Below are positions 1 to 64,000 of a DNA stretch of 64,000 bases, piece after piece. Below the pieces are notes generated by a model. The model did not search any database, was not told the DNA's origin, and worked only from the letters and a program-made list of their open reading frames with translations. The translations under genes were made by a program, and so were the position numbers. Each line of letters starts with the position of its first letter. Within the stretch, counting starts at the first letter, position 1. Source of the stretch: Herbaspirillum sp. 3R11 (lineage in GTDB: Bacteria; Pseudomonadota; Gammaproteobacteria; Burkholderiales; Burkholderiaceae_D); assembly GCF_004563925.1 (NCBI RefSeq), contig NZ_SPNJ01000002.1, forward strand, positions 1 to 64,000, in the 5' to 3' direction.

Positions 1-155
1 CCATCCTGCTGATCGAACATGACGTCAAACTGATGATGGGCCTGTGCAACCGTCTCACCGTGCTGGACTACGGCAAGCCGATTGCCGAAGGTGTGCCGGC
101 GGATGTGCAAAAAAATCCCGCCGTGATCGAGGCCTACTTAGGCGCTTCCCATTAA
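1..155 (+). CDS. livG: Branched-chain amino acid ABC transporter ATP-binding protein, C-terminal end (partial)
   Basis: Only the last 50 codons are present, in the frame beginning at base 3 and ending with TAA at 153-155. The peptide starts ILLIEHDVKLMMGLCNR, the H-loop region that follows Walker B in ABC ATPases, and continues VLDYGKPIAEG, typical of LivG (the motif after the switch histidine). The end, VIEAYLG, is characteristic of LivG/LivF proteins. It lies 19 bp before livF, the usual livG-livF order, so it is probably the LivG ATPase energising uptake of leucine, isoleucine, valine or a related amide or urea substrate at the inner membrane. Substrate cannot be judged from this fragment. 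The gene is cut by the window edge, not broken. Confidence 0.85.
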   Translation, partial: ILLIEHDVKLMMGLCNRLTVLDYGKPIAEGVPADVQKNPAVIEAYLGASH

Positions 156-174
156 GCCCGCAGGACACACGACA

Positions 175-900
175 ATGACAACGAATATCTTAAAAGTTGA
201 AGACCTGAGCGTCGCCTATGGCGGCATCAAGGCCGTCAAGGGCGCGAGCCTGGAAGTCAACGAAGGCGAACTGGTGACGCTGATCGGCGCCAACGGCGCC
301 GGCAAGACCACCACTTTGAAAGCCATCACCGGCACCTTGCCCGACTCGAAAGTACAAGGCCACATCAGCTACCTGGGCCAGCCCTTGAAGGGCCAAAGCT
401 CCTTCAACCTCGTGCAACAAAAGCTGGCGATGGTGCCGGAAGGACGCGGCGTCTTTACGCGCATGAGCATCCACGAGAACCTCCTGATGGGCGCCTACAC
501 CAGCGACGACAAGCAGCAGATCGCGCAGGACATCGAGCACTGGTTCAGCGTGTTTCCCCGCCTGAAGGAACGCGCCAGCCAGATGGCCGGCACGCTCTCC
601 GGCGGCGAGCAGCAGATGCTGGCCATGGCGCGCGCGCTGATGAGCCATCCGAAACTCTTGTTGCTGGATGAGCCGTCGATGGGTCTGTCTCCGATCATGG
701 TGGAGAAGATCTTCGAGGTGATCCGCAATGTGTCGGCGCAGGGCATCACGATCCTGCTGGTGGAGCAGAACGCCAAGCTGGCGCTGGAAGCGGCGCACCG
801 GGGTTACGTGATGGAGTCGGGGTTGATCACCATGACTGGCAATGCCAAGGAAATGCTCAATGATCCGCGGGTTAAGGCGGCCTACCTGGGTGAGGGCTAA
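175..900 (+). CDS. livF: Branched-chain amino acid ABC transporter ATP-binding protein LivF
   Basis: The 241-residue ATPase has the normal length for LivF. Walker A is GANGAGKT at about residues 38-45, the signature is LSGGEQQ near residue 143, Walker B is LLLLDEPSMGLSP near 162-174, and the switch histidine is replaced by the LVEQNAK motif that is normal for LivF. It pairs with the upstream LivG as the two nucleotide-binding subunits of a LivFGHMK-type importer on the cytoplasmic face of the inner membrane. It is last in its operon: the next gene is 176 bp away with a different role. The amino acid specificity of the system is not determinable here because the binding protein and permeases lie outside the window. 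Confidence 0.93.
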   Translation: MTTNILKVEDLSVAYGGIKAVKGASLEVNEGELVTLIGANGAGKTTTLKAITGTLPDSKVQGHISYLGQPLKGQSSFNLVQQKLAMVPEGRGVFTRMSIHENLLMGAYTSDDKQQIAQDIEHWFSVFPRLKERASQMAGTLSGGEQQMLAMARALMSHPKLLLLDEPSMGLSPIMVEKIFEVIRNVSAQGITILLVEQNAKLALEAAHRGYVMESGLITMTGNAKEMLNDPRVKAAYLGEG

Positions 901-1076
901 AGGACGCTGAATGAATGCCGATCCTGACAAAGCCGTCAGGTAGCATTCAGATACATCCTTTAAGGAACGAAGGGACTTGTTAAGGTATCCACTGTATGGT
1001 CCCGCCGCATCGGCGCAGTAATGAACAATGCATGCGGCGGGGTTTCAGACAGTCAATATCATTAAGGGAGCCCTCC

Positions 1077-1472
1077 ATGAATAAGAAATCCATCGTCTCC
1101 ACGGTTCTCGCACTGACGCTCGGCATCAGCGCCTTACCCCTCGCCCAGGCGCAACAATACGGTCGCGATGACCGTCGTCCGCCGCAAGCCCAGGATGATC
1201 GCCGCGGTCCACCCGATCGCCATGACAACCGACGCGACGACCATCGCGGTCCTGATCGGCGCGATGAGCGCGGCGCCGGTCCCAACCACGCCTTCCATCG
1301 CGGCGATCGCCTGCCGCCGGAATACCGCAACCGCCAATACGTCGTCAACAACTGGCGCGAGCATCGTCTGAGCGCGCCACCGCGCGGCTATCAATGGGTG
1401 CAGACCGGCGGCGATTACGTGCTGGCGGCAATCGGCACCGGCATCATCCTGCAATTGCTCCTGAACAATTAA
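1077..1472 (+). CDS. RcnB-like small exported protein
   Basis: I chose the ATG at 1077 because aagggag precedes it and because it opens a clear signal peptide: MNKK, a hydrophobic stretch, then ALPLAQA before QQ, with cleavage near residue 25. An upstream in-frame start at 996 would bury that signal. The mature protein is about 106 residues: a region rich in Arg, Asp, Pro and His (residues about 28-75), then LPPEYRNRQYVVNNWREHRLSAPPRGYQWV and a short hydrophobic tail. The pattern 'Y..R.Y.V..W....L..PP.GY.W' is that of the RcnB family (periplasmic, linked to nickel/cobalt homeostasis in E. coli). Metal binding is only suggested by the His/Asp-rich part. No metal transporter is adjacent. Confidence 0.72.
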   Translation: MNKKSIVSTVLALTLGISALPLAQAQQYGRDDRRPPQAQDDRRGPPDRHDNRRDDHRGPDRRDERGAGPNHAFHRGDRLPPEYRNRQYVVNNWREHRLSAPPRGYQWVQTGGDYVLAAIGTGIILQLLLNN

Positions 1473-1490
1473 AGTCGGATTCGATTGATG

Positions 1491-1520
1491 CGCCCGCCGT
1501 CTGAACCCGGCGGGCGTTTT
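1491..1520 (+). terminator. Rho-independent terminator after the RcnB-like gene
   Basis: Perfect 9-bp stem (cgcccgccg at 1491-1499, cggcgggcg at 1508-1516) with an 8-base loop and a TTTT run at 1517-1520, 19 bp after the stop codon. The 1521-1686 stretch beyond it is AT-rich (taattttgattaaatcg and similar) and probably holds the putA promoter, but I cannot name its -35 and -10 with confidence. Confidence 0.8.
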
Positions 1521-1686
1521 CGTCTCTGCACGAGTCATTGTGTAAGAATTTAATTTTGATTAAATCGATTATGAAAAATTAAATTCGACATAACTGCCTT
1601 AAATGCAGAATTAATATTGGTTAATCCCGAATAGAATCGCAGCAGGCAAAAACCGTATTTTGCCTATCCTTCCGAGACAAACCAAT

Positions 1687-4600
1687 ATGAACAGCGCCTC
1701 CCATCCTTCCAGCGTTTCTTCCAGCGTTTCTTCCAGCTTTATCCCTGCCTTCAGCGTCTTCCAACAGGAAGTCATGCACACGCCGACGCCATTGCGCGCG
1801 GCCATCACGGCCGTCTATCGCCGCGACGAACGCGGCGCCGTGCAGTGGCTGCTGGCGCAGGTGCAAAGCAATGCGACATGGACCGAGGCAACGCAAAAAT
1901 TGGCGCGCAAGCTGGTGCAGGCGGTGCGCACCAAGCGCACGCGTTCATCCGGCGTCGATGCGCTGATGCACGAATTCTCGCTCTCATCGGAAGAGGGCGT
2001 GGCGCTGATGTGCCTGGCCGAAGCGCTGCTGCGCATTCCCGATCACCAGACCGCGGACCGCCTGATCGCCGACAAGATCAGCAAGGGCGATTGGCGCAAG
2101 CATCTGGGCGAGTCGCCGTCGCTGTTCGTCAACGCCGCCACCTGGGGCTTGCTGATCACCGGCAAGCTGGTCGGCACGAATAGCGAAAGCGGCCTGGCCT
2201 CGGCGCTCACGCGCCTGATCAACAAGGGCGGCGAACCGCTGATCCGCAAAGGCGTCGATCTCGCCATGCGCATGCTGGGCAACCAGTTCGTCACCGGCCA
2301 GACCATCGCCGAAGCGCTGGCCAACAGCCGCGACAATGAAAAGCGCGGCTATCGCTATTCCTACGACATGCTCGGCGAAGCGGCGCTGACCGGGCACGAC
2401 GCCGACTTCTATTACAAATCCTACGAAGACGCGATCCACGCCATCGGCCGCGCCTCCAACGGTCGTGGCATCAAGGACGGTCCCGGCATTTCGGTCAAGC
2501 TGTCGGCGCTGCATCCGCGTTATTCGCGCGCGCAACACGCCCGCGTGATGAACGAACTGCTGCCGCGCCTGAAGCAATTGCTGGTACTGGCCAAGTCCTA
2601 CAACATCGGCCTCAACATCGACGCCGAAGAAGCCGACCGCCTGGAGCTGTCGCTGGACCTGATGGAAGCGCTGGCGTTCGACCGCGACCTCGACGGTTTC
2701 GAAGGTATCGGCTTCGTCGTGCAGGCGTATCAAAAGCGCTGCCCGTTCGTGATCGACTACCTCGCCGACCTGGCGCGCCGCAGCGGCCGCAAGCTGATGG
2801 TGCGCCTGGTCAAGGGCGCCTATTGGGACAGTGAAATCAAGCGCGCCCAGGTCGACGGCCTGTCCGGTTACCCGGTCTACACGCGCAAGGTGCACACCGA
2901 TCTGTCCTACCTGGCTTGTGCGCAAAAACTGCTGGCCGCAACCGACGTCATCTATCCGCAATTCGCCACGCACAACGCCCACACGCTGTCGGCCATCTAC
3001 ACCTGGGCGCAGCAGCACAAGATCGACGATTACGAATTCCAGTGCCTGCACGGCATGGGCGAAACCCTGTACGACCAGGTGGTCGGCGCCGACCAGCTCG
3101 GCAAGGCTTGCCGCATCTATGCACCGGTTGGTTCGCACCAGACGCTGCTGGCTTATCTGGTGCGCCGCCTGCTGGAGAACGGCGCCAATTCGTCCTTCGT
3201 CAACCAGATCGTCGACGAAGCGGTCGCCATCGACACGCTGATCACCGATCCCATCGTCGCCGTGCAAAAGTCCGGCGGCGAACCGCATCCGCAGATCGCC
3301 TTGCCGCGCAACCTGTACGGCGAAGAGCGCAAGAATTCTGCCGGCGTCGATCTCAGCAATGAAGACACCCTGCGCGGACTCGAGCACGCCTTTGCGCAAC
3401 TGAGCGCGCAGCAATGGCAAGCCGCACCGCTGTTGCATGACGGCGCCGTATCGATCGGCGAGACGCAATCGATCACCAACCCGGCCGACCGCCGCGATCT
3501 CGTCGGCCAGGTTATCGAAGCCTCGCGCGACGACGTCGAGAGCGCCTTGCACGCGGCCACTGAGTATGCCGTGCAATGGCAGGCGGTTTCTTCCGATGAT
3601 CGTGCGCACGCGCTGGAACGTGCCGCGGATCTGTTTGAAACGCACCAGGCCGAGCTGATGGCGCTGGCCGTGCGCGAAGCCGGCAAGTCGCTGCCGAATG
3701 CGATTGCCGAAGTGCGCGAAGCGGTCGACTTCCTGCGCTACTACGCGACGCAATCGCGCCACGACGGCAATGCGCTGGCGTGGGGACCGGTGGTGTGCAT
3801 CAGCCCGTGGAATTTCCCGCTGGCGATCTTCATCGGCGAAGTCAGCGCCTCGCTGGCCGCCGGCAACGTGGTGCTGGCCAAGCCGGCGGAACAGACGCCG
3901 CTGATCGCGCATCGCGCGGTGCAGCTGCTGCATGAAGCGGGCGTGCCGCGCGCGGCGCTGCAATTCCTGCCGGGCCGCGGCGACACCGTCGGCGCCGCGC
4001 TGACCGGCGACGCACGCGTCAAGGGCGTGATCTTCACCGGCTCGACCGAAGTCGCACAACTCATCAATCGTACGCTGGCGCAACGCATCAAGGACGAGCA
4101 CGGCGACATTCCCTTCATCGCCGAAACCGGCGGCCAGAACGCGCTGATTGTCGACTCCAGCGCCTTGCCCGAACAGGTGGTGCAGGATGTCCTGAGTTCG
4201 GCCTTCGACAGCGCGGGCCAGCGCTGCTCGGCGCTGCGCGTGCTGTGCCTGCAGGAAGATATCGCCGACAAGACCATGACCATGTTGAAGGGCGCGATGC
4301 AGGAGCTGCAGATCGGCCGTCCCGACTGTCTTGCCACCGACATCGGCCCGGTCATCGACGACGAGGCGCGCACGCAATTGCTGGCGCACATCGAGCAAAT
4401 GAAGAAGGGCGGCAAGGTCTATCAGCTGCCACTGGACGAACGTCACGAGCACGGCACCTATGTCGCGCCGACCGTGATTGAAATCGACTCCATCGCCCAG
4501 CTCAAGCGCGAAGTGTTCGGCCCCGTGCTGCACGTGCTGCGCTATCGCCGCGACCAGCTGCCGCAGCTGATCGACACCATCAACGCCAGTGGCTACGGCC

Positions 4601-5370
4601 TGACCCTGGGCGTGCATTCGCGCATCGACGAGACCATCGCCTTCGTCGCCGAGCGCGCCCACGTCGGCAACATCTACGTCAACCGCAACATCGTCGGCGC
4701 CGTGGTCGGCGTGCAGCCGTTCGGTGGTGAAGGCAAGTCCGGCACCGGCCCCAAAGCCGGCGGCCCGCTCTACCTGAAACGCCTGCAGCGTCATGCCGAG
4801 GTCAAGCTGTTCAACGACGCCGCGCAGGCGGCATCTGCACCGTTGAAGTCTCTGCTCGATTGGGCTGCGACGCACGGCCACGCCAAGCTGGCGCAGCTGG
4901 GCGCGACCTATGTGCAGGAAAGTCTGTTGTACAAGACGCTGACCCTGCCGGGCCCGACCGGCGAGCGCAACACGCTGTCGTTTGCGCCGCGCGGCAAGAT
5001 CCTGTGCGCAGCGGCCGACGTCGCGGCGCTGCTGAATCAGATCGCTGCGGTGCTGGCCACCGGCAACACCGCCGTGGTGCCGGCTGCGCAGGGCAAGCTG
5101 ATCCCGGCCGGTCTGCCGGCCGACGTGCGCCAGGCGATTGAACTCAGCGGCGACGTTGCGGCGCTGGATCTGCATCTGGCGCTGGTCGACGGTCCAGTGA
5201 TCACGCAATGGCGCGGCGTCCTGGCCGCCCGTGACGGCGCGCTGGTACCGCTGATGCCGACCGCGGAAGACATGCCGATCGCCTTGTGGCGTCTGGTGGC
5301 CGAGCGCGCGTTGTGCGTCAACACGACGGCAGCGGGCGGTAACGCGAGCCTGATGACCTTGTCGGTTTAA
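1687..5370 (+). CDS. putA: Bifunctional proline dehydrogenase / L-glutamate-gamma-semialdehyde dehydrogenase
   Basis: The 1227-residue protein (ATG at 1687; a TTG nine codons upstream at 1660 is possible) oxidises proline to glutamate. The FAD-dependent PRODH barrel spans about residues 180-490 (YSYDMLGEAA, RLVKGAYWDSEIK). The aldehyde dehydrogenase domain spans about 560-1030 with SPWNFPLAIFIG, the NAD-binding FTGSTEV loop, and the catalytic cysteine in SAGQRCSALRVL at about residue 847. A further C-terminal region of about 190 residues is present, as in long PutA forms. The N-terminus lacks the ribbon-helix-helix DNA-binding domain of trifunctional PutA, so it is unlikely to be its own repressor. 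Residues 6-16 are a Ser-rich stretch made by a short DNA repeat. It acts peripherally at the membrane, feeding electrons to quinone. Confidence 0.95.
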   Translation: MNSASHPSSVSSSVSSSFIPAFSVFQQEVMHTPTPLRAAITAVYRRDERGAVQWLLAQVQSNATWTEATQKLARKLVQAVRTKRTRSSGVDALMHEFSLSSEEGVALMCLAEALLRIPDHQTADRLIADKISKGDWRKHLGESPSLFVNAATWGLLITGKLVGTNSESGLASALTRLINKGGEPLIRKGVDLAMRMLGNQFVTGQTIAEALANSRDNEKRGYRYSYDMLGEAALTGHDADFYYKSYEDAIHAIGRASNGRGIKDGPGISVKLSALHPRYSRAQHARVMNELLPRLKQLLVLAKSYNIGLNIDAEEADRLELSLDLMEALAFDRDLDGFEGIGFVVQAYQKRCPFVIDYLADLARRSGRKLMVRLVKGAYWDSEIKRAQVDGLSGYPVYTRKVHTDLSYLACAQKLLAATDVIYPQFATHNAHTLSAIYTWAQQHKIDDYEFQCLHGMGETLYDQVVGADQLGKACRIYAPVGSHQTLLAYLVRRLLENGANSSFVNQIVDEAVAIDTLITDPIVAVQKSGGEPHPQIALPRNLYGEERKNSAGVDLSNEDTLRGLEHAFAQLSAQQWQAAPLLHDGAVSIGETQSITNPADRRDLVGQVIEASRDDVESALHAATEYAVQWQAVSSDDRAHALERAADLFETHQAELMALAVREAGKSLPNAIAEVREAVDFLRYYATQSRHDGNALAWGPVVCISPWNFPLAIFIGEVSASLAAGNVVLAKPAEQTPLIAHRAVQLLHEAGVPRAALQFLPGRGDTVGAALTGDARVKGVIFTGSTEVAQLINRTLAQRIKDEHGDIPFIAETGGQNALIVDSSALPEQVVQDVLSSAFDSAGQRCSALRVLCLQEDIADKTMTMLKGAMQELQIGRPDCLATDIGPVIDDEARTQLLAHIEQMKKGGKVYQLPLDERHEHGTYVAPTVIEIDSIAQLKREVFGPVLHVLRYRRDQLPQLIDTINASGYGLTLGVHSRIDETIAFVAERAHVGNIYVNRNIVGAVVGVQPFGGEGKSGTGPKAGGPLYLKRLQRHAEVKLFNDAAQAASAPLKSLLDWAATHGHAKLAQLGATYVQESLLYKTLTLPGPTGERNTLSFAPRGKILCAAADVAALLNQIAAVLATGNTAVVPAAQGKLIPAGLPADVRQAIELSGDVAALDLHLALVDGPVITQWRGVLAARDGALVPLMPTAEDMPIALWRLVAERALCVNTTAAGGNASLMTLSV
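1707..1738 (+). repeat. In-frame 12-bp tandem repeat at the start of putA
   Basis: The unit ttccagcgtttc is repeated 2.6 times (1707, 1719, 1731). It is a multiple of three, so copy-number change would lengthen or shorten the Ser/Val-rich N-terminal tail (SSVS per unit) by four residues without a frameshift. Confidence 0.7.
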
Positions 5371-5378
5371 AGTAGTGG

Positions 5379-5420
5379 CGTCATCCCGGTGTGCGCCGGG
5401 ATGACGTGTTTTGTTTTTTT
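5379..5420 (+). terminator. Terminator after putA formed by a REP-like palindrome
   Basis: Perfect 11-bp stem (cgtcatcccgg at 5379-5389, ccgggatgacg at 5396-5406) with a 6-base loop, followed by a T-rich run to 5420. The arms match those of the glpV terminator at 16998-17025, which points to a repeated intergenic palindrome family used as terminators. Confidence 0.8.
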
Positions 5421-5541
5421 CATCCTCCCAAAGTAGACAGATTGTCATCTGTCTTCGCCTTCTCCTCCCTGCATTCTGTCTCCTGCCGTAGCGGCGTAAA
5501 ATAATGCCTCTGCACCGGCAGGCTTGCGCGTCCGCGAACTC

Positions 5542-5569
5542 CTTGCAATCTGCGCGGCTGTCCCCATTT
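5542..5569 (+). promoter_or_regulatory. Sigma-32 (heat-shock) type promoter for hslVU
   Basis: cttgcaa at 5542-5548, a 13-bp spacer, then ccccattt at 5562-5569. This is close to the enterobacterial RpoH consensus (CTTGAAA, 11-15 bp, CCCCATNT). It lies about 54 bp before the hslV start, as expected for the known heat-shock regulation of this operon. Confidence 0.7.
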
Positions 5570-5622
5570 CACCAGAACAAGCAAAGCAACACTCTGCGCA
5601 ACACATTCATTGAGGCATTCGC

Positions 5623-6159
5623 ATGGAACAATTTCACGGCACGACCATCCTCTCCGTCCGACGCGGCAACACCGTGGCGCTGGGCGGCGACGGCCAGGTG
5701 ACGCTCGGCAACGTGGTCATGAAGGGCACTGCGCGCAAGGTGCGCAAGCTCTACAACGGCAAGGTCCTGGTCGGTTTCGCCGGCGGCACGGCTGATGCTT
5801 TTACGCTGCTTGACCTGTTCGAATCCAAGCTGGAAAAACACCAGGGCAACCTGATGCGCGCCTCGGTCGAGCTGGCCAAGGAATGGCGCACCGACCGCAT
5901 GCTGCGTCGCCTCGAAGCGATGCTGCTGACTGCCGACCGTGACACGACATTGGTGATCACCGGCAATGGCGACGTGCTGGAGCCGACCGACGGCATCGGC
6001 GCGATCGGTTCGGGCGGCACCTTCGCCCAATCTGCCGCCAAGGCGCTGCAGGAAAACACCGAGCTGTCGCCTGCCGACATCGTCAAGAAATCGCTGGTGA
6101 TTGCAGGCGAGCTCTGCATCTACACCAACCTGAACCACATCATCGAAACACTCGATTAA
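5623..6159 (+). CDS. hslV: ATP-dependent protease peptidase subunit HslV
   Basis: The 178-residue protein is an N-terminal-nucleophile threonine peptidase of the proteasome beta family. MEQFHG precedes [10 protein letters not shown], so the catalytic threonine is probably Thr7, exposed after removal of a six-residue leader, as in other HslV proteins with this extension. [27 protein letters not shown] and the AIGSGG motif near residue 126 are typical. It forms two stacked hexameric rings capped by HslU in the cytoplasm and degrades misfolded and regulatory proteins. hslU follows after 18 bp, and a sigma-32-like promoter lies upstream. Length and sequence match the family throughout. Confidence 0.97.
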
Positions 6160-6177
6160 AGAGCAAAGAACATCACC

Positions 6178-7536
6178 ATGAACATGACTCCCAAAGAGAT
6201 CGTCTCCGAACTCGACAAACACGTGGTCGGCCAAGGCCGCGCCAAGCGCGCCGTCGCCATTGCGCTGCGCAACCGCTGGCGCCGTCAGCAGGTCGCCGAG
6301 CCGCTGCGCCACGAGATCACCCCAAAGAACATCCTGATGATCGGCCCCACCGGCGTCGGTAAAACCGAAATCGCCCGTCGCCTGGCCAAGCTGGCCGATG
6401 CGCCGTTCATCAAGATTGAAGCCACCAAATTCACCGAAGTCGGCTACGTCGGCCGCGACGTCGACACCATCATCCGCGACCTGATCGACATCGGCATCAA
6501 GCAGACCCGCGAAGGCGAAGTGCGCAAGGTGCGTGCGCGCGCCGAAGACGCCGCCGAAGACCGTGTGCTCGACATCCTACTGCCGCCGGCGCGCGATTTC
6601 GGTTTCACACCCGAAGGCAACAAGAACGCCGTCGCCGCTGGTGATGGCGTGGAAGAAAAGGGCAGCACCACGCGCCAGACTTTCCGCAAACGCCTGCGCG
6701 AAGGCGCGCTCGACGACCGTGAGATCGAGATCGAATTGTCCGACTCATCGCCGGCGATGGAAATCATGGCGCCACCGGGCATGGAAGAAATGACCGAGCA
6801 GATCAAGAGCATGTTTTCCGGCATGGGCAATAACCGCAAGAAGACGCGCAAGATCAAGATCAGGGAAGCCATGAAGTTCCTGATCGAAGAAGAAGCCGGT
6901 AAGCTCGTTAACGAAGAAGAACTGAAGCAGAAGGCCATCACCAACGTCGAGCAGAACGGCATCGTCTTCCTCGACGAAATCGACAAGATCGCCACGCGTT
7001 CGCAAGGTACGGCCGACGTCTCGCGCGCCGGCGTGCAGCGCGACCTGTTGCCGCTGGTCGAAGGCACCACCGTCAACACCAAGTACGGCATGATCAAGAC
7101 CGACCACATCCTGTTCATCGCATCGGGCGCGTTCCACCTGGCCAAGCCGTCCGACCTGATCCCGGAATTGCAAGGCCGCTTCCCGATCCGCGTCGAACTG
7201 GATTCCTTGTCGATCGATGATTTCAAGACCATCCTGACCGGCACCGACGCCTGCCTGACCAAGCAATACCAGGCCTTGCTCGAGACCGAAGGCGTCACGG
7301 TGGAGTTCGACGACAGCGGCATCCAGCAACTGGCGGAGATCGCGTTCTCGGTGAATGAAAAGACCGAAAACATCGGCGCGCGTCGCCTCTACACGGTGAT
7401 GGAAAAACTGCTGGAAGAGATCTCGTTCACAGCCGGCGAAACCGGTGCGCAGACCATCGCCATCAATGCCGCCTACGTCAATGATCGCCTGGGTGAACTG
7501 GCGGTCAACGAAGACCTGTCGCGCTACGTGCTGTAA
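6178..7536 (+). CDS. hslU: ATP-dependent protease ATPase subunit HslU
   Basis: The 452-residue AAA+ unfoldase partners HslV. It begins [18 protein letters not shown], the usual HslU N-terminus. Walker A is GPTGVGKT at about residues 56-63. The intermediate (I) domain runs from about 110 to 240, and contains the Met/Gly-rich [18 protein letters not shown] loop. Walker B is [11 protein letters not shown] near 262-272, and the sensor-2 region contains [16 protein letters not shown]. The C-terminal RYVL tail is the segment that docks into HslV and opens its active sites. A second ATG at 6184 could equally be the start. It is cotranscribed with hslV. Confidence 0.97.
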
Positions 7537-7580
7537 GCGACGCAGAGTGAACTGAAGGAAGTGGACTGAAGGAGCGCGGC

Positions 7581-7778
7581 ATGGCAAACAAGACGCTGGG
7601 AACGCGGCAGAAGCTGAGCTTCCGTATCGAGCCGTCGCAACTTGCCAAGCCGCGCAATCCGGTGGCGGTCGCCGCCAAGCGCCGCGCTGCCGGTCCGCAT
7701 CGCAAGACCGCTTCTGCTGTGCGGCAGTCGGCGCGGCTTGAGGTGAAAAAGAAGCTGGATGAACCGGGGCAGGATTGA
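7581..7778 (+). CDS. Small basic protein of unknown function
   Basis: The 65-residue reading frame starts with a good ribosome-binding site (gaaggagcg, 7 bases before the ATG) 44 bp after hslU and ends just before a strong bidirectional terminator, so I judge it real. The protein (MANKTLGTRQKLSFRIEPSQLAK...) is rich in Arg, Lys and Ala (about 17 Arg/Lys), has no membrane segment or signal, and has no domain I recognise. Its charge suggests nucleic-acid or ribosome binding, which is inference. The position after hslVU suggests that it is cotranscribed from the heat-shock promoter. Confidence 0.6.
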   Translation: MANKTLGTRQKLSFRIEPSQLAKPRNPVAVAAKRRAAGPHRKTASAVRQSARLEVKKKLDEPGQD

Positions 7779-7794
7779 GCCGGTTCAGTGCAAT

Positions 7795-7824
7795 AAAAAA
7801 GCCACGGCATGCCGTGGCTTTTTT
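7795..7824. terminator. Bidirectional terminator between the small basic gene and the pseudopilin gene
   Basis: Symmetric hairpin: gccacgg at 7801-7807 and ccgtggc at 7812-7818, flanked by six A on the left and six T on the right. It would stop both the hslVU operon on the plus strand and the pseudopilin gene on the minus strand. Confidence 0.88.
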
Positions 7825-7858
7825 ACGTCTTCAGCGAATGCACAAATGCACAGAGCAA

Positions 7859-8341
7859 TCAGTGCTTGCCGCGAATTACGCCGGCGTTGTCGTCGCCTTC
7901 ATCCGGGCCGTGAGCGCCGAAGGAAAACACGTCGAAGCTGTCGCCGTCGGCGGACACGCGATAGGCATAGGCGTTGCCCCATGGGTCGCGCGGCAGGCGA
8001 TCGAGGTAGCCGCCGGTCTTCCATTCCTTCGGCACCGGCGCGCGGCCAGGCTTGACGATCAGCGCCAGCAGGCCTTGCTCGGTAGTGGGGAAGCGGCCGT
8101 TGTCCTGCTTGTACAGCTGCAGGCCCTTCTCAATCTCGGCGATGTCCTGCTCGGCCGTGACGATCTGCGGGCTGTGGGCGTGGTTGACGACGTTGAGCAG
8201 GCGCGGCGCGGCGACGACGGCCACGACTGCGATAACCGCGATCGCAGTCAACATCTGTAATTTGCTCAGACCGCGTTGCAGTGAAAAAAATTGCGGGAGA
8301 AGTTGCGTAGGGGAAACGTGTCGCGTAACTATGCGGCGCAT
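7859..8341 (-). CDS. GspG-like type II secretion major pseudopilin (orphan)
   Basis: The 160-residue protein has a prepilin-like N-terminus: a 24-residue basic leader, then QRG followed by LSKLQMLTAIAVIAVVAVVAAP as the hydrophobic helix. The mature part (AEQDIAEIEKGLQLYKQDNGRFPTTEQGLLAL, GYLDRLPRDPWGNAYAYR, FSFGAHGPDEGDDNAG) matches GspG well, including the DPWG and the C-terminal acidic calcium-site region. Two oddities: the usual FTLIEL segment is replaced, with Gln instead of Glu at position +5 after the predicted cleavage glycine; and no other gsp gene is nearby. It may be a minor or divergent pseudopilin serving a secretion system encoded elsewhere. A ggaaag site precedes the ATG. Confidence 0.85.
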   Translation of the reverse strand: MRRIVTRHVSPTQLLPQFFSLQRGLSKLQMLTAIAVIAVVAVVAAPRLLNVVNHAHSPQIVTAEQDIAEIEKGLQLYKQDNGRFPTTEQGLLALIVKPGRAPVPKEWKTGGYLDRLPRDPWGNAYAYRVSADGDSFDVFSFGAHGPDEGDDNAGVIRGKH

Positions 8342-8378
8342 CGGACTTTCTTTCCAGTAAAGCGAGATGCGAGAGTAT

Positions 8379-8398
8379 AAAGCCGAAGCGTCGGCTTT
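8379..8398. promoter_or_regulatory. Perfect hairpin in the leader of the pseudopilin gene
   Basis: aaagccga (8379-8386), four-base loop, tcggcttt (8391-8398). On the minus strand it lies between glpR and the pseudopilin gene. It lacks a U-tract in either direction, so it is a weak terminator at best. It could stabilise or attenuate the leader RNA. Confidence 0.45.
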
Positions 8399-8403
8399 GG
8401 TAT

Positions 8404-8419
8404 TTAGAACGGGTTCTAA
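8404..8419. promoter_or_regulatory. Operator-like palindrome upstream of the pseudopilin gene
   Basis: Perfect 16-bp palindrome ttagaac-gg-gttctaa, 63 bp upstream of the pseudopilin start and downstream of glpR. No regulator gene nearby obviously matches it. Confidence 0.4.
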
Positions 8420-8478
8420 GGAGTCGGATTGCCTGAAAGTTCCATTCGCGGATCTTGCTTCCGGATACTATTTCCGCC

Positions 8479-9240
8479 TCAGGTCGCCAACACTACCTCG
8501 ACCTCGGTTTCCTGCAGCAACTTCGCCAGCTCCGGCGGCGGCGCCGCGTCGGTGAACAACACATCGATCTGCGACAGATGCGCCATCTTCACCAGCGCTT
8601 GGCGGCCGAACTTGCTCGAGTCGGCGACCAGCCAGACTTGTCGCGATTGCTCGATGATGGTTTGCGCCACCTTGACCTCGCGTGCATCGAAGTCGCGTAA
8701 CACGCCGTCGAGTTCGATGCTGGAAATGCCGATGATGCCGATGTCGACCTTGAACTGGCGGATGAAGTCGATGGTTGCCTCGCCGACAATGCCGCGATCG
8801 CGCGCACGCACCACGCCGCCGGTGACGATCACTTCGGACGCGGTATTGCTGGCCAGCATGCTGGCGACGTTGAGGTTATTGGTGACCACGTGCAAATGGC
8901 TGTGGCGATGCAGCGCGCGCGCCACTTCTTCGGTTGTGGTGCCGAGGTTCAGGATCAACGAGCAGCCGTCCGGCACGCGCGCAGCGACCGCCTTGCCGAT
9001 GCGCTGCTTGGCCTCGGCGTTCATCACCTGGCGCTGCGGATAGGCGATGTTCTCGGTCGAGGAGAGCAGGCCGACGCCGCCGTGATAACGCGCCAGCAAC
9101 TTGGCGTCGACCATCGCCTTGACGTCGCGGCGCACCGTCTGCGTGGTCACGTCGAGCTTCTGCGCCAGTTCTTCCACCGAAATCGTGATGTGCTTGCGCA
9201 CGCAGTCGAGCAAGGTTTGTTGCCGCGGATTTAGCATCAT
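8479..9240 (-). CDS. glpR: DeoR-family glycerol-3-phosphate regulon repressor
   Basis: The 253-residue protein has an N-terminal DeoR-type winged helix (RQQTLLDCVRKHITISVEELAQKLDVTTQTVRRDVKAM) and a C-terminal sugar-phosphate-sensing domain (NLGTTTEEVARAL, VVTNNLNVASML, VTGGVVRARDRGIVG). Length equals E. coli GlpR (252). It is divergent from glpD and the whole glycerol operon, so it most likely represses these genes, and probably itself, until glycerol-3-phosphate binds. Palindromes in the 139-bp gap are candidate sites. DeoR paralogues for other sugars look similar, so the assignment rests mainly on context. Confidence 0.9.
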   Translation of the reverse strand: MMLNPRQQTLLDCVRKHITISVEELAQKLDVTTQTVRRDVKAMVDAKLLARYHGGVGLLSSTENIAYPQRQVMNAEAKQRIGKAVAARVPDGCSLILNLGTTTEEVARALHRHSHLHVVTNNLNVASMLASNTASEVIVTGGVVRARDRGIVGEATIDFIRQFKVDIGIIGISSIELDGVLRDFDAREVKVAQTIIEQSRQVWLVADSSKFGRQALVKMAHLSQIDVLFTDAAPPPELAKLLQETEVEVVLAT

Positions 9241-9250
9241 GAGAATTGGT

Positions 9251-9270
9251 TAATGATCATATGAACATTA
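9251..9270. promoter_or_regulatory. Candidate GlpR operator 1
   Basis: 20-bp palindrome taatgatcat-atgaacatta with one mismatched pair, 10 bp upstream of the glpR start. Its right half, read on the minus strand (aatgttcata), is close to the E. coli GlpR half-site as I remember it (WATKYTCGWW). Confidence 0.6.
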
Positions 9271-9286
9271 AAAAACATAATCGAAT

Positions 9287-9320
9287 TGAAAACAACAAAA
9301 TAATTGTTGATTTGTTTTCA
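9287..9320. promoter_or_regulatory. Candidate GlpR operator 2 / glpD promoter region
   Basis: Inverted repeat with perfect 9-bp arms: tgaaaacaa (9287-9295) and ttgttttca (9312-9320), spacer 16 bp. It occupies the AT-rich part of the glpR-glpD gap, where the glpD promoter must lie. Confidence 0.5.
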
Positions 9321-9379
9321 CGTTGTCGCGTATCGTAGCCAAAAAATACCATGCGGCAAATATAAAATCCGGAGACAAG

Positions 9380-10894
9380 TTGAACACACTTCTTGAATGT
9401 GATCTTCTGGTGGTCGGCGGCGGCATCAACGGCGCCGGTATTGCCCGTGACGCGGCCGGCCGCGGTTTGCGCGTGATCCTGTGCGAGCAGCACGATCTGG
9501 CGCAGCACACGTCTTCTGCCAGCACCAAGCTGATCCACGGCGGGCTGCGCTATCTCGAGTATTACGAATTCAAGCTGGTGCGCAAGGCCTTGCAAGAGCG
9601 CGAAGTGCTGCTGCGCGCGGCGCCGCACATCATCTGGCCGCTGCGTTTCGTCATGCCGCACGACGCCGGCCAGCGCCCGGCCTGGCTGATCCGCGCCGGC
9701 CTGCTGATGTACGACTATCTCGCCAAACGCGAAATCCTGCCGGCCTCGCAGGGGCTCAAGCTCAACGTACATGTCGCCGGCAAGCCGCTCAAGGGTAACT
9801 ACCGCCGCGGCTTCGTCTACTCCGACGGCTGGGTCGACGATGCCCGCCTGGTGGCGCTCAACGCGCTCGACGCCAGCGAACGCGGCGCCCGCATTTTCAC
9901 TCGCACCAAATGCACCGAAGCACGCCGTGAAGGCGAGCTCTGGCGCGCCACGCTGGAGAATGAACAGGACGGTCGCATCCAGGTGCAGGCGCGCGCCATC
10001 GTCAACGCCGCCGGTCCGTGGACTGCGCAGTTTGCCGACGCTGTTCCCGGTGCCAGCAAGAGCTACGGCCTCCGCCTGATCAAGGGCAGCCATATCGTCG
10101 TCAAGCGCCTGTTCGATCATCCTTACGCCTACATTTTCCAGAATCCCGACAAGCGCATCATTTTCGCGATCCCCTATCAGGACGATTTCACGCTGATCGG
10201 CACCACCGATCTGGAATACACCGGCGACGCCGGCAAGGTCGAGATCAGCGCCGCGGAAATCGACTATCTGTGCGACATGGCCAACCGCTATTTCACGCGC
10301 CAGATTTCCGCACAAGACGTGGTGTGGACCTACTCGGGCGTGCGTCCGCTGCTGGACGACAATTCCTCCAATGCCTCCGCCGTGACGCGCGACTATCTGC
10401 TCGAATGCAACGACAGCGGTGCGCCCATGCTCAACGTCTGGGGCGGAAAAATCACCACCTATCGCAAGCTGGCCGAAGAAGCACTGGCCATCCTGTCGCC
10501 GCGGCTGGGACTCAAGGCGCCGTCCTGGACTGCCGACGCGCCCCTGCCCGGCGGCGATCTGGAGCAGCCCGGCAAGCTGGTCCGGCGCTATGACTTCGCG
10601 CGCTTTCTGGCGGGCTTCAGCGAACGCCATCCGTGGTTGCCGCCGGCACTGGCGCAGCGCTATGCGCGCAGCTACGGCAGCCGTGCCGAACGTTTTCTCA
10701 AGGGCGCCGCTGCTCTCACCGATCTCGGCGACGAACTGGCGCCGGGGCTCTACGAATCGGAAGCGCGCTATCTGCGCGACGTCGAATGGGCGTGCAGCGC
10801 AGAAGACATCCTGTGGCGCCGGAGCAAGCTGGGTCTGTATTGCCGGCCGCAGCACGTGGAACGATTGCAGCAATGGTTGAAGGAGCAGACTTAG
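9380..10894 (+). CDS. glpD: Aerobic glycerol-3-phosphate dehydrogenase
   Basis: The likely start is a TTG at 9380: ggag lies 5 bases before it and the product then begins MNTLLECDLLVVGGGINGAGIARD, aligning with E. coli GlpD (METKDLIVIGGGINGAG). A TTG at 9323 would add 19 unrelated residues. The 504-residue flavoprotein (E. coli 501) has the FAD dinucleotide-binding motif GGGINGAG at residues 13-20, HGGLRYLEYYEFKLVRKAL near 55-73, and a C-terminal helical domain. It oxidises glycerol-3-phosphate to dihydroxyacetone phosphate at the inner membrane and passes electrons to quinone. It is the first gene of the glycerol operon, 53 bp before glpS. Confidence 0.96.
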   Translation: MNTLLECDLLVVGGGINGAGIARDAAGRGLRVILCEQHDLAQHTSSASTKLIHGGLRYLEYYEFKLVRKALQEREVLLRAAPHIIWPLRFVMPHDAGQRPAWLIRAGLLMYDYLAKREILPASQGLKLNVHVAGKPLKGNYRRGFVYSDGWVDDARLVALNALDASERGARIFTRTKCTEARREGELWRATLENEQDGRIQVQARAIVNAAGPWTAQFADAVPGASKSYGLRLIKGSHIVVKRLFDHPYAYIFQNPDKRIIFAIPYQDDFTLIGTTDLEYTGDAGKVEISAAEIDYLCDMANRYFTRQISAQDVVWTYSGVRPLLDDNSSNASAVTRDYLLECNDSGAPMLNVWGGKITTYRKLAEEALAILSPRLGLKAPSWTADAPLPGGDLEQPGKLVRRYDFARFLAGFSERHPWLPPALAQRYARSYGSRAERFLKGAAALTDLGDELAPGLYESEARYLRDVEWACSAEDILWRRSKLGLYCRPQHVERLQQWLKEQT

Positions 10895-10947
10895 CCCCAA
10901 ACGACCTGCGCCGCATGTAAAAAACAGAACAGCAGCAAGGAGACAGT

Positions 10948-12033
10948 GTGACCCTGGAACTAAAACAAGTGACCAAGACGGTCGGTGCGGAAACGCATCT
11001 GTATCCGCTTGATCTGAAGCTGGCGGCTGGCGGCATCAACGTCCTGCTGGGTCCGACGCAGGCCGGCAAGACTTCGCTCATGCGCATCATCGCCGGGCTG
11101 GACAAGCCCGGCAGCGGCAGCGTGCTGGTCGACGGCAAGGACGTCACCGGCGTTGGCGTGCGCGAGCGCAACCTCGCGATGGTGTACCAGCAATTCATCA
11201 ACTATCCGGGGCTGAGCGTGTACGAAAACATCGCCTCGCCGCTGCGCCTGAAAAAATTGCCCCAGCAGGAAATCCACCAGCGCGTCACCGAGATCGCCGA
11301 GAAGCTGCACATCGCACACCTGCTGCAACGCCTTCCGGGCGAACTGTCCGGCGGCCAGCAGCAGCGCACGGCATTGGCGCGCGCCTTGATCAAGCGTGCG
11401 CCGTTGGTGCTGCTGGACGAGCCGCTGGTCAATCTCGATTACAAGCTGCGCGAAGAGCTGCGTTCGGAACTGATTTCCCTGTTCACCAACGGCGACACCA
11501 CCGTGGTCTACGCCACTACGGAGCCGCAGGAAGCCTTGCTGCTCGGCGGCCACACCGCCGTGATGCACGCCGGCCGTCTGTTGCAGTTCGGTCCGACGCT
11601 GCAATTGTTCAACGCGCCGGCATCGACGCAGGTCGCCTCCATCTTCAACGATCCGCCGATGAACATGCTGGCGGCGACCGCAATCGACAATGCCAGCGTG
11701 AAGCTCGACGACGGCAGCGTGCTGTCAGTCGCCGGTCGCAATCTGACGCTGACTGCGGGTCAGCGTTGCCAGGTCGGCGTGCGTTGCAACGACGTGCGTT
11801 TGCAGCCGCTTACGAACGCCGGTGTCAGTCTGGCGTGCACGGTCGGCTTGGCCGAACTGAGCGGTTCCGAAACCTATCTGCACCTGCGCCATGGCGGTGA
11901 TGCACTGGTGGCGCAACTGCCCGGCGTGCACGCGCTCGAGATCGGCAGTGCGGTGCAGGTCAACATCAACGCCGCACAGATTTTTCTGTTCGACACCGAG
12001 GGCCGCCTGTTGAGCGCCCCGCAGGGAGACTGA
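10948..12033 (+). CDS. glpS: Glycerol ABC transporter ATP-binding protein GlpS
   Basis: The start is GTG at 10948, with aaggaga just upstream. The 361-residue ATPase belongs to the sugar-type CUT1 (MalK/UgpC) class: Walker A GPTQAGKT (residues 35-42), signature LSGGQQQRTALARAL, Walker B LVLLDEPLVNLDYK, and a C-terminal OB-fold regulatory region from about residue 240. It is the first of two adjacent ATPase genes in the arrangement glpD-glpS-glpT-glpP-glpQ-glpU-glpV-glpK, which matches the glycerol importer described in Rhizobium leguminosarum. GlpS and GlpT probably form a heterodimer. The switch-histidine position reads YATTEPQEA instead of the usual THD, so it may be the catalytically weaker partner. 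Confidence 0.88.
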   Translation: MTLELKQVTKTVGAETHLYPLDLKLAAGGINVLLGPTQAGKTSLMRIIAGLDKPGSGSVLVDGKDVTGVGVRERNLAMVYQQFINYPGLSVYENIASPLRLKKLPQQEIHQRVTEIAEKLHIAHLLQRLPGELSGGQQQRTALARALIKRAPLVLLDEPLVNLDYKLREELRSELISLFTNGDTTVVYATTEPQEALLLGGHTAVMHAGRLLQFGPTLQLFNAPASTQVASIFNDPPMNMLAATAIDNASVKLDDGSVLSVAGRNLTLTAGQRCQVGVRCNDVRLQPLTNAGVSLACTVGLAELSGSETYLHLRHGGDALVAQLPGVHALEIGSAVQVNINAAQIFLFDTEGRLLSAPQGD

Positions 12034-12034
12034 C

Positions 12035-13123
12035 ATGGCACGTATTGAATTTCGCAATCTCGGCCATGCCTACGGACCCAACCCGGCGTCGCTGGAAGAC
12101 TACGCGCTGCAACCGATGAACATGGTGTGGGAAGACGGCGGCGCCTACGCCTTGCTGGGTCCGTCCGGCTGCGGCAAGTCGACGCTACTCAATATCATTT
12201 CCGGTCTGCTGGTGCCGTCCGAAGGGCAGGTGCTGTTCGACGGCAAGGACATGACGCAGATGCCCACGCGCGAGCGCAACATCGCGCAGGTGTTCCAGTT
12301 CCCGGTGCTGTACGACACCATGAGCGTGTTCGACAACCTGGCGTTCCCGCTGCGCAATCGCAAGGTGGCGGAGAGCGAAGTGCGCGCCCGCGTGCATGAA
12401 ATCGCCGAGATCCTCGAACTGACGCGCGACCTCAAGCAGCGCGCCAGCGGCCTTTCCGCCGACGCCAGGCAAAAGATTTCGCTGGGACGCGGACTGGTGC
12501 GCAAGGACGTCGCCGCGATCCTGTTCGACGAGCCCTTGACGGTGATCGATCCGCACATGAAATGGCAGTTGCGGCAAAAGCTCAAACAGATTCACCACCA
12601 GCTCAAGCTCACCCTGATCTACGTCACCCACGATCAGGTGGAGGCGCTGACCTTCGCCGATGAAGTGGTGGTCATGACCAACGGCAAGGTGGTGCAGCAG
12701 GGCAAGCCGGAAGCCCTGTTTGTGCGTCCCGACCACACCTTCGTCGGCTATTTCATCGGCAGCCCCGGCATGAACTTTTATCCGCTGCAGATCGACGGTG
12801 ACGCCGTCGTGATCGGACAGCAGCGCGTGAATGTCGACGCCGCGCAATTGCAGGCGCTCAAGCATGCCAACGGCGAACTCAAGCTGGGCATCCGGCCGGA
12901 GTTCGTCGAGCTGACCACGGCCGGCGCGCCCGGCGCGGTCAGCGCCAACGTCGTGCAGGTCCAGCATCTCGGCACCAGCCAGCTGCTCACGGCGGAATTC
13001 GGCGGCCAGATCGTCAAGGCCAGGCTAGACGCCTCGACCAGGCTGAGCGAAGGCCAGAAATGGCTGCGCCTGGCGAAAGCGGAGACGATTTTCTTCAGCA
13101 ATGACGAAAGGATAGGGCGATAG
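12035..13123 (+). CDS. glpT: Glycerol ABC transporter ATP-binding protein GlpT (importer type)
   Basis: The ATG is 1 bp after the glpS stop, so the genes are translationally coupled. The 362-residue ATPase has a perfect Walker A (GPSGCGKS, residues 42-49), a Walker B (AILFDEPLTVID) and an intact switch histidine (YVTHDQVEA). Its ABC signature is degenerate: LSADA at about 140-144, instead of LSGGQ. Paired with GlpS, whose signature is intact but whose switch region is altered, this suggests an asymmetric ATPase pair with one canonical composite site. The name follows the Rhizobium glpSTPQUV nomenclature and must not be confused with the unrelated E. coli GlpT antiporter. Confidence 0.87.
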   Translation: MARIEFRNLGHAYGPNPASLEDYALQPMNMVWEDGGAYALLGPSGCGKSTLLNIISGLLVPSEGQVLFDGKDMTQMPTRERNIAQVFQFPVLYDTMSVFDNLAFPLRNRKVAESEVRARVHEIAEILELTRDLKQRASGLSADARQKISLGRGLVRKDVAAILFDEPLTVIDPHMKWQLRQKLKQIHHQLKLTLIYVTHDQVEALTFADEVVVMTNGKVVQQGKPEALFVRPDHTFVGYFIGSPGMNFYPLQIDGDAVVIGQQRVNVDAAQLQALKHANGELKLGIRPEFVELTTAGAPGAVSANVVQVQHLGTSQLLTAEFGGQIVKARLDASTRLSEGQKWLRLAKAETIFFSNDERIGR

Positions 13124-13126
13124 GTC

Positions 13127-14009
<883 letters not shown>

Positions 14010-14017
<8 letters not shown>

Positions 14018-14828
14018 AAGCAAGCAAAGCAACTGGCCGCGCGTGCTGACGCTGGCGCTGTATATCGCCTTCACGCTGATCCCGCTGTACTGGCTGTTCA
14101 ATACGTCGTTGAAGACCAACGAAGAAACGCTGGCGGTCTTCACGCTGTGGCCGAACCAGCCGACGCTGGACAACTACAAGGTGATCTTCACCGATGCGTC
14201 GTGGTACTCCGGCTACATCAACTCCATCATCTACGTCGCCATCAACACGGTGCTGTCGCTGCTGGTGGCGTTGCCGGCGGCCTATGCGTTTTCGCGCTAC
14301 CGCTTCCTCGGCGACAAGCACATGTTCTTCTGGCTGCTGACCAACCGCATGACGCCGCCGGCGGTGTTCCTGCTGCCGTTCTTCCAGCTGTACTCGACGG
14401 TCGGGCTGATGGATACGCACATCGCCGTGGCGCTGGCGCACATGCTGTTCAACGTGCCGCTGGCGGTGTGGATCCTGGAAGGCTTCATGTCGGGCGTTCC
14501 GCGCGAGATCGACGAGACCGCCTACATCGACGGCTTTTCGTTCCCGCGGTTTTTTCTTCGCATCTTCCTGCCGCTAATCAAGTCGGGCGTCGGCGTGACG
14601 GCGTTCTTCTGCTTCATGTTCAGCTGGGTCGAGTTGCTGCTGGCGCGCACGCTGACCTCGGTCAACGCCAAGCCGATCAGCGCCATCATGACGCGCACCG
14701 CCTCGGCGGCCGGCATGGACTGGGGCATCCTGGCCGCCGCCGGGGTGCTGACGATTATTCCGGGAGCGCTGGTGATCTGGTTCGTTCGCAACCATATCGC
14801 CAAGGGTTTCGCGATGGGGAGGGTGTGA
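14010..14828 (+). CDS. glpQ: Glycerol ABC transporter permease GlpQ
   Basis: I prefer the ATG at 14010 (caggag 7 bases upstream) over one nine codons earlier, giving 272 residues and an 8-bp overlap with glpP. It is a MalG/UgpE-type permease: the first helix is about residues 10-30, periplasmic ATPase-independent segments follow, and the EAA loop reads REIDETAYIDGFSFPRFFLRIFLPL at about residues 160-185. It partners GlpP. The symbol follows the Rhizobium glycerol transporter and does not denote the E. coli phosphodiesterase of the same name. Confidence 0.9.
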
Positions 14829-14830
14829 CG

Positions 14831-15112
14831 ATGGCTGCTTTTTCATGGATGTCGTGGACGCCGCCGATCGCCGTCTTTTTCATCTGCATCGCGCTCATGC
14901 TGGTGGGCATGACGATCTGGGAAATCCGTTCGCCGACGGTGGAGCGCAAGGGTTTCCTGCCGTTGCGAACGACCCGCGGCGACCGTTTGTTCATCGGCCT
15001 GCTGAGCGCCGCCTACATCAATCTGGCCTGGGTCGCGGTGACCGACCTGGATCAGTGGTACGCCGCCGTGCTCGGTTTTGCGGCCTTGTTTATCGTCATG
15101 CGCAAGGGCTGA
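14831..15112 (+). CDS. glpU: Small membrane protein of the glycerol transporter (DUF2160, GlpU)
   Basis: The 93-residue protein starts 2 bp after glpQ. It has two or three hydrophobic segments: about residues 9-27 (PPIAVFFICIALMLVGMTIW), 52-68, and 75-90 (WYAAVLGFAALFIVMRKG). Between them lies a basic loop containing RSPTVERKGFLPL and TTRGDRLF. Small DUF2160 proteins occupy exactly this place, between permease and binding-protein genes, in glp-type glycerol transporter operons. The role is unproven. It may be an accessory subunit of the permease complex. Confidence 0.82.
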   Translation: MAAFSWMSWTPPIAVFFICIALMLVGMTIWEIRSPTVERKGFLPLRTTRGDRLFIGLLSAAYINLAWVAVTDLDQWYAAVLGFAALFIVMRKG

Positions 15113-15241
15113 TTTTGCGCATGGTCAGGATTCAATTTCCGGTTTGCTCAGAATAAAAAAACCTGGAATGAAATGACGCGTTCGGGGAATGTCCTTCCCT
15201 CTCCGGCGCGACCATCTTTGGGAAGGTGACGAGGAGACGTG

Positions 15242-16969
<1,728 letters not shown>

Positions 16970-16997
16970 GATGATTTGAAGGTCTTGCAATCCTGAA

Positions 16998-17031
16998 CGT
17001 CATTCCGGCAATTGCCGGGATGACGTTTTTT
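16998..17031 (+). terminator. Terminator between glpV and glpK (REP-like palindrome)
   Basis: Palindrome with 14-base arms (16998-17011 and 17012-17025, one G-U type pair), then six T. The outer arm sequences cgtcat and atgacg, and the ccgg core, are the same as in the putA terminator at 5379-5406. It implies that glpK is at least partly uncoupled from the upstream operon. Confidence 0.75.
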
Positions 17032-17094
17032 CTTCCAGCACGGCGCAATCGTTGTTACGCTGTAATTTCTCCAGTGATTTGTAAGGCAAATGTC

Positions 17095-18576
17095 ATGGCA
17101 TATCTGCTCGCTCTCGACCAGGGCACCTCCAGTTCACGCAGCATCATCTTTGACGAAACCGGCGCCATCGTCGCCACCGCGCAGCAAGAGTTTCGCCAGA
17201 TCTTTCCACAGCCCGGCTGGGTTGAACACGATCCCATGGATCTCTGGAGCAGCCAGTTGCAGACTTGCCGCCAGGTGCTGGCGCAGGCCGGCATCAAGGC
17301 GGCCGACCTGGCCGGGCTGGGCATCACCAATCAGCGCGAAACCACTGTGGTGTGGGACCGCGCCACCGGCAAGCCGGTGCACAACGCCATCGTCTGGCAA
17401 GACCGCCGCACCGAGGCCATCTGCGCCGGATTGCGCGAACGCGGCCTGACCGATGCCATCCAGGCCAAGACCGGATTGGTGCTCGATCCGTACTTCTCCG
17501 GCACCAAGCTGCACTGGATACTCGATACCGTGCCGGGCCTGCGCGAGCGCGCGCGGCGCGGCGAGCTGGCTTTCGGCACCGTCGACGCCTGGCTGATCTG
17601 GAACCTGACCGCCGGCCGCCTGCATGTGACGGATGTGTCCAACGCTTCGCGCACCATGCTGTGGAATATTCATACCGGCGCTTGGGACGATGAATTGCTG
17701 GAATGGCTGGACGTGCCGCGTTCGATGTTGCCGGAGGTGCATCCGTCGTCACATCTGTACGGCCGCACCGACGCCGAGCATCTGGGCACGGCGGTGATGA
17801 TCGGCGGCATCGCCGGCGACCAGCAGTCGGCCCTGTTCGGCCAGGCCTGCTTCCAGCCCGGCATGGCCAAGAATACTTACGGCACCGGTTGTTTCATGTT
17901 GCTGCATACCGGCGACCAGTGCGCGCAGTCGCGCAACGGTCTGATCAGCACCGCCGCCTGCCAGGTCGGCGAGCGCAAGCAATACGCGCTGGAAGGCAGC
18001 GTCTTCATCGGCGGCGCGGTGGTGCAGTGGCTGCGCGACGGTCTCAAGGCGATCAAGAATTCAACTGATGTGGAGGAGTTGGCGGCTTCGGCTCCGGACT
18101 CCGGCGGCGTGGTATTCGTGCCGTCGTTTACCGGGCTCGGCGCGCCGTATTGGAACCCTTCGGCCAAGGGCGCGATTGTCGGCCTCAGCCGCGGCAGCAC
18201 GGTGGCGCACATTGCGCGCGCCGCGCTGGAATCGATTGCCTTCCAGAGCACCGCCTTGCTGACGGCGATGGTGCGCGACGCAGTGTCGCCGATCACTGAA
18301 TTGCGCGTCGACGGCGGCGCCTCGGCCAATAATCTATTGCTGCAATTCCAGGCCGACTTGCTCGGCATCCCGGTGATCCGTCCGCAAGTCACGGAGACCA
18401 CCGCGCTGGGCGCCGCCAGCCTGGCCGGCCTGGCGACCGGCGTCTATCGCGACATGGCGGAATTGTCGGAGCATTGGCGCATGGAGCGCACCTTCCTGCC
18501 GACCATGAGCCGCGATGAAGCGCTGACCAAAATCCAGACCTGGGAGCGCGCCATCAAACAGGTGAGTGCGGGTTGA
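17095..18576 (+). CDS. glpK: Glycerol kinase
   Basis: The ATG at 17095 follows taaggc and opens the family N-terminus [20 protein letters not shown] (phosphate-binding loop DQGTSSSRS). A longer frame from 17020 only adds leader codons. The 493-residue FGGY kinase (E. coli 502) contains the substrate-loop [28 protein letters not shown] and the ADENLY-like C-terminal [12 protein letters not shown] motif. It phosphorylates cytoplasmic glycerol, trapping it as glycerol-3-phosphate, which is both GlpD substrate and GlpR inducer. It lies 125 bp after glpV behind a terminator-like hairpin, so it may use its own promoter or readthrough. Confidence 0.97.
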
Positions 18577-18591
18577 CGCTGTTGCGTCTGA

Positions 18592-18927
18592 TCAGGGCGC
18601 GCTCAGTGTCACGGCCACGCCGGCCTGTTCGGTGACCGATGCCGACAGCGTGGCGTACAGCTCGTTGCCGTCGCGTGCGCTCAGCCATTGTTTGCCGTCG
18701 TATTTGAAGTGATAGCCGCCCGATTTGGAGGCTAGCCACAACTCCTGCATCGGCGCCTGGCTGTTGACGATGATTTTGGAGCCGTTATCGATGCATTCGA
18801 TTTCGAGGACATTGCCGCTGCGGCTGCATTCGACGTCGAGGTCGGTGTCGTCGGTAGCCTGCTCCAGTGCGGCTTCGATCGCGTTCAGCGCGGAATCCGC
18901 GAGGGCCAGGAATTCTGATTCTGTCAT
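18592..18927 (-). CDS. cyaY: Frataxin-like iron-sulfur cluster assembly protein CyaY
   Basis: The 111-residue protein matches CyaY in length. It has the acidic first helix (MTESEFLALADSALNAIEAALEQATDDTDLDVE), the beta-sheet core VLEIECIDNGSKIIVNSQAPMQELWLASKSGGYHF with the conserved NxQ.P..E.WLA..SGG.H motif, and the terminal helix. It binds iron and modulates cysteine desulfurase in cluster assembly. It is convergent with glpK (15 bp between stops) and divergent from lptM, the conserved proteobacterial cyaY / lptM-lysA arrangement. Confidence 0.95.
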   Translation of the reverse strand: MTESEFLALADSALNAIEAALEQATDDTDLDVECSRSGNVLEIECIDNGSKIIVNSQAPMQELWLASKSGGYHFKYDGKQWLSARDGNELYATLSASVTEQAGVAVTLSAP

Positions 18928-18967
18928 GCTACACTCCGAGACATTGATGTAAACCCGTGATTCTATC

Positions 18968-19204
18968 GTGAAGTCTCCATTTCATTTTTCTCCCGCCCGT
19001 CCGCTGCTCGGCGCCGCCATGTTTGCCCTGCTGTTGGCAGGTTGCGGCCAGAAGGGCCCGCTCTACATCGGCAAGCCGCCGGCCGAGCGCGTGCGCACCG
19101 CGCCCGCAGACAACATGAGCAAACCGGCTGTGTCCGATGATGCCGGCGTGCCGGCGATCTCTTTGCCTGCACCGGCTGCCGCACCCTCCAGCAGCTCCAA
19201 ATAA
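18968..19204 (+). CDS. lptM: LptM-type small lipoprotein (YifL family)
   Basis: The start is GTG at 18968, 40 bp from the divergent cyaY start. The 78-residue protein has a lipoprotein signal with lipobox LLAG-C (Cys at about residue 26) followed by the invariant GQKGPLY motif of the LptM/YifL family, then a Pro/Ala/Ser-rich tail. In E. coli LptM acts with LptDE in outer-membrane LPS transport assembly. It sits 21 bp upstream of lysA, the usual context, and is probably cotranscribed with it. Confidence 0.9.
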   Translation: MKSPFHFSPARPLLGAAMFALLLAGCGQKGPLYIGKPPAERVRTAPADNMSKPAVSDDAGVPAISLPAPAAAPSSSSK

Positions 19205-19225
19205 TTTCTCGTCGTACCTTATCTC

Positions 19226-20521
19226 ATGTCCCATTTTTCTTACCGCGACGGCGTCCTGCATGCCGAAAACCTGCCCTTGAACGCATTGGCCAAGCAGTTT
19301 GGTTCGCCGCTTTACGTCTATTCCAAGGCAGCGCTGACCGCCAATTACTCCGCTTATGCCGATGCCTGCAAGAAAGCCGGCCGCACTGAAGATGCCGACA
19401 ATGGCGGCGCGCTGGTCTGCTATTCGGTCAAATCGAACTCCAACCTTGCCGTGCTCAACGTGCTGGGCAAGCTCGGTTCGGGCTTCGACATCGTCTCGGG
19501 CGGCGAACTGCTGCGCGTGATTGCCGCCGGCGGAGATCCGCGCAAGGTGATCTTCTCGGGCGTGGGCAAGGGCCGCGATGAAATGCGCCTGGCGCTGCAA
19601 CACGACATCCTGTGCTTCAACGTCGAGTCGATTCCCGAAGTGCATCGCCTCAACGAAGTCGCGGGCGAAGCCGGCAAGCGCGCGCGCATCTCGCTGCGCG
19701 TCAATCCCAACGTCGACGCCAAGACCCATCCGTATATCTCCACCGGCCTCAAGGAAAACAAGTTCGGCGTCGCCTATGAAGACGCGCTGGCCTGCTACCG
19801 CGACGCTGCCGCGCTGCCCAATATTGAAGTGGTCGGCATCGACTGCCACATCGGCTCGCAATTGCTCGACGACGCGCCGTTGCTGGAAGCGCTCGACAAG
19901 GTGATCGAACTGATCGACCAGCTCGAATCGGAAGGCATCGCCATCCACCACCTCGACATCGGCGGCGGCATCGGCATCACTTATGACGACGAACAACCTG
20001 TTCCGGTGGGGGACTACCTGGGCCGTCTGTTCGCCCGCGTCGATGGCTGGCGCAAGGAAAAATACGCCGGCCGTGCGATCAAGGTCATGTTTGAACCGGG
20101 CCGCTCCATCGTCGGCAACGCCGGCGTGCTGGTGACCGAAGTGCAATACCTGAAGCACGGCGAGAGCAAGAATTTCGCCGTGGTCGACGCCGCCATGAAC
20201 GACCTGATGCGTCCGGCCCTGTACGAAGCCTGGCATGGCGTGCAAGTGGTGCAACAGCGTCAGGACGCCGCCAAGACCTATGACGTCGTCGGTCCGGTAT
20301 GCGAATCCGGCGACTGGCTGGCGCGCAGCCGCGAACTGGCGATTGCGCCGGGCGACCTGCTGGCGCTGATGTCGGCCGGCGCCTACGGCATGACCATGGC
20401 CTCCAACTACAACACGCGCGGCCGCGCCGCCGAAGTACTGGTGGACGGCCACCAGGTGCACCTGATCCGCAAGCGTGAAAATCCGGCCGACCTGTTCGCG
20501 CTGGAATCTATCGCCGGCTGA
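19226..20521 (+). CDS. lysA: Diaminopimelate decarboxylase
   Basis: The 431-residue fold-type III PLP enzyme performs the last step of lysine synthesis, meso-diaminopimelate to lysine plus CO2. The PLP lysine is in CYSVKSNSNLAVL (about residue 71), HIGSQL and the glycine-rich DIGGGIGI loop bind phosphate, EPGRSIVGNAG follows, and the CESGDWLA motif gives the dimer-interface substrate cysteine. Length and motifs are complete. It is probably an operon with lptM upstream. The next gene starts 23 bp later on the same strand. Confidence 0.97.
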   Translation: MSHFSYRDGVLHAENLPLNALAKQFGSPLYVYSKAALTANYSAYADACKKAGRTEDADNGGALVCYSVKSNSNLAVLNVLGKLGSGFDIVSGGELLRVIAAGGDPRKVIFSGVGKGRDEMRLALQHDILCFNVESIPEVHRLNEVAGEAGKRARISLRVNPNVDAKTHPYISTGLKENKFGVAYEDALACYRDAAALPNIEVVGIDCHIGSQLLDDAPLLEALDKVIELIDQLESEGIAIHHLDIGGGIGITYDDEQPVPVGDYLGRLFARVDGWRKEKYAGRAIKVMFEPGRSIVGNAGVLVTEVQYLKHGESKNFAVVDAAMNDLMRPALYEAWHGVQVVQQRQDAAKTYDVVGPVCESGDWLARSRELAIAPGDLLALMSAGAYGMTMASNYNTRGRAAEVLVDGHQVHLIRKRENPADLFALESIAG

Positions 20522-20544
20522 TAGCGCCGCCGCCGGGCACGCGC

Positions 20545-21297
20545 ATGGGTCGCATGACTACAGCTGACGCGGCCCGGTTCACCATGCTGGAGGCGGCGTT
20601 CTTCAACCAGGACAGCCCCGCACTGGCGCGCGCCCTGATCGGCAAGGTCCTGCGGCGGCGCTGGAAAAACCAGTGGCTCTCGGCGCGCATCATCGAAACT
20701 GAAGCCTATTGTCTGGACGAGCGAGGCAGCCATGCCTCGCTGGGCTACACCCACAAACGCCGCGCCCTGTTCATGGAGGGCGGCACCATCTACATGTACT
20801 ACGCGCGCGGCGGCGATTCGCTCAACTTCAGCGCCGCCGGTCCGGGCAATGCCGTCCTGATCAAATCAGCCTATCCCTGGATCGACCCGATCGCCGGTCC
20901 CGCCGCGCTGGCGGTGATGCAGGCGGAAAATCCCGATGCGCAGGGCGGCGCTCGCTCCCTTAGCCGGCTCTGCGCAGGTCAGACCTTGCTGTGCAAATCG
21001 CTGGCCTTGCGCGTGCCCGACTGGGATGCCGGCGCCTTCGATCCTGCCGAGTTCTTTGTCGATGACGTCGGCGAAGCGCCGCCGACCCTGATCGAGACCA
21101 CGCGGCTGGGCATCCCGGCCGGCCGCGACGAGCATCTCCCTTACCGTTTCGTCGACCCTGCTTACGCCCGCCATTGCACGCGCAATCCCTTGCGCAAGGG
21201 GCAGAGTGCACCTGCGGATTATCGCTGGGTCGATCGCGACGGTAAGCCGGCGGCCGTGCAGGAATTCCCCCGTGGCGTCATTCCCGTCCCGGGCTGA
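20545..21297 (+). CDS. DNA-3-methyladenine glycosylase (Mpg/AAG family)
   Basis: The 250-residue protein has the AAG fold: LARALIGKVLRRRW, then SARIIETEAYCLDERGSHASLGYT, where ETEAY supplies the catalytic Glu, then FMEGGTIYMYYARGG and a C-terminal GIPAGRDEHLPYRFVD strand. It excises alkylated bases such as 3-methyladenine and hypoxanthine from DNA. The start is uncertain: ATG at 20545, 20554 or 20584 are all in frame and none has a strong ribosome-binding site. It is perhaps translationally coupled to lysA. The N-terminal 10-13 residues are not conserved, so 20584 may be the true start. Confidence 0.9.
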   Translation: MGRMTTADAARFTMLEAAFFNQDSPALARALIGKVLRRRWKNQWLSARIIETEAYCLDERGSHASLGYTHKRRALFMEGGTIYMYYARGGDSLNFSAAGPGNAVLIKSAYPWIDPIAGPAALAVMQAENPDAQGGARSLSRLCAGQTLLCKSLALRVPDWDAGAFDPAEFFVDDVGEAPPTLIETTRLGIPAGRDEHLPYRFVDPAYARHCTRNPLRKGQSAPADYRWVDRDGKPAAVQEFPRGVIPVPG

Positions 21298-21420
21298 TCT
21301 CCGAGGGCGGTCTGCCGGCTTGCCGGAACTCAATAATCCTTCTTTTCGTGCCGGCCGCTCGTGGCGCGAAATTTGCTGACACGCTGCTGTCAGGACGGCA
21401 AAAACCCGCCGTAATGCCGC

Positions 21421-21426
21421 TATAAT
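21421..21426 (+). promoter_or_regulatory. Possible -10 element for the sodium:solute symporter gene
   Basis: An exact TATAAT at 21421-21426, 69 bp before the gene. The -35 region 17 bp upstream (gcaaaa) is poor, so this is tentative. Confidence 0.4.
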
Positions 21427-21495
21427 GCGCGTTTTCGCCTGTCGTCCCTGTCGTTTTTCAGCCCTTTTTCAGCCCCTTTTGCGTAAGGAACATGC

Positions 21496-22947
21496 ATGAA
21501 TGCCCTGATCTGGTTCGTCATACTTTATTGGGTGATTTCAGTCGGTATCGGTCTTTACGCAAGCAGGTACGTCAAGAGCGGCAAGGATTTCGCGATTGCC
21601 GGCCGGGCCTTGCCGATGTCGGTGGTGACGGCGACGGTGTTCGCCACCTGGTTCGGCTCTGAAGCGGTGCTGGGCGTGTCCTCGACCTTCCTCAAGGAAG
21701 GCCTGGGCGGCATCGTGGCTGACCCCTTTGGTTCCTCGCTGTGCCTGATCCTGGTGGGCGTGTTCTTCGCCCGGCCGCTGTACCGCATGAACCTGCTGAC
21801 CATCGGCGACTACTACAAAAAACGTTTTGGCCGCGCCGCTGAAATGCTGGTGACGATCTGCATCGTGATTTCCTACCTCGGCTGGGTGGCGGCGCAGATC
21901 AAGGCGCTCGGCCTGGTCTTCAACGTCGTCTCGGGCGGCTACATCACGATGCAGGCGGGCATGATCATCGGCGCCGCCAGCGTGCTGGTCTATACGCTCA
22001 TGGGCGGCATGTGGGCGGTGGCGATCACCGACTTCCTGCAAATGATCATCGTGGTGGTCGGCATGCTGTACATCGGCTGGGAAGTCTCCGGCATGGTCGG
22101 CGGCCCCGGTGTCGTTATCCAGCATGCGGCCGATGCCGGCAAATTCAATTTCTGGCCCTCACCCTCGCTCAGGGAGGTGATGTGGTTCTTTGCCGCGTGG
22201 ATCACCATGATGCTGGGATCGATCCCGCAGCAGGACGTGTTCCAGCGCGTGATGTCGTCCAAGACCGAGAAGATCGCGCGCAACGCCTCCATCCTCGGCG
22301 GCGTGATTTATTTCGGCTTCGTGTTCATCCCGATCTTCCTGGCGTATTCGGCCACGCTGATCGATCCGGCCATGGTGGCGCGCCTGCTCGAGACCGATTC
22401 GCAGCTGGTGCTGCCGACCCTGATCATGGAAAAAATGCCGGTGTTCGCCCAGGTGATGTTCTTCGGCGCGCTGCTGTCAGCGATCAAGAGCTGCGCCAGC
22501 GCCACGCTGCTGGCGCCGTCGGTGACCTTCACCGAAAACATCATCAAGGAAATCCGCCCCTGGAAGAGCGACAAGGAATTCCTGTTCTCGATGCGCGCGG
22601 TGGTGTTGCTGTTCACGATCGCTGTGACGGTGCTGGCGTTGAACAGCCAGTCGAGCATTTACCAGATGGTCGAAAATGCCTACAAGGTGACGCTGGTTGC
22701 CGCCTTCGTGCCGCTGGCCTTCGGCGTGTACTGGAAGCGCGCCACGCGCCAGGGCGCCCTGGCCGCCATGATCCTCGGCCTGACGACCTGGATCACGCTC
22801 GAATACGTCGCGCCGGAAGGCCTGTGGCCGCCGCAACTGGCCGGTCTGCTGATGAGCGTGGGCGGCATGGTGTTCGGTTCGCTGCTGCCGCAACTGGTGG
22901 CGCCGATTCCGCAGGCGCCGGCTGCGGGCGCACTCAGCGCTGAGTGA
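21496..22947 (+). CDS. Sodium:solute symporter (SSS family)
   Basis: The 483-residue integral membrane protein has about 13 hydrophobic helices. SSS hallmarks include YVKSGKDFAIAGRALP near residue 25, ATWFGSEAVLGVSSTF in helix 2, MNLLTIGDYYKKRFGR, and GALLSAIKSCASATLLAPS in helix 8, where Ser/Thr and Ala residues form the sodium site. It imports an organic solute with Na+. The substrate (candidates in the family: proline, pantothenate, sugars, carboxylates) cannot be deduced, and its neighbours (lysA/glycosylase on one side, trehalose genes on the other) give no clue. Confidence 0.9.
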   Translation: MNALIWFVILYWVISVGIGLYASRYVKSGKDFAIAGRALPMSVVTATVFATWFGSEAVLGVSSTFLKEGLGGIVADPFGSSLCLILVGVFFARPLYRMNLLTIGDYYKKRFGRAAEMLVTICIVISYLGWVAAQIKALGLVFNVVSGGYITMQAGMIIGAASVLVYTLMGGMWAVAITDFLQMIIVVVGMLYIGWEVSGMVGGPGVVIQHAADAGKFNFWPSPSLREVMWFFAAWITMMLGSIPQQDVFQRVMSSKTEKIARNASILGGVIYFGFVFIPIFLAYSATLIDPAMVARLLETDSQLVLPTLIMEKMPVFAQVMFFGALLSAIKSCASATLLAPSVTFTENIIKEIRPWKSDKEFLFSMRAVVLLFTIAVTVLALNSQSSIYQMVENAYKVTLVAAFVPLAFGVYWKRATRQGALAAMILGLTTWITLEYVAPEGLWPPQLAGLLMSVGGMVFGSLLPQLVAPIPQAPAAGALSAE

Positions 22948-23190
22948 GCACCGACTGATCTCGTCCTGACTTTCTTCCCTGCGCGATTCGCATTTTCTGC
23001 GGATCGCTCAGGGGGCGCACCACCTTCCCTCTACCTTCCTCGTACGCTTCCCTTCTGTTTTGCAATGGTCATCACGACCGTTCGCCTCGCATTTCTTCCT
23101 TGCTGAATTCGGCCGTTTTCTTGTGCTCGCGGAAAGTTGTTGTCGAAAAACCAATTGGAACTAATCACTATTAAATCGACCTCATTGAGC

Positions 23191-23934
23191 ATGTCTCTGC
23201 AAACTCATGAATACGATTTTTCCGCTGATGCATTGTTTCTCGACTTCGACGGCACCCTGGTGAATCTGGCTCCCGAGCCTGACAGCGTGGTCCCGGCGCC
23301 GGACCTGATCGAGATGCTGCAGCAGCTCCAAACACGCGCGAACGGTGCGCTGGCGGTCGTCAGCGGCCGGCCGGTGGCGCAGCTCGACCACTACCTGGCG
23401 CCGCTGCGCCTGCCTGCCGCCGGCGTGCACGGCCTTGAGCGCCGCGATGCCTCCGGGCGGCTGGTGCAACTTGCCGCGCCCTCCACCGATGAACTGATGG
23501 AGCGGCTCGCGCCGTTCGTCGCGCGTCATCCCGGCTTGCTGCTGGAACCCAAGCGCGGTGCGCTGGCGCTGCATTACCGCAAGGCGCCGCATCTGGAACA
23601 GGCCTGTATCGAAGCGATGAATTACGCGGTCGCCCACGTACCGGGCTTCAGCGTCCTGCGCGGCAAGATGGTGGTCGAAGCCAAGGCGGCGCTGGCCGAT
23701 AAAGGCGACGCCATTGCGGCGTTCATGCGGGAAGCGCCGTTCACCGGACGCCGTCCGGTATTCGTCGGCGACGACGTCACCGATGAAGCCGGTTTCAACT
23801 GGGTGCAGACCCTGGGCGGCGGACTTGGCATCAAGATCGGCGAAGGCGAGAGCCGGGCGCAGATGCGCCTGGACAATCCGGCCGCCTTGCATCAATGGCT
23901 GGAGCAGGCGCTGCGGGTTGCACCGCGGGTCTGA
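23191..23934 (+). CDS. otsB: Trehalose-6-phosphate phosphatase
   Basis: The ATG at 23191 gives 247 residues. The HAD motif I is FLDFDGTLV at residues 13-21 (nucleophile Asp15, acid Asp17). SGRPVAQLD is motif II, the lysine lies in VEAKAALADKG, and GDDVTDEAGF is the acidic motif. It removes phosphate from trehalose-6-phosphate, completing OtsA/OtsB trehalose synthesis in the cytoplasm. It is the first gene of otsB-GH15-otsA. The 243 bp upstream are pyrimidine-rich with no clear promoter. An upstream TTG at 23137 is possible but lacks support. Confidence 0.94.
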   Translation: MSLQTHEYDFSADALFLDFDGTLVNLAPEPDSVVPAPDLIEMLQQLQTRANGALAVVSGRPVAQLDHYLAPLRLPAAGVHGLERRDASGRLVQLAAPSTDELMERLAPFVARHPGLLLEPKRGALALHYRKAPHLEQACIEAMNYAVAHVPGFSVLRGKMVVEAKAALADKGDAIAAFMREAPFTGRRPVFVGDDVTDEAGFNWVQTLGGGLGIKIGEGESRAQMRLDNPAALHQWLEQALRVAPRV

Positions 23935-24018
23935 CACCGGCGCCATTCTGAAATGAAAACCAGCAAGTGATTTCACCGCTCCGGCGACAACAAAAAAAGT
24001 AAAGAGAGGAAAGGCAGC

Positions 24019-25872
24019 ATGAGCACGTCATCCATCGATACCCCCAGCAACGACACCTCCACCGGCGTCAGCAATGACGGCGACCGGCCTTCCACTTCTT
24101 CCCTCGACCTCGGCGTTGTCGGCAACTGTTCCTACAGCGCGCTGATCGACAAGCTCGGCCGCGTGGTGTGGTGCTGCCTGCCGCGCTTCGACGGCGACCC
24201 GGTGTTCAACGCCTTGCTTGATCCGGGCGAGAGCGGCAGCCTGTGGAGTTTCGAGCTGGAGAATTTTTCGCACAGCGAGCAGTGGTACGAGCCGAATACC
24301 GCCGTGCTGAAAACGCGTCTGTACGACACGCTGGGGCAGGGCGTCGAGATCACCGACTTTGCGCCGCGCTTTGCCAGTCGCGGACGGTTCTTCCGCCCGC
24401 AGATGCTGGTGCGCCGCGTGCTGCCGCTCAACGGGGCGCCGCGTTTGCGCGTACAGCTGCGACCGCGTTTCGACTGGGGTCGCGAAGTGCCCAAGATCAC
24501 GCGCGGCAGCAATCACGTGCGCTACGTCGGTTCCGAGATGACGCTGCGCCTGAACACCGATGCGCCGATCAGCTACCTGCTCGACGAGACGGCGTTCGTG
24601 ATCAGCCGGCCGTTCAACTTCCTGCTCGGTCCCGATGAAACGCTGACCGGCGGCATCGGCGACACCGCACGCAGCTTCGAGCAGGAAACCGTCACCTACT
24701 GGCGCAACTGGAGCCGCAGCCTGGCCACGCCGCTGGAGTGGCAGGCCGCCGTGATCCGCGCCGCCATCACGCTCAAGATGTCGGTGTATGAAGACACCGG
24801 CGCCATCATCGCCGCCATGACCACCAGCGTGCCGGAAGCGCCGGGCAGCGCGCGCAACTGGGACTATCGCTACTGCTGGCTACGCGACGCCTTCTTCGTA
24901 GTGCGCGCGCTCAACAGCATTTCCGAACTCGGCACCATGGAAGACTATTTGCGCTGGCTCACCAACGTGGTGGTGCGGTCGGCCGGTGGCCACGTGCAGC
25001 CGCTGTACGGCATCGGCCTTGAAGAGGCGCTGCCGGAACAGATCCTCGACCATTTGCCGGGCTATCGCCATCACGCCCCGGTGCGCGTCGGCAACCAGGC
25101 TTACGAGCATTTCCAGCACGACGTCTACGGCAACATCATCCTCGGCGCGGCGCAGGCTTTCCACGATGCGCGGCTGCATCATCGCGCCGGCGCTGAGCAG
25201 TTCAAGCACCTGGAAGCAGTGGGCGAACGCGCCTTTGAAATGTACGACCGCCCTGATGCCGGCATGTGGGAGTTGCGCACGCGTTCGCGCATCCATACCT
25301 CGTCGGCGCTGATGAGCTGGGCCGCCTGCGACCGCCTCGGCAAGATCGCCTCGCGGCTTGAACTCGACGAGCGCGCACGCTACTGGCATGAGCGCGCCGA
25401 GATGATCGGCAAGCGCATCCTGACCGAAGCCTGGAACGAGGAGCGCCAGACCTATGCCGAAAGTTTCGGCGGCCGCGACCTCGACGCCAGCGTCTTGCTG
25501 ATGGTCGAAGTCGGCCTGATCGCGCCGACCGACAAGCGCTTCATTGCCACCGTCGACGCGCTGGAAAAATACCTGTGCGACGGCCCCTACATGCGCCGCT
25601 ACGAAGCGCCCGACGATTTCGGCCGGCCCGAAACCGCCTTCAACATCTGCACCTTCTGGCGCATCGACGCGCTCGCGCGCATCGGCCGCAAGGAACAGGC
25701 GCGCGAGATTTTCGAAGCCATGCTGGCGGCGCGCAACCACGTCGGCCTGCTGTCGGAAGACACGCATCCGGTCACCGGCCAGATGTGGGGCAACTTCCCG
25801 CAGACCTATTCGATGGTCGGGATCATCAACTGCGCGATGCGACTGTCCGCATCATGGGAGAGCGTCATTTAA
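24019..25872 (+). CDS. Glycoside hydrolase family 15 protein (trehalase or glucoamylase-like)
   Basis: The 617-residue protein starts after gagaggaaagg. An N-terminal beta-sandwich (about residues 30-250, from LGVVGNCSYSALIDKLGRVVWCCLPRFD) precedes an (alpha/alpha)6 barrel with RNWDYRYCWLRDAFFV near 278-293 and a C-terminal QTYSMVGIINCAMRLS. These are bacterial GH15 features. Members hydrolyse alpha-glucosides, and some are acid trehalases. Sitting between otsB and otsA, it most likely acts on trehalose or on glucans connected with it, giving a synthesis-plus-turnover operon. There is no signal peptide, so it is cytoplasmic. Confidence 0.88.
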   Translation: MSTSSIDTPSNDTSTGVSNDGDRPSTSSLDLGVVGNCSYSALIDKLGRVVWCCLPRFDGDPVFNALLDPGESGSLWSFELENFSHSEQWYEPNTAVLKTRLYDTLGQGVEITDFAPRFASRGRFFRPQMLVRRVLPLNGAPRLRVQLRPRFDWGREVPKITRGSNHVRYVGSEMTLRLNTDAPISYLLDETAFVISRPFNFLLGPDETLTGGIGDTARSFEQETVTYWRNWSRSLATPLEWQAAVIRAAITLKMSVYEDTGAIIAAMTTSVPEAPGSARNWDYRYCWLRDAFFVVRALNSISELGTMEDYLRWLTNVVVRSAGGHVQPLYGIGLEEALPEQILDHLPGYRHHAPVRVGNQAYEHFQHDVYGNIILGAAQAFHDARLHHRAGAEQFKHLEAVGERAFEMYDRPDAGMWELRTRSRIHTSSALMSWAACDRLGKIASRLELDERARYWHERAEMIGKRILTEAWNEERQTYAESFGGRDLDASVLLMVEVGLIAPTDKRFIATVDALEKYLCDGPYMRRYEAPDDFGRPETAFNICTFWRIDALARIGRKEQAREIFEAMLAARNHVGLLSEDTHPVTGQMWGNFPQTYSMVGIINCAMRLSASWESVI

Positions 25873-25945
25873 ACGCTTGCTTCAGCCACGCTCAACAACA
25901 TCAGAACCGCAATTTTCACCTACACAACAACAAAGGAGTTTCGCC

Positions 25946-27322
25946 ATGTCTCGCCTCGTCGTAGTTTCTAATCGTCTCGCAGATCCGCGCAAGCCGGCGG
26001 CCGGGGGACTGGCGGTGGCGCTTGGCGAAACCCTCAAACGCACCGGCGGCCTGTGGTTCGGCTGGAGCGGCAAGGTGGTCGAAGACGGCACTCCCGGCGA
26101 AGGCGCACTGCACATCAACCAGGCCGGGCCGGTGACGCTGGCCGAACTCGACCTGTGCGCCGAAGATCACGACGCCTACTATCGCGGCTACGCCAACGGC
26201 GTGCTGTGGCCGGTATTCCACTACCGCCTCGACCTGGCGCATTTCGAATCAGGCCATCTGGGTGGCTATCGCCGCGTCAACCAGCTGTTCGCGCGCAAGC
26301 TGATGCCGCTGCTCAAGCCTGATGACCTGATCTGGATCCACGACTATCACCTGATTCCGCTGGCCGCCGAATTGCGCGCCATGGGCTGCGGTAACCGCAT
26401 CGGTTTTTTCCTGCACATCCCGCTGCCGCCGCCGCAAATCCTGGCGGCGATTCCTTCGCATGAATGGCTGATGCGGGCGTTGTTTGCCTATGACCTGGTG
26501 GGCTTTCAGACGGAAGCGGATCTGCAGCATTTTTCGAACTACGTCAAAGCGGAGGCCACTGCCGAGACCGTCGGTGCGAGCCAGTTCCGCGCCTTCAACA
26601 GCACGGTGCAGGCCAAGGCCTTCCCGATCGGCATCGACGTCGACGATTTCCAGCGTCTCGGCCGGGCACGCGAGGCGCGCGAGACCTTCGAGAACACGCG
26701 CAAGGAATATTCGCGGCGACGCCTGCTGATCGGCGTCGACCGGCTCGATTACTCCAAGGGCTTGCCACATCGCATCCGCGCCTTCCGCGAGCTGTTGCAG
26801 CACTATCCGGAAAACCGCCACAGCGCCACGCTGCTGCAGGTGGCCTCGCCGAGCCGTGAAGACGTTGATGCCTACGCCGACATCCAGCGCGAGCTGGAAA
26901 GCCTGTGCGGCGCCATCAACGGCGACTATGGCGACTTCGAATGGATGCCGATCCGCTACATGCACCGCACCGTCGCGCGCAAACGCCTGCCGGGTTTGTA
27001 TCGCGCCTGCGCGGTGGCGCTGGTGACACCGCTACGCGACGGCATGAACCTGGTCGCCAAGGAATTCGTCGCGGCCCAGGACGAGGAGGATCCCGGTGTG
27101 CTGGTGCTGTCGCGTTTCGCCGGCGCCGCCGAGCAGATGAAGGAAGCCTTGCTGGTCAACCCGTACGACACGCATGGCACCGCCGAAGCCATCCAGCACG
27201 CCTTGCAGATGCCGCTGGAAGAACGCAAGCAACGTCACGCCGCCTTGCTGGCAACGATACGCAAGTACGACGTGCACTGGTGGTGCAACAGTTTCCTTGA
27301 TACATTGGAACAATCCCGTTGA
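25946..27322 (+). CDS. otsA: Alpha,alpha-trehalose-phosphate synthase (UDP-forming)
   Basis: The start at 25946 is set by aaggag eight bases upstream and by the family N-terminus [17 protein letters not shown] longer open frame from 25544 overlaps the GH15 gene and is spurious. The 458-residue GT20 enzyme (E. coli 474) has the acceptor motif [25 protein letters not shown], and the donor motif [18 protein letters not shown]. It joins UDP-glucose and glucose-6-phosphate to trehalose-6-phosphate. It is last in the operon, 73 bp after the GH15 gene. Trehalose probably serves osmotic and desiccation tolerance. Confidence 0.96.
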
Positions 27323-27454
27323 AAATTCTCTTTTGTAGCGAATACGGCAAATAATCGAGCGGTTTTGTTGCTCCCCGGCAGTCCGCGCGGGCCTGTGAGG
27401 CCTGTGTTGCGCCGCCCGCACGCAGCGGACTCGTAAAAACGGCTGAAAAACCTT

Positions 27455-27460
27455 TATAAT
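27455..27460 (+). promoter_or_regulatory. Possible -10 element for fmdB
   Basis: An exact TATAAT 34 bp before the fmdB start. The -35 region (cgtaaa) is weak. Confidence 0.45.
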
Positions 27461-27494
27461 TCAGGGTTTTGGACGATTTTTGCCGGAGTAATTC

Positions 27495-27881
27495 ATGCCG
27501 ATTTACGCGTATCGCTGCGAAGTGTGTGGTTTTGCCAAAGATGTGCTGCAGAAGATGTCTGACGACGCTTTGACCGTCTGTCCGTCCTGCGGCAAGGATG
27601 GCTTTCGCAAACAACTGACCGCCGCCGGATTCCAGCTCAAGGGCTCGGGCTGGTATGTGACCGATTTCCGCGGCAATGGCAGCGGCGTCGCCAACAGCAC
27701 CGGCGCTACCGGCACCGCTCTGCCTGCCAGCGAAGCGCCGGCGTCGGGCGAAGCCGGTGCAGGTTCTGCCGCGCCTGCCGCCGCTCCTGCTCCAGCCCCG
27801 GCTCCTGCCGCCCCGGCGGCGGCGCCAGCTGCTGCAGCCCCGAGTGCTCCCAAGGCACCCAGCACCCCAAGCGCTTCCTGA
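27495..27881 (+). CDS. FmdB-family zinc ribbon protein
   Basis: The 128-residue protein opens MPIYAYRCEVCGFAKDVLQKMSD and carries a CxxC (residues 8-11) and a second CPSCGK (residues about 33-38), forming a zinc ribbon. It continues FRKQLTAAGFQLKGSGWYVTDFR, all typical of the FmdB regulatory-protein family. The last 60 residues are a low-complexity Ala/Pro tail (AAPAPAPAPAA) encoded by GC-rich repeats. Function is unknown. It is the first gene of a cluster with the DUF502 protein and aspS that is widespread in Burkholderiales. Confidence 0.9.
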   Translation: MPIYAYRCEVCGFAKDVLQKMSDDALTVCPSCGKDGFRKQLTAAGFQLKGSGWYVTDFRGNGSGVANSTGATGTALPASEAPASGEAGAGSAAPAAAPAPAPAPAAPAAAPAAAAPSAPKAPSTPSAS

Positions 27882-27904
27882 GCGCCACCGCGAAAAGCCA
27901 CCCC

Positions 27905-28552
27905 ATGCGCAAATACTTCATCACCGGCCTGCTGATTCTGGTCCCCCTGGCAATTACGCTGTGGGTGCTCAACCTGATCATCGGCACCATGGATCAGTCG
28001 CTGCTGCTGCTGCCCGTAAGCTGGCGGCCGGAAGCGCTGGTCGGTTTCCGCATTCCAGGCCTAGGCACCATCCTGACGCTGCTGATCATCTTCCTCACCG
28101 GCCTGGCCACGCGCAACTTCATCGGCCGCCAGGTGGTGTCGCTGTGGGAAGGCCTGCTGACCCGCATCCCGGTGGTCAAGTCGATCTACTCCAGCGTCAA
28201 GCAAGTGTCCGACACGCTGTTCTCGTCGTCCGGCAACGCCTTCCGCAAGGCGGTGCTGGTGCAGTATCCGCGCCAGGGTTCGTGGACCATCGCTTTCCTG
28301 ACCGGCATCCCCGGCGGTGAAGTGAAGAACCACCTGCAAGGCGTCGACTACGTCAGCCTGTACGTGCCGACCACGCCGAATCCGACCTCGGGATTTTTCC
28401 TGATGGTGCCGCGCGCCGACACCATCGAGCTGGACATGAGCGTCGACGAAGCGCTCAAGTACATCGTCTCGATGGGCGTGGTGGCGCCGGAAATGCAAGC
28501 CGACAAGAAGATCATCACCGACATCGCCGCCGACGCGGCGAATCATAATTGA
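27905..28552 (+). CDS. DUF502 family inner-membrane protein
   Basis: The 215-residue protein has two hydrophobic helices: residues 4-25 (YFITGLLILVPLAITLWVLN) and about 58-80 (ILTLLIIFLTGLATRN). The latter is followed by the DUF502 motif GRQVVSLWEGLLTRIPVVKSIYSSVKQVSDTL, then a soluble C-terminal domain with VSLYVPTTPNPTSGFFLMVPR. Function is unknown. It starts 23 bp after fmdB and is probably cotranscribed with it and aspS. Confidence 0.92.
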   Translation: MRKYFITGLLILVPLAITLWVLNLIIGTMDQSLLLLPVSWRPEALVGFRIPGLGTILTLLIIFLTGLATRNFIGRQVVSLWEGLLTRIPVVKSIYSSVKQVSDTLFSSSGNAFRKAVLVQYPRQGSWTIAFLTGIPGGEVKNHLQGVDYVSLYVPTTPNPTSGFFLMVPRADTIELDMSVDEALKYIVSMGVVAPEMQADKKIITDIAADAANHN

Positions 28553-28690
28553 AGGGGCGTTCAGCGCTCCGCAAGAATTGACAGCGCTGTTCTGCCCCGC
28601 CTTCGCCCGCCAGCAGCACAGAACACAAGAAGCCAAGAAGCAAAAATACTGAATCAAACGAAACTGAAAACGGAATAACGGAACCTGAAT

Positions 28691-30496
<1,806 letters not shown>

Positions 30497-30520
30497 GGGT
30501 AGCAAGCAACATAGTCACAT

Positions 30521-30545
30521 CGTCCGCGCCTGATCCGCGCGGACG
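30521..30545 (+). terminator. Stem-loop downstream of aspS
   Basis: Perfect 9-bp stem cgtccgcgc / gcgcggacg (30521-30529, 30537-30545) with a 7-base loop and no T-run. It may act with the following hairpin. Confidence 0.45.
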
Positions 30546-30558
30546 GGCAAGTCGAAAG

Positions 30559-30591
30559 AAGGCGCGTGCAGCAATGCATTGCGCCTTTTTT
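30559..30591 (+). terminator. Rho-independent terminator of aspS
   Basis: aaggcgc (30559-30565) pairs with gcgcctt (30581-30587), with an inner tgca/tgca pairing, followed by a T-run to 30591. It ends the fmdB-DUF502-aspS unit. Confidence 0.78.
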
Positions 30592-30753
30592 CATGGGCGC
30601 ATGGTTTCGCGCTATTCACTACTGCAGCAACGATCCGGTATAAATCTTTTCCGCATGCATGCGCTGCAAGCATGGCGACATGCGCAGATATCATTTCCGG
30701 CTTGCTTCTTGCTGGTCCTATCATCGGACGCATATCCATCAAGGGGAGAGACC

Positions 30754-32055
30754 ATGCAAGCCAATACCGCCTACGCCGCGCCGCCGGTTGTCGTCAGCAA
30801 CGACCAGCGCCGCCGCGCCATCATCGCCACCGTCATCGGCAACGGCCTTGAATGGTTCGATTTCACCGTCTACAGTTTCTTTGCCGTCATCATCGCCAAG
30901 CTGTTCTTCCCGACCGGTAACGAGCTGACTTCGCTGCTGCTGGCGGTCGCGACTTTCGGCGTCGGCTTCTTCATGCGTCCGGTCGGCGGCATTTTGCTCG
31001 GCATCTACGCCGATCGCGTCGGCCGCAAGGCGGCGCTGTCGCTGACCATCCTGTTGATGGCGGCCGGCACCACGCTGATCGGCATCGCGCCGACCTATGA
31101 ACAGATCGGCCTGTTCGCACCGCTGATCATCGTGGTGGCGCGCCTGCTGCAGGGCTTCTCGGCCGGCGGCGAAATGGGCAGCGCCACCGCATTCCTGACC
31201 GAATATGCACCGGTCAAGGAACGCGCTTTCTACTCCAGCTGGATCCAGGCCAGCATCGGCGTGGCCGTGTTGCTGGGCGCTGCGGTCGGCACCTATGTCA
31301 CCAGCAGCCTGAGCCCGGAAGCGCTGGCGAGCTGGGGTTGGCGCCTGCCGTTCCTGCTGGGCATCATCATCGGCCCGGTCGGCTATTACATCCGCCATCA
31401 CCTCGATGAAACACCGGCCTTCCTCGAAGCCAAGGACAAGACCGATTCACCGCTCAAGGAAATCATCCGCAACTATCCGCGTGAAACCACCGCGAGCTTC
31501 TCGATGGTGATCCTGTGGACGGTCTGTACTTACGTGCTGCTGTTCTACATGCCGACCTATTCGATCAAGGTGTTGAAGCTGCCGCAGTCGACCGGCTTCA
31601 TCGCCGGCATGGTGGGCGGTCTGTGCATCATGGTGTTCGCACCGGTGGTGGGCCGTATCGCCGATCGCTACGGCCGTCGCGGCCTGCTGTCGGGCGCCGC
31701 GCTGCTGATCCTGCTGCTGGCGTATCCGATGTTCGCTTACATCAACCATGCGCCCGGCCTCGGCTCGCTGCTGATTTTCCAACTGGTGTTCGGCATCCTG
31801 ATCGCTACCTATACCGGTCCGATCCTGGCGGCATTCTCCGAACTGTTCCCGGCCAAGGTGCTGTCGACCGGCTTGTCGGTGGCCTACAACCTGGCGGTGA
31901 CGATTTTCGGCGGCTTCGCTTCTTTCATCATCACCGGCCTGATCGCCGCCACCGGCAGCACCATGGCGCCGGCGTTTTACGTGATGATCGCCGCCGCCAT
32001 CAGCCTGGTGGGTACACGCTTCGTGCGCGAACCTGCGTATTTGCAACGCGCTTAA
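30754..32055 (+). CDS. MFS transporter, metabolite:H+ symporter (MHS) type
   Basis: The start at 30754 follows aaggggagag; a far longer frame from 30157 overlaps aspS and is not used. The 433-residue protein has 12 hydrophobic helices and the MHS hallmark IATVIGNGLEWFDFTVYSFFAV near residue 27. It also has the MFS motif A-like GIYADRVGRKAAL between helices 2 and 3, and GRIADRYGRRGLL between 8 and 9. It imports an organic acid or similar with protons. It precedes an amidohydrolase gene by 34 bp and a LysR gene, so its substrate may be that hydrolase's substrate or its product. Confidence 0.9.
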   Translation: MQANTAYAAPPVVVSNDQRRRAIIATVIGNGLEWFDFTVYSFFAVIIAKLFFPTGNELTSLLLAVATFGVGFFMRPVGGILLGIYADRVGRKAALSLTILLMAAGTTLIGIAPTYEQIGLFAPLIIVVARLLQGFSAGGEMGSATAFLTEYAPVKERAFYSSWIQASIGVAVLLGAAVGTYVTSSLSPEALASWGWRLPFLLGIIIGPVGYYIRHHLDETPAFLEAKDKTDSPLKEIIRNYPRETTASFSMVILWTVCTYVLLFYMPTYSIKVLKLPQSTGFIAGMVGGLCIMVFAPVVGRIADRYGRRGLLSGAALLILLLAYPMFAYINHAPGLGSLLIFQLVFGILIATYTGPILAAFSELFPAKVLSTGLSVAYNLAVTIFGGFASFIITGLIAATGSTMAPAFYVMIAAAISLVGTRFVREPAYLQRA

Positions 32056-32089
32056 TTTCCAGATTTCAATTTTCAGATTTTATTTTTCC

Positions 32090-33349
32090 ATGACCAAGAT
32101 TCTCCTGCAGGGCGGCAACGTCCTCGACCCGGCGCATGGCAGCCTGCTGCTTCGCCACGATGTCCTGATTGAAAACGACCGCATCATCGACGTCTCTGCG
32201 ACGCCTATCGATGCGCCGAATGCCTCCGATATGCAGCGCATCAATGTGACCGGCAAGACGGTGATGCCCGGCCTGATCGATTGCCACGTGCATGTGCTGG
32301 CCTCGCTGGCGAACTTGGGCGCGAATGCCTTGCAACCGGGTTCGCTGACCTCGATCCGCGCCTTGCCGATCGTCGAAGCGATGCTCAACCGCGGCTTCAC
32401 GACCGTGCGCGATGCCGGCGGCGCCGACTGGGGACTGGCGCAAGCCATCGCCATCGGGCTGGTGCCGGGACCGCGGATCTTCCCTTCGGGAAAAGCTCTG
32501 TCGCAGACCGGCGGGCATGGCGACTTCCGCCCGCGTTCGGATGTGCTGGAGCCATGCTCCTGCGCCTTCCGTGCCGGCGCGATTGCGCGCGTGGCCGACG
32601 GCGTCGACGCCGTGCGGCTGGCTGCGCGTGAAGAGATCCAGAAGGGCGCGACGCAGATCAAGATCATGGCCTCCGGCGGCGTCGCTTCGCCCACCGATCC
32701 GATCGGCAATACGCAATACAGTGAAGACGAAATCCGCGCCATCGTGGCTGAAGCCGAGGCCGCACAGACCTACGTGATGGCGCATGCCTACACCGGCCGG
32801 GCGATTTCGCGCGCAGTGCGTTGCGGCGTGCGCACGATCGAGCACGGCAACCTGGTGGATGCCGATGCTGCGCGCGTGATGCACGAGCATGGCGCGTTCG
32901 TGGTGCCGACGCTGGTGACCTACGACTCGCTGGCGCGCGACGGTGCGCGTCTCGGTTTGCCGATGGATTCGGTCGCCAAGATCGAATCGGTGCGCCAGGC
33001 CGGCCGCGACTCGCTGAAGATTTACGCCGAGCACGGCGTGCAGATGGGCTTCGGCTCCGACCTGCTGGGTGAGATGCATCAGGACCAGTCGCAGGAATTC
33101 GTCATCCGCGCCGAGATTCTCGGCAACCTGGAAGCAATCCGCTCGGCCACCTCGATTGCCGCCGCCATATTGCAACGCGACGGCGAACTGGGCACCGTGC
33201 GTGCAGGTGCACGCGCCGACCTGATCGTGGTCGACGGCAATCCGCTGGACGACATCCAGTTGCTGGCGGGGCAGGGCGAGCACCTGTCGCTGGTGATGCA
33301 GGGCGGTTATGTGCATCGCAGCACACTCCGTACGCTCAACACGCGTTGA
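32090..33349 (+). CDS. Metal-dependent amidohydrolase (imidazolonepropionase/prolidase-like)
   Basis: The 419-residue amidohydrolase-superfamily enzyme has the metal-binding HxH in PGLIDCHVHV (residues about 62-71), a likely carbamylated or metal lysine in QIKIMASGGV, histidines in VMAHAYTG and TIEHGN, and the catalytic aspartate in FGSDLLGEMH. The flanking beta-sandwich is present (KILLQGGNVLDP at the N-terminus, ADLIVVDGNPLDD at the C-terminus). Its closest general class is the cytoplasmic Xaa-Pro dipeptidase/imidazolonepropionase-like group. The actual substrate (a dipeptide, lactam or cyclic amide) is not known. No strong ribosome-binding site is visible. It is probably cotranscribed with the MFS gene. 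Confidence 0.86.
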   Translation: MTKILLQGGNVLDPAHGSLLLRHDVLIENDRIIDVSATPIDAPNASDMQRINVTGKTVMPGLIDCHVHVLASLANLGANALQPGSLTSIRALPIVEAMLNRGFTTVRDAGGADWGLAQAIAIGLVPGPRIFPSGKALSQTGGHGDFRPRSDVLEPCSCAFRAGAIARVADGVDAVRLAAREEIQKGATQIKIMASGGVASPTDPIGNTQYSEDEIRAIVAEAEAAQTYVMAHAYTGRAISRAVRCGVRTIEHGNLVDADAARVMHEHGAFVVPTLVTYDSLARDGARLGLPMDSVAKIESVRQAGRDSLKIYAEHGVQMGFGSDLLGEMHQDQSQEFVIRAEILGNLEAIRSATSIAAAILQRDGELGTVRAGARADLIVVDGNPLDDIQLLAGQGEHLSLVMQGGYVHRSTLRTLNTR

Positions 33350-33413
33350 ATCCAGGCGGGCATGTTTTTCGCTCTATGATGGAGCTCTGAGTTGTTCAAC
33401 ACGGGCTGCCATC

Positions 33414-34322
33414 ATGCGTATTTCTCCACTTCCTCCTCTACCTTCGCTGATCGCGTTTGAAGCTGCCATGCGGCATAGCAGCTTCACGCGCGCGGCGGCG
33501 GAACTGCATCTGACGCAAAGCGCCATCAGCCGCCAGATTGCGCAGCTGGAGCGTTTCCTCGGCAAGAAACTGTTCATCCGCGAACCGCGCGCGCTGCGCC
33601 TGACCGTCAGCGGGCAGCGCTATGCCGAAGAGGTGCAGCGCCTGCTGGTCGGCTGCGCCGAAGTCACCGAAGACATCATGAAACGCAAGGGTCACAGCGA
33701 ACTGACGGTGGCCTGTTCTTCCGGCGTCGCGGTGCTGTGGCTGACGCCGCGGCTGGCGCGTTTCCGTGCGCTGCAGCCGGAATGCCATCTGCGCCTGCTG
33801 GTCAACGACAGCCTTGCGGCTTTGTCGGAAACCGATTTCGACATGGGCATCTACTTCCTGCGCGACGGACCGCCGTCCGGGTTGGCGGCGCGCCGGCTGT
33901 ATGACGAAGAAGTGTTCCCGGTGTGTTCCCCGGCCTATCTCGCGGGACGCACGCTGGAACCGCGCGACTTGCTGCAGGAAACCCTGCTGATGCAGGAAGA
34001 CGGCCAGCGCCAGTGGATGTCCTGGCAAAACTGGATGGCGCAGAACGATCTCGGCGACGCCCGCATCGAGCATCAGATCCTCTCCAATCAATATCCCATC
34101 CTGCTGCAACTGGCGATGGAAGGCCACGGCATCGTGCTGGCCTGGCGTCACATGATCGATGCCTGCATGCACGAGGGCTTGCTGGTGCGCGCCTGTGAGG
34201 CCAGCGCCAGCCTCGGCGGCGGCTACTACGCGGTGTGGCCGCGCGACCGCATCGAGCACGCGGCGGCGCGCAGCTTCCGCAACTGGCTGGTCGAGGAGAG
34301 CGCGGCAGCAGCGGCAGACTGA
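33414..34322 (+). CDS. LysR-family transcriptional regulator (GcvA-like)
   Basis: The ATG at 33414 gives 302 residues; a longer frame from 33309 would overlap the amidohydrolase gene. The N-terminal winged helix reads PLPSLIAFEAAMRHSSFTRAAAELHLTQSAISRQIAQLERFLGKKLF, typical of LysR proteins, and the C-terminal two-lobed effector domain runs from about residue 95. It is on the same strand as the MFS/amidohydrolase pair and just downstream of it, so it may control that pair, although LysR genes more often sit divergently. The effector is unknown. Confidence 0.9.
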   Translation: MRISPLPPLPSLIAFEAAMRHSSFTRAAAELHLTQSAISRQIAQLERFLGKKLFIREPRALRLTVSGQRYAEEVQRLLVGCAEVTEDIMKRKGHSELTVACSSGVAVLWLTPRLARFRALQPECHLRLLVNDSLAALSETDFDMGIYFLRDGPPSGLAARRLYDEEVFPVCSPAYLAGRTLEPRDLLQETLLMQEDGQRQWMSWQNWMAQNDLGDARIEHQILSNQYPILLQLAMEGHGIVLAWRHMIDACMHEGLLVRACEASASLGGGYYAVWPRDRIEHAAARSFRNWLVEESAAAAAD

Positions 34323-34382
34323 TCGCGCGGCGGGCGATGCGGATACAATGGGCGTTGGCAACTTGTCACCTGCTCAAGAGAA

Positions 34383-34871
34383 ATGAACCGTCCCTTTAAA
34401 ATCCCCGAGTCCGTCCTGGTCGTCATCTACACCGCAGCGCTGGATGTGCTGCTGATCGAGCGCACCGACAAGGCCGGTTACTGGCAGTCGGTCACCGGCT
34501 CCAGGGACACGCTGGACGAGCCCCTGATGCTGACCGCGCAACGCGAAGTCGGTGAAGAAACGGGGATTGTGATTAGCGACGAAATCAGTGTTTCGCCGAC
34601 AGCCGCCAATCGTGTTCCGTGCGATCATCTGAGCGACTGGAAGTTGTCGAACGATTACGAAATCTATCCGGTCTGGCGCCATCGCTATGCGCCCGGCGTG
34701 ACCCGCAACATCGAGCATGTGTTCGGTTTGCTGGTGCCGCAAGGGATTCCGGTCACGCTGGCGCCGCGCGAGCATACGCGCTTCCAGTGGCTGCCTTACC
34801 GTGCTGCGGCCGACCAGTGTTTTTCACCGTCGAACGCCGAAGCGATCCTGCAGCTGCCGCATTACATGTAA
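34383..34871 (+). CDS. nudB: Dihydroneopterin triphosphate diphosphatase (Nudix)
   Basis: The 162-residue Nudix hydrolase removes pyrophosphate from dihydroneopterin triphosphate in folate synthesis. The Nudix box is GSRDTLDEPLMLTAQREVGEETGI near residues 40-63. The catalytic REVGEETG core is intact, but the loop before it has one residue more than the G-x5-E consensus. YWQSVTGS before it and the C-terminal FQWLPYRAAADQCFSPSN are NudB features. In many Burkholderiales nudB directly follows aspS; here a 3.6-kb block separates them. TACAAT at 34344-34349 is a possible -10. Confidence 0.9.
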   Translation: MNRPFKIPESVLVVIYTAALDVLLIERTDKAGYWQSVTGSRDTLDEPLMLTAQREVGEETGIVISDEISVSPTAANRVPCDHLSDWKLSNDYEIYPVWRHRYAPGVTRNIEHVFGLLVPQGIPVTLAPREHTRFQWLPYRAAADQCFSPSNAEAILQLPHYM

Positions 34872-34973
34872 GTCCTCGACGCGCACCCGTGCGGTCGATG
34901 GCTGCAGGTCCATTTGCATACAGTTACATTTGACGCAGTTCAATTGAAATAACCAAGAGGTTTTGCCGATCGT

Positions 34974-35768
34974 ATGAAGTTACGCATAGCCACTTACAAC
35001 ATCCACAAGGGGGTCACCTCCTTCAGCGGACGCCCGCGCATCCATGCGCTCAAGCAGGCGCTGGCGCAACTCGACGCCGACCTGGTGTTCCTGCAGGAAG
35101 TGCAGGGACGCCACGACCGTATCGCGCTGCGTCACGCCGCCCTGTGGCCAACGCAGTCCCAACATGAATACCTGGCGGGAGAATCGCATCACGCCGCTTA
35201 CGGCGTGAACGCGGTGTACGACCATGGTCATCATGGCAATGCGCTGCTGTCGCGCTTCGCGATTGCGTCGGCACGCAATCAGGATGTCTCCGACCACGCC
35301 TACGAATCGCGCGGCATCCTGCATTGCGTGGTCGAGATCGAAAGCGTCCCGGTGCATTGCTACGTCATCCATCTCGGCTTGTTTGCGAACGGTCGCCGTC
35401 GCCAGACCGCGGCACTGATCGAAGCGGTGCGCGCCTCGTCGCCACCGGACGCGCCCATCATCATCGCCGGCGACTTCAACGACTGGGGCAACAAGCTCAG
35501 CGAATTCCTGCGCATCCGCCTTGGCGTCAGCGAAGTGTTCGAACAGCACGGCTCCGCGCACGGCCTCATGGGCTACCTGCGCAAGCTCGGCGGCATGCGG
35601 CCGGTGATCCAGCCGGCGCGTACCTTCCCGGCCTCGATGCCGATGCTGCGGCTGGACCGCATCTACCTGCGCGGTTTTGAAGTCGAATCGGCGGAAGTGA
35701 TGCGCGGCGGCCTGTGGGCGAACCTGTCGGATCACGCTCCCATTGTCAGCACCTTGCGCTTAAAATGA
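34974..35768 (+). CDS. Endonuclease/exonuclease/phosphatase (EEP) family protein
   Basis: The 264-residue protein has the DNase I-like fold: LRIATYNIHKGV (catalytic Asn), DADLVFLQEVQG (metal-binding Glu near residue 44), IIAGDFNDWGNKL (Asp/Asn pair) and the terminal SDHAPIVSTLRL (catalytic Asp-His). There is no signal peptide. It is paired with a cardiolipin synthase gene 72 bp downstream, a common association in this order. The substrate could be nucleic acid, a phosphodiester lipid or an inositol-like phosphate. Confidence 0.9.
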   Translation: MKLRIATYNIHKGVTSFSGRPRIHALKQALAQLDADLVFLQEVQGRHDRIALRHAALWPTQSQHEYLAGESHHAAYGVNAVYDHGHHGNALLSRFAIASARNQDVSDHAYESRGILHCVVEIESVPVHCYVIHLGLFANGRRRQTAALIEAVRASSPPDAPIIIAGDFNDWGNKLSEFLRIRLGVSEVFEQHGSAHGLMGYLRKLGGMRPVIQPARTFPASMPMLRLDRIYLRGFEVESAEVMRGGLWANLSDHAPIVSTLRLK

Positions 35769-35840
35769 CGGCAGTTCAACTTCCGTCAGCCTCCACTTGA
35801 CTGCTTTCCTTTTCGATTTCCGCACTCGCGCGGACGCGGC

Positions 35841-37004
35841 ATGCGCGTAATCAGTTATAGCGGCGACAACCATGTCGAGCTGCTGCGTTGCGGCGCGGAG
35901 TTCTTTCCGGCGCTGATTGCCGCCATCGACGAGGCCCACGTCGAACTCTATCTCGAAACCTATATCTTCAGCCTTGACGACACCGGCATCCTGGTGCACG
36001 ACGCCTTGATCCGTGCCGCCAAACGCGGCGTCGTGGTCAGCGTCATCACCGACTGGATCGGCACCGGCCGGGTCGAGAGCAAGCAGCTCAAGGCCACGCT
36101 GACCGCCGCCGGCGTCCAGCATCGCTCGTTCAATCCCTGGTTCAAACGCGGCGTCGCGCGCAGCCACCGCAAGCTGTGCGTGGTGGATCGCAAATGGGCG
36201 TTCGCGGGCGGCCTCAATATCAACGACGATTTCTTTTCCGACGATGCGCGCCGTGTGCCCTTGCCGGCGCCGCGCTGGGATTTTGCGGTGCGCATCAGCG
36301 GCCCGCTGGTGGAGGCGATCCATCGGGAAATGCTGGACCAGTGGATACGCATCGGCAAGATGAAGCTGCGCGCGCGCTGGGATCGTTTCAAGATGGGGCG
36401 TTATACCCAGCACGGCACCGAGCCGGGTCAGGCGCTGGCCGGGCTGGTGGTGCGCGACAACCTGCGCAACCGCCGCACCATCCAGCGCGCCTATCTGCAA
36501 GCGCTCGGTCGTGCACGCGAAACGGCATTCCTCGCCAACCCCTATTTTGCGCCCGGCCGCAAGCTGCGCCGCGCACTGGAAGAAGCCGCCTCACGCGGCG
36601 TGCGCGTAACGCTGTTGCTGGGCGTCGGGCAGTTTTACCTGCAGGATGCGGTAGCGCATTCCTTCTATCCGAAACTGCTCAAGGCCGGCGTGCGCATCGT
36701 CGAATACACCAAGACCCAGCTGCACGCCAAGGTCGCGGTGATCGACGATGAATGGGCCACGGTCGGCTCCAGCAATTACGACGGCCTCAGCCTGTTCGTG
36801 AACCAGGAAGCCAATGTTGTCGTCAGCGACATAGCCTTCGCCGCCACGCTGCGCACCGAGATCGAAATCGGCCTCAGCGAGGGACGCCTGGTGCAGCTGC
36901 AGGACTTCCTCCATTCGCCTTGGTACAAGCGGCTCTGGTACGGCACCGCCTTCCTGATGTATCGCGGCCTCATTCGCGTCATCACGCTGGGGCAGGACGC
37001 CTGA
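35841..37004 (+). CDS. clsB: Cardiolipin synthase B-type phospholipase D protein
   Basis: The 387-residue protein has two HKD motifs, HRKLCVVDRKWAFAGG near residues 108-123 and HAKVAVIDDEWATVGSSN near 294-311, each followed by the expected downstream Gly/Asn-rich segment. No N-terminal transmembrane helices are present, as in ClsB and unlike ClsA. It probably transfers phosphatidyl groups to make cardiolipin or related anionic phospholipids at the inner membrane. It overlaps no neighbour and ends a unit with nudB and the EEP gene. Confidence 0.92.
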   Translation: MRVISYSGDNHVELLRCGAEFFPALIAAIDEAHVELYLETYIFSLDDTGILVHDALIRAAKRGVVVSVITDWIGTGRVESKQLKATLTAAGVQHRSFNPWFKRGVARSHRKLCVVDRKWAFAGGLNINDDFFSDDARRVPLPAPRWDFAVRISGPLVEAIHREMLDQWIRIGKMKLRARWDRFKMGRYTQHGTEPGQALAGLVVRDNLRNRRTIQRAYLQALGRARETAFLANPYFAPGRKLRRALEEAASRGVRVTLLLGVGQFYLQDAVAHSFYPKLLKAGVRIVEYTKTQLHAKVAVIDDEWATVGSSNYDGLSLFVNQEANVVVSDIAFAATLRTEIEIGLSEGRLVQLQDFLHSPWYKRLWYGTAFLMYRGLIRVITLGQDA

Positions 37005-37238
37005 CTCTTCCTGCGGTATGTCATTGCCTTTACACAAGGCTGGGTCATAATGCACTTTCGTTTTTGCCGGCGCATGCGGTTAAATGCGCGAGGTTGCCGG
37101 CATGAACGGAATTCCTATTCCATCAATAAAGACAATCAATTTCTCAATATCAATAAATTTCATTAAAGTTCATGCAGCACCGTCATCATGCAGGTACAGA
37201 TGCGGGTCTTCTAACCTAGATTTTTAAAGGGATGTGAC
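37005..37238 (+). promoter_or_regulatory. Catalase gene leader region
   Basis: 234 bp without a gene. The first part holds a stem gcgcat / atgcgc (37070-37075, 37084-37089) between two copies of ttgccggc (37065 and 37094). The 37121-37165 part is strongly AT-rich (caataaagacaatcaatttc and onward) and is the likeliest promoter region. I looked for an OxyR-type motif and did not find a convincing one. A terminator for clsB is not evident. Confidence 0.4.
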
Positions 37239-38687
37239 ATGAGCAACAAGTTAACCACCTCCGCCGGCGCCCCGGTCGCCGACAACAACAACATCCAAAC
37301 TGCAGGCCCACGCGGTCCGGCCCTGCTGCAAGACGTCTGGTTCCTCGAAAAGCTGGCCCACTTCGACCGTGAAGTCATTCCCGAGCGCCGCATGCACGCC
37401 AAGGGTTCGGCCGCCTACGGCACCTTCACCGTGACGCACGACATCACCAAATACACCAAGGCCAAGATCTTCTCCGAAGTCGGCAAGAAAACCGACCTGT
37501 TCCTGCGCTTCTCGACCGTCGCCGGCGAGCGCGGTGCGGCCGATGCCGAGCGCGACATCCGCGGCTTCGCCATCAAGTTCTATACCGAGCAAGGCAACTG
37601 GGATCTGGTCGGCAACAACACGCCGGTGTTCTTCATGCGCGACCCGCACAAATTCCCGGACCTGAATCGCGCCGTCAAGCGCGATCCCAAGACCAACCTG
37701 CGCAGCGCCAACAACAACTGGGACTACTGGACCTTGCTGCCGGAAGCACTCCATCAGGTCACCATCGTTATGAGCGACCGCGGCCTGCCGCGCTCGTATC
37801 GCCACATGCACGGTTTCGGCAGCCATACGTTCAGCTTCATCAACGCCGCCAATGAGCGCTTCTGGGTCAAGTTTGCCTTCAAGACCCAGCAAGGCATCCA
37901 GAACCTGACCGACGCCGAAGCCACCGAGCTGGTCGGTCATGACCGCGAAAGTTCGCAGCGCGACCTGTTCGACTCCATCGAGAACAAGGACTTCCCGCGC
38001 TGGAAGCTGTTCGTGCAGATCATGCCCGAGAAGGAAGCCGGTTCTTACCACCTCAACCCGTTCGACCTGACCAAGGTGTGGCCGCACAAGGACTATCCGG
38101 AAATCGAAGTCGGCGTGCTGGAACTGAACCGCAATCCGGAAAACTACTTCGCCGAAGTCGAACAGGCCGCCTTCTCGCCGGCCAACGTGGTGCCGGGTGT
38201 GGGCTTCTCGCCGGACAAGATGCTGCAAGGCCGTTTGTTCTCGTACGGCGACGCGCACCGTTACCGTCTTGGCGTGAATCACTACCAGATCCCGGTCAAT
38301 GCGGCGCGCTGCCCGGTCCATACGTCGCACCGCGACGGCGCCATGCGCGTCGATGGCAACCATGGCGCGACCCTGGGCTACGAGCCGAACAGCTACGGCC
38401 AATGGCAGGAGCAGCCCGACTTCCGCGAGCCGCCGCTGGCCATCGAAGGCGCCGCCGATCACTGGAACCACCGCGTCGACGAGGATTACTACTCGCAGCC
38501 GCGCGCCTTGTTCCAGCTGATGACGCCGGCCCAGCAGCAGGTCCTGTTCGAGAACACCGCACGCGCCATCAACGGCGCTTCGGAACCAGTCGTGCAACGC
38601 CATATCGACAATTGCACCAAGGCTGATCCGGCCTACGGCGCGGGCGTGGCGAAAGCGATTGCGGCGCTCAAGGCCGGCAGCAAGTAA
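37239..38687 (+). CDS. katA: Monofunctional haem catalase (clade 3)
   Basis: The 482-residue small-subunit catalase has the distal histidine in [12 protein letters not shown] (His53), [26 protein letters not shown], the distal Asn in [11 protein letters not shown], and the proximal haem tyrosine in [23 protein letters not shown]. It dismutates hydrogen peroxide in the cytoplasm. Start is supported by aaaggga upstream. There is no signal peptide. It stands alone between a long leader and a strong terminator. Confidence 0.97.
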
Positions 38688-38739
38688 GCCGGGCCTTACT
38701 GTTCGCCATACTCGCCGGAACGTAGTCCCGGCATCGAAA

Positions 38740-38774
38740 AACGCCGCTGTTCCGCAAGGACGGCGGCGTTTTTT
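38740..38774 (+). terminator. Rho-independent terminator of katA
   Basis: aacgccgc (38740-38747) pairs with gcggcgtt (38763-38770), followed by TTTT. The hairpin is 53 bp after the katA stop. Confidence 0.85.
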
Positions 38775-38931
38775 CATAGACAAATAAATTTGAATATTTG
38801 CGACGTTCATACCGAAAATCCACCGTATCGCCATTGCTCTTGAAATGGACTAAGATGGACGTCCCGGATTTCAACAAGCAAGTCAGTCCACCCCCGGAAA
38901 GACTTCGGTAATTCAACAAAAGGAGTGAAAC

Positions 38932-40107
38932 ATGGATGACGTCGTTATTGTTGCAGCACAGAGAACAGCGGTCGGTAAATTCGGCGGTTCCTTGTCGAAA
39001 ATCGCCGCCTCGGATCTCGGCGCGCAAGTCATCAAGGCCTTGCTGGCAAAGACCGGCATCAAGCCGGAAAGCATCAGCGAAGTCATCCTCGGCCAGGTGC
39101 TGACAGCCGGCGTCGGCCAGAATCCGGCGCGCCAGGCGGTGATCCGCTCGGGCCTGCCTGACATGGTCCCGGCCTTCGTGGTCGGCAAGGTCTGTGGCAG
39201 CGGCCTCAAGGCCGTACAGCTGGCTGCGCAGGCGATCAAGTGCGGCGACGCGCAGATCGTCATCGCCGGCGGCCAGGAAAACATGAGCGCTTCGCCGCAC
39301 GTGCTGAACAACTCGCGCGACGGTTTCCGCATGGGCGACGCCAAGCTGACCGACACCATGATCGTGGACGGCCTGTGGGACGTCTACAACCAGTACCACA
39401 TGGGCATCACCGCTGAAAACGTCGCCAAGAAATACGACATTTCGCGCAAGGAGCAGGACGAGTTCGCCGCCGCTTCGCAGAACAAGGCCGAAGCTGCGCA
39501 AAAGGCCGGCAAGTTCAAGGATGAAATCGTCCCGATCGAAATCAAGAACAAGAAGGAAACCATCGTTTTCGACACCGACGAATTCGTCAAGCCGGGCGTC
39601 ACCGCCGAAGCGCTGGGCGCGCTGCGTCCTGCGTTCGACAAGGAAGGCACCGTCACCGCCGGCAACGCATCGGGCATCAATGACGGCGCGGCTGCAGTGG
39701 TCCTGATGTCGGCCAAGCTGGCAGCGGAACTCGGCCTGCCGGTGCTGGCCAAGATCAAGTCGTATTCCTCGGCCGGTCTCGATCCAAGCATCATGGGCAT
39801 GGGCCCGGTGCCGGCGTCGCAACTGACCTTGAAGAAGGCCGGCTGGAGCCCGCAAGACCTCGACCTGATGGAAATCAACGAAGCCTTCGCGGCACAGGCG
39901 ATTGCCGTCAACAAGCAAATGGGTTGGGACACCAGCAAGATCAACGTCAACGGCGGCGCGATTGCGATCGGTCACCCGATCGGCGCGTCAGGTTGCCGCG
40001 TGCTGGTCACGCTGCTGCACGAAATGGTCCGCCGCGACGCCAAGCGCGGTCTGGCCAGCTTGTGTATCGGCGGCGGCATGGGTGTGGCGCTGGCGGTTGA
40101 GCGTTAA
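38932..40107 (+). CDS. Acetyl-CoA C-acetyltransferase (thiolase II)
   Basis: The 391-residue thiolase starts after aaaggagtgaaac. The acyl-accepting cysteine is in [12 protein letters not shown] (about residue 88), and the active-site motifs [25 protein letters not shown] (His about 347) and SLCIGGGMG (Cys about 377) are all intact. It condenses two acetyl-CoA to acetoacetyl-CoA, or the reverse, and is of PhaA/AtoB type. No phaB or phaC gene is nearby, so whether it serves polyhydroxybutyrate synthesis or acetoacetate degradation is open. It stands about 1.5 kb before the beta-oxidation cluster as a separate unit. Confidence 0.94.
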
Positions 40108-40123
40108 TCAATCAGTACTGACC

Positions 40124-40144
40124 CGCCGGGTTTGTCACCCGGCG
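40124..40144 (+). terminator. Hairpin after the thiolase gene
   Basis: cgccgggt (40124-40131) and acccggcg (40137-40144) with a 5-base loop, and no T-run. Confidence 0.4.
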
Positions 40145-40169
40145 CGCTGTGCAACATAGGCAGGAGAAC

Positions 40170-40209
40170 ATGCCGGCCTTGCGGAAGCTCCCAAGGCCGG
40201 CATTTTCAT
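40170..40209 (+). terminator. Rho-independent terminator after the thiolase gene
   Basis: 12-bp perfect stem atgccggccttg (40170-40181) / caaggccggcat (40192-40203), followed by a short T-rich tract. Confidence 0.8.
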
Positions 40210-40258
40210 TTTGACCCGAATTGAATCTACATTGAATCTGAGCTGAGTCTGAACCGAC

Positions 40259-40633
40259 ATGGACACCACCCGCATCGACAAATGGCTCTGGGCGGCGCGC
40301 TTCTTCAAGACGCGTTCGCTGGCCACCGACGCCGTCGAACGCGGCAAGGTGAAGCTGCGCGGCGAGCGCACCAAGCCTTCGCATAACCTCAAGACCGGCG
40401 ACATGCTGCAGATCGACAACGGCGCCACCGAATGGGAAGTGCAAGTCTGCGGCATCTCGGACAAGCGCGGTTCGGCCGCCGTGGCGCAGGGCCTGTATGG
40501 CGAAACCGCCGCCAGCGTCGAAAAGCGCCGCCTGCTTGCCGAGCAGCACCATTTCTTCAAGGAACCGACCGCTACGCTCAAGGGCCGCCCGACCAAGCGC
40601 GACCGGCGTTTGCTCGATCAATCCTCGTCCTGA
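40259..40633 (+). CDS. hslR: Heat shock protein 15 / S4-domain RNA-binding protein
   Basis: The 124-residue protein has an N-terminal S4 domain (TRIDKWLWAARFFKTRSLATDAVERGKVKLRGERTKPSHNLKTGDML, residues 4-50) and a basic C-terminal tail (LKGRPTKRDRRLLDQ). It matches Hsp15, which in E. coli binds stalled 50S subunits carrying nascent chain-tRNA and helps recycle them. It stands alone. I saw no sigma-32 consensus in the 150-bp gap upstream. Confidence 0.92.
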   Translation: MDTTRIDKWLWAARFFKTRSLATDAVERGKVKLRGERTKPSHNLKTGDMLQIDNGATEWEVQVCGISDKRGSAAVAQGLYGETAASVEKRRLLAEQHHFFKEPTATLKGRPTKRDRRLLDQSSS

Positions 40634-40742
40634 ATCCCCTCTTTTACGCGACAAATCGCGATCTTTCTCTCCCGCAAGCACCAACGCCGACGGCGCTTCA
40701 GTGCATCCCTCGCAGCAATTTGACTACGGCCTCACTTTTCGT

Positions 40743-40771
40743 TTGACATTTGTCATGCAATGAATAATAGT
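40743..40771 (+). promoter_or_regulatory. Promoter of the TetR regulator gene
   Basis: Consensus TTGACA at 40743-40748, a 16-bp spacer and taatag at 40765-40770, about 115 bp before the TetR start. The imperfect palindrome cgaccgttcg (from 40773) just downstream of the -10 is a plausible operator position for autorepression. Confidence 0.6.
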
Positions 40772-40884
40772 ACGACCGTTCGCATAAAAAATTCTGCGCT
40801 GCCCTGGTAGGCCGAAGACAACCGAAGACAACAATAAACACCGGTGCAGCAGACCCACACGTTGGCGTTTTTCGAGATACAGCA

Positions 40885-41589
40885 ATGATTGAGACATCAT
40901 CATCCGTGACACGGCCGAAGTTCATGCGCAAGGGCGAGCTCACGCGCGCCGCGATTCTTGACATGGCCTTGGAGTTGTCCAGCCGCGACGGCCTGGAAGG
41001 CCTCACCATCGGTTTGCTCGCCGAAAAAATGAAGATGAGCAAATCCGGCGTGTTCGCCCATTTCGGCTCGCGCGAAGACCTGCAGATCGAAGTGGTGCGC
41101 TTGTACCACCATCGCTTCGAGCAGGAAGTTTTCTATCCCAGCATCAAGGAACCGCGCGGCCTGCAGCGCCTGCAAGGCATGTTCGCGCGCTGGGTCAAGC
41201 TGGTCAGCGTGGAAATCGCGCTGGGCTGCATCTACATCAGCGGCGCGGTCGAATACGACGACCGTCCCGGCGCCATCCGCGACCACCTGGTGGCGATGGT
41301 GCAGGCATGGCGCGACGCGCTGCACCGCTGCATCAACCAATCGATGGAAATGGGCCACCTGCGCAGCGACATCAATGTCGAGCAGATGGTCTATGAAATC
41401 TACGGCCTGATTCTGGCGCTGCATCACGATGCGCGTTTCCTCAAGATCCCGGGCAGTGTGGAGCGCGCGCAGGCCGGTTTCAATCGCCTCATCGACAGCT
41501 ACCGCAACCCGCAAGTGCCGCAGATTTCAGCGTCCGCCAAGGCCGCCAGCAGCAAAACCGCAAAAACGCCTGCAAAAAAAGCAGCTTAA
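40885..41589 (+). CDS. TetR-family regulator of beta-oxidation genes (candidate)
   Basis: The 234-residue protein has a TetR helix-turn-helix domain at residues about 15-65 (KGELTRAAILDMALELSSRDGLEGLTIGLLAEKMKMSKSGVFAHFGSREDLQ) and a C-terminal ligand domain with YHHRFEQEVFYPS. It ends with an unusual Lys/Ala/Pro/Ser-rich tail of about 18 residues (SKTAKTPAKKAA), resembling histone-like tails, which could add nonspecific DNA affinity. It precedes fadE by 41 bp on the same strand, so it most probably represses fadE-fadB-fadA and itself in response to acyl-CoA. The ligand is inferred from context only. Confidence 0.88.
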   Translation: MIETSSSVTRPKFMRKGELTRAAILDMALELSSRDGLEGLTIGLLAEKMKMSKSGVFAHFGSREDLQIEVVRLYHHRFEQEVFYPSIKEPRGLQRLQGMFARWVKLVSVEIALGCIYISGAVEYDDRPGAIRDHLVAMVQAWRDALHRCINQSMEMGHLRSDINVEQMVYEIYGLILALHHDARFLKIPGSVERAQAGFNRLIDSYRNPQVPQISASAKAASSKTAKTPAKKAA

Positions 41590-41630
41590 TTTAGTCAGAA
41601 TTATTCCAATCAGTTCCGCCGGAGACAACC

Positions 41631-43421
41631 ATGCCCCAATACAACGCCCCCCTTCGCGACATGCAATTCGTTCTGCACGAACTGCTGAAGGTAGAAGACG
41701 TCCTCAAGACCTTGCCGGCGCACGCCGACACCAACCGCGAACTGATCGACCAGGTGCTGGAAGAGGGTGGCAAGTTCACCTCGCAGGTGCTGTTCCCGCT
41801 GAATCATTCGGGCGACCGCGAAGGCTGTACCTACAACAAGGAAACCAAGACCGTCACCCCGCCCAAGGGCTACAAGGAAGCCTACAAGCAGTACGTGGAA
41901 GCTGGCTGGGCAGCATTGTCCTGTGATCCTGATTTCGGCGGCCAGGGTTTGCCGCTGGTGATGAACAACTCGTTCTACGAAATGCTGAATTCGTCGAACC
42001 AGGCCTGGACCATGTATCCCGGCCTGTCGCACGGCGCGTATGAGTGCATCCACGCGCACGGCTCCGACGAACAAAAAGCGCTGTACCTGCCGAAGCTGAT
42101 CTCCGGCGAATGGACCGGCACCATGTGCCTGACCGAAGCCCACTGCGGCACCGACCTCGGCATGCTGCGCTCGAAGGCCGAGCCGCAAGCCGACGGTTCC
42201 TACAAGATCACCGGCAGCAAAATTTTTATTTCTGCCGGCGAGCACGACATGTCCGACAACATCGTCCACCTGGTGCTGGCGCGCCTGCCGGATGCGCCGC
42301 AAGGTTCCAAGGGCATCTCGCTGTTCATCGTGCCGAAGTTCATGCCCAACGCCGACGGTTCGCTGGGTTCGCGCAACCCGATCGCCTGCGGCGCCATCGA
42401 AGAAAAGATGGGCATCCACGGCAACGCCACCTGTCAGATGAATCTGGACGGCGCAGTCGGCTGGCTGATCGGCGGACCGCACAAGGGTTTGAACGCGATG
42501 TTCGTGTTCATGAACGCCGCCCGTCTGGGCGTCGGCATGCAAGGCCTGGGCCTGACCGAAGTCGCGTATCAGAACGCGCTGGTCTACGCCAAGGATCGCA
42601 TCCAGATGCGCAGCCTGTCGGGCGTCAAGGCGCCGGACAAGGCCGCCGATCCGATCATCGTGCATCCTGACGTGCGCCGCATGCTGCTGACCGCCAAGGC
42701 TTATGCCGAAGGCGGCCGCGCATTCTGCTCCTACGTCGCGCTGCAACTGGACAAAGAGTTGAATCACCCCGATGAAGAAGTCCGCAAGGAAGCCGCCGAC
42801 CAGGTCGCACTGCTGACGCCGATCGTCAAGGCCTTCATCACCGACAACGCCTGGATCGCCACTTCCGAGTGCCTGCAGGTCTACGGCGGCCACGGCTACA
42901 TCTCCGAATGGGGCATGGAGCAATACGTGCGCGACGCCCGCATCAACATGATCTATGAAGGCACCAACACCATCCAGTCGCTGGATTTGCTGGGCCGCAA
43001 GATCCTGATGGACAACGGCGCAAAATTGAAAAAGTTCGGCGCGCAAGTGCAGGCTTTCATCGAAGACAACGGCACCGACGAAGCCATGTCCGAGTTCATC
43101 TCGCCGCTGGCCGACATCGGCGACAAGGTCAGCAAACTGACTATGGAAATCGGCATGAAGGCTTTCCAGAATCCGGATGAAGTCGGCGCCGCCGCCGTGC
43201 CTTACCTGCGCGTGGTGGGCCATATGGTCTACGCCTATTTCTTCGCGCAAATGGCCAAGATCGCGCTGGAAAAGCAGGATTCCGGCGACAACTTCTACAA
43301 GTCCAAACTGGCCACGGCGCGCTTCTACTTCGCGCGCCTGCTGCCTGAAACCGCCACCCTGATCCGTCAGGCGCGTTCGGGCTCGGCCAACCTGATGGCG
43401 CTGGACGCCGATCTGTTCTAA
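41631..43421 (+). CDS. Acyl-CoA dehydrogenase (FadE/DmdC-like, long form)
   Basis: The 596-residue FAD enzyme starts after gccggagac. It has an N-terminal helical domain, FAD/substrate motifs TGTMCLTEAHCGTDLGMLRSKA (about 161-182) and GSKIFISAGEHDM (about 197-209), a C-terminal YGGHGYISEWGMEQYVRDARINMIYEGTN motif with the catalytic Glu, and an extra C-terminal domain from about 470. This matches the long acyl-CoA dehydrogenases annotated as FadE-like or 3-methylmercaptopropionyl-CoA dehydrogenase-like. It performs the first step of beta-oxidation. Chain-length preference is unknown. Confidence 0.92.
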   Translation: MPQYNAPLRDMQFVLHELLKVEDVLKTLPAHADTNRELIDQVLEEGGKFTSQVLFPLNHSGDREGCTYNKETKTVTPPKGYKEAYKQYVEAGWAALSCDPDFGGQGLPLVMNNSFYEMLNSSNQAWTMYPGLSHGAYECIHAHGSDEQKALYLPKLISGEWTGTMCLTEAHCGTDLGMLRSKAEPQADGSYKITGSKIFISAGEHDMSDNIVHLVLARLPDAPQGSKGISLFIVPKFMPNADGSLGSRNPIACGAIEEKMGIHGNATCQMNLDGAVGWLIGGPHKGLNAMFVFMNAARLGVGMQGLGLTEVAYQNALVYAKDRIQMRSLSGVKAPDKAADPIIVHPDVRRMLLTAKAYAEGGRAFCSYVALQLDKELNHPDEEVRKEAADQVALLTPIVKAFITDNAWIATSECLQVYGGHGYISEWGMEQYVRDARINMIYEGTNTIQSLDLLGRKILMDNGAKLKKFGAQVQAFIEDNGTDEAMSEFISPLADIGDKVSKLTMEIGMKAFQNPDEVGAAAVPYLRVVGHMVYAYFFAQMAKIALEKQDSGDNFYKSKLATARFYFARLLPETATLIRQARSGSANLMALDADLF

Positions 43422-43611
43422 GCATCTTCACCAGGCTGCAAGTGTGACGGCCGGCAAGTTTTTCGAACCTCGCCGTCACGCCAGTGTCATCACAGCACAG
43501 CATGCTGTAAAAAATTGCGGGAAGGCGTAGAGTGTCGCAGACCATCCGGTTTTTGTGACCTGCTTCCTGATCAGCCAGACCTCATTTCTGCATCATTAAA
43601 AGGAGACACGC

Positions 43612-45999
<2,388 letters not shown>

Positions 46000-46003
46000 T
46001 GAA

Positions 46004-46044
46004 TACTCCCTCCCCTTCAAGGGGAGGGCTGGGGTGGGGATGGG
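46004..46044 (+). repeat. Left terminal inverted repeat of the DUF559 element
   Basis: 41 bases. Its 46021-46044 part has five G-runs of three or four (GGGGAGGG, then GGGG, GGGG, GGG), a strong G-quadruplex-type sequence on the coding strand immediately upstream of the DUF559 start codon. Confidence 0.9.
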
Positions 46045-46050
46045 CTGACA

Positions 46051-46416
46051 ATGCAAGGTCAAACCAAGGCGTTCACGAAACTCGCAGCAAAAGAGTTGAG
46101 AAAGACGATGACCGACGCGGAACGCAGACTCTGGCATCGACTGCGTGGAGAGCAACTTGAAGTCAAGTTCCGTCGCCAACACCCTTTTGAAAATGTCGTG
46201 CTGGATTTTGTTTGCCTAGAGCGGCGCCTGGTGATTGAAGTAGACGGTTCGCAGCATGTAGAAAATCAACATGATGAAAAGCGGACCGAGAGATTGAACC
46301 TGGCGGGCTTCACCGTTCTGCGTTTTTGGAATAACGAAGTATTGAATGAGACGGATGCGGTTGTTCAGGCGATCTGGAATGCCTTGAACCCATCCCCACC
46401 CCAGCCCTCCCCTTGA
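46051..46416 (+). CDS. DUF559 (Vsr/restriction-nuclease-fold) protein
   Basis: The 121-residue protein is complete for the family: AAKELRKTMTDAERRLWHRLRGEQLEVKFRRQHPFEN, then VLDFVCLERRLVIEVDGSQH, whose Asp and the E-x-D of IEVDG form a PD-(D/E)xK-like site, then GFTVLRFWNNEVL. DUF559 proteins resemble very-short-patch repair (Vsr) endonucleases, and activity is not established. The last residues, NPSPPQPSP and the TGA stop, are encoded inside the right inverted repeat, and the only G-rich stretch before the ATG is the left repeat. Codon use appears less GC-biased than in the fad genes. Confidence 0.82.
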   Translation: MQGQTKAFTKLAAKELRKTMTDAERRLWHRLRGEQLEVKFRRQHPFENVVLDFVCLERRLVIEVDGSQHVENQHDEKRTERLNLAGFTVLRFWNNEVLNETDAVVQAIWNALNPSPPQPSP

Positions 46417-46429
46417 AGGGGAGGGAGTA
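46389..46429 (-). repeat. Right terminal inverted repeat of the DUF559 element
   Basis: Exact reverse complement of 46004-46044. It contains the last nine codons and stop of the DUF559 gene and abuts the fadA ribosome-binding site aaggag at 46431-46436. Confidence 0.9.
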
Positions 46430-46444
46430 CAAGGAGAATTTGAA

Positions 46445-47641
46445 ATGACCAAACAACTTCAAGACGCCTACATCGTCGCTGCGACGCGCACTCCGATCGG
46501 CAAAGCGCCGCGCGGCATGTTCAAGAACGTGCGCCCGGACGACCTGCTGGTGCGCGCGATCCAATCCGCGATTGCGCAAGTCCCGGGCCTCGACCCGAAA
46601 CTGATCGAAGACGCCATCATCGGCTGTTCCTTCCCTGAAGGTGCGCAAGGCCTCAACATGGCGCGCAACGCCATCTTGCTGGCCGGCCTGCCGAACACCA
46701 TCGGCGGCGTCACCATCAACCGCTATTGCGCATCCGGCGTGACCGCGATTGCGATGGCGGCGGACCGCATCCGCGTCGGCCAGGCCGACGTCATGATCGC
46801 CGGCGGCGCCGAGTCGATGTCGATGGTGCCGATGATGGGTTTCCATCCATCGGTCAACATGGGCGCGTTCAAGGACGAAAACATCGGCATGGTCTACGGC
46901 ATGGGCCTGACCGCTGAAAAAGTCGCCCAGCAATGGAAGGTCTCGCGCGAAGCGCAGGACGCGTTCGCACTGGCCTCGCATCAGAAGGCGATCGCGGCGC
47001 AACTGGCCGGCGAATTCAATGACGAGACCACTTCGGTCGACATCATCGAGCGCTTCCCCAACCTGGCCACCGGCCAGATCGACATCAAGACCCGCACCGT
47101 CAACAAGGACGAAGGCGCACGCGCCGACAGCACCATCGAGGCACTGGCAAAACTGAAACCGGTGTTCGCCGCCAAGGGTAGCGTCACCGCCGGCAACAGC
47201 TCGCAGACGTCGGATGGCGCCGGCGCCCTGATCCTGGTCAGCGAAAAGATCCTCAAGCAATTCAACCTGACGCCGCTGGCGCGCTTCGCCTCGTTCGCCG
47301 TGCGCGGCGTACCACCGGAAATCATGGGCATCGGTCCGAAAGAAGCCATCCCCGTCGCCCTGCGCGCGGCCGGCATCACCCAGGATCAGTTGGACTGGAT
47401 CGAACTGAACGAAGCTTTCGCGGCGCAAGCGCTGGCCGTGATTCAGGACCTGGGTCTGGATCCATCCAAGGTCAACCCGATGGGCGGCGCGATTGCACTC
47501 GGCCACCCGCTCGGCGCAACCGGCGCGATTCGTGCGGCGACCACCATCCACGCGATGCGCCGCAAGAATCTGAAGTACGGCATGGTGACGATGTGCGTCG
47601 GTACGGGCATGGGAGCAGCCGGCATTTTCGAACGCATGTAA
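46445..47641 (+). CDS. fadA: Acetyl-CoA acyltransferase (3-ketoacyl-CoA thiolase)
   Basis: The 398-residue thiolase starts after aaggagaatttgaa. The nucleophile Cys is in TINRYCASGVTAIAMA (about residue 92), and [26 protein letters not shown] (His) and MVTMCVGTGMGAAGIFERM (Cys) complete the site. It cleaves 3-ketoacyl-CoA to acetyl-CoA and a shortened acyl-CoA, completing the cycle begun by the fadE and fadB products. It was probably translated in close coupling with fadB before the DUF559 element intervened. Its stop codon overlaps the first base of a long foldback repeat. Confidence 0.95.
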   Translation: MTKQLQDAYIVAATRTPIGKAPRGMFKNVRPDDLLVRAIQSAIAQVPGLDPKLIEDAIIGCSFPEGAQGLNMARNAILLAGLPNTIGGVTINRYCASGVTAIAMAADRIRVGQADVMIAGGAESMSMVPMMGFHPSVNMGAFKDENIGMVYGMGLTAEKVAQQWKVSREAQDAFALASHQKAIAAQLAGEFNDETTSVDIIERFPNLATGQIDIKTRTVNKDEGARADSTIEALAKLKPVFAAKGSVTAGNSSQTSDGAGALILVSEKILKQFNLTPLARFASFAVRGVPPEIMGIGPKEAIPVALRAAGITQDQLDWIELNEAFAAQALAVIQDLGLDPSKVNPMGGAIALGHPLGATGAIRAATTIHAMRRKNLKYGMVTMCVGTGMGAAGIFERM

Positions 47642-47784
47642 AAACCTGCTCATGATCCTACTGCGAGGCCGTGATCCGGCGTCGGGCGGTGCTCCGAATC
47701 CTCATGTACTAAAGTACATTCCGGTTCGTGCGCTCCGGCCGCCACCGGCTGACGGCCTCTCGCTACGGATCATGAACAGGTTTT
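47641..47784. repeat. Long foldback (inverted repeat) element A
   Basis: A 144-bp imperfect palindrome. Outer arms aaaacctgctcatgatcc (47641-47658) and ggatcatgaacaggtttt (47767-47784) match but for one base, the inner arms are partly complementary, and the exact centre is atgtact-aa-agtacat (47704-47719). It would form a very long hairpin in RNA or single-stranded DNA. It has the same core (GTAC-TAAA-GTAC) as element B at 49851-49951. Confidence 0.8.
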
Positions 47785-47810
47785 GAGCGCGGCTCTGCCA
47801 TCAAAAAAAC

Positions 47811-47845
47811 AAGCCGCACGTCGCCCAGGCGATGCGGCTTTTTTT
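47811..47845 (+). terminator. Terminator between fadA and the enoyl-CoA hydratase gene
   Basis: aagccgca (47811-47818) pairs with tgcggctt (47833-47840), with an inner gtcgc/gcgat stem, followed by seven T. Seven A precede it, so it could work on both strands. The T-run ends only 11 bp before the next ATG, so the hydratase gene either starts inside the foldback region or is controlled by this attenuator-like structure. Confidence 0.75.
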
Positions 47846-47856
47846 ATCGGAGACAT

Positions 47857-48621
47857 ATGGAAATCGAACTCAGCAAAAGCAACAGCGTCCTGACCATCGC
47901 CTTCAACCGCGAAGAAAAGAAGAACGCCATCACCGCCGCGATGTACCAGCAGTTGGCTGACGCCCTCAAGGACGCTGAAGCCGACAACACGGTGCGCGCC
48001 ATCCTGTTCACCGGCAAGCCGCAGATATTCACCGCCGGCAACGACCTCGAGGACTTCCTCAAGAATCCGCCCAACAGCAAGGACGCGCCGGTGTTCCAGT
48101 TCCTGTGGGAGATCAGCCACGTCGGCAAGCCCATCGTCGCCGCCGTGTCGGGCGCCGCGGTTGGCATCGGCACCACCTTGCTACTGCATTGCGACCTGGT
48201 CTACGCCGCCGACAACGCCAAATTCTCGATGCCGTTCACGCAACTGGGTTTGTGCCCGGAAGCCGCCTCGTCATTGCTGTTGCCGCATATCGCCGGCTAC
48301 CAGCGCGCGGCCGAAAAGCTGCTGCTGGGCGAAGCCTTCGACGCCGCCGAAGCGCACGCCATGGGCATCGTCAACCGCGTGTTGAGCGCGGAAGAGTTGC
48401 TGCCGTTCGCCCAAAAGCAGGCCGCCAAACTGGCCGCATTGCCTGCCAGCTCGGTACGCGTCACCAAGCAACTGATGAAGAAGAATCGCGTCGCCGCCAC
48501 CGAAGCGCAGATGGCGGCCGAGATCGAACACTTTGCAAAAATGCTGACCGCGCCGGAAGCCAAGGAAGCCTTCACGGCATTTTTTGAAAAGCGTCGGCCG
48601 GACTTCAGCAAGTTCGCCTGA
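47857..48621 (+). CDS. Enoyl-CoA hydratase/isomerase family protein
   Basis: The 254-residue crotonase-fold protein has the CoA-binding FTGKPQIFTAGNDLEDFL (oxyanion hole, about residues 51-68) and AAVSGAAVGIGTTLLLHCDLVYAADNAKFSMPFTQLGLCPEAASS (about 96-140). The second region carries a Glu at the position typical of hydratase/isomerase activity. It probably acts on unsaturated or unusual acyl-CoA in fatty acid breakdown alongside fadE, fadB and fadA, although the FadB fusion already contains a hydratase. Which reaction it performs is not decidable here. Confidence 0.9.
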   Translation: MEIELSKSNSVLTIAFNREEKKNAITAAMYQQLADALKDAEADNTVRAILFTGKPQIFTAGNDLEDFLKNPPNSKDAPVFQFLWEISHVGKPIVAAVSGAAVGIGTTLLLHCDLVYAADNAKFSMPFTQLGLCPEAASSLLLPHIAGYQRAAEKLLLGEAFDAAEAHAMGIVNRVLSAEELLPFAQKQAAKLAALPASSVRVTKQLMKKNRVAATEAQMAAEIEHFAKMLTAPEAKEAFTAFFEKRRPDFSKFA

Positions 48622-48631
48622 GTCCGGTCAA

Positions 48632-48664
48632 GGCATGGAGCGGGTAATGATCCGGCTCCATGCC
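48632..48664 (+). terminator. Hairpin after the enoyl-CoA hydratase gene
   Basis: ggcatggag (48632-48640) pairs with ctccatgcc (48656-48664), extended by cgg/ccg inside. It lacks a T-run, so it is a weak or Rho-assisted terminator. Confidence 0.5.
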
Positions 48665-48759
48665 CCGGGCGCTGTCGCAGTATTTCTCCCCACGCGCCAT
48701 TCTTGAAGCTTCTCTGCCTTTCCCGGGCGATATTCACCGTCGCCGGCCAGACGTTCTTG

Positions 48760-48769
48760 CCCCCCCCCC
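48760..48769 (+). repeat. Run of ten C
   Basis: A homopolymer of ten C in the gap before the IclR gene at 48921, prone to slippage and to sequencing error. It is not inside a gene. Confidence 0.8.
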
Positions 48770-48840
48770 GTCCGTCTTCCCTGTTTCGTTTTGGACAAAT
48801 AACCTCCATTTTTCCCAAAAATTGGAAAGTATTTGCAAAA

Positions 48841-48855
48841 TGGAAGAAGTTTCCA
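48841..48855. promoter_or_regulatory. IclR-type operator before the first IclR gene
   Basis: tggaa-gaagt-ttcca, a perfect 15-bp palindrome with 5-bp spacer, 65 bp upstream of the IclR start. The IclR-family consensus I recall from E. coli is TGGAAATNATTTCCA. The same tggaa-N5-ttcca occurs at 56548-56562 before the paralogous regulator. Confidence 0.65.
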
Positions 48856-48920
48856 TAAAATGATTTCGATCAAATCGGCTTCGAATTTCTTGAAGTCGCC
48901 AACTTGGTATGGAGACGTCC

Positions 48921-49730
48921 ATGACAGCAGTATTGCAACGCAGCTTCCGGGTCCTCGAGGAGCTGGCCATCGCCCCTGAGGGCAGGACCCTTTCCGAACT
49001 GGTCAACGAATTGGGACTGCCCCTGAGCGCGACTCATCGCCTGCTTGCGGATCTGATCGAGCAGGGCTATGTGCGCAAGGACGAACGTCGCGGCGAATTC
49101 CTGCTGACGATGAAGATGCCTGCGCTCGGCCTGCGCTTCCTGAGCGCCGCCGGCATCGCCGACATCGCCCAGCCGATCCTGGAACGCCTGGCGGGACAAT
49201 GCGGCGAGCTGGTCCGGCTGGCGCTGGTGGAAGACGATCAGCTGATCTATGTCGCCAAGGCGCAGGGAGCGCGCCAGGGCATCGTGTATGACCCGGAGAT
49301 GGGGCGGCCGGTGACCTTGTCGGTCAGCGCCGCCGGCATCGTCTGGATGTCGACCAAGACCGAGGAAGAAGCCATGGCGCTGGTGTCGCGGCAGGGTTTC
49401 GGCACGCCGGCTGAATTCGGCCCGCGCGCGCCGACCACCTTCAAGGCATTGATGCCGATGGTCGAACTGGCGCGCAGCCGCAAGTTCGCCACCACGCAGG
49501 ACATGTTCCTGCCCGCAATGAGCTCGATGGCGACGCCGGTCTACGGACCTGCGCAGGAAGTGCGCGCCGTGCTTATCATCGCCGGACCGATGTCCCGCTT
49601 GTCGGAAGAAAAGATGGAAGAACTTGCTCCCGTGCTGCAGTCGACCGCACAGGAGTTGTCGGAAGCCAGCAGCGTGTCGCCGATGTTCCGGCGCGCGCTG
49701 AATTCACGGCAGACCGAGCCTGCCTCATAA
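48921..49730 (+). CDS. IclR-family transcriptional regulator 1
   Basis: The ATG at 48921 (ggagac four bases upstream) gives 269 residues; an ATG at 48909 lies before that site and is rejected. It has an N-terminal winged helix (RSFRVLEELAIAPEGRTLSELVNELGLPLSATHRLLADLIEQGYV) and a C-terminal effector domain (ELVRLALVEDDQLIYVAKAQGARQGIVYDPEMG). It is a paralogue of the minus-strand IclR gene at 55711-56496: both share ELVRLA, VAKxQGAR, LVSRQGFG and APTT. It stands upstream of an MHS transporter gene, again mirroring the second copy. Effector unknown; probably an aromatic or hydroxy acid. Confidence 0.9.
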   Translation: MTAVLQRSFRVLEELAIAPEGRTLSELVNELGLPLSATHRLLADLIEQGYVRKDERRGEFLLTMKMPALGLRFLSAAGIADIAQPILERLAGQCGELVRLALVEDDQLIYVAKAQGARQGIVYDPEMGRPVTLSVSAAGIVWMSTKTEEEAMALVSRQGFGTPAEFGPRAPTTFKALMPMVELARSRKFATTQDMFLPAMSSMATPVYGPAQEVRAVLIIAGPMSRLSEEKMEELAPVLQSTAQELSEASSVSPMFRRALNSRQTEPAS

Positions 49731-49850
49731 GAATTAACACCATCGCCGGCAGGCGAAACTGAACAACTGATTCAACGCCAACCGGCTCGTTGCTGCGCGC
49801 CGGCGGGGGAGTGTTTGCGCGCAAAAAAAGCAGCTATCTAAAACCACCAA

Positions 49851-49951
49851 GAGCGACTAACAAAACGTCGATGGCAAGGCGCGCCGACGAAGACAGTACG
49901 AAAGTACGGCCAGGAGAAGCAACGCCGCCAGCGGCGTTTTGTTAGTCGCTC
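49851..49951. repeat. Long foldback (inverted repeat) element B
   Basis: 101 bp with perfect 17-bp outer arms gagcgactaacaaaacg (49851-49867) and cgttttgttagtcgctc (49935-49951), partly complementary inner arms and the exact centre GTAC-GAAA-GTAC (49896-49907). It lies 24 bp before the MFS gene start, so it would be in that gene's leader or act as terminator of the IclR gene. Confidence 0.8.
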
Positions 49952-49975
49952 ATAATAATCAACAAGGAGACTGAG

Positions 49976-51340
49976 ATGAGCAGTTCATCACATCAACACG
50001 ACGGCAATGCCATGGCCAATCGGGCGGTCACGGCCGCCACCATGGGCACCGCCCTGGAATGGTTCGACTTCACGCTGTACGGCGCCGTCGCGGCCACCAT
50101 ACTTCCCAAGCTGTTCTTCCCCGCGCTGGAACCGACCTCGGCGCTGCTGGCGTCGCTGGCCACCTTCAGCGTCGGCCTCGCGGCGCGTCCGCTGGGTGCG
50201 ATCATCTGCGGCTATTTCGGCGACAAGATCGGCCGTCGCAATCTGATGCTGGGAACGGTGTCCGCGATGGGCATCACCTCGGTGCTGATGGGCTTGCTGC
50301 CGACCTACGCGCAAATCGGCGTCTGGGCGCCGATCCTGTTGGTGATCCTGCGCATCCTGCAAGGTTTCGCCCTCGGCGGCGAATCCACCGGCGGCCAATT
50401 GATGGCGCTGGAGCACGCACCGGCCGCACTGCGCGGACGCTACTCGGGCCTGATCGGCATGTGTGCGCCGCTTAGTCAGATATTGGCGAACGGGGTGTTG
50501 CTCGGACTGGCGGGATTGATGAGTGCGGAGGCTTTCGAAAGCTACGGCTGGCGCATTCCGTTTGTCGCCAGCTTCGTCCTGGTGATCGTCGGCCTCTATA
50601 TCCGCCTCAAGGTGAACGAAACGCCGGCCTTCGTCGAACTGAAGAAATCGGGTGTCTCCACTCAGGGCCGGCCGCTGCGCGACGCCTTCCGCCTGCACTG
50701 GAAAACCATCCTGCGCATGATGCTGTTCTTCTGCGGCCCGACTGCGCTGTTCTACCTGGCCGTGGTGTTCACGCTGAGCTACCTGACCAACAACCTGGGC
50801 GTGCCCAAGCAGACCGGTTTCAAGCTGCTCATGATCGCCAATGCCTGCGCCATCGTCGGCTCCATCGTTGGCGGCCGCGTCAGCGACAAGATCGGCCGCA
50901 AGCGCGCACTGATGATCGCTTCCGCCGCAACCTTCCTCATCATGCTGGCGTATTTCCCGGCGATGGAGACGCGCAACTTTGCCGTGATGGCCGTCGCCAT
51001 GGGTTTGTTCATGTGCTTTACGCAGGTGCAGACCGGCATCCAGCCGGTCGCCTTCGCGGAAGCATTCCCGACCAATGTGCGTTACACCGGTTCGGCGCTG
51101 GCCTTCACCGGCGCCAGCCTGTTCGCCGGCGGTCCCGCGCCGGTAGTGGCGACCTGGCTGGTGAAGCTGGGCAACGGTTCGCCATGGGGCCTGGTGGCGT
51201 TGGTGGCCGTGCTCAACATCGTGTCCTTCATCATGATCGCCATCGGTCCTGAAACAGCCGGCAACGACATGAACCGCATCGACACCGATCTCGGCGGCGC
51301 GCAGGCGTATCCCGATGGCGCCAAGCGGGCGTCGGTGTAA
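49976..51340 (+). CDS. MHS-type MFS transporter 1
   Basis: The 454-residue, 12-helix transporter starts after caaggagactgag. It has the MHS signature TALEWFDFTLYGAVAATILPKLFFP near residue 22, GYFGDKIGRRNLML (motif A) and GRVSDKIGRKRALM (repeat in the second half). It is a close paralogue of the transporter at 56759-58156. MHS proteins import organic acids (shikimate, citrate, ketoglutarate, aromatic acids) with protons. It is followed after 31 bp by an unassigned gene, and both stand next to the IclR1 gene, so the three may form a catabolic uptake module. Confidence 0.9.
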   Translation: MSSSSHQHDGNAMANRAVTAATMGTALEWFDFTLYGAVAATILPKLFFPALEPTSALLASLATFSVGLAARPLGAIICGYFGDKIGRRNLMLGTVSAMGITSVLMGLLPTYAQIGVWAPILLVILRILQGFALGGESTGGQLMALEHAPAALRGRYSGLIGMCAPLSQILANGVLLGLAGLMSAEAFESYGWRIPFVASFVLVIVGLYIRLKVNETPAFVELKKSGVSTQGRPLRDAFRLHWKTILRMMLFFCGPTALFYLAVVFTLSYLTNNLGVPKQTGFKLLMIANACAIVGSIVGGRVSDKIGRKRALMIASAATFLIMLAYFPAMETRNFAVMAVAMGLFMCFTQVQTGIQPVAFAEAFPTNVRYTGSALAFTGASLFAGGPAPVVATWLVKLGNGSPWGLVALVAVLNIVSFIMIAIGPETAGNDMNRIDTDLGGAQAYPDGAKRASV

Positions 51341-51371
51341 GGCACTCATCAGCAAGCAACAAGGAATCAGC

Positions 51372-52046
51372 ATGACAATCAAGGGAACCGGCCTGTTGGC
51401 CATCTGGAGCACCGTGGATGCGGACTTCGAGACGGACTACCTGCACTGGCTGACGCGTGAGCATGTGTTCGAACGCGTCGCGGTGCCGGGCTTCCGATCC
51501 GGTCGGGTGTTGCGCCGGCGCGGCAGTGCGCCTTCGGAGTACATGATCCTGTACGAGCAGGACAACGCGCAGGTCATGAGCAGCGACGGCTATCAGGCGC
51601 GCCTGAACCAGCCGACGCCGTGGACCCAGCGGGTGATGCCGAACCTGCAGAAGTTCAGGCGCGGCGGCGGCACGATCGTCAGGCAGAGCGGCCACGCCTG
51701 CGCATTCGGCGCATGCATGGCGGTGGCGCGTTTTGAGGACGGCTTGCCGGAGGTCTTGCTTGGCGACGCGTCGTCCGCTACGTGGAAGCGCATATCGGAC
51801 ATCGATCGCGTGGTGAACATGTATGCGATGGAAGTGGCGGCAGACGGCACGCAGATCGCGACCAAAGAGAAGTCGATGCGGCGCGGCGGCGAGGGAATAT
51901 TCAAGGGCGTCTTCTTGTTGGAAGCCCTGGATGACAACGCGCTGCAACGTGCTATCGATGCTGCGGCTGCGGACCTGGCGATTCCTGCCGGGCAGTTCGA
52001 GATCTACGATCTGGTGTTTGCGTACGCGGATCGACCGGCCGGCTAA
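51372..52046 (+). CDS. Conserved-looking protein of unknown function
   Basis: The ATG at 51372 (aaggaatcag upstream) gives a 224-residue soluble protein; a frame start at 51315 overlaps the transporter gene. Sequence features: TGLLAIWSTVDADFETDYLHWLTREHVFERVAVPGFRSGRVLRR at the N-terminus, which has the spacing of a ferredoxin-like alpha/beta unit, and a similar second half from about residue 105. It may be a duplicated dimeric alpha/beta barrel such as EthD or Dabb domains. This is a guess from pattern only. No signal, membrane helix or catalytic motif is visible. Its partner gene is MFS transporter 1. Confidence 0.6.
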   Translation: MTIKGTGLLAIWSTVDADFETDYLHWLTREHVFERVAVPGFRSGRVLRRRGSAPSEYMILYEQDNAQVMSSDGYQARLNQPTPWTQRVMPNLQKFRRGGGTIVRQSGHACAFGACMAVARFEDGLPEVLLGDASSATWKRISDIDRVVNMYAMEVAADGTQIATKEKSMRRGGEGIFKGVFLLEALDDNALQRAIDAAAADLAIPAGQFEIYDLVFAYADRPAG

Positions 52047-52075
52047 GTTCGGCTGAGCTCTGTTGTGAAGGACCG

Positions 52076-52099
52076 GGGGCCGCATTCATGCGGCCCCTT
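52076..52099. terminator. Hairpin between the unknown gene and pcaR
   Basis: ggggccgca (52076-52084), four-base loop, tgcggcccc (52089-52097), then tt. It lies between convergent genes. Confidence 0.7.
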
Positions 52100-52104
52100 C
52101 TGCA

Positions 52105-52959
52105 TCAAGGCAACAAAATCGACAATTCCTCTGCGCCTCTTTTGAGGACCGGCAGGAACTGCTCCTCCATCTGCCTGCGACTCACGCGGGTCGCCTGCAC
52201 GCCGACATTGAGCGCGGCCACGACGTTGCCGCCGGCGCCGCGCACGGGCACGGCGATCGAACGCAAACCGACTTCCAGTTCTTCATCGATCAGCGCATAG
52301 CCGTCTTCGCGCACACCAGCCAGGATTTCGCGCAGGCGTTTCTGCGACACCACGGTCTTGTCGGTCATGGCGCGCAACTTCACCTTGCTGAAGTAGGTTT
52401 TGAGCTGATCCTCCGGCAGATGCGCCAGCATCGCGCGACCCAGCGACGTGCAATACGCCGGCAGCCGGCTACCGGTGTTGAGCGCGACCGACATGACGCG
52501 CGACGCGGCAGAGCGGGCCACATACAACACCTCGGTGTCATCCAGCACGGCCAGCGAGCAGGACTCGCCCAGCGTGCGGCTGATGTTGTTGAGGTAGGGC
52601 TGGGACGAGACCGTCAACGGCGTCGACGAGAGGTAGGAATAGCCCAGCGTCAGGATCTTCGGACCCAACGAAAAGTTATTCACGTCGGCATCCGCATAGC
52701 CGAGCTGGCGCAGCGTATGCAGGCAGCGGCGCACGGCGGCGCGCGGGATGCCGGTCTTCTGGCTGATCTGGGCAATCGTCAGGCTGCGACGCGAATCGGC
52801 AAAGGCGCGGATGACGGCCAGGCCGCGCGCCAGCGACGTCATGAAACTGGGATCGGTGAGGGCGTCGATTTCTTCGGCGATGCTCAGGCTGCGCTCGGCG
52901 GCAGGGGCGGCGTCGTCAGGCTTTGCTGGTGTCGGCTTCTTGGTGGCGGCTTTTGGCAT
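52105..52959 (-). CDS. pcaR: IclR-family regulator of beta-ketoadipate genes (PcaR/PcaU-like)
   Basis: The 284-residue protein is divergent from pcaIJF, with 182 bp between starts. A Lys/Pro/Ala-rich N-terminal extension (about 25 residues) precedes FMTSLARGLAVIRAFADSRRSLTIAQISQKTGIPRAAVRRCLHTLRQLGYA, the winged helix. The effector domain includes ILTLGYSYLSSTPL, ESCSLAVLDDTEVLYVARSAASRVMSVALNTGSRLPAYCTSLGRAMLA and GYALIDEELEVGLRSIAVPVR, the latter typical of PcaR/PcaU/PobR-type activators. It probably activates pcaIJF with beta-ketoadipate or protocatechuate as effector, via the palindrome at 53092-53110. Confidence 0.88.
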   Translation of the reverse strand: MPKAATKKPTPAKPDDAAPAAERSLSIAEEIDALTDPSFMTSLARGLAVIRAFADSRRSLTIAQISQKTGIPRAAVRRCLHTLRQLGYADADVNNFSLGPKILTLGYSYLSSTPLTVSSQPYLNNISRTLGESCSLAVLDDTEVLYVARSAASRVMSVALNTGSRLPAYCTSLGRAMLAHLPEDQLKTYFSKVKLRAMTDKTVVSQKRLREILAGVREDGYALIDEELEVGLRSIAVPVRGAGGNVVAALNVGVQATRVSRRQMEEQFLPVLKRGAEELSILLP

Positions 52960-53091
52960 GGTCTCGGTGGTGAAGAAGATAAAGGCTGGTTCGTATTCTA
53001 AACATTCGTGCGGTGAACGAACACAACCGGTTCCGGCTTATTGACGATGAAACCGGCGTTTCACTAAACTGAATGTGCGAAATATGACTAT

Positions 53092-53110
53092 TTGTTCGAT
53101 TATCGAACAA
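53092..53110. promoter_or_regulatory. PcaR-type operator before pcaIJF
   Basis: Perfect 19-bp palindrome ttgttcga-tta-tcgaacaa. The inner GTTCGATTATCGAAC (53094-53108) fits the PcaR box as I recall it (GTTCGATAATCGCAC). It is 31 bp before the pcaI start, so near the promoter -10/-35 region. Confidence 0.75.
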
Positions 53111-53141
53111 TTTGGATTGGCACACTTCAGAAAGATGCATC

Positions 53142-53834
53142 GTGATCGATAAAACTTTTGAGTCCTTGGAACAAGCGGTGGAGGGCATCCACGACGGCGC
53201 CACCATCATGATCGGCGGCTTCGGCAACGCCGGCATGCCGTCCGCCCTGATCGACGCGCTCATCGCCCAGGGCGCGCGCGAACTCACCATCGTCAACAAC
53301 AACGCCGGCAACGGCGAAACCGGACTGGCGGCGTTGCTCAAGGCCGGACGGGTGAAGAAGATCATCTGCTCCTTCCCGCGCCAGACCGATTCCCAGGTGT
53401 TCGACGCGCTCTACCGCGCCGGCAAGATCGAACTGGAACTGACGCCGCAAGGCAATCTCGCAGAACGCATCCGCGCCGCCGGCGCCGGTATCGGCGGCTT
53501 TTTCAGCCCCACCGGTTACGGCACCATGCTGGCCGAAGGCAAGGAAACCCGCCTCATCGACGGCCGCCACTACGTGCTGGAGTCGCCCATCCACGCCGAC
53601 TTCGCACTGATCAAGGCGCTGCGCGGCGATCGCTGGGGCAACCTGGTCTACCGCAAGACCGCGCGCAACTTCGGCCCCATCATGGCCATGGCCGCCAAAT
53701 GCACGATCGCGCAAGTCAGCGAAGTCGTGGCGCTGGGAGAACTCGATCCGGAAGTCATCGTCACGCCGGGGATCTTTGTGCAGCGTGTTGTGCAAGCCGG
53801 TATGGAAACCAAAATCCAGGAGGCCGCACAATGA
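53142..53834 (+). CDS. pcaI: 3-oxoadipate CoA-transferase subunit A
   Basis: The likely start is GTG at 53142, giving VIDKTFESLEQAVEGIHDGATIMIGGFGNAGMP, the family N-terminus; the open frame from a TTG at 53112 adds ten unrelated codons. The 230-residue alpha subunit has the CoA-binding MIGGFGNAGMPSALIDAL and TIVNNNAG motifs, KKIICSFPRQTDSQVFDALYRAGKIELELTPQGNLAERIRAAGAGIGGFF. With PcaJ it moves CoA from succinyl-CoA to beta-ketoadipate. It overlaps pcaJ by four bases (ATGA), giving translational coupling and 1:1 subunits. Confidence 0.95.
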   Translation: MIDKTFESLEQAVEGIHDGATIMIGGFGNAGMPSALIDALIAQGARELTIVNNNAGNGETGLAALLKAGRVKKIICSFPRQTDSQVFDALYRAGKIELELTPQGNLAERIRAAGAGIGGFFSPTGYGTMLAEGKETRLIDGRHYVLESPIHADFALIKALRGDRWGNLVYRKTARNFGPIMAMAAKCTIAQVSEVVALGELDPEVIVTPGIFVQRVVQAGMETKIQEAAQ

Positions 53835-54472
53835 GCCGCTATACCCGTGAACAAATGGCCGCACGCGTGGCCCGCGACATTCCCGAAGGCGCTTACGTCA
53901 ACCTCGGCATCGGCTTGCCGACCAAGGTCGCCAACTACCTGCCGGCCGACAAGGAAATCTTCCTGCAAAGCGAAAACGGCCTGCTCGGCATGGGCCCGGC
54001 GCCGGCAGCGGGCGAAGAAGACGAAGACCTGATCAACGCTGGCAAGCAGCCGGTCACGCTGCTGACCGGCGGCGCCTATTTCCACCACGCCGATTCCTTC
54101 GCCATGATGCGCGGCGGCCATCTCGACATCTGCGTGCTGGGCGCCTTCCAGGTCTCGGCCGGCGGCGACTTGGCCAACTGGCACACCGGTGCGCCGGATG
54201 CGATACCCGCCGTGGGCGGCGCCATGGATCTGGCCAGCGGCGCCAAGCAGGTGTTCGTGATGATGGAGCACCAGACCAAGAACGGCGAAAGCAAGATCGT
54301 TGATCAATGCGCCTATCCGCTCACCGGCATCGGCTGCGTCAATCGCATCTACACCGACCTGGCCGTGATCGACGTGACGCCGCAGGGTCTGCAGGTGCTG
54401 GAAATCGTCGAGGGACTGTCCTTCGAAGAATTGCAAAAACTGACCGGCGCAACGCTGCGCCCGGCCGCCTGA
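53831..54472 (+). CDS. pcaJ: 3-oxoadipate CoA-transferase subunit B
   Basis: The 213-residue beta subunit begins [37 protein letters not shown]. The active-site motif is [13 protein letters not shown] (catalytic Glu near residue 50), followed by [30 protein letters not shown]. It forms a complex with PcaI. Start overlaps the pcaI stop. A 25-bp gap precedes pcaF. Confidence 0.96.
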
Positions 54473-54497
54473 GCTACATGACTGCAGTGAGGAAAAC

Positions 54498-55700
<1,203 letters not shown>

Positions 55701-55710
55701 TCGCCTGCAT

Positions 55711-56496
55711 CTACTCGCGCGATTGATTGAAAATCGGCGAGGAGGGACTGTTGCCCGCCAGCTCACGCGCGGCGGCGATCAGGTCGGGGCCGAGACTCTC
55801 CATGCGGCGCATGTCGAGCCGCTGCAGCGGGCCGGCGATACTGATCACGCCGATGGCCGGATGGCCGCTACGCTGTATCGGCGCCGCCATCGCCGTCATG
55901 CCCGGCGCAAAGACTTCATTGATGAGCGCATAGCCGCGACGACGGCTTGCGTGGATGAATTCCAGCAAAGCCTGGATCGTCGTCGGCGCGTTGGGACCGT
56001 AGTCCTTGGGCTTGCCGAAGCCTTGCCTCGACACCAGTTCCAGTGCACGCTCATCGGACATTGTCAGCATCCAGGCATGACCGGTGGCGGAGCACGAGAG
56101 CACCGTGTCCATGCCCATGTCCGGATCGTAGCGCAAGCCCTTCCTGGCGCCTTGCGACTTCGCCACCCACGTCAGCCGGTCACCGTCGACGATGGCCAGT
56201 CGCACCAATTCTCCCGATATTTCCGCCAGCCGGTCCAGTGTGGCCTGAGCCACGTCGACGATGCCCGACGTCGCCAGATAACTGAGTCCGAGACCAACCA
56301 GTTTGGTCGTCAGCACGTAGTCGCCATGCTCGCGAATCTGGCGCACATAGCCGCAGCGCACCAGGTCGGCCAGCAGGCGATGACAGGCGCTGCGCGGGAT
56401 CTCCAGTTCATCGGCCAGCAGGGTCAGCGGCGTCGCTTCCGCCTGCGCTGCCAGGTACTCCAGTATCCCCAGCGTGCGCTCCAATACGCCATTCAT
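55711..56496 (-). CDS. IclR-family transcriptional regulator 2
   Basis: Start ATG at 56494-56496 (minus strand) with ggagac about ten bases upstream, giving 261 residues; the longer frame from 56538 would run through its own operator. The winged helix is RTLGILEYLAAQAEATPLTLLADELEIPRSACHRLLADLVRCGYV. The effector domain contains ISGELVRLAIVDGDRLTWVAKSQGARKGLRYDPDMG and VSRQGFGKPKDYGPNAPTTIQAL. It is a paralogue of IclR1 (48921-49730). It is divergent from MFS transporter 2 across a 262-bp gap holding two sets of operators, so it probably regulates itself and that transporter. Confidence 0.9.
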   Translation of the reverse strand: MNGVLERTLGILEYLAAQAEATPLTLLADELEIPRSACHRLLADLVRCGYVRQIREHGDYVLTTKLVGLGLSYLATSGIVDVAQATLDRLAEISGELVRLAIVDGDRLTWVAKSQGARKGLRYDPDMGMDTVLSCSATGHAWMLTMSDERALELVSRQGFGKPKDYGPNAPTTIQALLEFIHASRRRGYALINEVFAPGMTAMAAPIQRSGHPAIGVISIAGPLQRLDMRRMESLGPDLIAAARELAGNSPSSPIFNQSRE

Positions 56497-56530
56497 CGTG
56501 GCTCGTCTCCATTGTAATTTTTCATGATAC

Positions 56531-56562
56531 GGAATCAAATTCCAGTGTGGAATTATGTTCCA
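56531..56562. promoter_or_regulatory. Nested IclR-type operators
   Basis: Three overlapping perfect palindromes: ggaat-caa-attcc (56531-56543), aattcca-gtg-tggaatt (56538-56554) and tggaa-ttatg-ttcca (56548-56562). The third has the same TGGAA-N5-TTCCA form as at 48841-48855. They begin 34 bp upstream of the IclR2 start, suggesting cooperative autoregulation. Confidence 0.7.
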
Positions 56563-56708
56563 GAAGCGCTGATATTATCCGCTCAGAACACCGAAGTAAA
56601 TCTGTAAATGTGTCGACTGAGTCCAGTCTGCATAAGCCTTTCAGGCCGGACGAGAATTTCTCGCAGTGAATTGAAATTTATTTTTCGGCAGTTCTATTAA
56701 TAAAAATA

Positions 56709-56725
56709 TGTTCGATTATCGAACA
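56709..56725. promoter_or_regulatory. PcaR-type operator before MFS transporter 2
   Basis: tgttcga-tta-tcgaaca, identical over 17 bp to the palindrome before pcaI, 33 bp before the transporter start. It places the transporter in the PcaR regulon. Confidence 0.75.
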
Positions 56726-56758
56726 AACAGATAAATTAATTTCCAACAGGAGACAAGA

Positions 56759-58156
56759 ATGAGCACGAGCAGTTATCAGGACGCGAACCACGACTCTCAG
56801 CAGGCCGCGCACGAACGCATGGGGACGCGCGCCGTCACCGCCGCAACCGTCGGCACGGCGCTGGAATGGTTCGACTTCACACTGTACGGCGCGGTCTCCG
56901 CGACCGTGCTCCCCAAGCTGTTCTTTCCCTCGATGGATCCGACCAACGCCTTGCTGGCCTCGCTCGGCACCTTCGGCGTCGGCCTGGCGGCGCGTCCGCT
57001 CGGCGCCATCATCTGCGGCCATCTGGGCGACAAGATCGGACGCCGCAACCTGATGCTCGGCACCGTCACGATCATGGGTCTGGCGTCGGTGCTGATGGGC
57101 CTGTTGCCGACCTACGCCATGATCGGCGTCTGGGCGCCGATCCTGCTGGTGCTGCTGCGCATCATCCAGGGCTTCGCACTCGGCGGCGAATCGACCGGCG
57201 CGCAACTCATGGCGCTGGAACACGCTTCCCCGGATCGCCGCGGCAAGTATTCGGGTCTGCTGGGTTTGTGCTCGCCACTCAGTCAGATCATGGCCAACGG
57301 GGTGCTGCTACTGATTTCATCGTTGCTGACCAATGACGCCTTTGAAAGCTACGGCTGGCGCATTCCTTTCGTCCTGAGTTTCGTGCTGGTGGTGGTCGGT
57401 CTTTATATCCGCCTGAAGGTCGACGAGACGCCCGCCTTCGTTGAACTCAAGAAGAGCAGCGCAGCGCGCGTCAGCAGTCCGTTGAAAGACGTCGTGCGTT
57501 TCCACTACAAGACAGTGCTGCGCTGGATGTTCTTCTTCTGCGGTCCGGCGGCGCTGTTCTACCTGATCGTGGTGTTCTCGCTGAGCTATGTCACCAAGAC
57601 GCTGGAAGTGCCCAAGCAAACCGCCTTCCTGCTGCTGATGGGCGCCAACGTCTGCGCGATTGTCGGTGCATTGGCCGGCGGCATGCTGAGCGACAGAATC
57701 GGCCGCAAGAAGGCGTTGGCAGTCGGTTCGATTGCCACGCTGCTGATCCTGTTCGTGTACTTCCCGATCCTGGAGACCAAGAGCTTCTTCCCGATGCTGG
57801 CGATCATGGGCCTGTTCCTCGGCTTCACGCAGTTCCAGAGCGGCATCCAGCCGGTGGCGTTTGCCGAGGCGTTCCCGACCAATGTGCGCTATTCGGGATC
57901 CGCGCTGGCCTACACCGGCGCCAACCTGCTGACCGGCGGTCCGATGCCGATCGTGGCGGTCTGGCTGCTGAGCAAGTTCAACGGTTCGCCTTGGGCGGTG
58001 GTAGGCGTGTGCGTGGTGCTGAACCTGCTGTCATTGCTCATGATCATGTGGGGACCGGAGACGCGCGGCATCGACATGAACCGCGTCGATACATCGCATG
58101 ACGCGGCTGCGCACGACGGCACCGTTGCCGGCGTGCAGACGCGCCGGGCCACCTGA
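56759..58156 (+). CDS. MHS-type MFS transporter 2 (candidate shikimate/quinate or protocatechuate permease)
   Basis: The 465-residue, 12-helix transporter starts after caggagacaag. It carries GTALEWFDFTLYGAVSATVLPKLFF, GHLGDKIGRRNLML and GMLSDRIGRKKALAV, and is a paralogue of the transporter at 49976. It is followed after 26 bp by aroQ and preceded by a perfect PcaR-type box, so its substrate is probably an aromatic or hydroaromatic acid that ends up in protocatechuate: quinate, shikimate or protocatechuate itself. I do not call it pcaK, because PcaK belongs to a different MFS subgroup and the choice is not settled. Confidence 0.88.
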   Translation: MSTSSYQDANHDSQQAAHERMGTRAVTAATVGTALEWFDFTLYGAVSATVLPKLFFPSMDPTNALLASLGTFGVGLAARPLGAIICGHLGDKIGRRNLMLGTVTIMGLASVLMGLLPTYAMIGVWAPILLVLLRIIQGFALGGESTGAQLMALEHASPDRRGKYSGLLGLCSPLSQIMANGVLLLISSLLTNDAFESYGWRIPFVLSFVLVVVGLYIRLKVDETPAFVELKKSSAARVSSPLKDVVRFHYKTVLRWMFFFCGPAALFYLIVVFSLSYVTKTLEVPKQTAFLLLMGANVCAIVGALAGGMLSDRIGRKKALAVGSIATLLILFVYFPILETKSFFPMLAIMGLFLGFTQFQSGIQPVAFAEAFPTNVRYSGSALAYTGANLLTGGPMPIVAVWLLSKFNGSPWAVVGVCVVLNLLSLLMIMWGPETRGIDMNRVDTSHDAAAHDGTVAGVQTRRAT

Positions 58157-58182
58157 AAACCGATTCAATACTGACTTCATCT

Positions 58183-58623
58183 ATGTCCAAGCTTATCTAC
58201 GTCCTCAACGGCGCCAACCTGAACATGCTCGGCAAGCGCGAGCCGGAAATCTACGGCACCACCACGCTGGAGGAAATCCGCCTGCGCACGCTGGCCGAGG
58301 CCAAAGAGCTGGGGCTGGAGTGCGACTTCCGCCAGACCAATCACGAAGGCGTCATGGTCGACTGGCTGCAGGAAGCCTTCGAGCGCGACGCCGGCGTGAT
58401 CATCAATCCGGCGGGTTTTTCGTTCGCATCGATTCCGGTGCTGGATGCCGTGAAGCTGATGTCACAACCGGTGGTCGAACTGCACATCAGCAATATCCAT
58501 CAACGCGACGAAGCGCATCGGCATTCGCTGGTGTCGCTCGCGGCGAAAGCGGTGATCTGCGGCCTCGGCGCCGCAGGTTATCCGATCGCAGTGCGTGCAA
58601 TCGCGGCGTTGATGGAAAACTGA
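58183..58623 (+). CDS. aroQ: Type II 3-dehydroquinate dehydratase
   Basis: The 146-residue enzyme has NGANLNMLGKREPEIYGTTTLEE (catalytic Tyr24 in EIYG), the Arg in the flexible loop, INPAGFSFASIPVLDAV and ELHISNIHQRDEAHRHS with the active-site His. It converts 3-dehydroquinate to 3-dehydroshikimate. Its position after a PcaR-type-controlled transporter suggests the catabolic (quinate use) role, in which dehydroshikimate goes on to protocatechuate; the dehydrogenase and dehydroshikimate dehydratase needed for that are not in the window. A biosynthetic role cannot be excluded. No strong ribosome-binding site, so it may depend on the transporter's translation. Confidence 0.93.
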   Translation: MSKLIYVLNGANLNMLGKREPEIYGTTTLEEIRLRTLAEAKELGLECDFRQTNHEGVMVDWLQEAFERDAGVIINPAGFSFASIPVLDAVKLMSQPVVELHISNIHQRDEAHRHSLVSLAAKAVICGLGAAGYPIAVRAIAALMEN

Positions 58624-58640
58624 AGTTACTCGGGGGAGGG

Positions 58641-58688
58641 AAGGGGAAGGGGAAGGGGAAGGGGAAGGGGAAGGGGAAGGGGAAGGGG
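58641..58688 (+). repeat. (AAGGGG)8 hexanucleotide tract
   Basis: Eight exact AAGGGG units, preceded by an imperfect ggggg-a-ggg start, 17 bp after aroQ and before a terminator. It is G-run rich on the aroQ-sense strand (G-quadruplex type) and prone to unit-number change. Confidence 0.92.
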
Positions 58689-58696
58689 AAAACAGG

Positions 58697-58735
58697 CAGG
58701 CTGTCCGGACTCAATCCGGGCAGCCTGTTTTTTTT
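58697..58735. terminator. Terminator between aroQ and the pcaCD gene
   Basis: 13-bp stem (58697-58709 and 58715-58727, one G-U pair) with a 5-base loop and eight T to 58735. It lies between convergent genes, and its A-rich left side makes it potentially bidirectional. Confidence 0.85.
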
Positions 58736-58751
58736 GTGCTGAGAAAGTGTC

Positions 58752-60020
58752 TTACAGTTGCGCGAGGAAGTCGACGACCAGCGCTGCAAAAGCCTCAGGC
58801 TGCTCAACGGCGCTGATGTGCGAGGCACCTTCGATCACCTGCAGCTGCGCCCCGGCAATGGCGGCGGTCAGCGCTTGCGCCATGGCCACCGGGGTTCCCT
58901 GGTCGAGCGAACCGGCGATTACCAGCGTCGGGACGGCGATCTGTCCCAGCCGCGCTGTCGTGTCGACCGTGCCGACGGCGTTGCAGCAGCCGACATAGCC
59001 TTGCGCATCGGTGCTGGTCAGACGCTCGCGGAAGCGCGCAACGGTGGCAGCCTGGCCGGCGCGGAACTCGTCATGGAAATAGCGCCCCATGACGGCATCG
59101 GCGATCGCCTCGATGCCTTGTTCGCGCACCGTGACGATGCGTTGCCGCCAGGCTTCGCGTGCTGCCCCCGGATAGGCCGACGTGGTGTTGGCGAGCACCA
59201 GCGCGCGCACCAGTCCGGGATGGCGCAGCGCCAGTTCCTGACCCGCCATGCCGCCCATGGACAGGCCCACCCAGACTACCGGTCCGGTATCGAGTTCGCG
59301 CAGCAGGCGCGCGGCGTCGTCGGCTAGCTCGGCCATCGAATAGAGGTCCTCGCCTTCACCCTTGTCCGAACTGCCGTGGCCGCGATGATCGTAGGTGATC
59401 ACACGGCAATCGCTCGCCAGTTGATTGGCCAGACCATCCCACATCATCAGGTCGGCGCCGATGGCGTGCGACAGCACCACCGTGTGACGCGGCGCGCGAC
59501 CGTTGCGCGGCTCGCGTACCGTGTAGTGCAGCGCGGGCGACGAGACGGTGCGGCCCTGCTTGCCGATGCCCGGATGGGATGTGTCGGCCGGTCGATGCGG
59601 TTCGACCTTGTAGCCGATCTGCTCGCCCACTTCGCGCAGGATTTGCTGGGCGTGGCTGAACGCGGTATTGCCGGCCGGGACGCCGGCGTAGATGGCGGAC
59701 TGGATCAGCACTTCCTTCATTTCATCGGGTGTCAGACGCGTGGCGGGGTCGCCCAGCAAGCCGGCGCGCACATGCAGTTCGAACTCTTCCCAGCGGCCCA
59801 GTGCAATCGTGATGGCCAGCACGATGATGCGGCGGGTCTTGTGGTCGAGACCGGGACGGCCCCAGATTTCATTCCAGGCGAAGCGCGTGATCAGGTTCTG
59901 GAACTCGGCGTTGAAGTTGGTGGCGCCTGCCACCGAACGGTCTACCCAGGCATCGCCGAGGACGCTGCGGCGATTGCGCATGCCGCGCTCGAAATCGTGG
60001 TCGAGAGGATCGAAGCTCAT
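58752..60020 (-). CDS. Fused 4-carboxymuconolactone decarboxylase / 3-oxoadipate enol-lactonase (PcaC-PcaD)
   Basis: The 422-residue fusion: residues about 1-135 are the decarboxylase (DHDFERGMRNRRSVLGDAWVDRS, RFAWNEIWGRPGLDHKTRRIIVLAI, the AHARSxA-like region). A Pro/Arg linker (about 135-165) follows, then an alpha/beta hydrolase at about 165-422 with the nucleophile Ser in VGLSMGGMAGQ, HGSS and the His in GASHISAVE. It converts 4-carboxymuconolactone through enol-lactone to beta-ketoadipate. The order is PcaC then PcaD, opposite to the PcaL fusion of actinobacteria (hydrolase first) as I recall it. An ATG at 60044 overlaps pcaB; the ATG at 60020 is 7 bp after it. Confidence 0.9.
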   Translation of the reverse strand: MSFDPLDHDFERGMRNRRSVLGDAWVDRSVAGATNFNAEFQNLITRFAWNEIWGRPGLDHKTRRIIVLAITIALGRWEEFELHVRAGLLGDPATRLTPDEMKEVLIQSAIYAGVPAGNTAFSHAQQILREVGEQIGYKVEPHRPADTSHPGIGKQGRTVSSPALHYTVREPRNGRAPRHTVVLSHAIGADLMMWDGLANQLASDCRVITYDHRGHGSSDKGEGEDLYSMAELADDAARLLRELDTGPVVWVGLSMGGMAGQELALRHPGLVRALVLANTTSAYPGAAREAWRQRIVTVREQGIEAIADAVMGRYFHDEFRAGQAATVARFRERLTSTDAQGYVGCCNAVGTVDTTARLGQIAVPTLVIAGSLDQGTPVAMAQALTAAIAGAQLQVIEGASHISAVEQPEAFAALVVDFLAQL

Positions 60021-60027
60021 GGTGGTC

Positions 60028-61419
60028 TCAGTTGTTTTTGTCAAGAAAAGGGGATGACGGGCGGCGCTGCAGCAAGCTCTTCAATTGATGCTCCGCCAGC
60101 GTGCGCGCGGCACCGAGTGCGTGAACCGGATCGAACAGATCCTGTACCTGGCGAACGTCGATCTGCTTACCGAGTTGAGCGTCGTCGTTGATCGCTGCCG
60201 TCAGCACATCGGCCAGCTGGCCTTGCGTCGCCACGGTCTGCTGCGTGAGTTTTTCCAGCAAGGCATGCGCAGCGGGACGGCCGATCGCGCCCGCCAGAAA
60301 GATCGATGCCGCCTCGGCAAACACCAGGCCTTGCAGCGCATCGATATTGCGGCGCATGCGGGTGGTATCGACAACCAGTCCGGCGAAGGCGTCATTCAGT
60401 GCGTTGAGAGCACCGTGCGCGCCGAGGAACAGCGCCGGCCATTCGGCCAGTTCCGCCTGCCAGTTGCCGAGACCGCGTTCATGCTGCTGCGCCATGGCGG
60501 ACAGCAAGGCGGCAGCGTGGTGAGGCGCGCGGTTGGCCGCGGCCAGCGCGATCATGGCCGACACCGGATTGCGTTTGTGCGGCATGGCCGAGGAGCCGCC
60601 GCGACCGTTGCCGGCCGGTTCGGCCAGCTCGGCGATTTCACCTTGCGCCATCAGGCTGAGGTCGGTCGCCAGCTTGCCGAGGCTGCCGGTGAGCACAGCG
60701 ACTTCCATGCCCAGCCGCACCCATTCATCACGCTGGGTATGCCAGGCGGCGTCCGCCATTTTCAGTTGCAAGGCGTCGGCCATGCGTTGCGCCACTGCGG
60801 GGCCTTTGTCGCCCAGCACGGCCAGCGTGCCGACCGCGCCGCCCAGTTGCAGTTGCAGGGCGCGTGCGGATTGTGCGCGCAGCTGTTCGCGTGCGCGCAC
60901 CAGCGGCGCGGCCCAGCCGACCAGCTTGAAGCCGAAGCTGGTGACCTGCGCCGGCTGCATCAGCGTGCGCGCCAGCACCGGTGTGGACAGATGCTGCCCG
61001 GCCAGCTTCAGCAAGTGCGCGGTCAGTTGGTCGAGCTCCGCGTCGATCAGTTGCAAGGCCTTGCGCGTGGCCAGCACCATCGCTGTGTCGAGCACGTCCT
61101 GGCTGGTGCTGCCCCAGTGCACATGCGCGGCCGCTTCCTGGTTGTCGAGCGCCACGGTCCGGGTCAATTCCTTGACCAGCGGAATCGCCAGCGCGCCGGC
61201 GCGCCGACCGGCGGTGACGATGGCCGCGATGTCGTAGCGCTGTACGTCGCAGGCATCGCCAATCGCGCGCGCGGCTGCTGCCGGGATGACGTCCTCGGCG
61301 GCTTCGGCGTTCGCCAGCGCCGCTTCGAAGTCAAGCATCGCCTGGACGATGGCGGCATCGTCGAAGACCGCGATCATCTCCGGCGTGGTCAGAAAACTGT
61401 CGAACAGGGAAACGCTCAT
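60028..61419 (-). CDS. pcaB: 3-carboxy-cis,cis-muconate cycloisomerase
   Basis: The 463-residue fumarase/aspartase-superfamily enzyme has the signature GSSAMPHKRNPVSAM (near residue 275) and HWGSTSQDVLDTAMVL. It begins MSVSLFDSFLTTPEMIAVFDD, the PcaB N-terminus. It closes 3-carboxymuconate to 4-carboxymuconolactone. It lies 18 bp after pcaG and 7 bp before the PcaC-PcaD fusion in one operon. Confidence 0.95.
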   Translation of the reverse strand: MSVSLFDSFLTTPEMIAVFDDAAIVQAMLDFEAALANAEAAEDVIPAAAARAIGDACDVQRYDIAAIVTAGRRAGALAIPLVKELTRTVALDNQEAAAHVHWGSTSQDVLDTAMVLATRKALQLIDAELDQLTAHLLKLAGQHLSTPVLARTLMQPAQVTSFGFKLVGWAAPLVRAREQLRAQSARALQLQLGGAVGTLAVLGDKGPAVAQRMADALQLKMADAAWHTQRDEWVRLGMEVAVLTGSLGKLATDLSLMAQGEIAELAEPAGNGRGGSSAMPHKRNPVSAMIALAAANRAPHHAAALLSAMAQQHERGLGNWQAELAEWPALFLGAHGALNALNDAFAGLVVDTTRMRRNIDALQGLVFAEAASIFLAGAIGRPAAHALLEKLTQQTVATQGQLADVLTAAINDDAQLGKQIDVRQVQDLFDPVHALGAARTLAEHQLKSLLQRRPSSPFLDKNN

Positions 61420-61437
61420 GGGGAATTCCTCAGCTTC

Positions 61438-61956
61438 TTATGTGTAGTCGAAGAATACGGTTTCCTGCGTACCCTGCATATGGATGTTCCACAGATAGGA
61501 GCCGTCCGCCTGCTTCTTCGCAATCAGGGTATCGCGGCGTTGCGCGGGCACTTGGGCCAGCAGCGCCGACTGTGCCAGCCCGGCGTCGTCTTCGAGGAAC
61601 ACGGCAGTGAACTGATGCTTGGTCAGGCCGCGCGCAAACACGGTGATGTACGCCGCCGGCTTTCCGGAGGCAGCCGCCGGCGGCAGAGAAACCTGCAGCG
61701 CAAAGCCGCCTTGTTCGCCGCTCGGTACGCGGCGATAGCCGGGGATCGCGTGCGCGGCTTCCTGCGATGCACTGTCCGGCATCCAGGCTTCGATCCAGGC
61801 GTCATTGATAGCGGCGCCGTCGCCGTCGAAGACGGCGCCCGTGATGCGGATGGTCGGCGCGCTGCTGTCGACGCCGGCCGTCAGGTCGACGGCCCAGCGC
61901 CAGGCTTCATGCGGAAAAGGACCGATGGTCTGCGATGTGGTGATCTTGCTTGTCAT
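61438..61956 (-). CDS. pcaG: Protocatechuate 3,4-dioxygenase alpha subunit
   Basis: The start is ATG at 61956, giving 172 residues beginning MTSKITTSQTIGPFPHEAWRWAVDL, a PcaG N-terminus; a frame start at 62025 overlaps pcaH. The intradiol dioxygenase fold is present (GAVFDGDGAAINDAWIEAWMPD, YRRVPSGEQGGFALQVSLPP, AYITVFARGLTKHQFTAVFLEDD). The alpha subunit lacks the iron site but shapes the active-site pocket. It forms an alpha-beta oligomer with PcaH. Confidence 0.95.
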   Translation of the reverse strand: MTSKITTSQTIGPFPHEAWRWAVDLTAGVDSSAPTIRITGAVFDGDGAAINDAWIEAWMPDSASQEAAHAIPGYRRVPSGEQGGFALQVSLPPAAASGKPAAYITVFARGLTKHQFTAVFLEDDAGLAQSALLAQVPAQRRDTLIAKKQADGSYLWNIHMQGTQETVFFDYT

Positions 61957-61972
61957 GGTGTTGTCCAATTGT

Positions 61973-62665
61973 TCAAAGGCCCATCGGCGTGGCGTCGCGG
62001 CCGCGCAGCACGATGTCAAATTCATAGCCGAGCATCTTGTCGTCGACGGTCTGCTCCAGGCTGAAGCGCGAGATCAGACGCTGGCGCGCAGCCGCATCCG
62101 GAATGCTTTGGAAAATCGGGTCGTACTCAAACAGCGGATCGCTGGGGAAATACATCTGCGTCACCAGGCGCTGCGCATACACGTTGCCGAACATCGAGAA
62201 GTGGATGTGCGCCGGACGCCAGGCCTTGTGATGGTTGCCCCAGGGATAAGGGCCCGGCTTGATGGTGACGAAGCGATAGCGGCCCTCATCATCGGTCAGC
62301 ATCTTGCCGAAGCCGGTGAAGTTGGGATCGAGCGGCGCGTCGTGCTGATCCTTCTTGTGCCAGTAGCGGCCGGCGGCGTTGCATTGCCAGACTTCCAGCA
62401 GCGAATTGCGCACCGGCTTGCCGTCTTCATCGAGCACGCGGCCGGTGACCACGATCTTCTCGCCCAGCGGTTCGCCCTTGCCCTGGGCGGTCAGGTCCAT
62501 GTCATGCGGCAGGATCAGTTTCGGCGAGGCGAACAGGTTGGTGGTCACGGCCTGCTCGTCGCGCACCCGCAGCGGCGCCAGCGTCGGGCCGCGCTTGAGG
62601 GTGGATTTGTAGGCGGGATGGATCAGTTCCGGATAGACACCGGGTTCGATGGCGTCGAATTGCAT
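61973..62665 (-). CDS. pcaH: Protocatechuate 3,4-dioxygenase beta subunit
   Basis: The 230-residue iron-bearing subunit starts the pcaHGB(CD) operon. The four Fe3+ ligands (two Tyr, two His) are visible in WQCNAAGRYWHK, GPYPWG and the PAHIHFSMFG motif. It cleaves protocatechuate between the two hydroxyls to 3-carboxymuconate. Ribosome-binding agagg lies just upstream of the ATG. The divergent IclR gene and the 31-bp palindrome in the 202-bp gap indicate its regulation. Confidence 0.96.
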   Translation of the reverse strand: MQFDAIEPGVYPELIHPAYKSTLKRGPTLAPLRVRDEQAVTTNLFASPKLILPHDMDLTAQGKGEPLGEKIVVTGRVLDEDGKPVRNSLLEVWQCNAAGRYWHKKDQHDAPLDPNFTGFGKMLTDDEGRYRFVTIKPGPYPWGNHHKAWRPAHIHFSMFGNVYAQRLVTQMYFPSDPLFEYDPIFQSIPDAAARQRLISRFSLEQTVDDKMLGYEFDIVLRGRDATPMGL

Positions 62666-62803
62666 GGGCTCTCCTCAATTGGCTGTCGGCTGGCCCGGAA
62701 CGGCATGTGCAAGTCTTTTGCGCGTTCTGCGGGCGGTGCCAAATCATAGGGAATGCGTGCTGGCGCTCACAAGCGCTGAGCAGTGCACAACATTCGCCAA
62801 TCG

Positions 62804-62834
62804 CCCTATTTGTGCGAAAATCGCACAAATAGGG
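62804..62834. promoter_or_regulatory. 31-bp perfect palindrome between pcaH and its regulator
   Basis: Arms ccctatttgtgcga (62804-62817) and tcgcacaaataggg (62821-62834) with spacer aaa. The centre GTGCGA-AAA-TCGCAC differs by one base per half-site from the pcaI/MFS2 box GTTCGA-TTA-TCGAAC. It ends 33 bp before the start of the plus-strand IclR gene. Confidence 0.8.
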
Positions 62835-62867
62835 ATTTTTCTATCATTGCCGTCCATCGAGGAAACC

Positions 62868-63689
62868 ATGGCTCCCATTGCACCTGATCTGTCGCGCCAT
62901 ACAGAAGACGCCGGACAAGACGGCGGACTTGGGCAACCGCTCAAGCGCGACATCGTCGCCGGGTTGGAGAAGGGCCTGCAAGTGATCGAGGCCTTCGACC
63001 AGGAACGCACGCGCCTCACCATCGCCGAGGTCGCGCAACTGACCGGCCTGACGCGCGCGGCTGCGCGCCGCTACCTGATTACGCTGACCCACCTGGGTTA
63101 CATGCGGCACGATCACAAGACTTTTTCGCTGACGCCGACCGTGCTGCGCCTCGGCCAGTCCTACCTCCATTCGGCGCGCCTGCCGCGCATCGTCCAACCG
63201 TTGCTGTATCGGTTGGCGTATTCGCTGGGCGAGGCGGCCTCCTGCGGCGTGCTCGATCACGATCAACTGGTGTGCGTTGCGGCGGTCAGCGCCGGCCAGC
63301 TGGTGTCGACCACGCTGCAACCGGGTACGCGCGTGCCGGCGTATTGCACCGCCAACGGCCGCATCCTGTTGGCCAATCTGCCGCATCAGCGCATGGTGCA
63401 GATACTGGAAAAGCTGGAGCTTGAGCAGATTACTTCGCACACCATGACCGACAAGGCGCAACTCGAACAGGAGATCGTCCGGGTGCGCGAGCAGGGCTAT
63501 GCGCTGGTCGATCAGGAACTGGAACTGGGCCTGCGCACAATGGCCGTGCCGCTGCGCAATTTCCGCGGCGAGGTGGTCGCGGCGATGAACATCAGCGTCC
63601 ATGCTGCGCGCATGAAACTGGAAGACATGGTCGAACGCTGCCTGCCTGCGCTGCTGAAAATACAAGTCGAAGCAGGTGCCTTGCTGTAG
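62868..63689 (+). CDS. IclR-family regulator of the pcaHG operon (PcaR/PcaU-like)
   Basis: The ATG at 62868 (gaggaaacc upstream) gives 273 residues, divergent from pcaH. The winged helix is LEKGLQVIEAFDQERTRLTIAEVAQLTGLTRAAARRYLITLTHLGYM. The effector part (FSLTPTVLRLGQSYLHSARLPRIVQPLLYRLAYSLGEAASCGVLDHDQLVCVA, STTLQPGTRVPAYCTANGRILLANL, GYALVDQELELGLRTMAVPLR) is paralogous to PcaR at 52105. It probably activates pcaHGB(CD) with protocatechuate or a derivative. Two PcaR-type proteins in one island suggest divided control of the upper and lower pathway halves. Confidence 0.88.
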   Translation: MAPIAPDLSRHTEDAGQDGGLGQPLKRDIVAGLEKGLQVIEAFDQERTRLTIAEVAQLTGLTRAAARRYLITLTHLGYMRHDHKTFSLTPTVLRLGQSYLHSARLPRIVQPLLYRLAYSLGEAASCGVLDHDQLVCVAAVSAGQLVSTTLQPGTRVPAYCTANGRILLANLPHQRMVQILEKLELEQITSHTMTDKAQLEQEIVRVREQGYALVDQELELGLRTMAVPLRNFRGEVVAAMNISVHAARMKLEDMVERCLPALLKIQVEAGALL

Positions 63690-63795
63690 CCTGATTTACT
63701 CCTTCTCCACAGTCATCGTCTCCTTCGCGATGACCATCGACGTCCGCAAAAAGCGAGCTCGTTCACCTTCGCTGTTGCCGCTCTCCAACTGCAAT

Positions 63796-63823
63796 GAAAA
63801 CCGCATAACCTAGCGCGGTTTTC
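63796..63823 (+). terminator. Terminator-like hairpin after the IclR gene
   Basis: gaaaaccgc (63796-63804) pairs with gcggttttc (63815-63823), with a 10-base loop. The T-run is the end of the right arm. The remaining 63690-63940 stretch has no gene I can support. Confidence 0.6.
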
Positions 63824-63940
63824 TACGTTGGTGCAGTCGGCGCCGGGACCTACACTAGGCCCGGATTCAATTTCAAACCTACGCATCCGGATTCGGGCAA
63901 GACGCCCGGCGGGCGCGCACTCAGCTCATAGAAAACCGCC

Positions 63941-64000
63941 ATGATCTTTTCCAAGAAACTGCAGCGCCTGGCGCTGGCCCTCGCCATGTTCTCCGCCGTC
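63941..64000 (+). CDS. Start of an exported protein (partial, cut by window end)
   Basis: The 20 visible codons start at the ATG at 63941 and read MIFSKKLQRLALALAMFSAV: basic N-terminus, then a hydrophobic stretch, a typical Sec signal peptide beginning. Probably a periplasmic or outer-membrane protein. The gene continues past the window and cannot be identified from this piece. Confidence 0.5.
   Translation, partial: MIFSKKLQRLALALAMFSAV

Follow-up and report, generated by a model that had tools for sequence, protein, structure and literature searches.

A DUF559 nuclease gene between inverted triplex-type repeats: a candidate two-part element in Herbaspirillum and other bacteria

The gap between fadB and fadA in Herbaspirillum sp. 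3R11 holds a small unit in which one DUF559 gene, for a predicted nuclease, is enclosed by perfect inverted repeats with a triplex-type layout. We consider, with moderate confidence, that units of this kind form a widespread class of small element whose protein likely recognises and nicks the folded single-stranded repeats, letting repeat pairs copy to new sites. The analysis directly established that the unit exists and recurs in several phyla, together with a genome-level link between gene and repeat, the co-variation of stem and tail, purifying selection on the gene and the existence of lone-hairpin alleles. The repeats and the DUF559 family were each already known, and the link between them appears to be the new part: among the papers listed in searches of the open-access literature, none joins DUF559 to BoxC, PIT or triplex repeats. 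The window referred to below is the whole stretch of DNA analysed, 64,000 nucleotides of contig NZ_SPNJ01000002.1.

Architecture of the fad element

The element (426 bp, 46004..46429, forward strand) lies between two forward-strand open reading frames named from their operon context, fadB upstream (43612..45999) and fadA downstream (46445..47641). fadB ends 4 bp before it, the AAGGAG ribosome site of fadA (46431-46436, read from the sequence) begins 1 bp after it, and removing the element would reduce the fadB-fadA gap from 445 to 19 bp. The left arm (46004..46044, forward) and the right arm (46389..46429, reverse) are 41 nt long and 100% complementary. The DUF559 gene (PF04480; 46051..46416, forward; 121 aa), recognised as an open reading frame with a profile match and predicted to encode an EDxHD/Vsr-type nuclease, is the sole complete gene of the element. 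The coordinates and the single reading frame thus bear out the preliminary description, which had proposed a one-gene insert with perfect ends fitted precisely between the fadB stop and the fadA ribosome site.

Within each arm a palindrome of 21 nt is followed by a G-rich tail of 16 nt, and the tails point inward. In the left arm the hairpin (46008-46028) pairs the pyrimidine strand CCCTCCCC with the purine strand GGGGAGGG, and is followed by a 3-nt spacer (46029-46031), the third-strand tail GGGTGGGG (46032-46039), which mirrors the purine strand, and ATGGG (46040-46044). The right arm carries the same hairpin and tail inverted, and contains the final eight DUF559 codons (PSPPQPSP) with the stop (46414-46416); PSPPQPS recurs at the corresponding place in 13 of the 21 homologues aligned (identity to the window protein down to 60%). 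As single-stranded DNA an arm folds into a hairpin of -10.2 kcal/mol, and 7 of 200 shuffles fold equally well. In the stretch 46029-46050 of the window, the G-rich tail of the left arm stops 6 nt short of the DUF559 start codon ATG, and it may also serve the gene as a ribosome-binding site.

A terminator or promoter role was rejected, there being no promoter-like site and a single terminator-like site, inside the gene (46302) and not at the arms. A known RNA family was likewise set aside, as both matches fell under the gathering score.

The DUF559 protein

The window protein matches PF04480 with E=1.7e-37 (128.1 bits, curated cut-off 20.6), and a search for relatives counted 6573, so that the family comprises thousands of small nucleases. 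The putative catalytic residues E24, D52, E63, D65 and H69 are invariant across 79 aligned sequences; two early-stop loci (L155, L184) were omitted from alignment and trees, leaving 78 of 80 loci. Structure comparison of an AlphaFold2 model (mean pLDDT 79; residues 1-12 unreliable) lent support to the Vsr-like nuclease fold suggested earlier, with a weak Vsr match in Foldseek (E 0.04) and mitoribosome proteins scoring the same Z as Vsr.

An EDxHD homing endonuclease shares the catalytic fold (profile E=9.5e-5), and of the relatives with solved structures that have been characterised biochemically, the homing endonuclease I-Bth0305I (3R3P) is the nearest to the window protein by profile and fold. 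Compared with I-Bth0305I and Vsr, the 121-aa window protein lacks the extended DNA-binding region and has no intron or intein host. Matches in the PDB by sequence, other than 3HRL and 3R3P, had E 0.04 or worse and were taken as chance. YcjD, NGO0050 (3HRL) and Caulobacter VsrA belong to the same family and fold, and the available parts of the literature treat them as Vsr-like or of unsettled role, with no repeat link stated there.

Several other identities were tried and rejected. PADLOC matched 0 families of known anti-phage defence genes, PHROGs gave weak matches only (including, at E 3e-4, a homing endonuclease family), and relatives occur in just 2 phage records out of 50,697 and 44 plasmid records out of 72,556, which speaks against a phage or plasmid gene.

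Presence, loss and age in the genus

The fadB-fadA site is present in 33 of 34 Herbaspirillum genomes and holds the full element in nine, a lone hairpin in six and neither in 18. Both kinds of relative looked for at the outset, with and without the insert, therefore exist. The contrary prospect, a gene fixed at this site across related genomes, is half true: the carriers share the site, and the other genomes have a lone hairpin or nothing. Arms flank all nine strong DUF559 genes of the genus and are absent from eight weak matches, which by score are other proteins.

With at most one mismatch allowed, a search of 61 genomes located palindromes outside fad in just two genomes of the genus, the carriers G000 and G010, and at one site in G035, which belongs to another genus. 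G010 also shows tandem hairpin arrays (L131:1230-1500, L132:1300-1480) with intact outer copies, decayed inner ones and tails facing outward. A second right arm retained upstream in G010, G015 and G021 is read as the remnant of a tandem duplication.

With a Ka/Ks of 0.10 (28 pairs among eight intact copies; the ninth copy, that of G012, is interrupted by a stop at codon 43), the DUF559 gene is, as judged from its sequences, under purifying selection in the genus. Its mean Ks of 0.65 is not lower than that of fadA (0.41), which makes it an old resident of the fad site, and the gene looks both old and vertical in Herbaspirillum. A recent jump into fad is unsupported in the genus, given this Ks and the lack of a clean target duplication. 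Of the mobile unit originally envisaged, the self-contained part is supported and recent movement is not. The fad element would be a long-settled resident, probably transcribed with the fad operon.

The six lone-hairpin genomes group inside the carrying group with weak tree support (0.32), and this nesting makes their hairpins most likely loss scars. Recombination or slippage between the two palindromes of the element likely caused such losses, and would leave one hairpin behind. These alleles bear on a different reading, a homing-endonuclease-like selfish gene whose protein cuts alleles with a lone repeat or no element, after which repair copies the gene in. Kinship with I-Bth0305I, patchy presence at one site and the very existence of lone-hairpin alleles suit this reading, which we nevertheless regard as unlikely: five focal genomes showed no co-conversion tract around the fad site, the mean divergence of DUF559 alleles is no smaller than that of their flanks, the hairpins look like losses inside the carrying group (on the weak support just given), and gene-less repeat pairs are left unexplained.

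Gene-less repeats in the same genome

The genome of strain 3R11 has one DUF559 gene and ten palindromes forming five inverted pairs (reversed control pattern: 0), namely the fad element and four short pairs without a gene. The proposed genome search for the repeat with and without DUF559 thus yielded gene-less copies elsewhere. Of the short pairs, the one at C3:500k represents a deleted version of the full element, matching its 3' part at 82% identity. The other three lie inside larger insertions that have outer ends of their own and are absent in the relative G030. The outer ends of the larger insertions (L042:1080-1400, L042:4010-4330, L041:960-1280) resemble AGGGCAATTGCATGAAG, and the insertion at C9:33k has a direct repeat of about 11 bp, GCTTTACACTC.

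This family of larger insertions is perhaps a second, separate small mobile element. Because the insertions have their own ends and, once, the direct repeat, another transposase may have moved the three short pairs within them. No clean target duplication of the element itself was found; the sites at fad and C3:500k are not clean, and the repeat at C9:33k belongs to the larger insertion.

The gene-repeat package across bacteria

The link between gene and repeat extends beyond the genus, into several phyla. Among 80 DUF559 loci kept from named genomes, mostly of Proteobacteria with some Chloroflexi, Nitrospirae and others, inverted ends scoring at least 16 were found at 55 and, after shuffling, at none. 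The remaining 25 lack inverted ends above the cut-off, and some of the 80 loci end near the gene (for example L150 and L179), where an absent arm may be absent sequence. For a class sample, 17 of its 30 best loci have inverted ends (shuffled, 0/30). A polypurine hairpin lies at most 250 bp from 111 of 123 DUF559 loci, a set that counts at least two loci twice (L144/L047, L145/L048), as against 21 of 230 neighbouring windows.

These counts make it very improbable that the repeats arose by chance or are ordinary regulatory hairpins, such as terminators, beside an unrelated small gene. The palindromes are indeed intergenic, and hairpins do turn up in the control windows; against this stand the empty shuffled controls, the high share of loci with a hairpin, the lack of a T-run terminator at the window arms and the absence of terminator activity in PIT elements given in the available part of PMC4666352. 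Terminator palindromes with no tie to DUF559, a possibility raised at the start, are not what was found.

The package varies among lineages. A hairpin with a G-rich tail of recognised type is missing at 15 of 78 loci, eight of them alphaproteobacterial, and it is possible that the tail-less alphaproteobacterial loci are a non-triplex branch of the same system. Alphaproteobacterial loci with paired palindromes and no G-rich tail include L169, L204, L214, L216 and L219. Cyanobacterial (L337), Deinococcus (L335) and Azospirillum (L338) loci have their own versions of the repeat. On the Pseudanabaena plasmid (L337:600-1150) the long ends are near-identical, and the hairpin CCCCCC-AGAATT-GGGGGG is followed by CTA and GGGGGG. 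The inverted pair is absent at the gonococcal, phage and Synechocystis DUF559 loci examined, the last of which has one motif. At L161, L170 and L297 the inverted ends extend well past the hairpin, which suggests a longer original element.

Locus pairs with at least 80% protein identity share at least one flank in 7 of 7 cases, and other pairs in 9 of 53 (at least 100 nt), a difference that points to prolonged residence and less frequent relocation. Repeat type tracks the protein within Betaproteobacteria alone (8 changes, shuffled minimum 9, n=24), so host class is rejected as its sole cause; class also follows the protein tree (20 changes, shuffled minimum 29). The presence or absence of the tail fits the tree no better than shuffled labels do (12 changes; mean 13.9, minimum 10). 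That repeat type tracks the protein, and that the gene is packaged between repeats at most of the 80 loci, would be left unexplained if DUF559 were a domesticated structure-specific repair nuclease, kept by the host to resolve folded repeats that some other system spreads. We think this doubtful; it and homing are the live rivals to a two-part element.

Motif and gene also go together at the level of whole genomes. In a class sample of 274 genomes, a strong DUF559 match (threshold E 1e-15) is present in 39 of 64 holders of the type-ii motif versus 21 of 210 genomes without it (odds ratio 14, p=9e-16, a value that ignores shared ancestry). In an order sample of 220 genomes and the type i/iii motif, the figures are 20 of 25 versus 45 of 195 (odds ratio 13, p=4e-8, ignoring shared ancestry likewise). 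Weak matches were scored as non-carriers, which applies to 25 of the 85 class genomes and 31 of the 96 order genomes that had any DUF559 match. The reversed control pattern numbered 0 among the matches listed. Motif holders without strong DUF559 number 25 of 64 in the class sample and 5 of 25 in the order sample, where four of the five have carriers in their family; conversely, the pattern is missing from 21 of the 60 class carriers and 45 of the 65 order carriers. Motif copies reach 123 (G174) and 105 (G151) in the class sample, and the exact type-i arm is confined, among the 274 genomes, to G000, with eight copies.

Stem and tail change together

In the window arm the tail matches the purine stem at 8 of 8 positions, read in antiparallel register. 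Across 152 unique combinations from 79 loci, tails match their own stems in the antiparallel triplex register at 0.953, compared with 0.833 for permuted tails (maximum 0.859 of 2000) and 0.825 in parallel register; the test covers only hairpins with a G-rich tail, 79 of the 123 loci. With one row per stem (n=29) the match is 0.924 versus 0.797 permuted (maximum 0.862 of 5000).

The order sample offers a stem/tail position free to vary, scored at 150 of 204 sites: 113 are G/G, 35 A/A, 2 G/A and 0 A/G. Since the two like pairs dominate and mixed ones are so few, stem and tail change together, and genome G488 alone has seven A/A and eight G/G sites. Co-change of this kind is not required of a plain hairpin and is what triplex pairing predicts. 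That matching is kept while both partners change suggests triplex pairing under selection in living genomes.

BoxC/PIT repeats and ycjD of Escherichia coli

E. coli has been known since the 1990s to carry triplex-forming repeats, and the available part of PMC4666352 gives them neither a function nor a means of spread. As described there, the intrastrand triplex motif has 23 copies in E. coli MG1655 with no known function, forms a stable triplex in vitro while a stable triplex in vivo is unsupported, and has no transposase or integrase remnants or mobility genes nearby. The main text of that paper contains no word starting with 'nuclease', 'DUF' or 'ycjD'.

The window arms resemble these BoxC/PIT/TM-ECO repeats in their succession of pyrimidine stem, loop, purine stem, 3-nt spacer and third-strand tail, as far as the available part of PMC4666352 describes them. 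BoxC/PIT pairs are likewise inverted, with tails inward in four of five E. coli pairs by our own reading of its Table 1, and lone-hairpin forms are common to E. coli motif sites and the Herbaspirillum fad site. The sequences differ: stem and tail read GGGGAGGG and GGGTGGGG in the window, where E. coli has GGGNGAGGG, and the window arms do not match the E. coli consensus CCCTCNCCC...GGGNGAGGGN3GGGNGAGGG. The 3R11 genome has 0 copies of a pattern related to that consensus and carries the GGGGAGGG type. The window repeat is the same kind of motif as TM/PIT/BoxC, of a different sequence type. Neither this kinship nor the triplex layout figured in the preliminary description.

E. coli K-12 has a DUF559 gene of its own, ycjD (167 bits; 1351407-1351760). 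Motif no. 9 (1351204-1351239), one of the 23 K-12 motifs and present in the sequence, lies 168 bp from it, where the chance expectation for a neighbouring motif is 0.003. Strain TC_EC10 has an additional full motif, which overlaps the ycjD 3' end with its tail inward, like the right arm of the window. Motifs were found only on the 3' side of ycjD and none on the 5' side, so ycjD does not lie between two arms.

E. coli strains also vary at motif sites. Only a lone hairpin remains in one strain at hrpB-mrcB, where two further strains are without the pair; alx-sstT is occupied by a lone hairpin in one strain and by other DNA in another, and at ygfF-gcvP two strains lack both the pair and ygfF. 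These E. coli lone hairpins correspond in kind to the Herbaspirillum alleles. Strains without ycjD at fabI-sapF exist; at this site (L309, L310, L316) some strains have ycjD and a triplex motif, and others an efflux operon, named eef in the available part of PMC12817139.

Mechanism and significance

The mechanism we favour for the two-part element runs as follows. The DUF559 nuclease would read the arms folded on single-stranded DNA and would nick them, after which repair or replication would, on rare occasions, copy the repeat pair elsewhere; gene-less pairs might move in trans through the same protein.

REP/RAYT systems combine repeats with a low gene copy number. According to the available part of PMC3733652, they resemble the present case in having a nuclease-type gene flanked by inverted palindromic repeats whose copies are also found singly, paired or arrayed. 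Repeats around the gene and repeats without it were both found here; the HUH tyrosine transposase of REP/RAYT was not, a DUF559 nuclease standing in its place, and the window arms have no GTAG tag and do have a triplex-type tail. The likeness would thus be one of working principle only, as class membership fails on the enzyme.

By comparison of sequences, DUF559 is likely the partner that moves or maintains BoxC/PIT-type repeats. More tentatively, and with rather less confidence than in the element class itself, we propose a new kind of replicator, in which a restriction-type nuclease has triple-helix-folding DNA as its substrate and one gene per genome serves gene-less repeat pairs. The tie gives the repeats and the nuclease family each a testable partner, E. 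coli K-12 included, with ycjD and its 23 mapped repeats. If the proposal is true, DUF559 would be the missing engine of BoxC/PIT/triplex repeats from E. coli to cyanobacteria, and the system would parallel REP/RAYT while being made of unrelated components.
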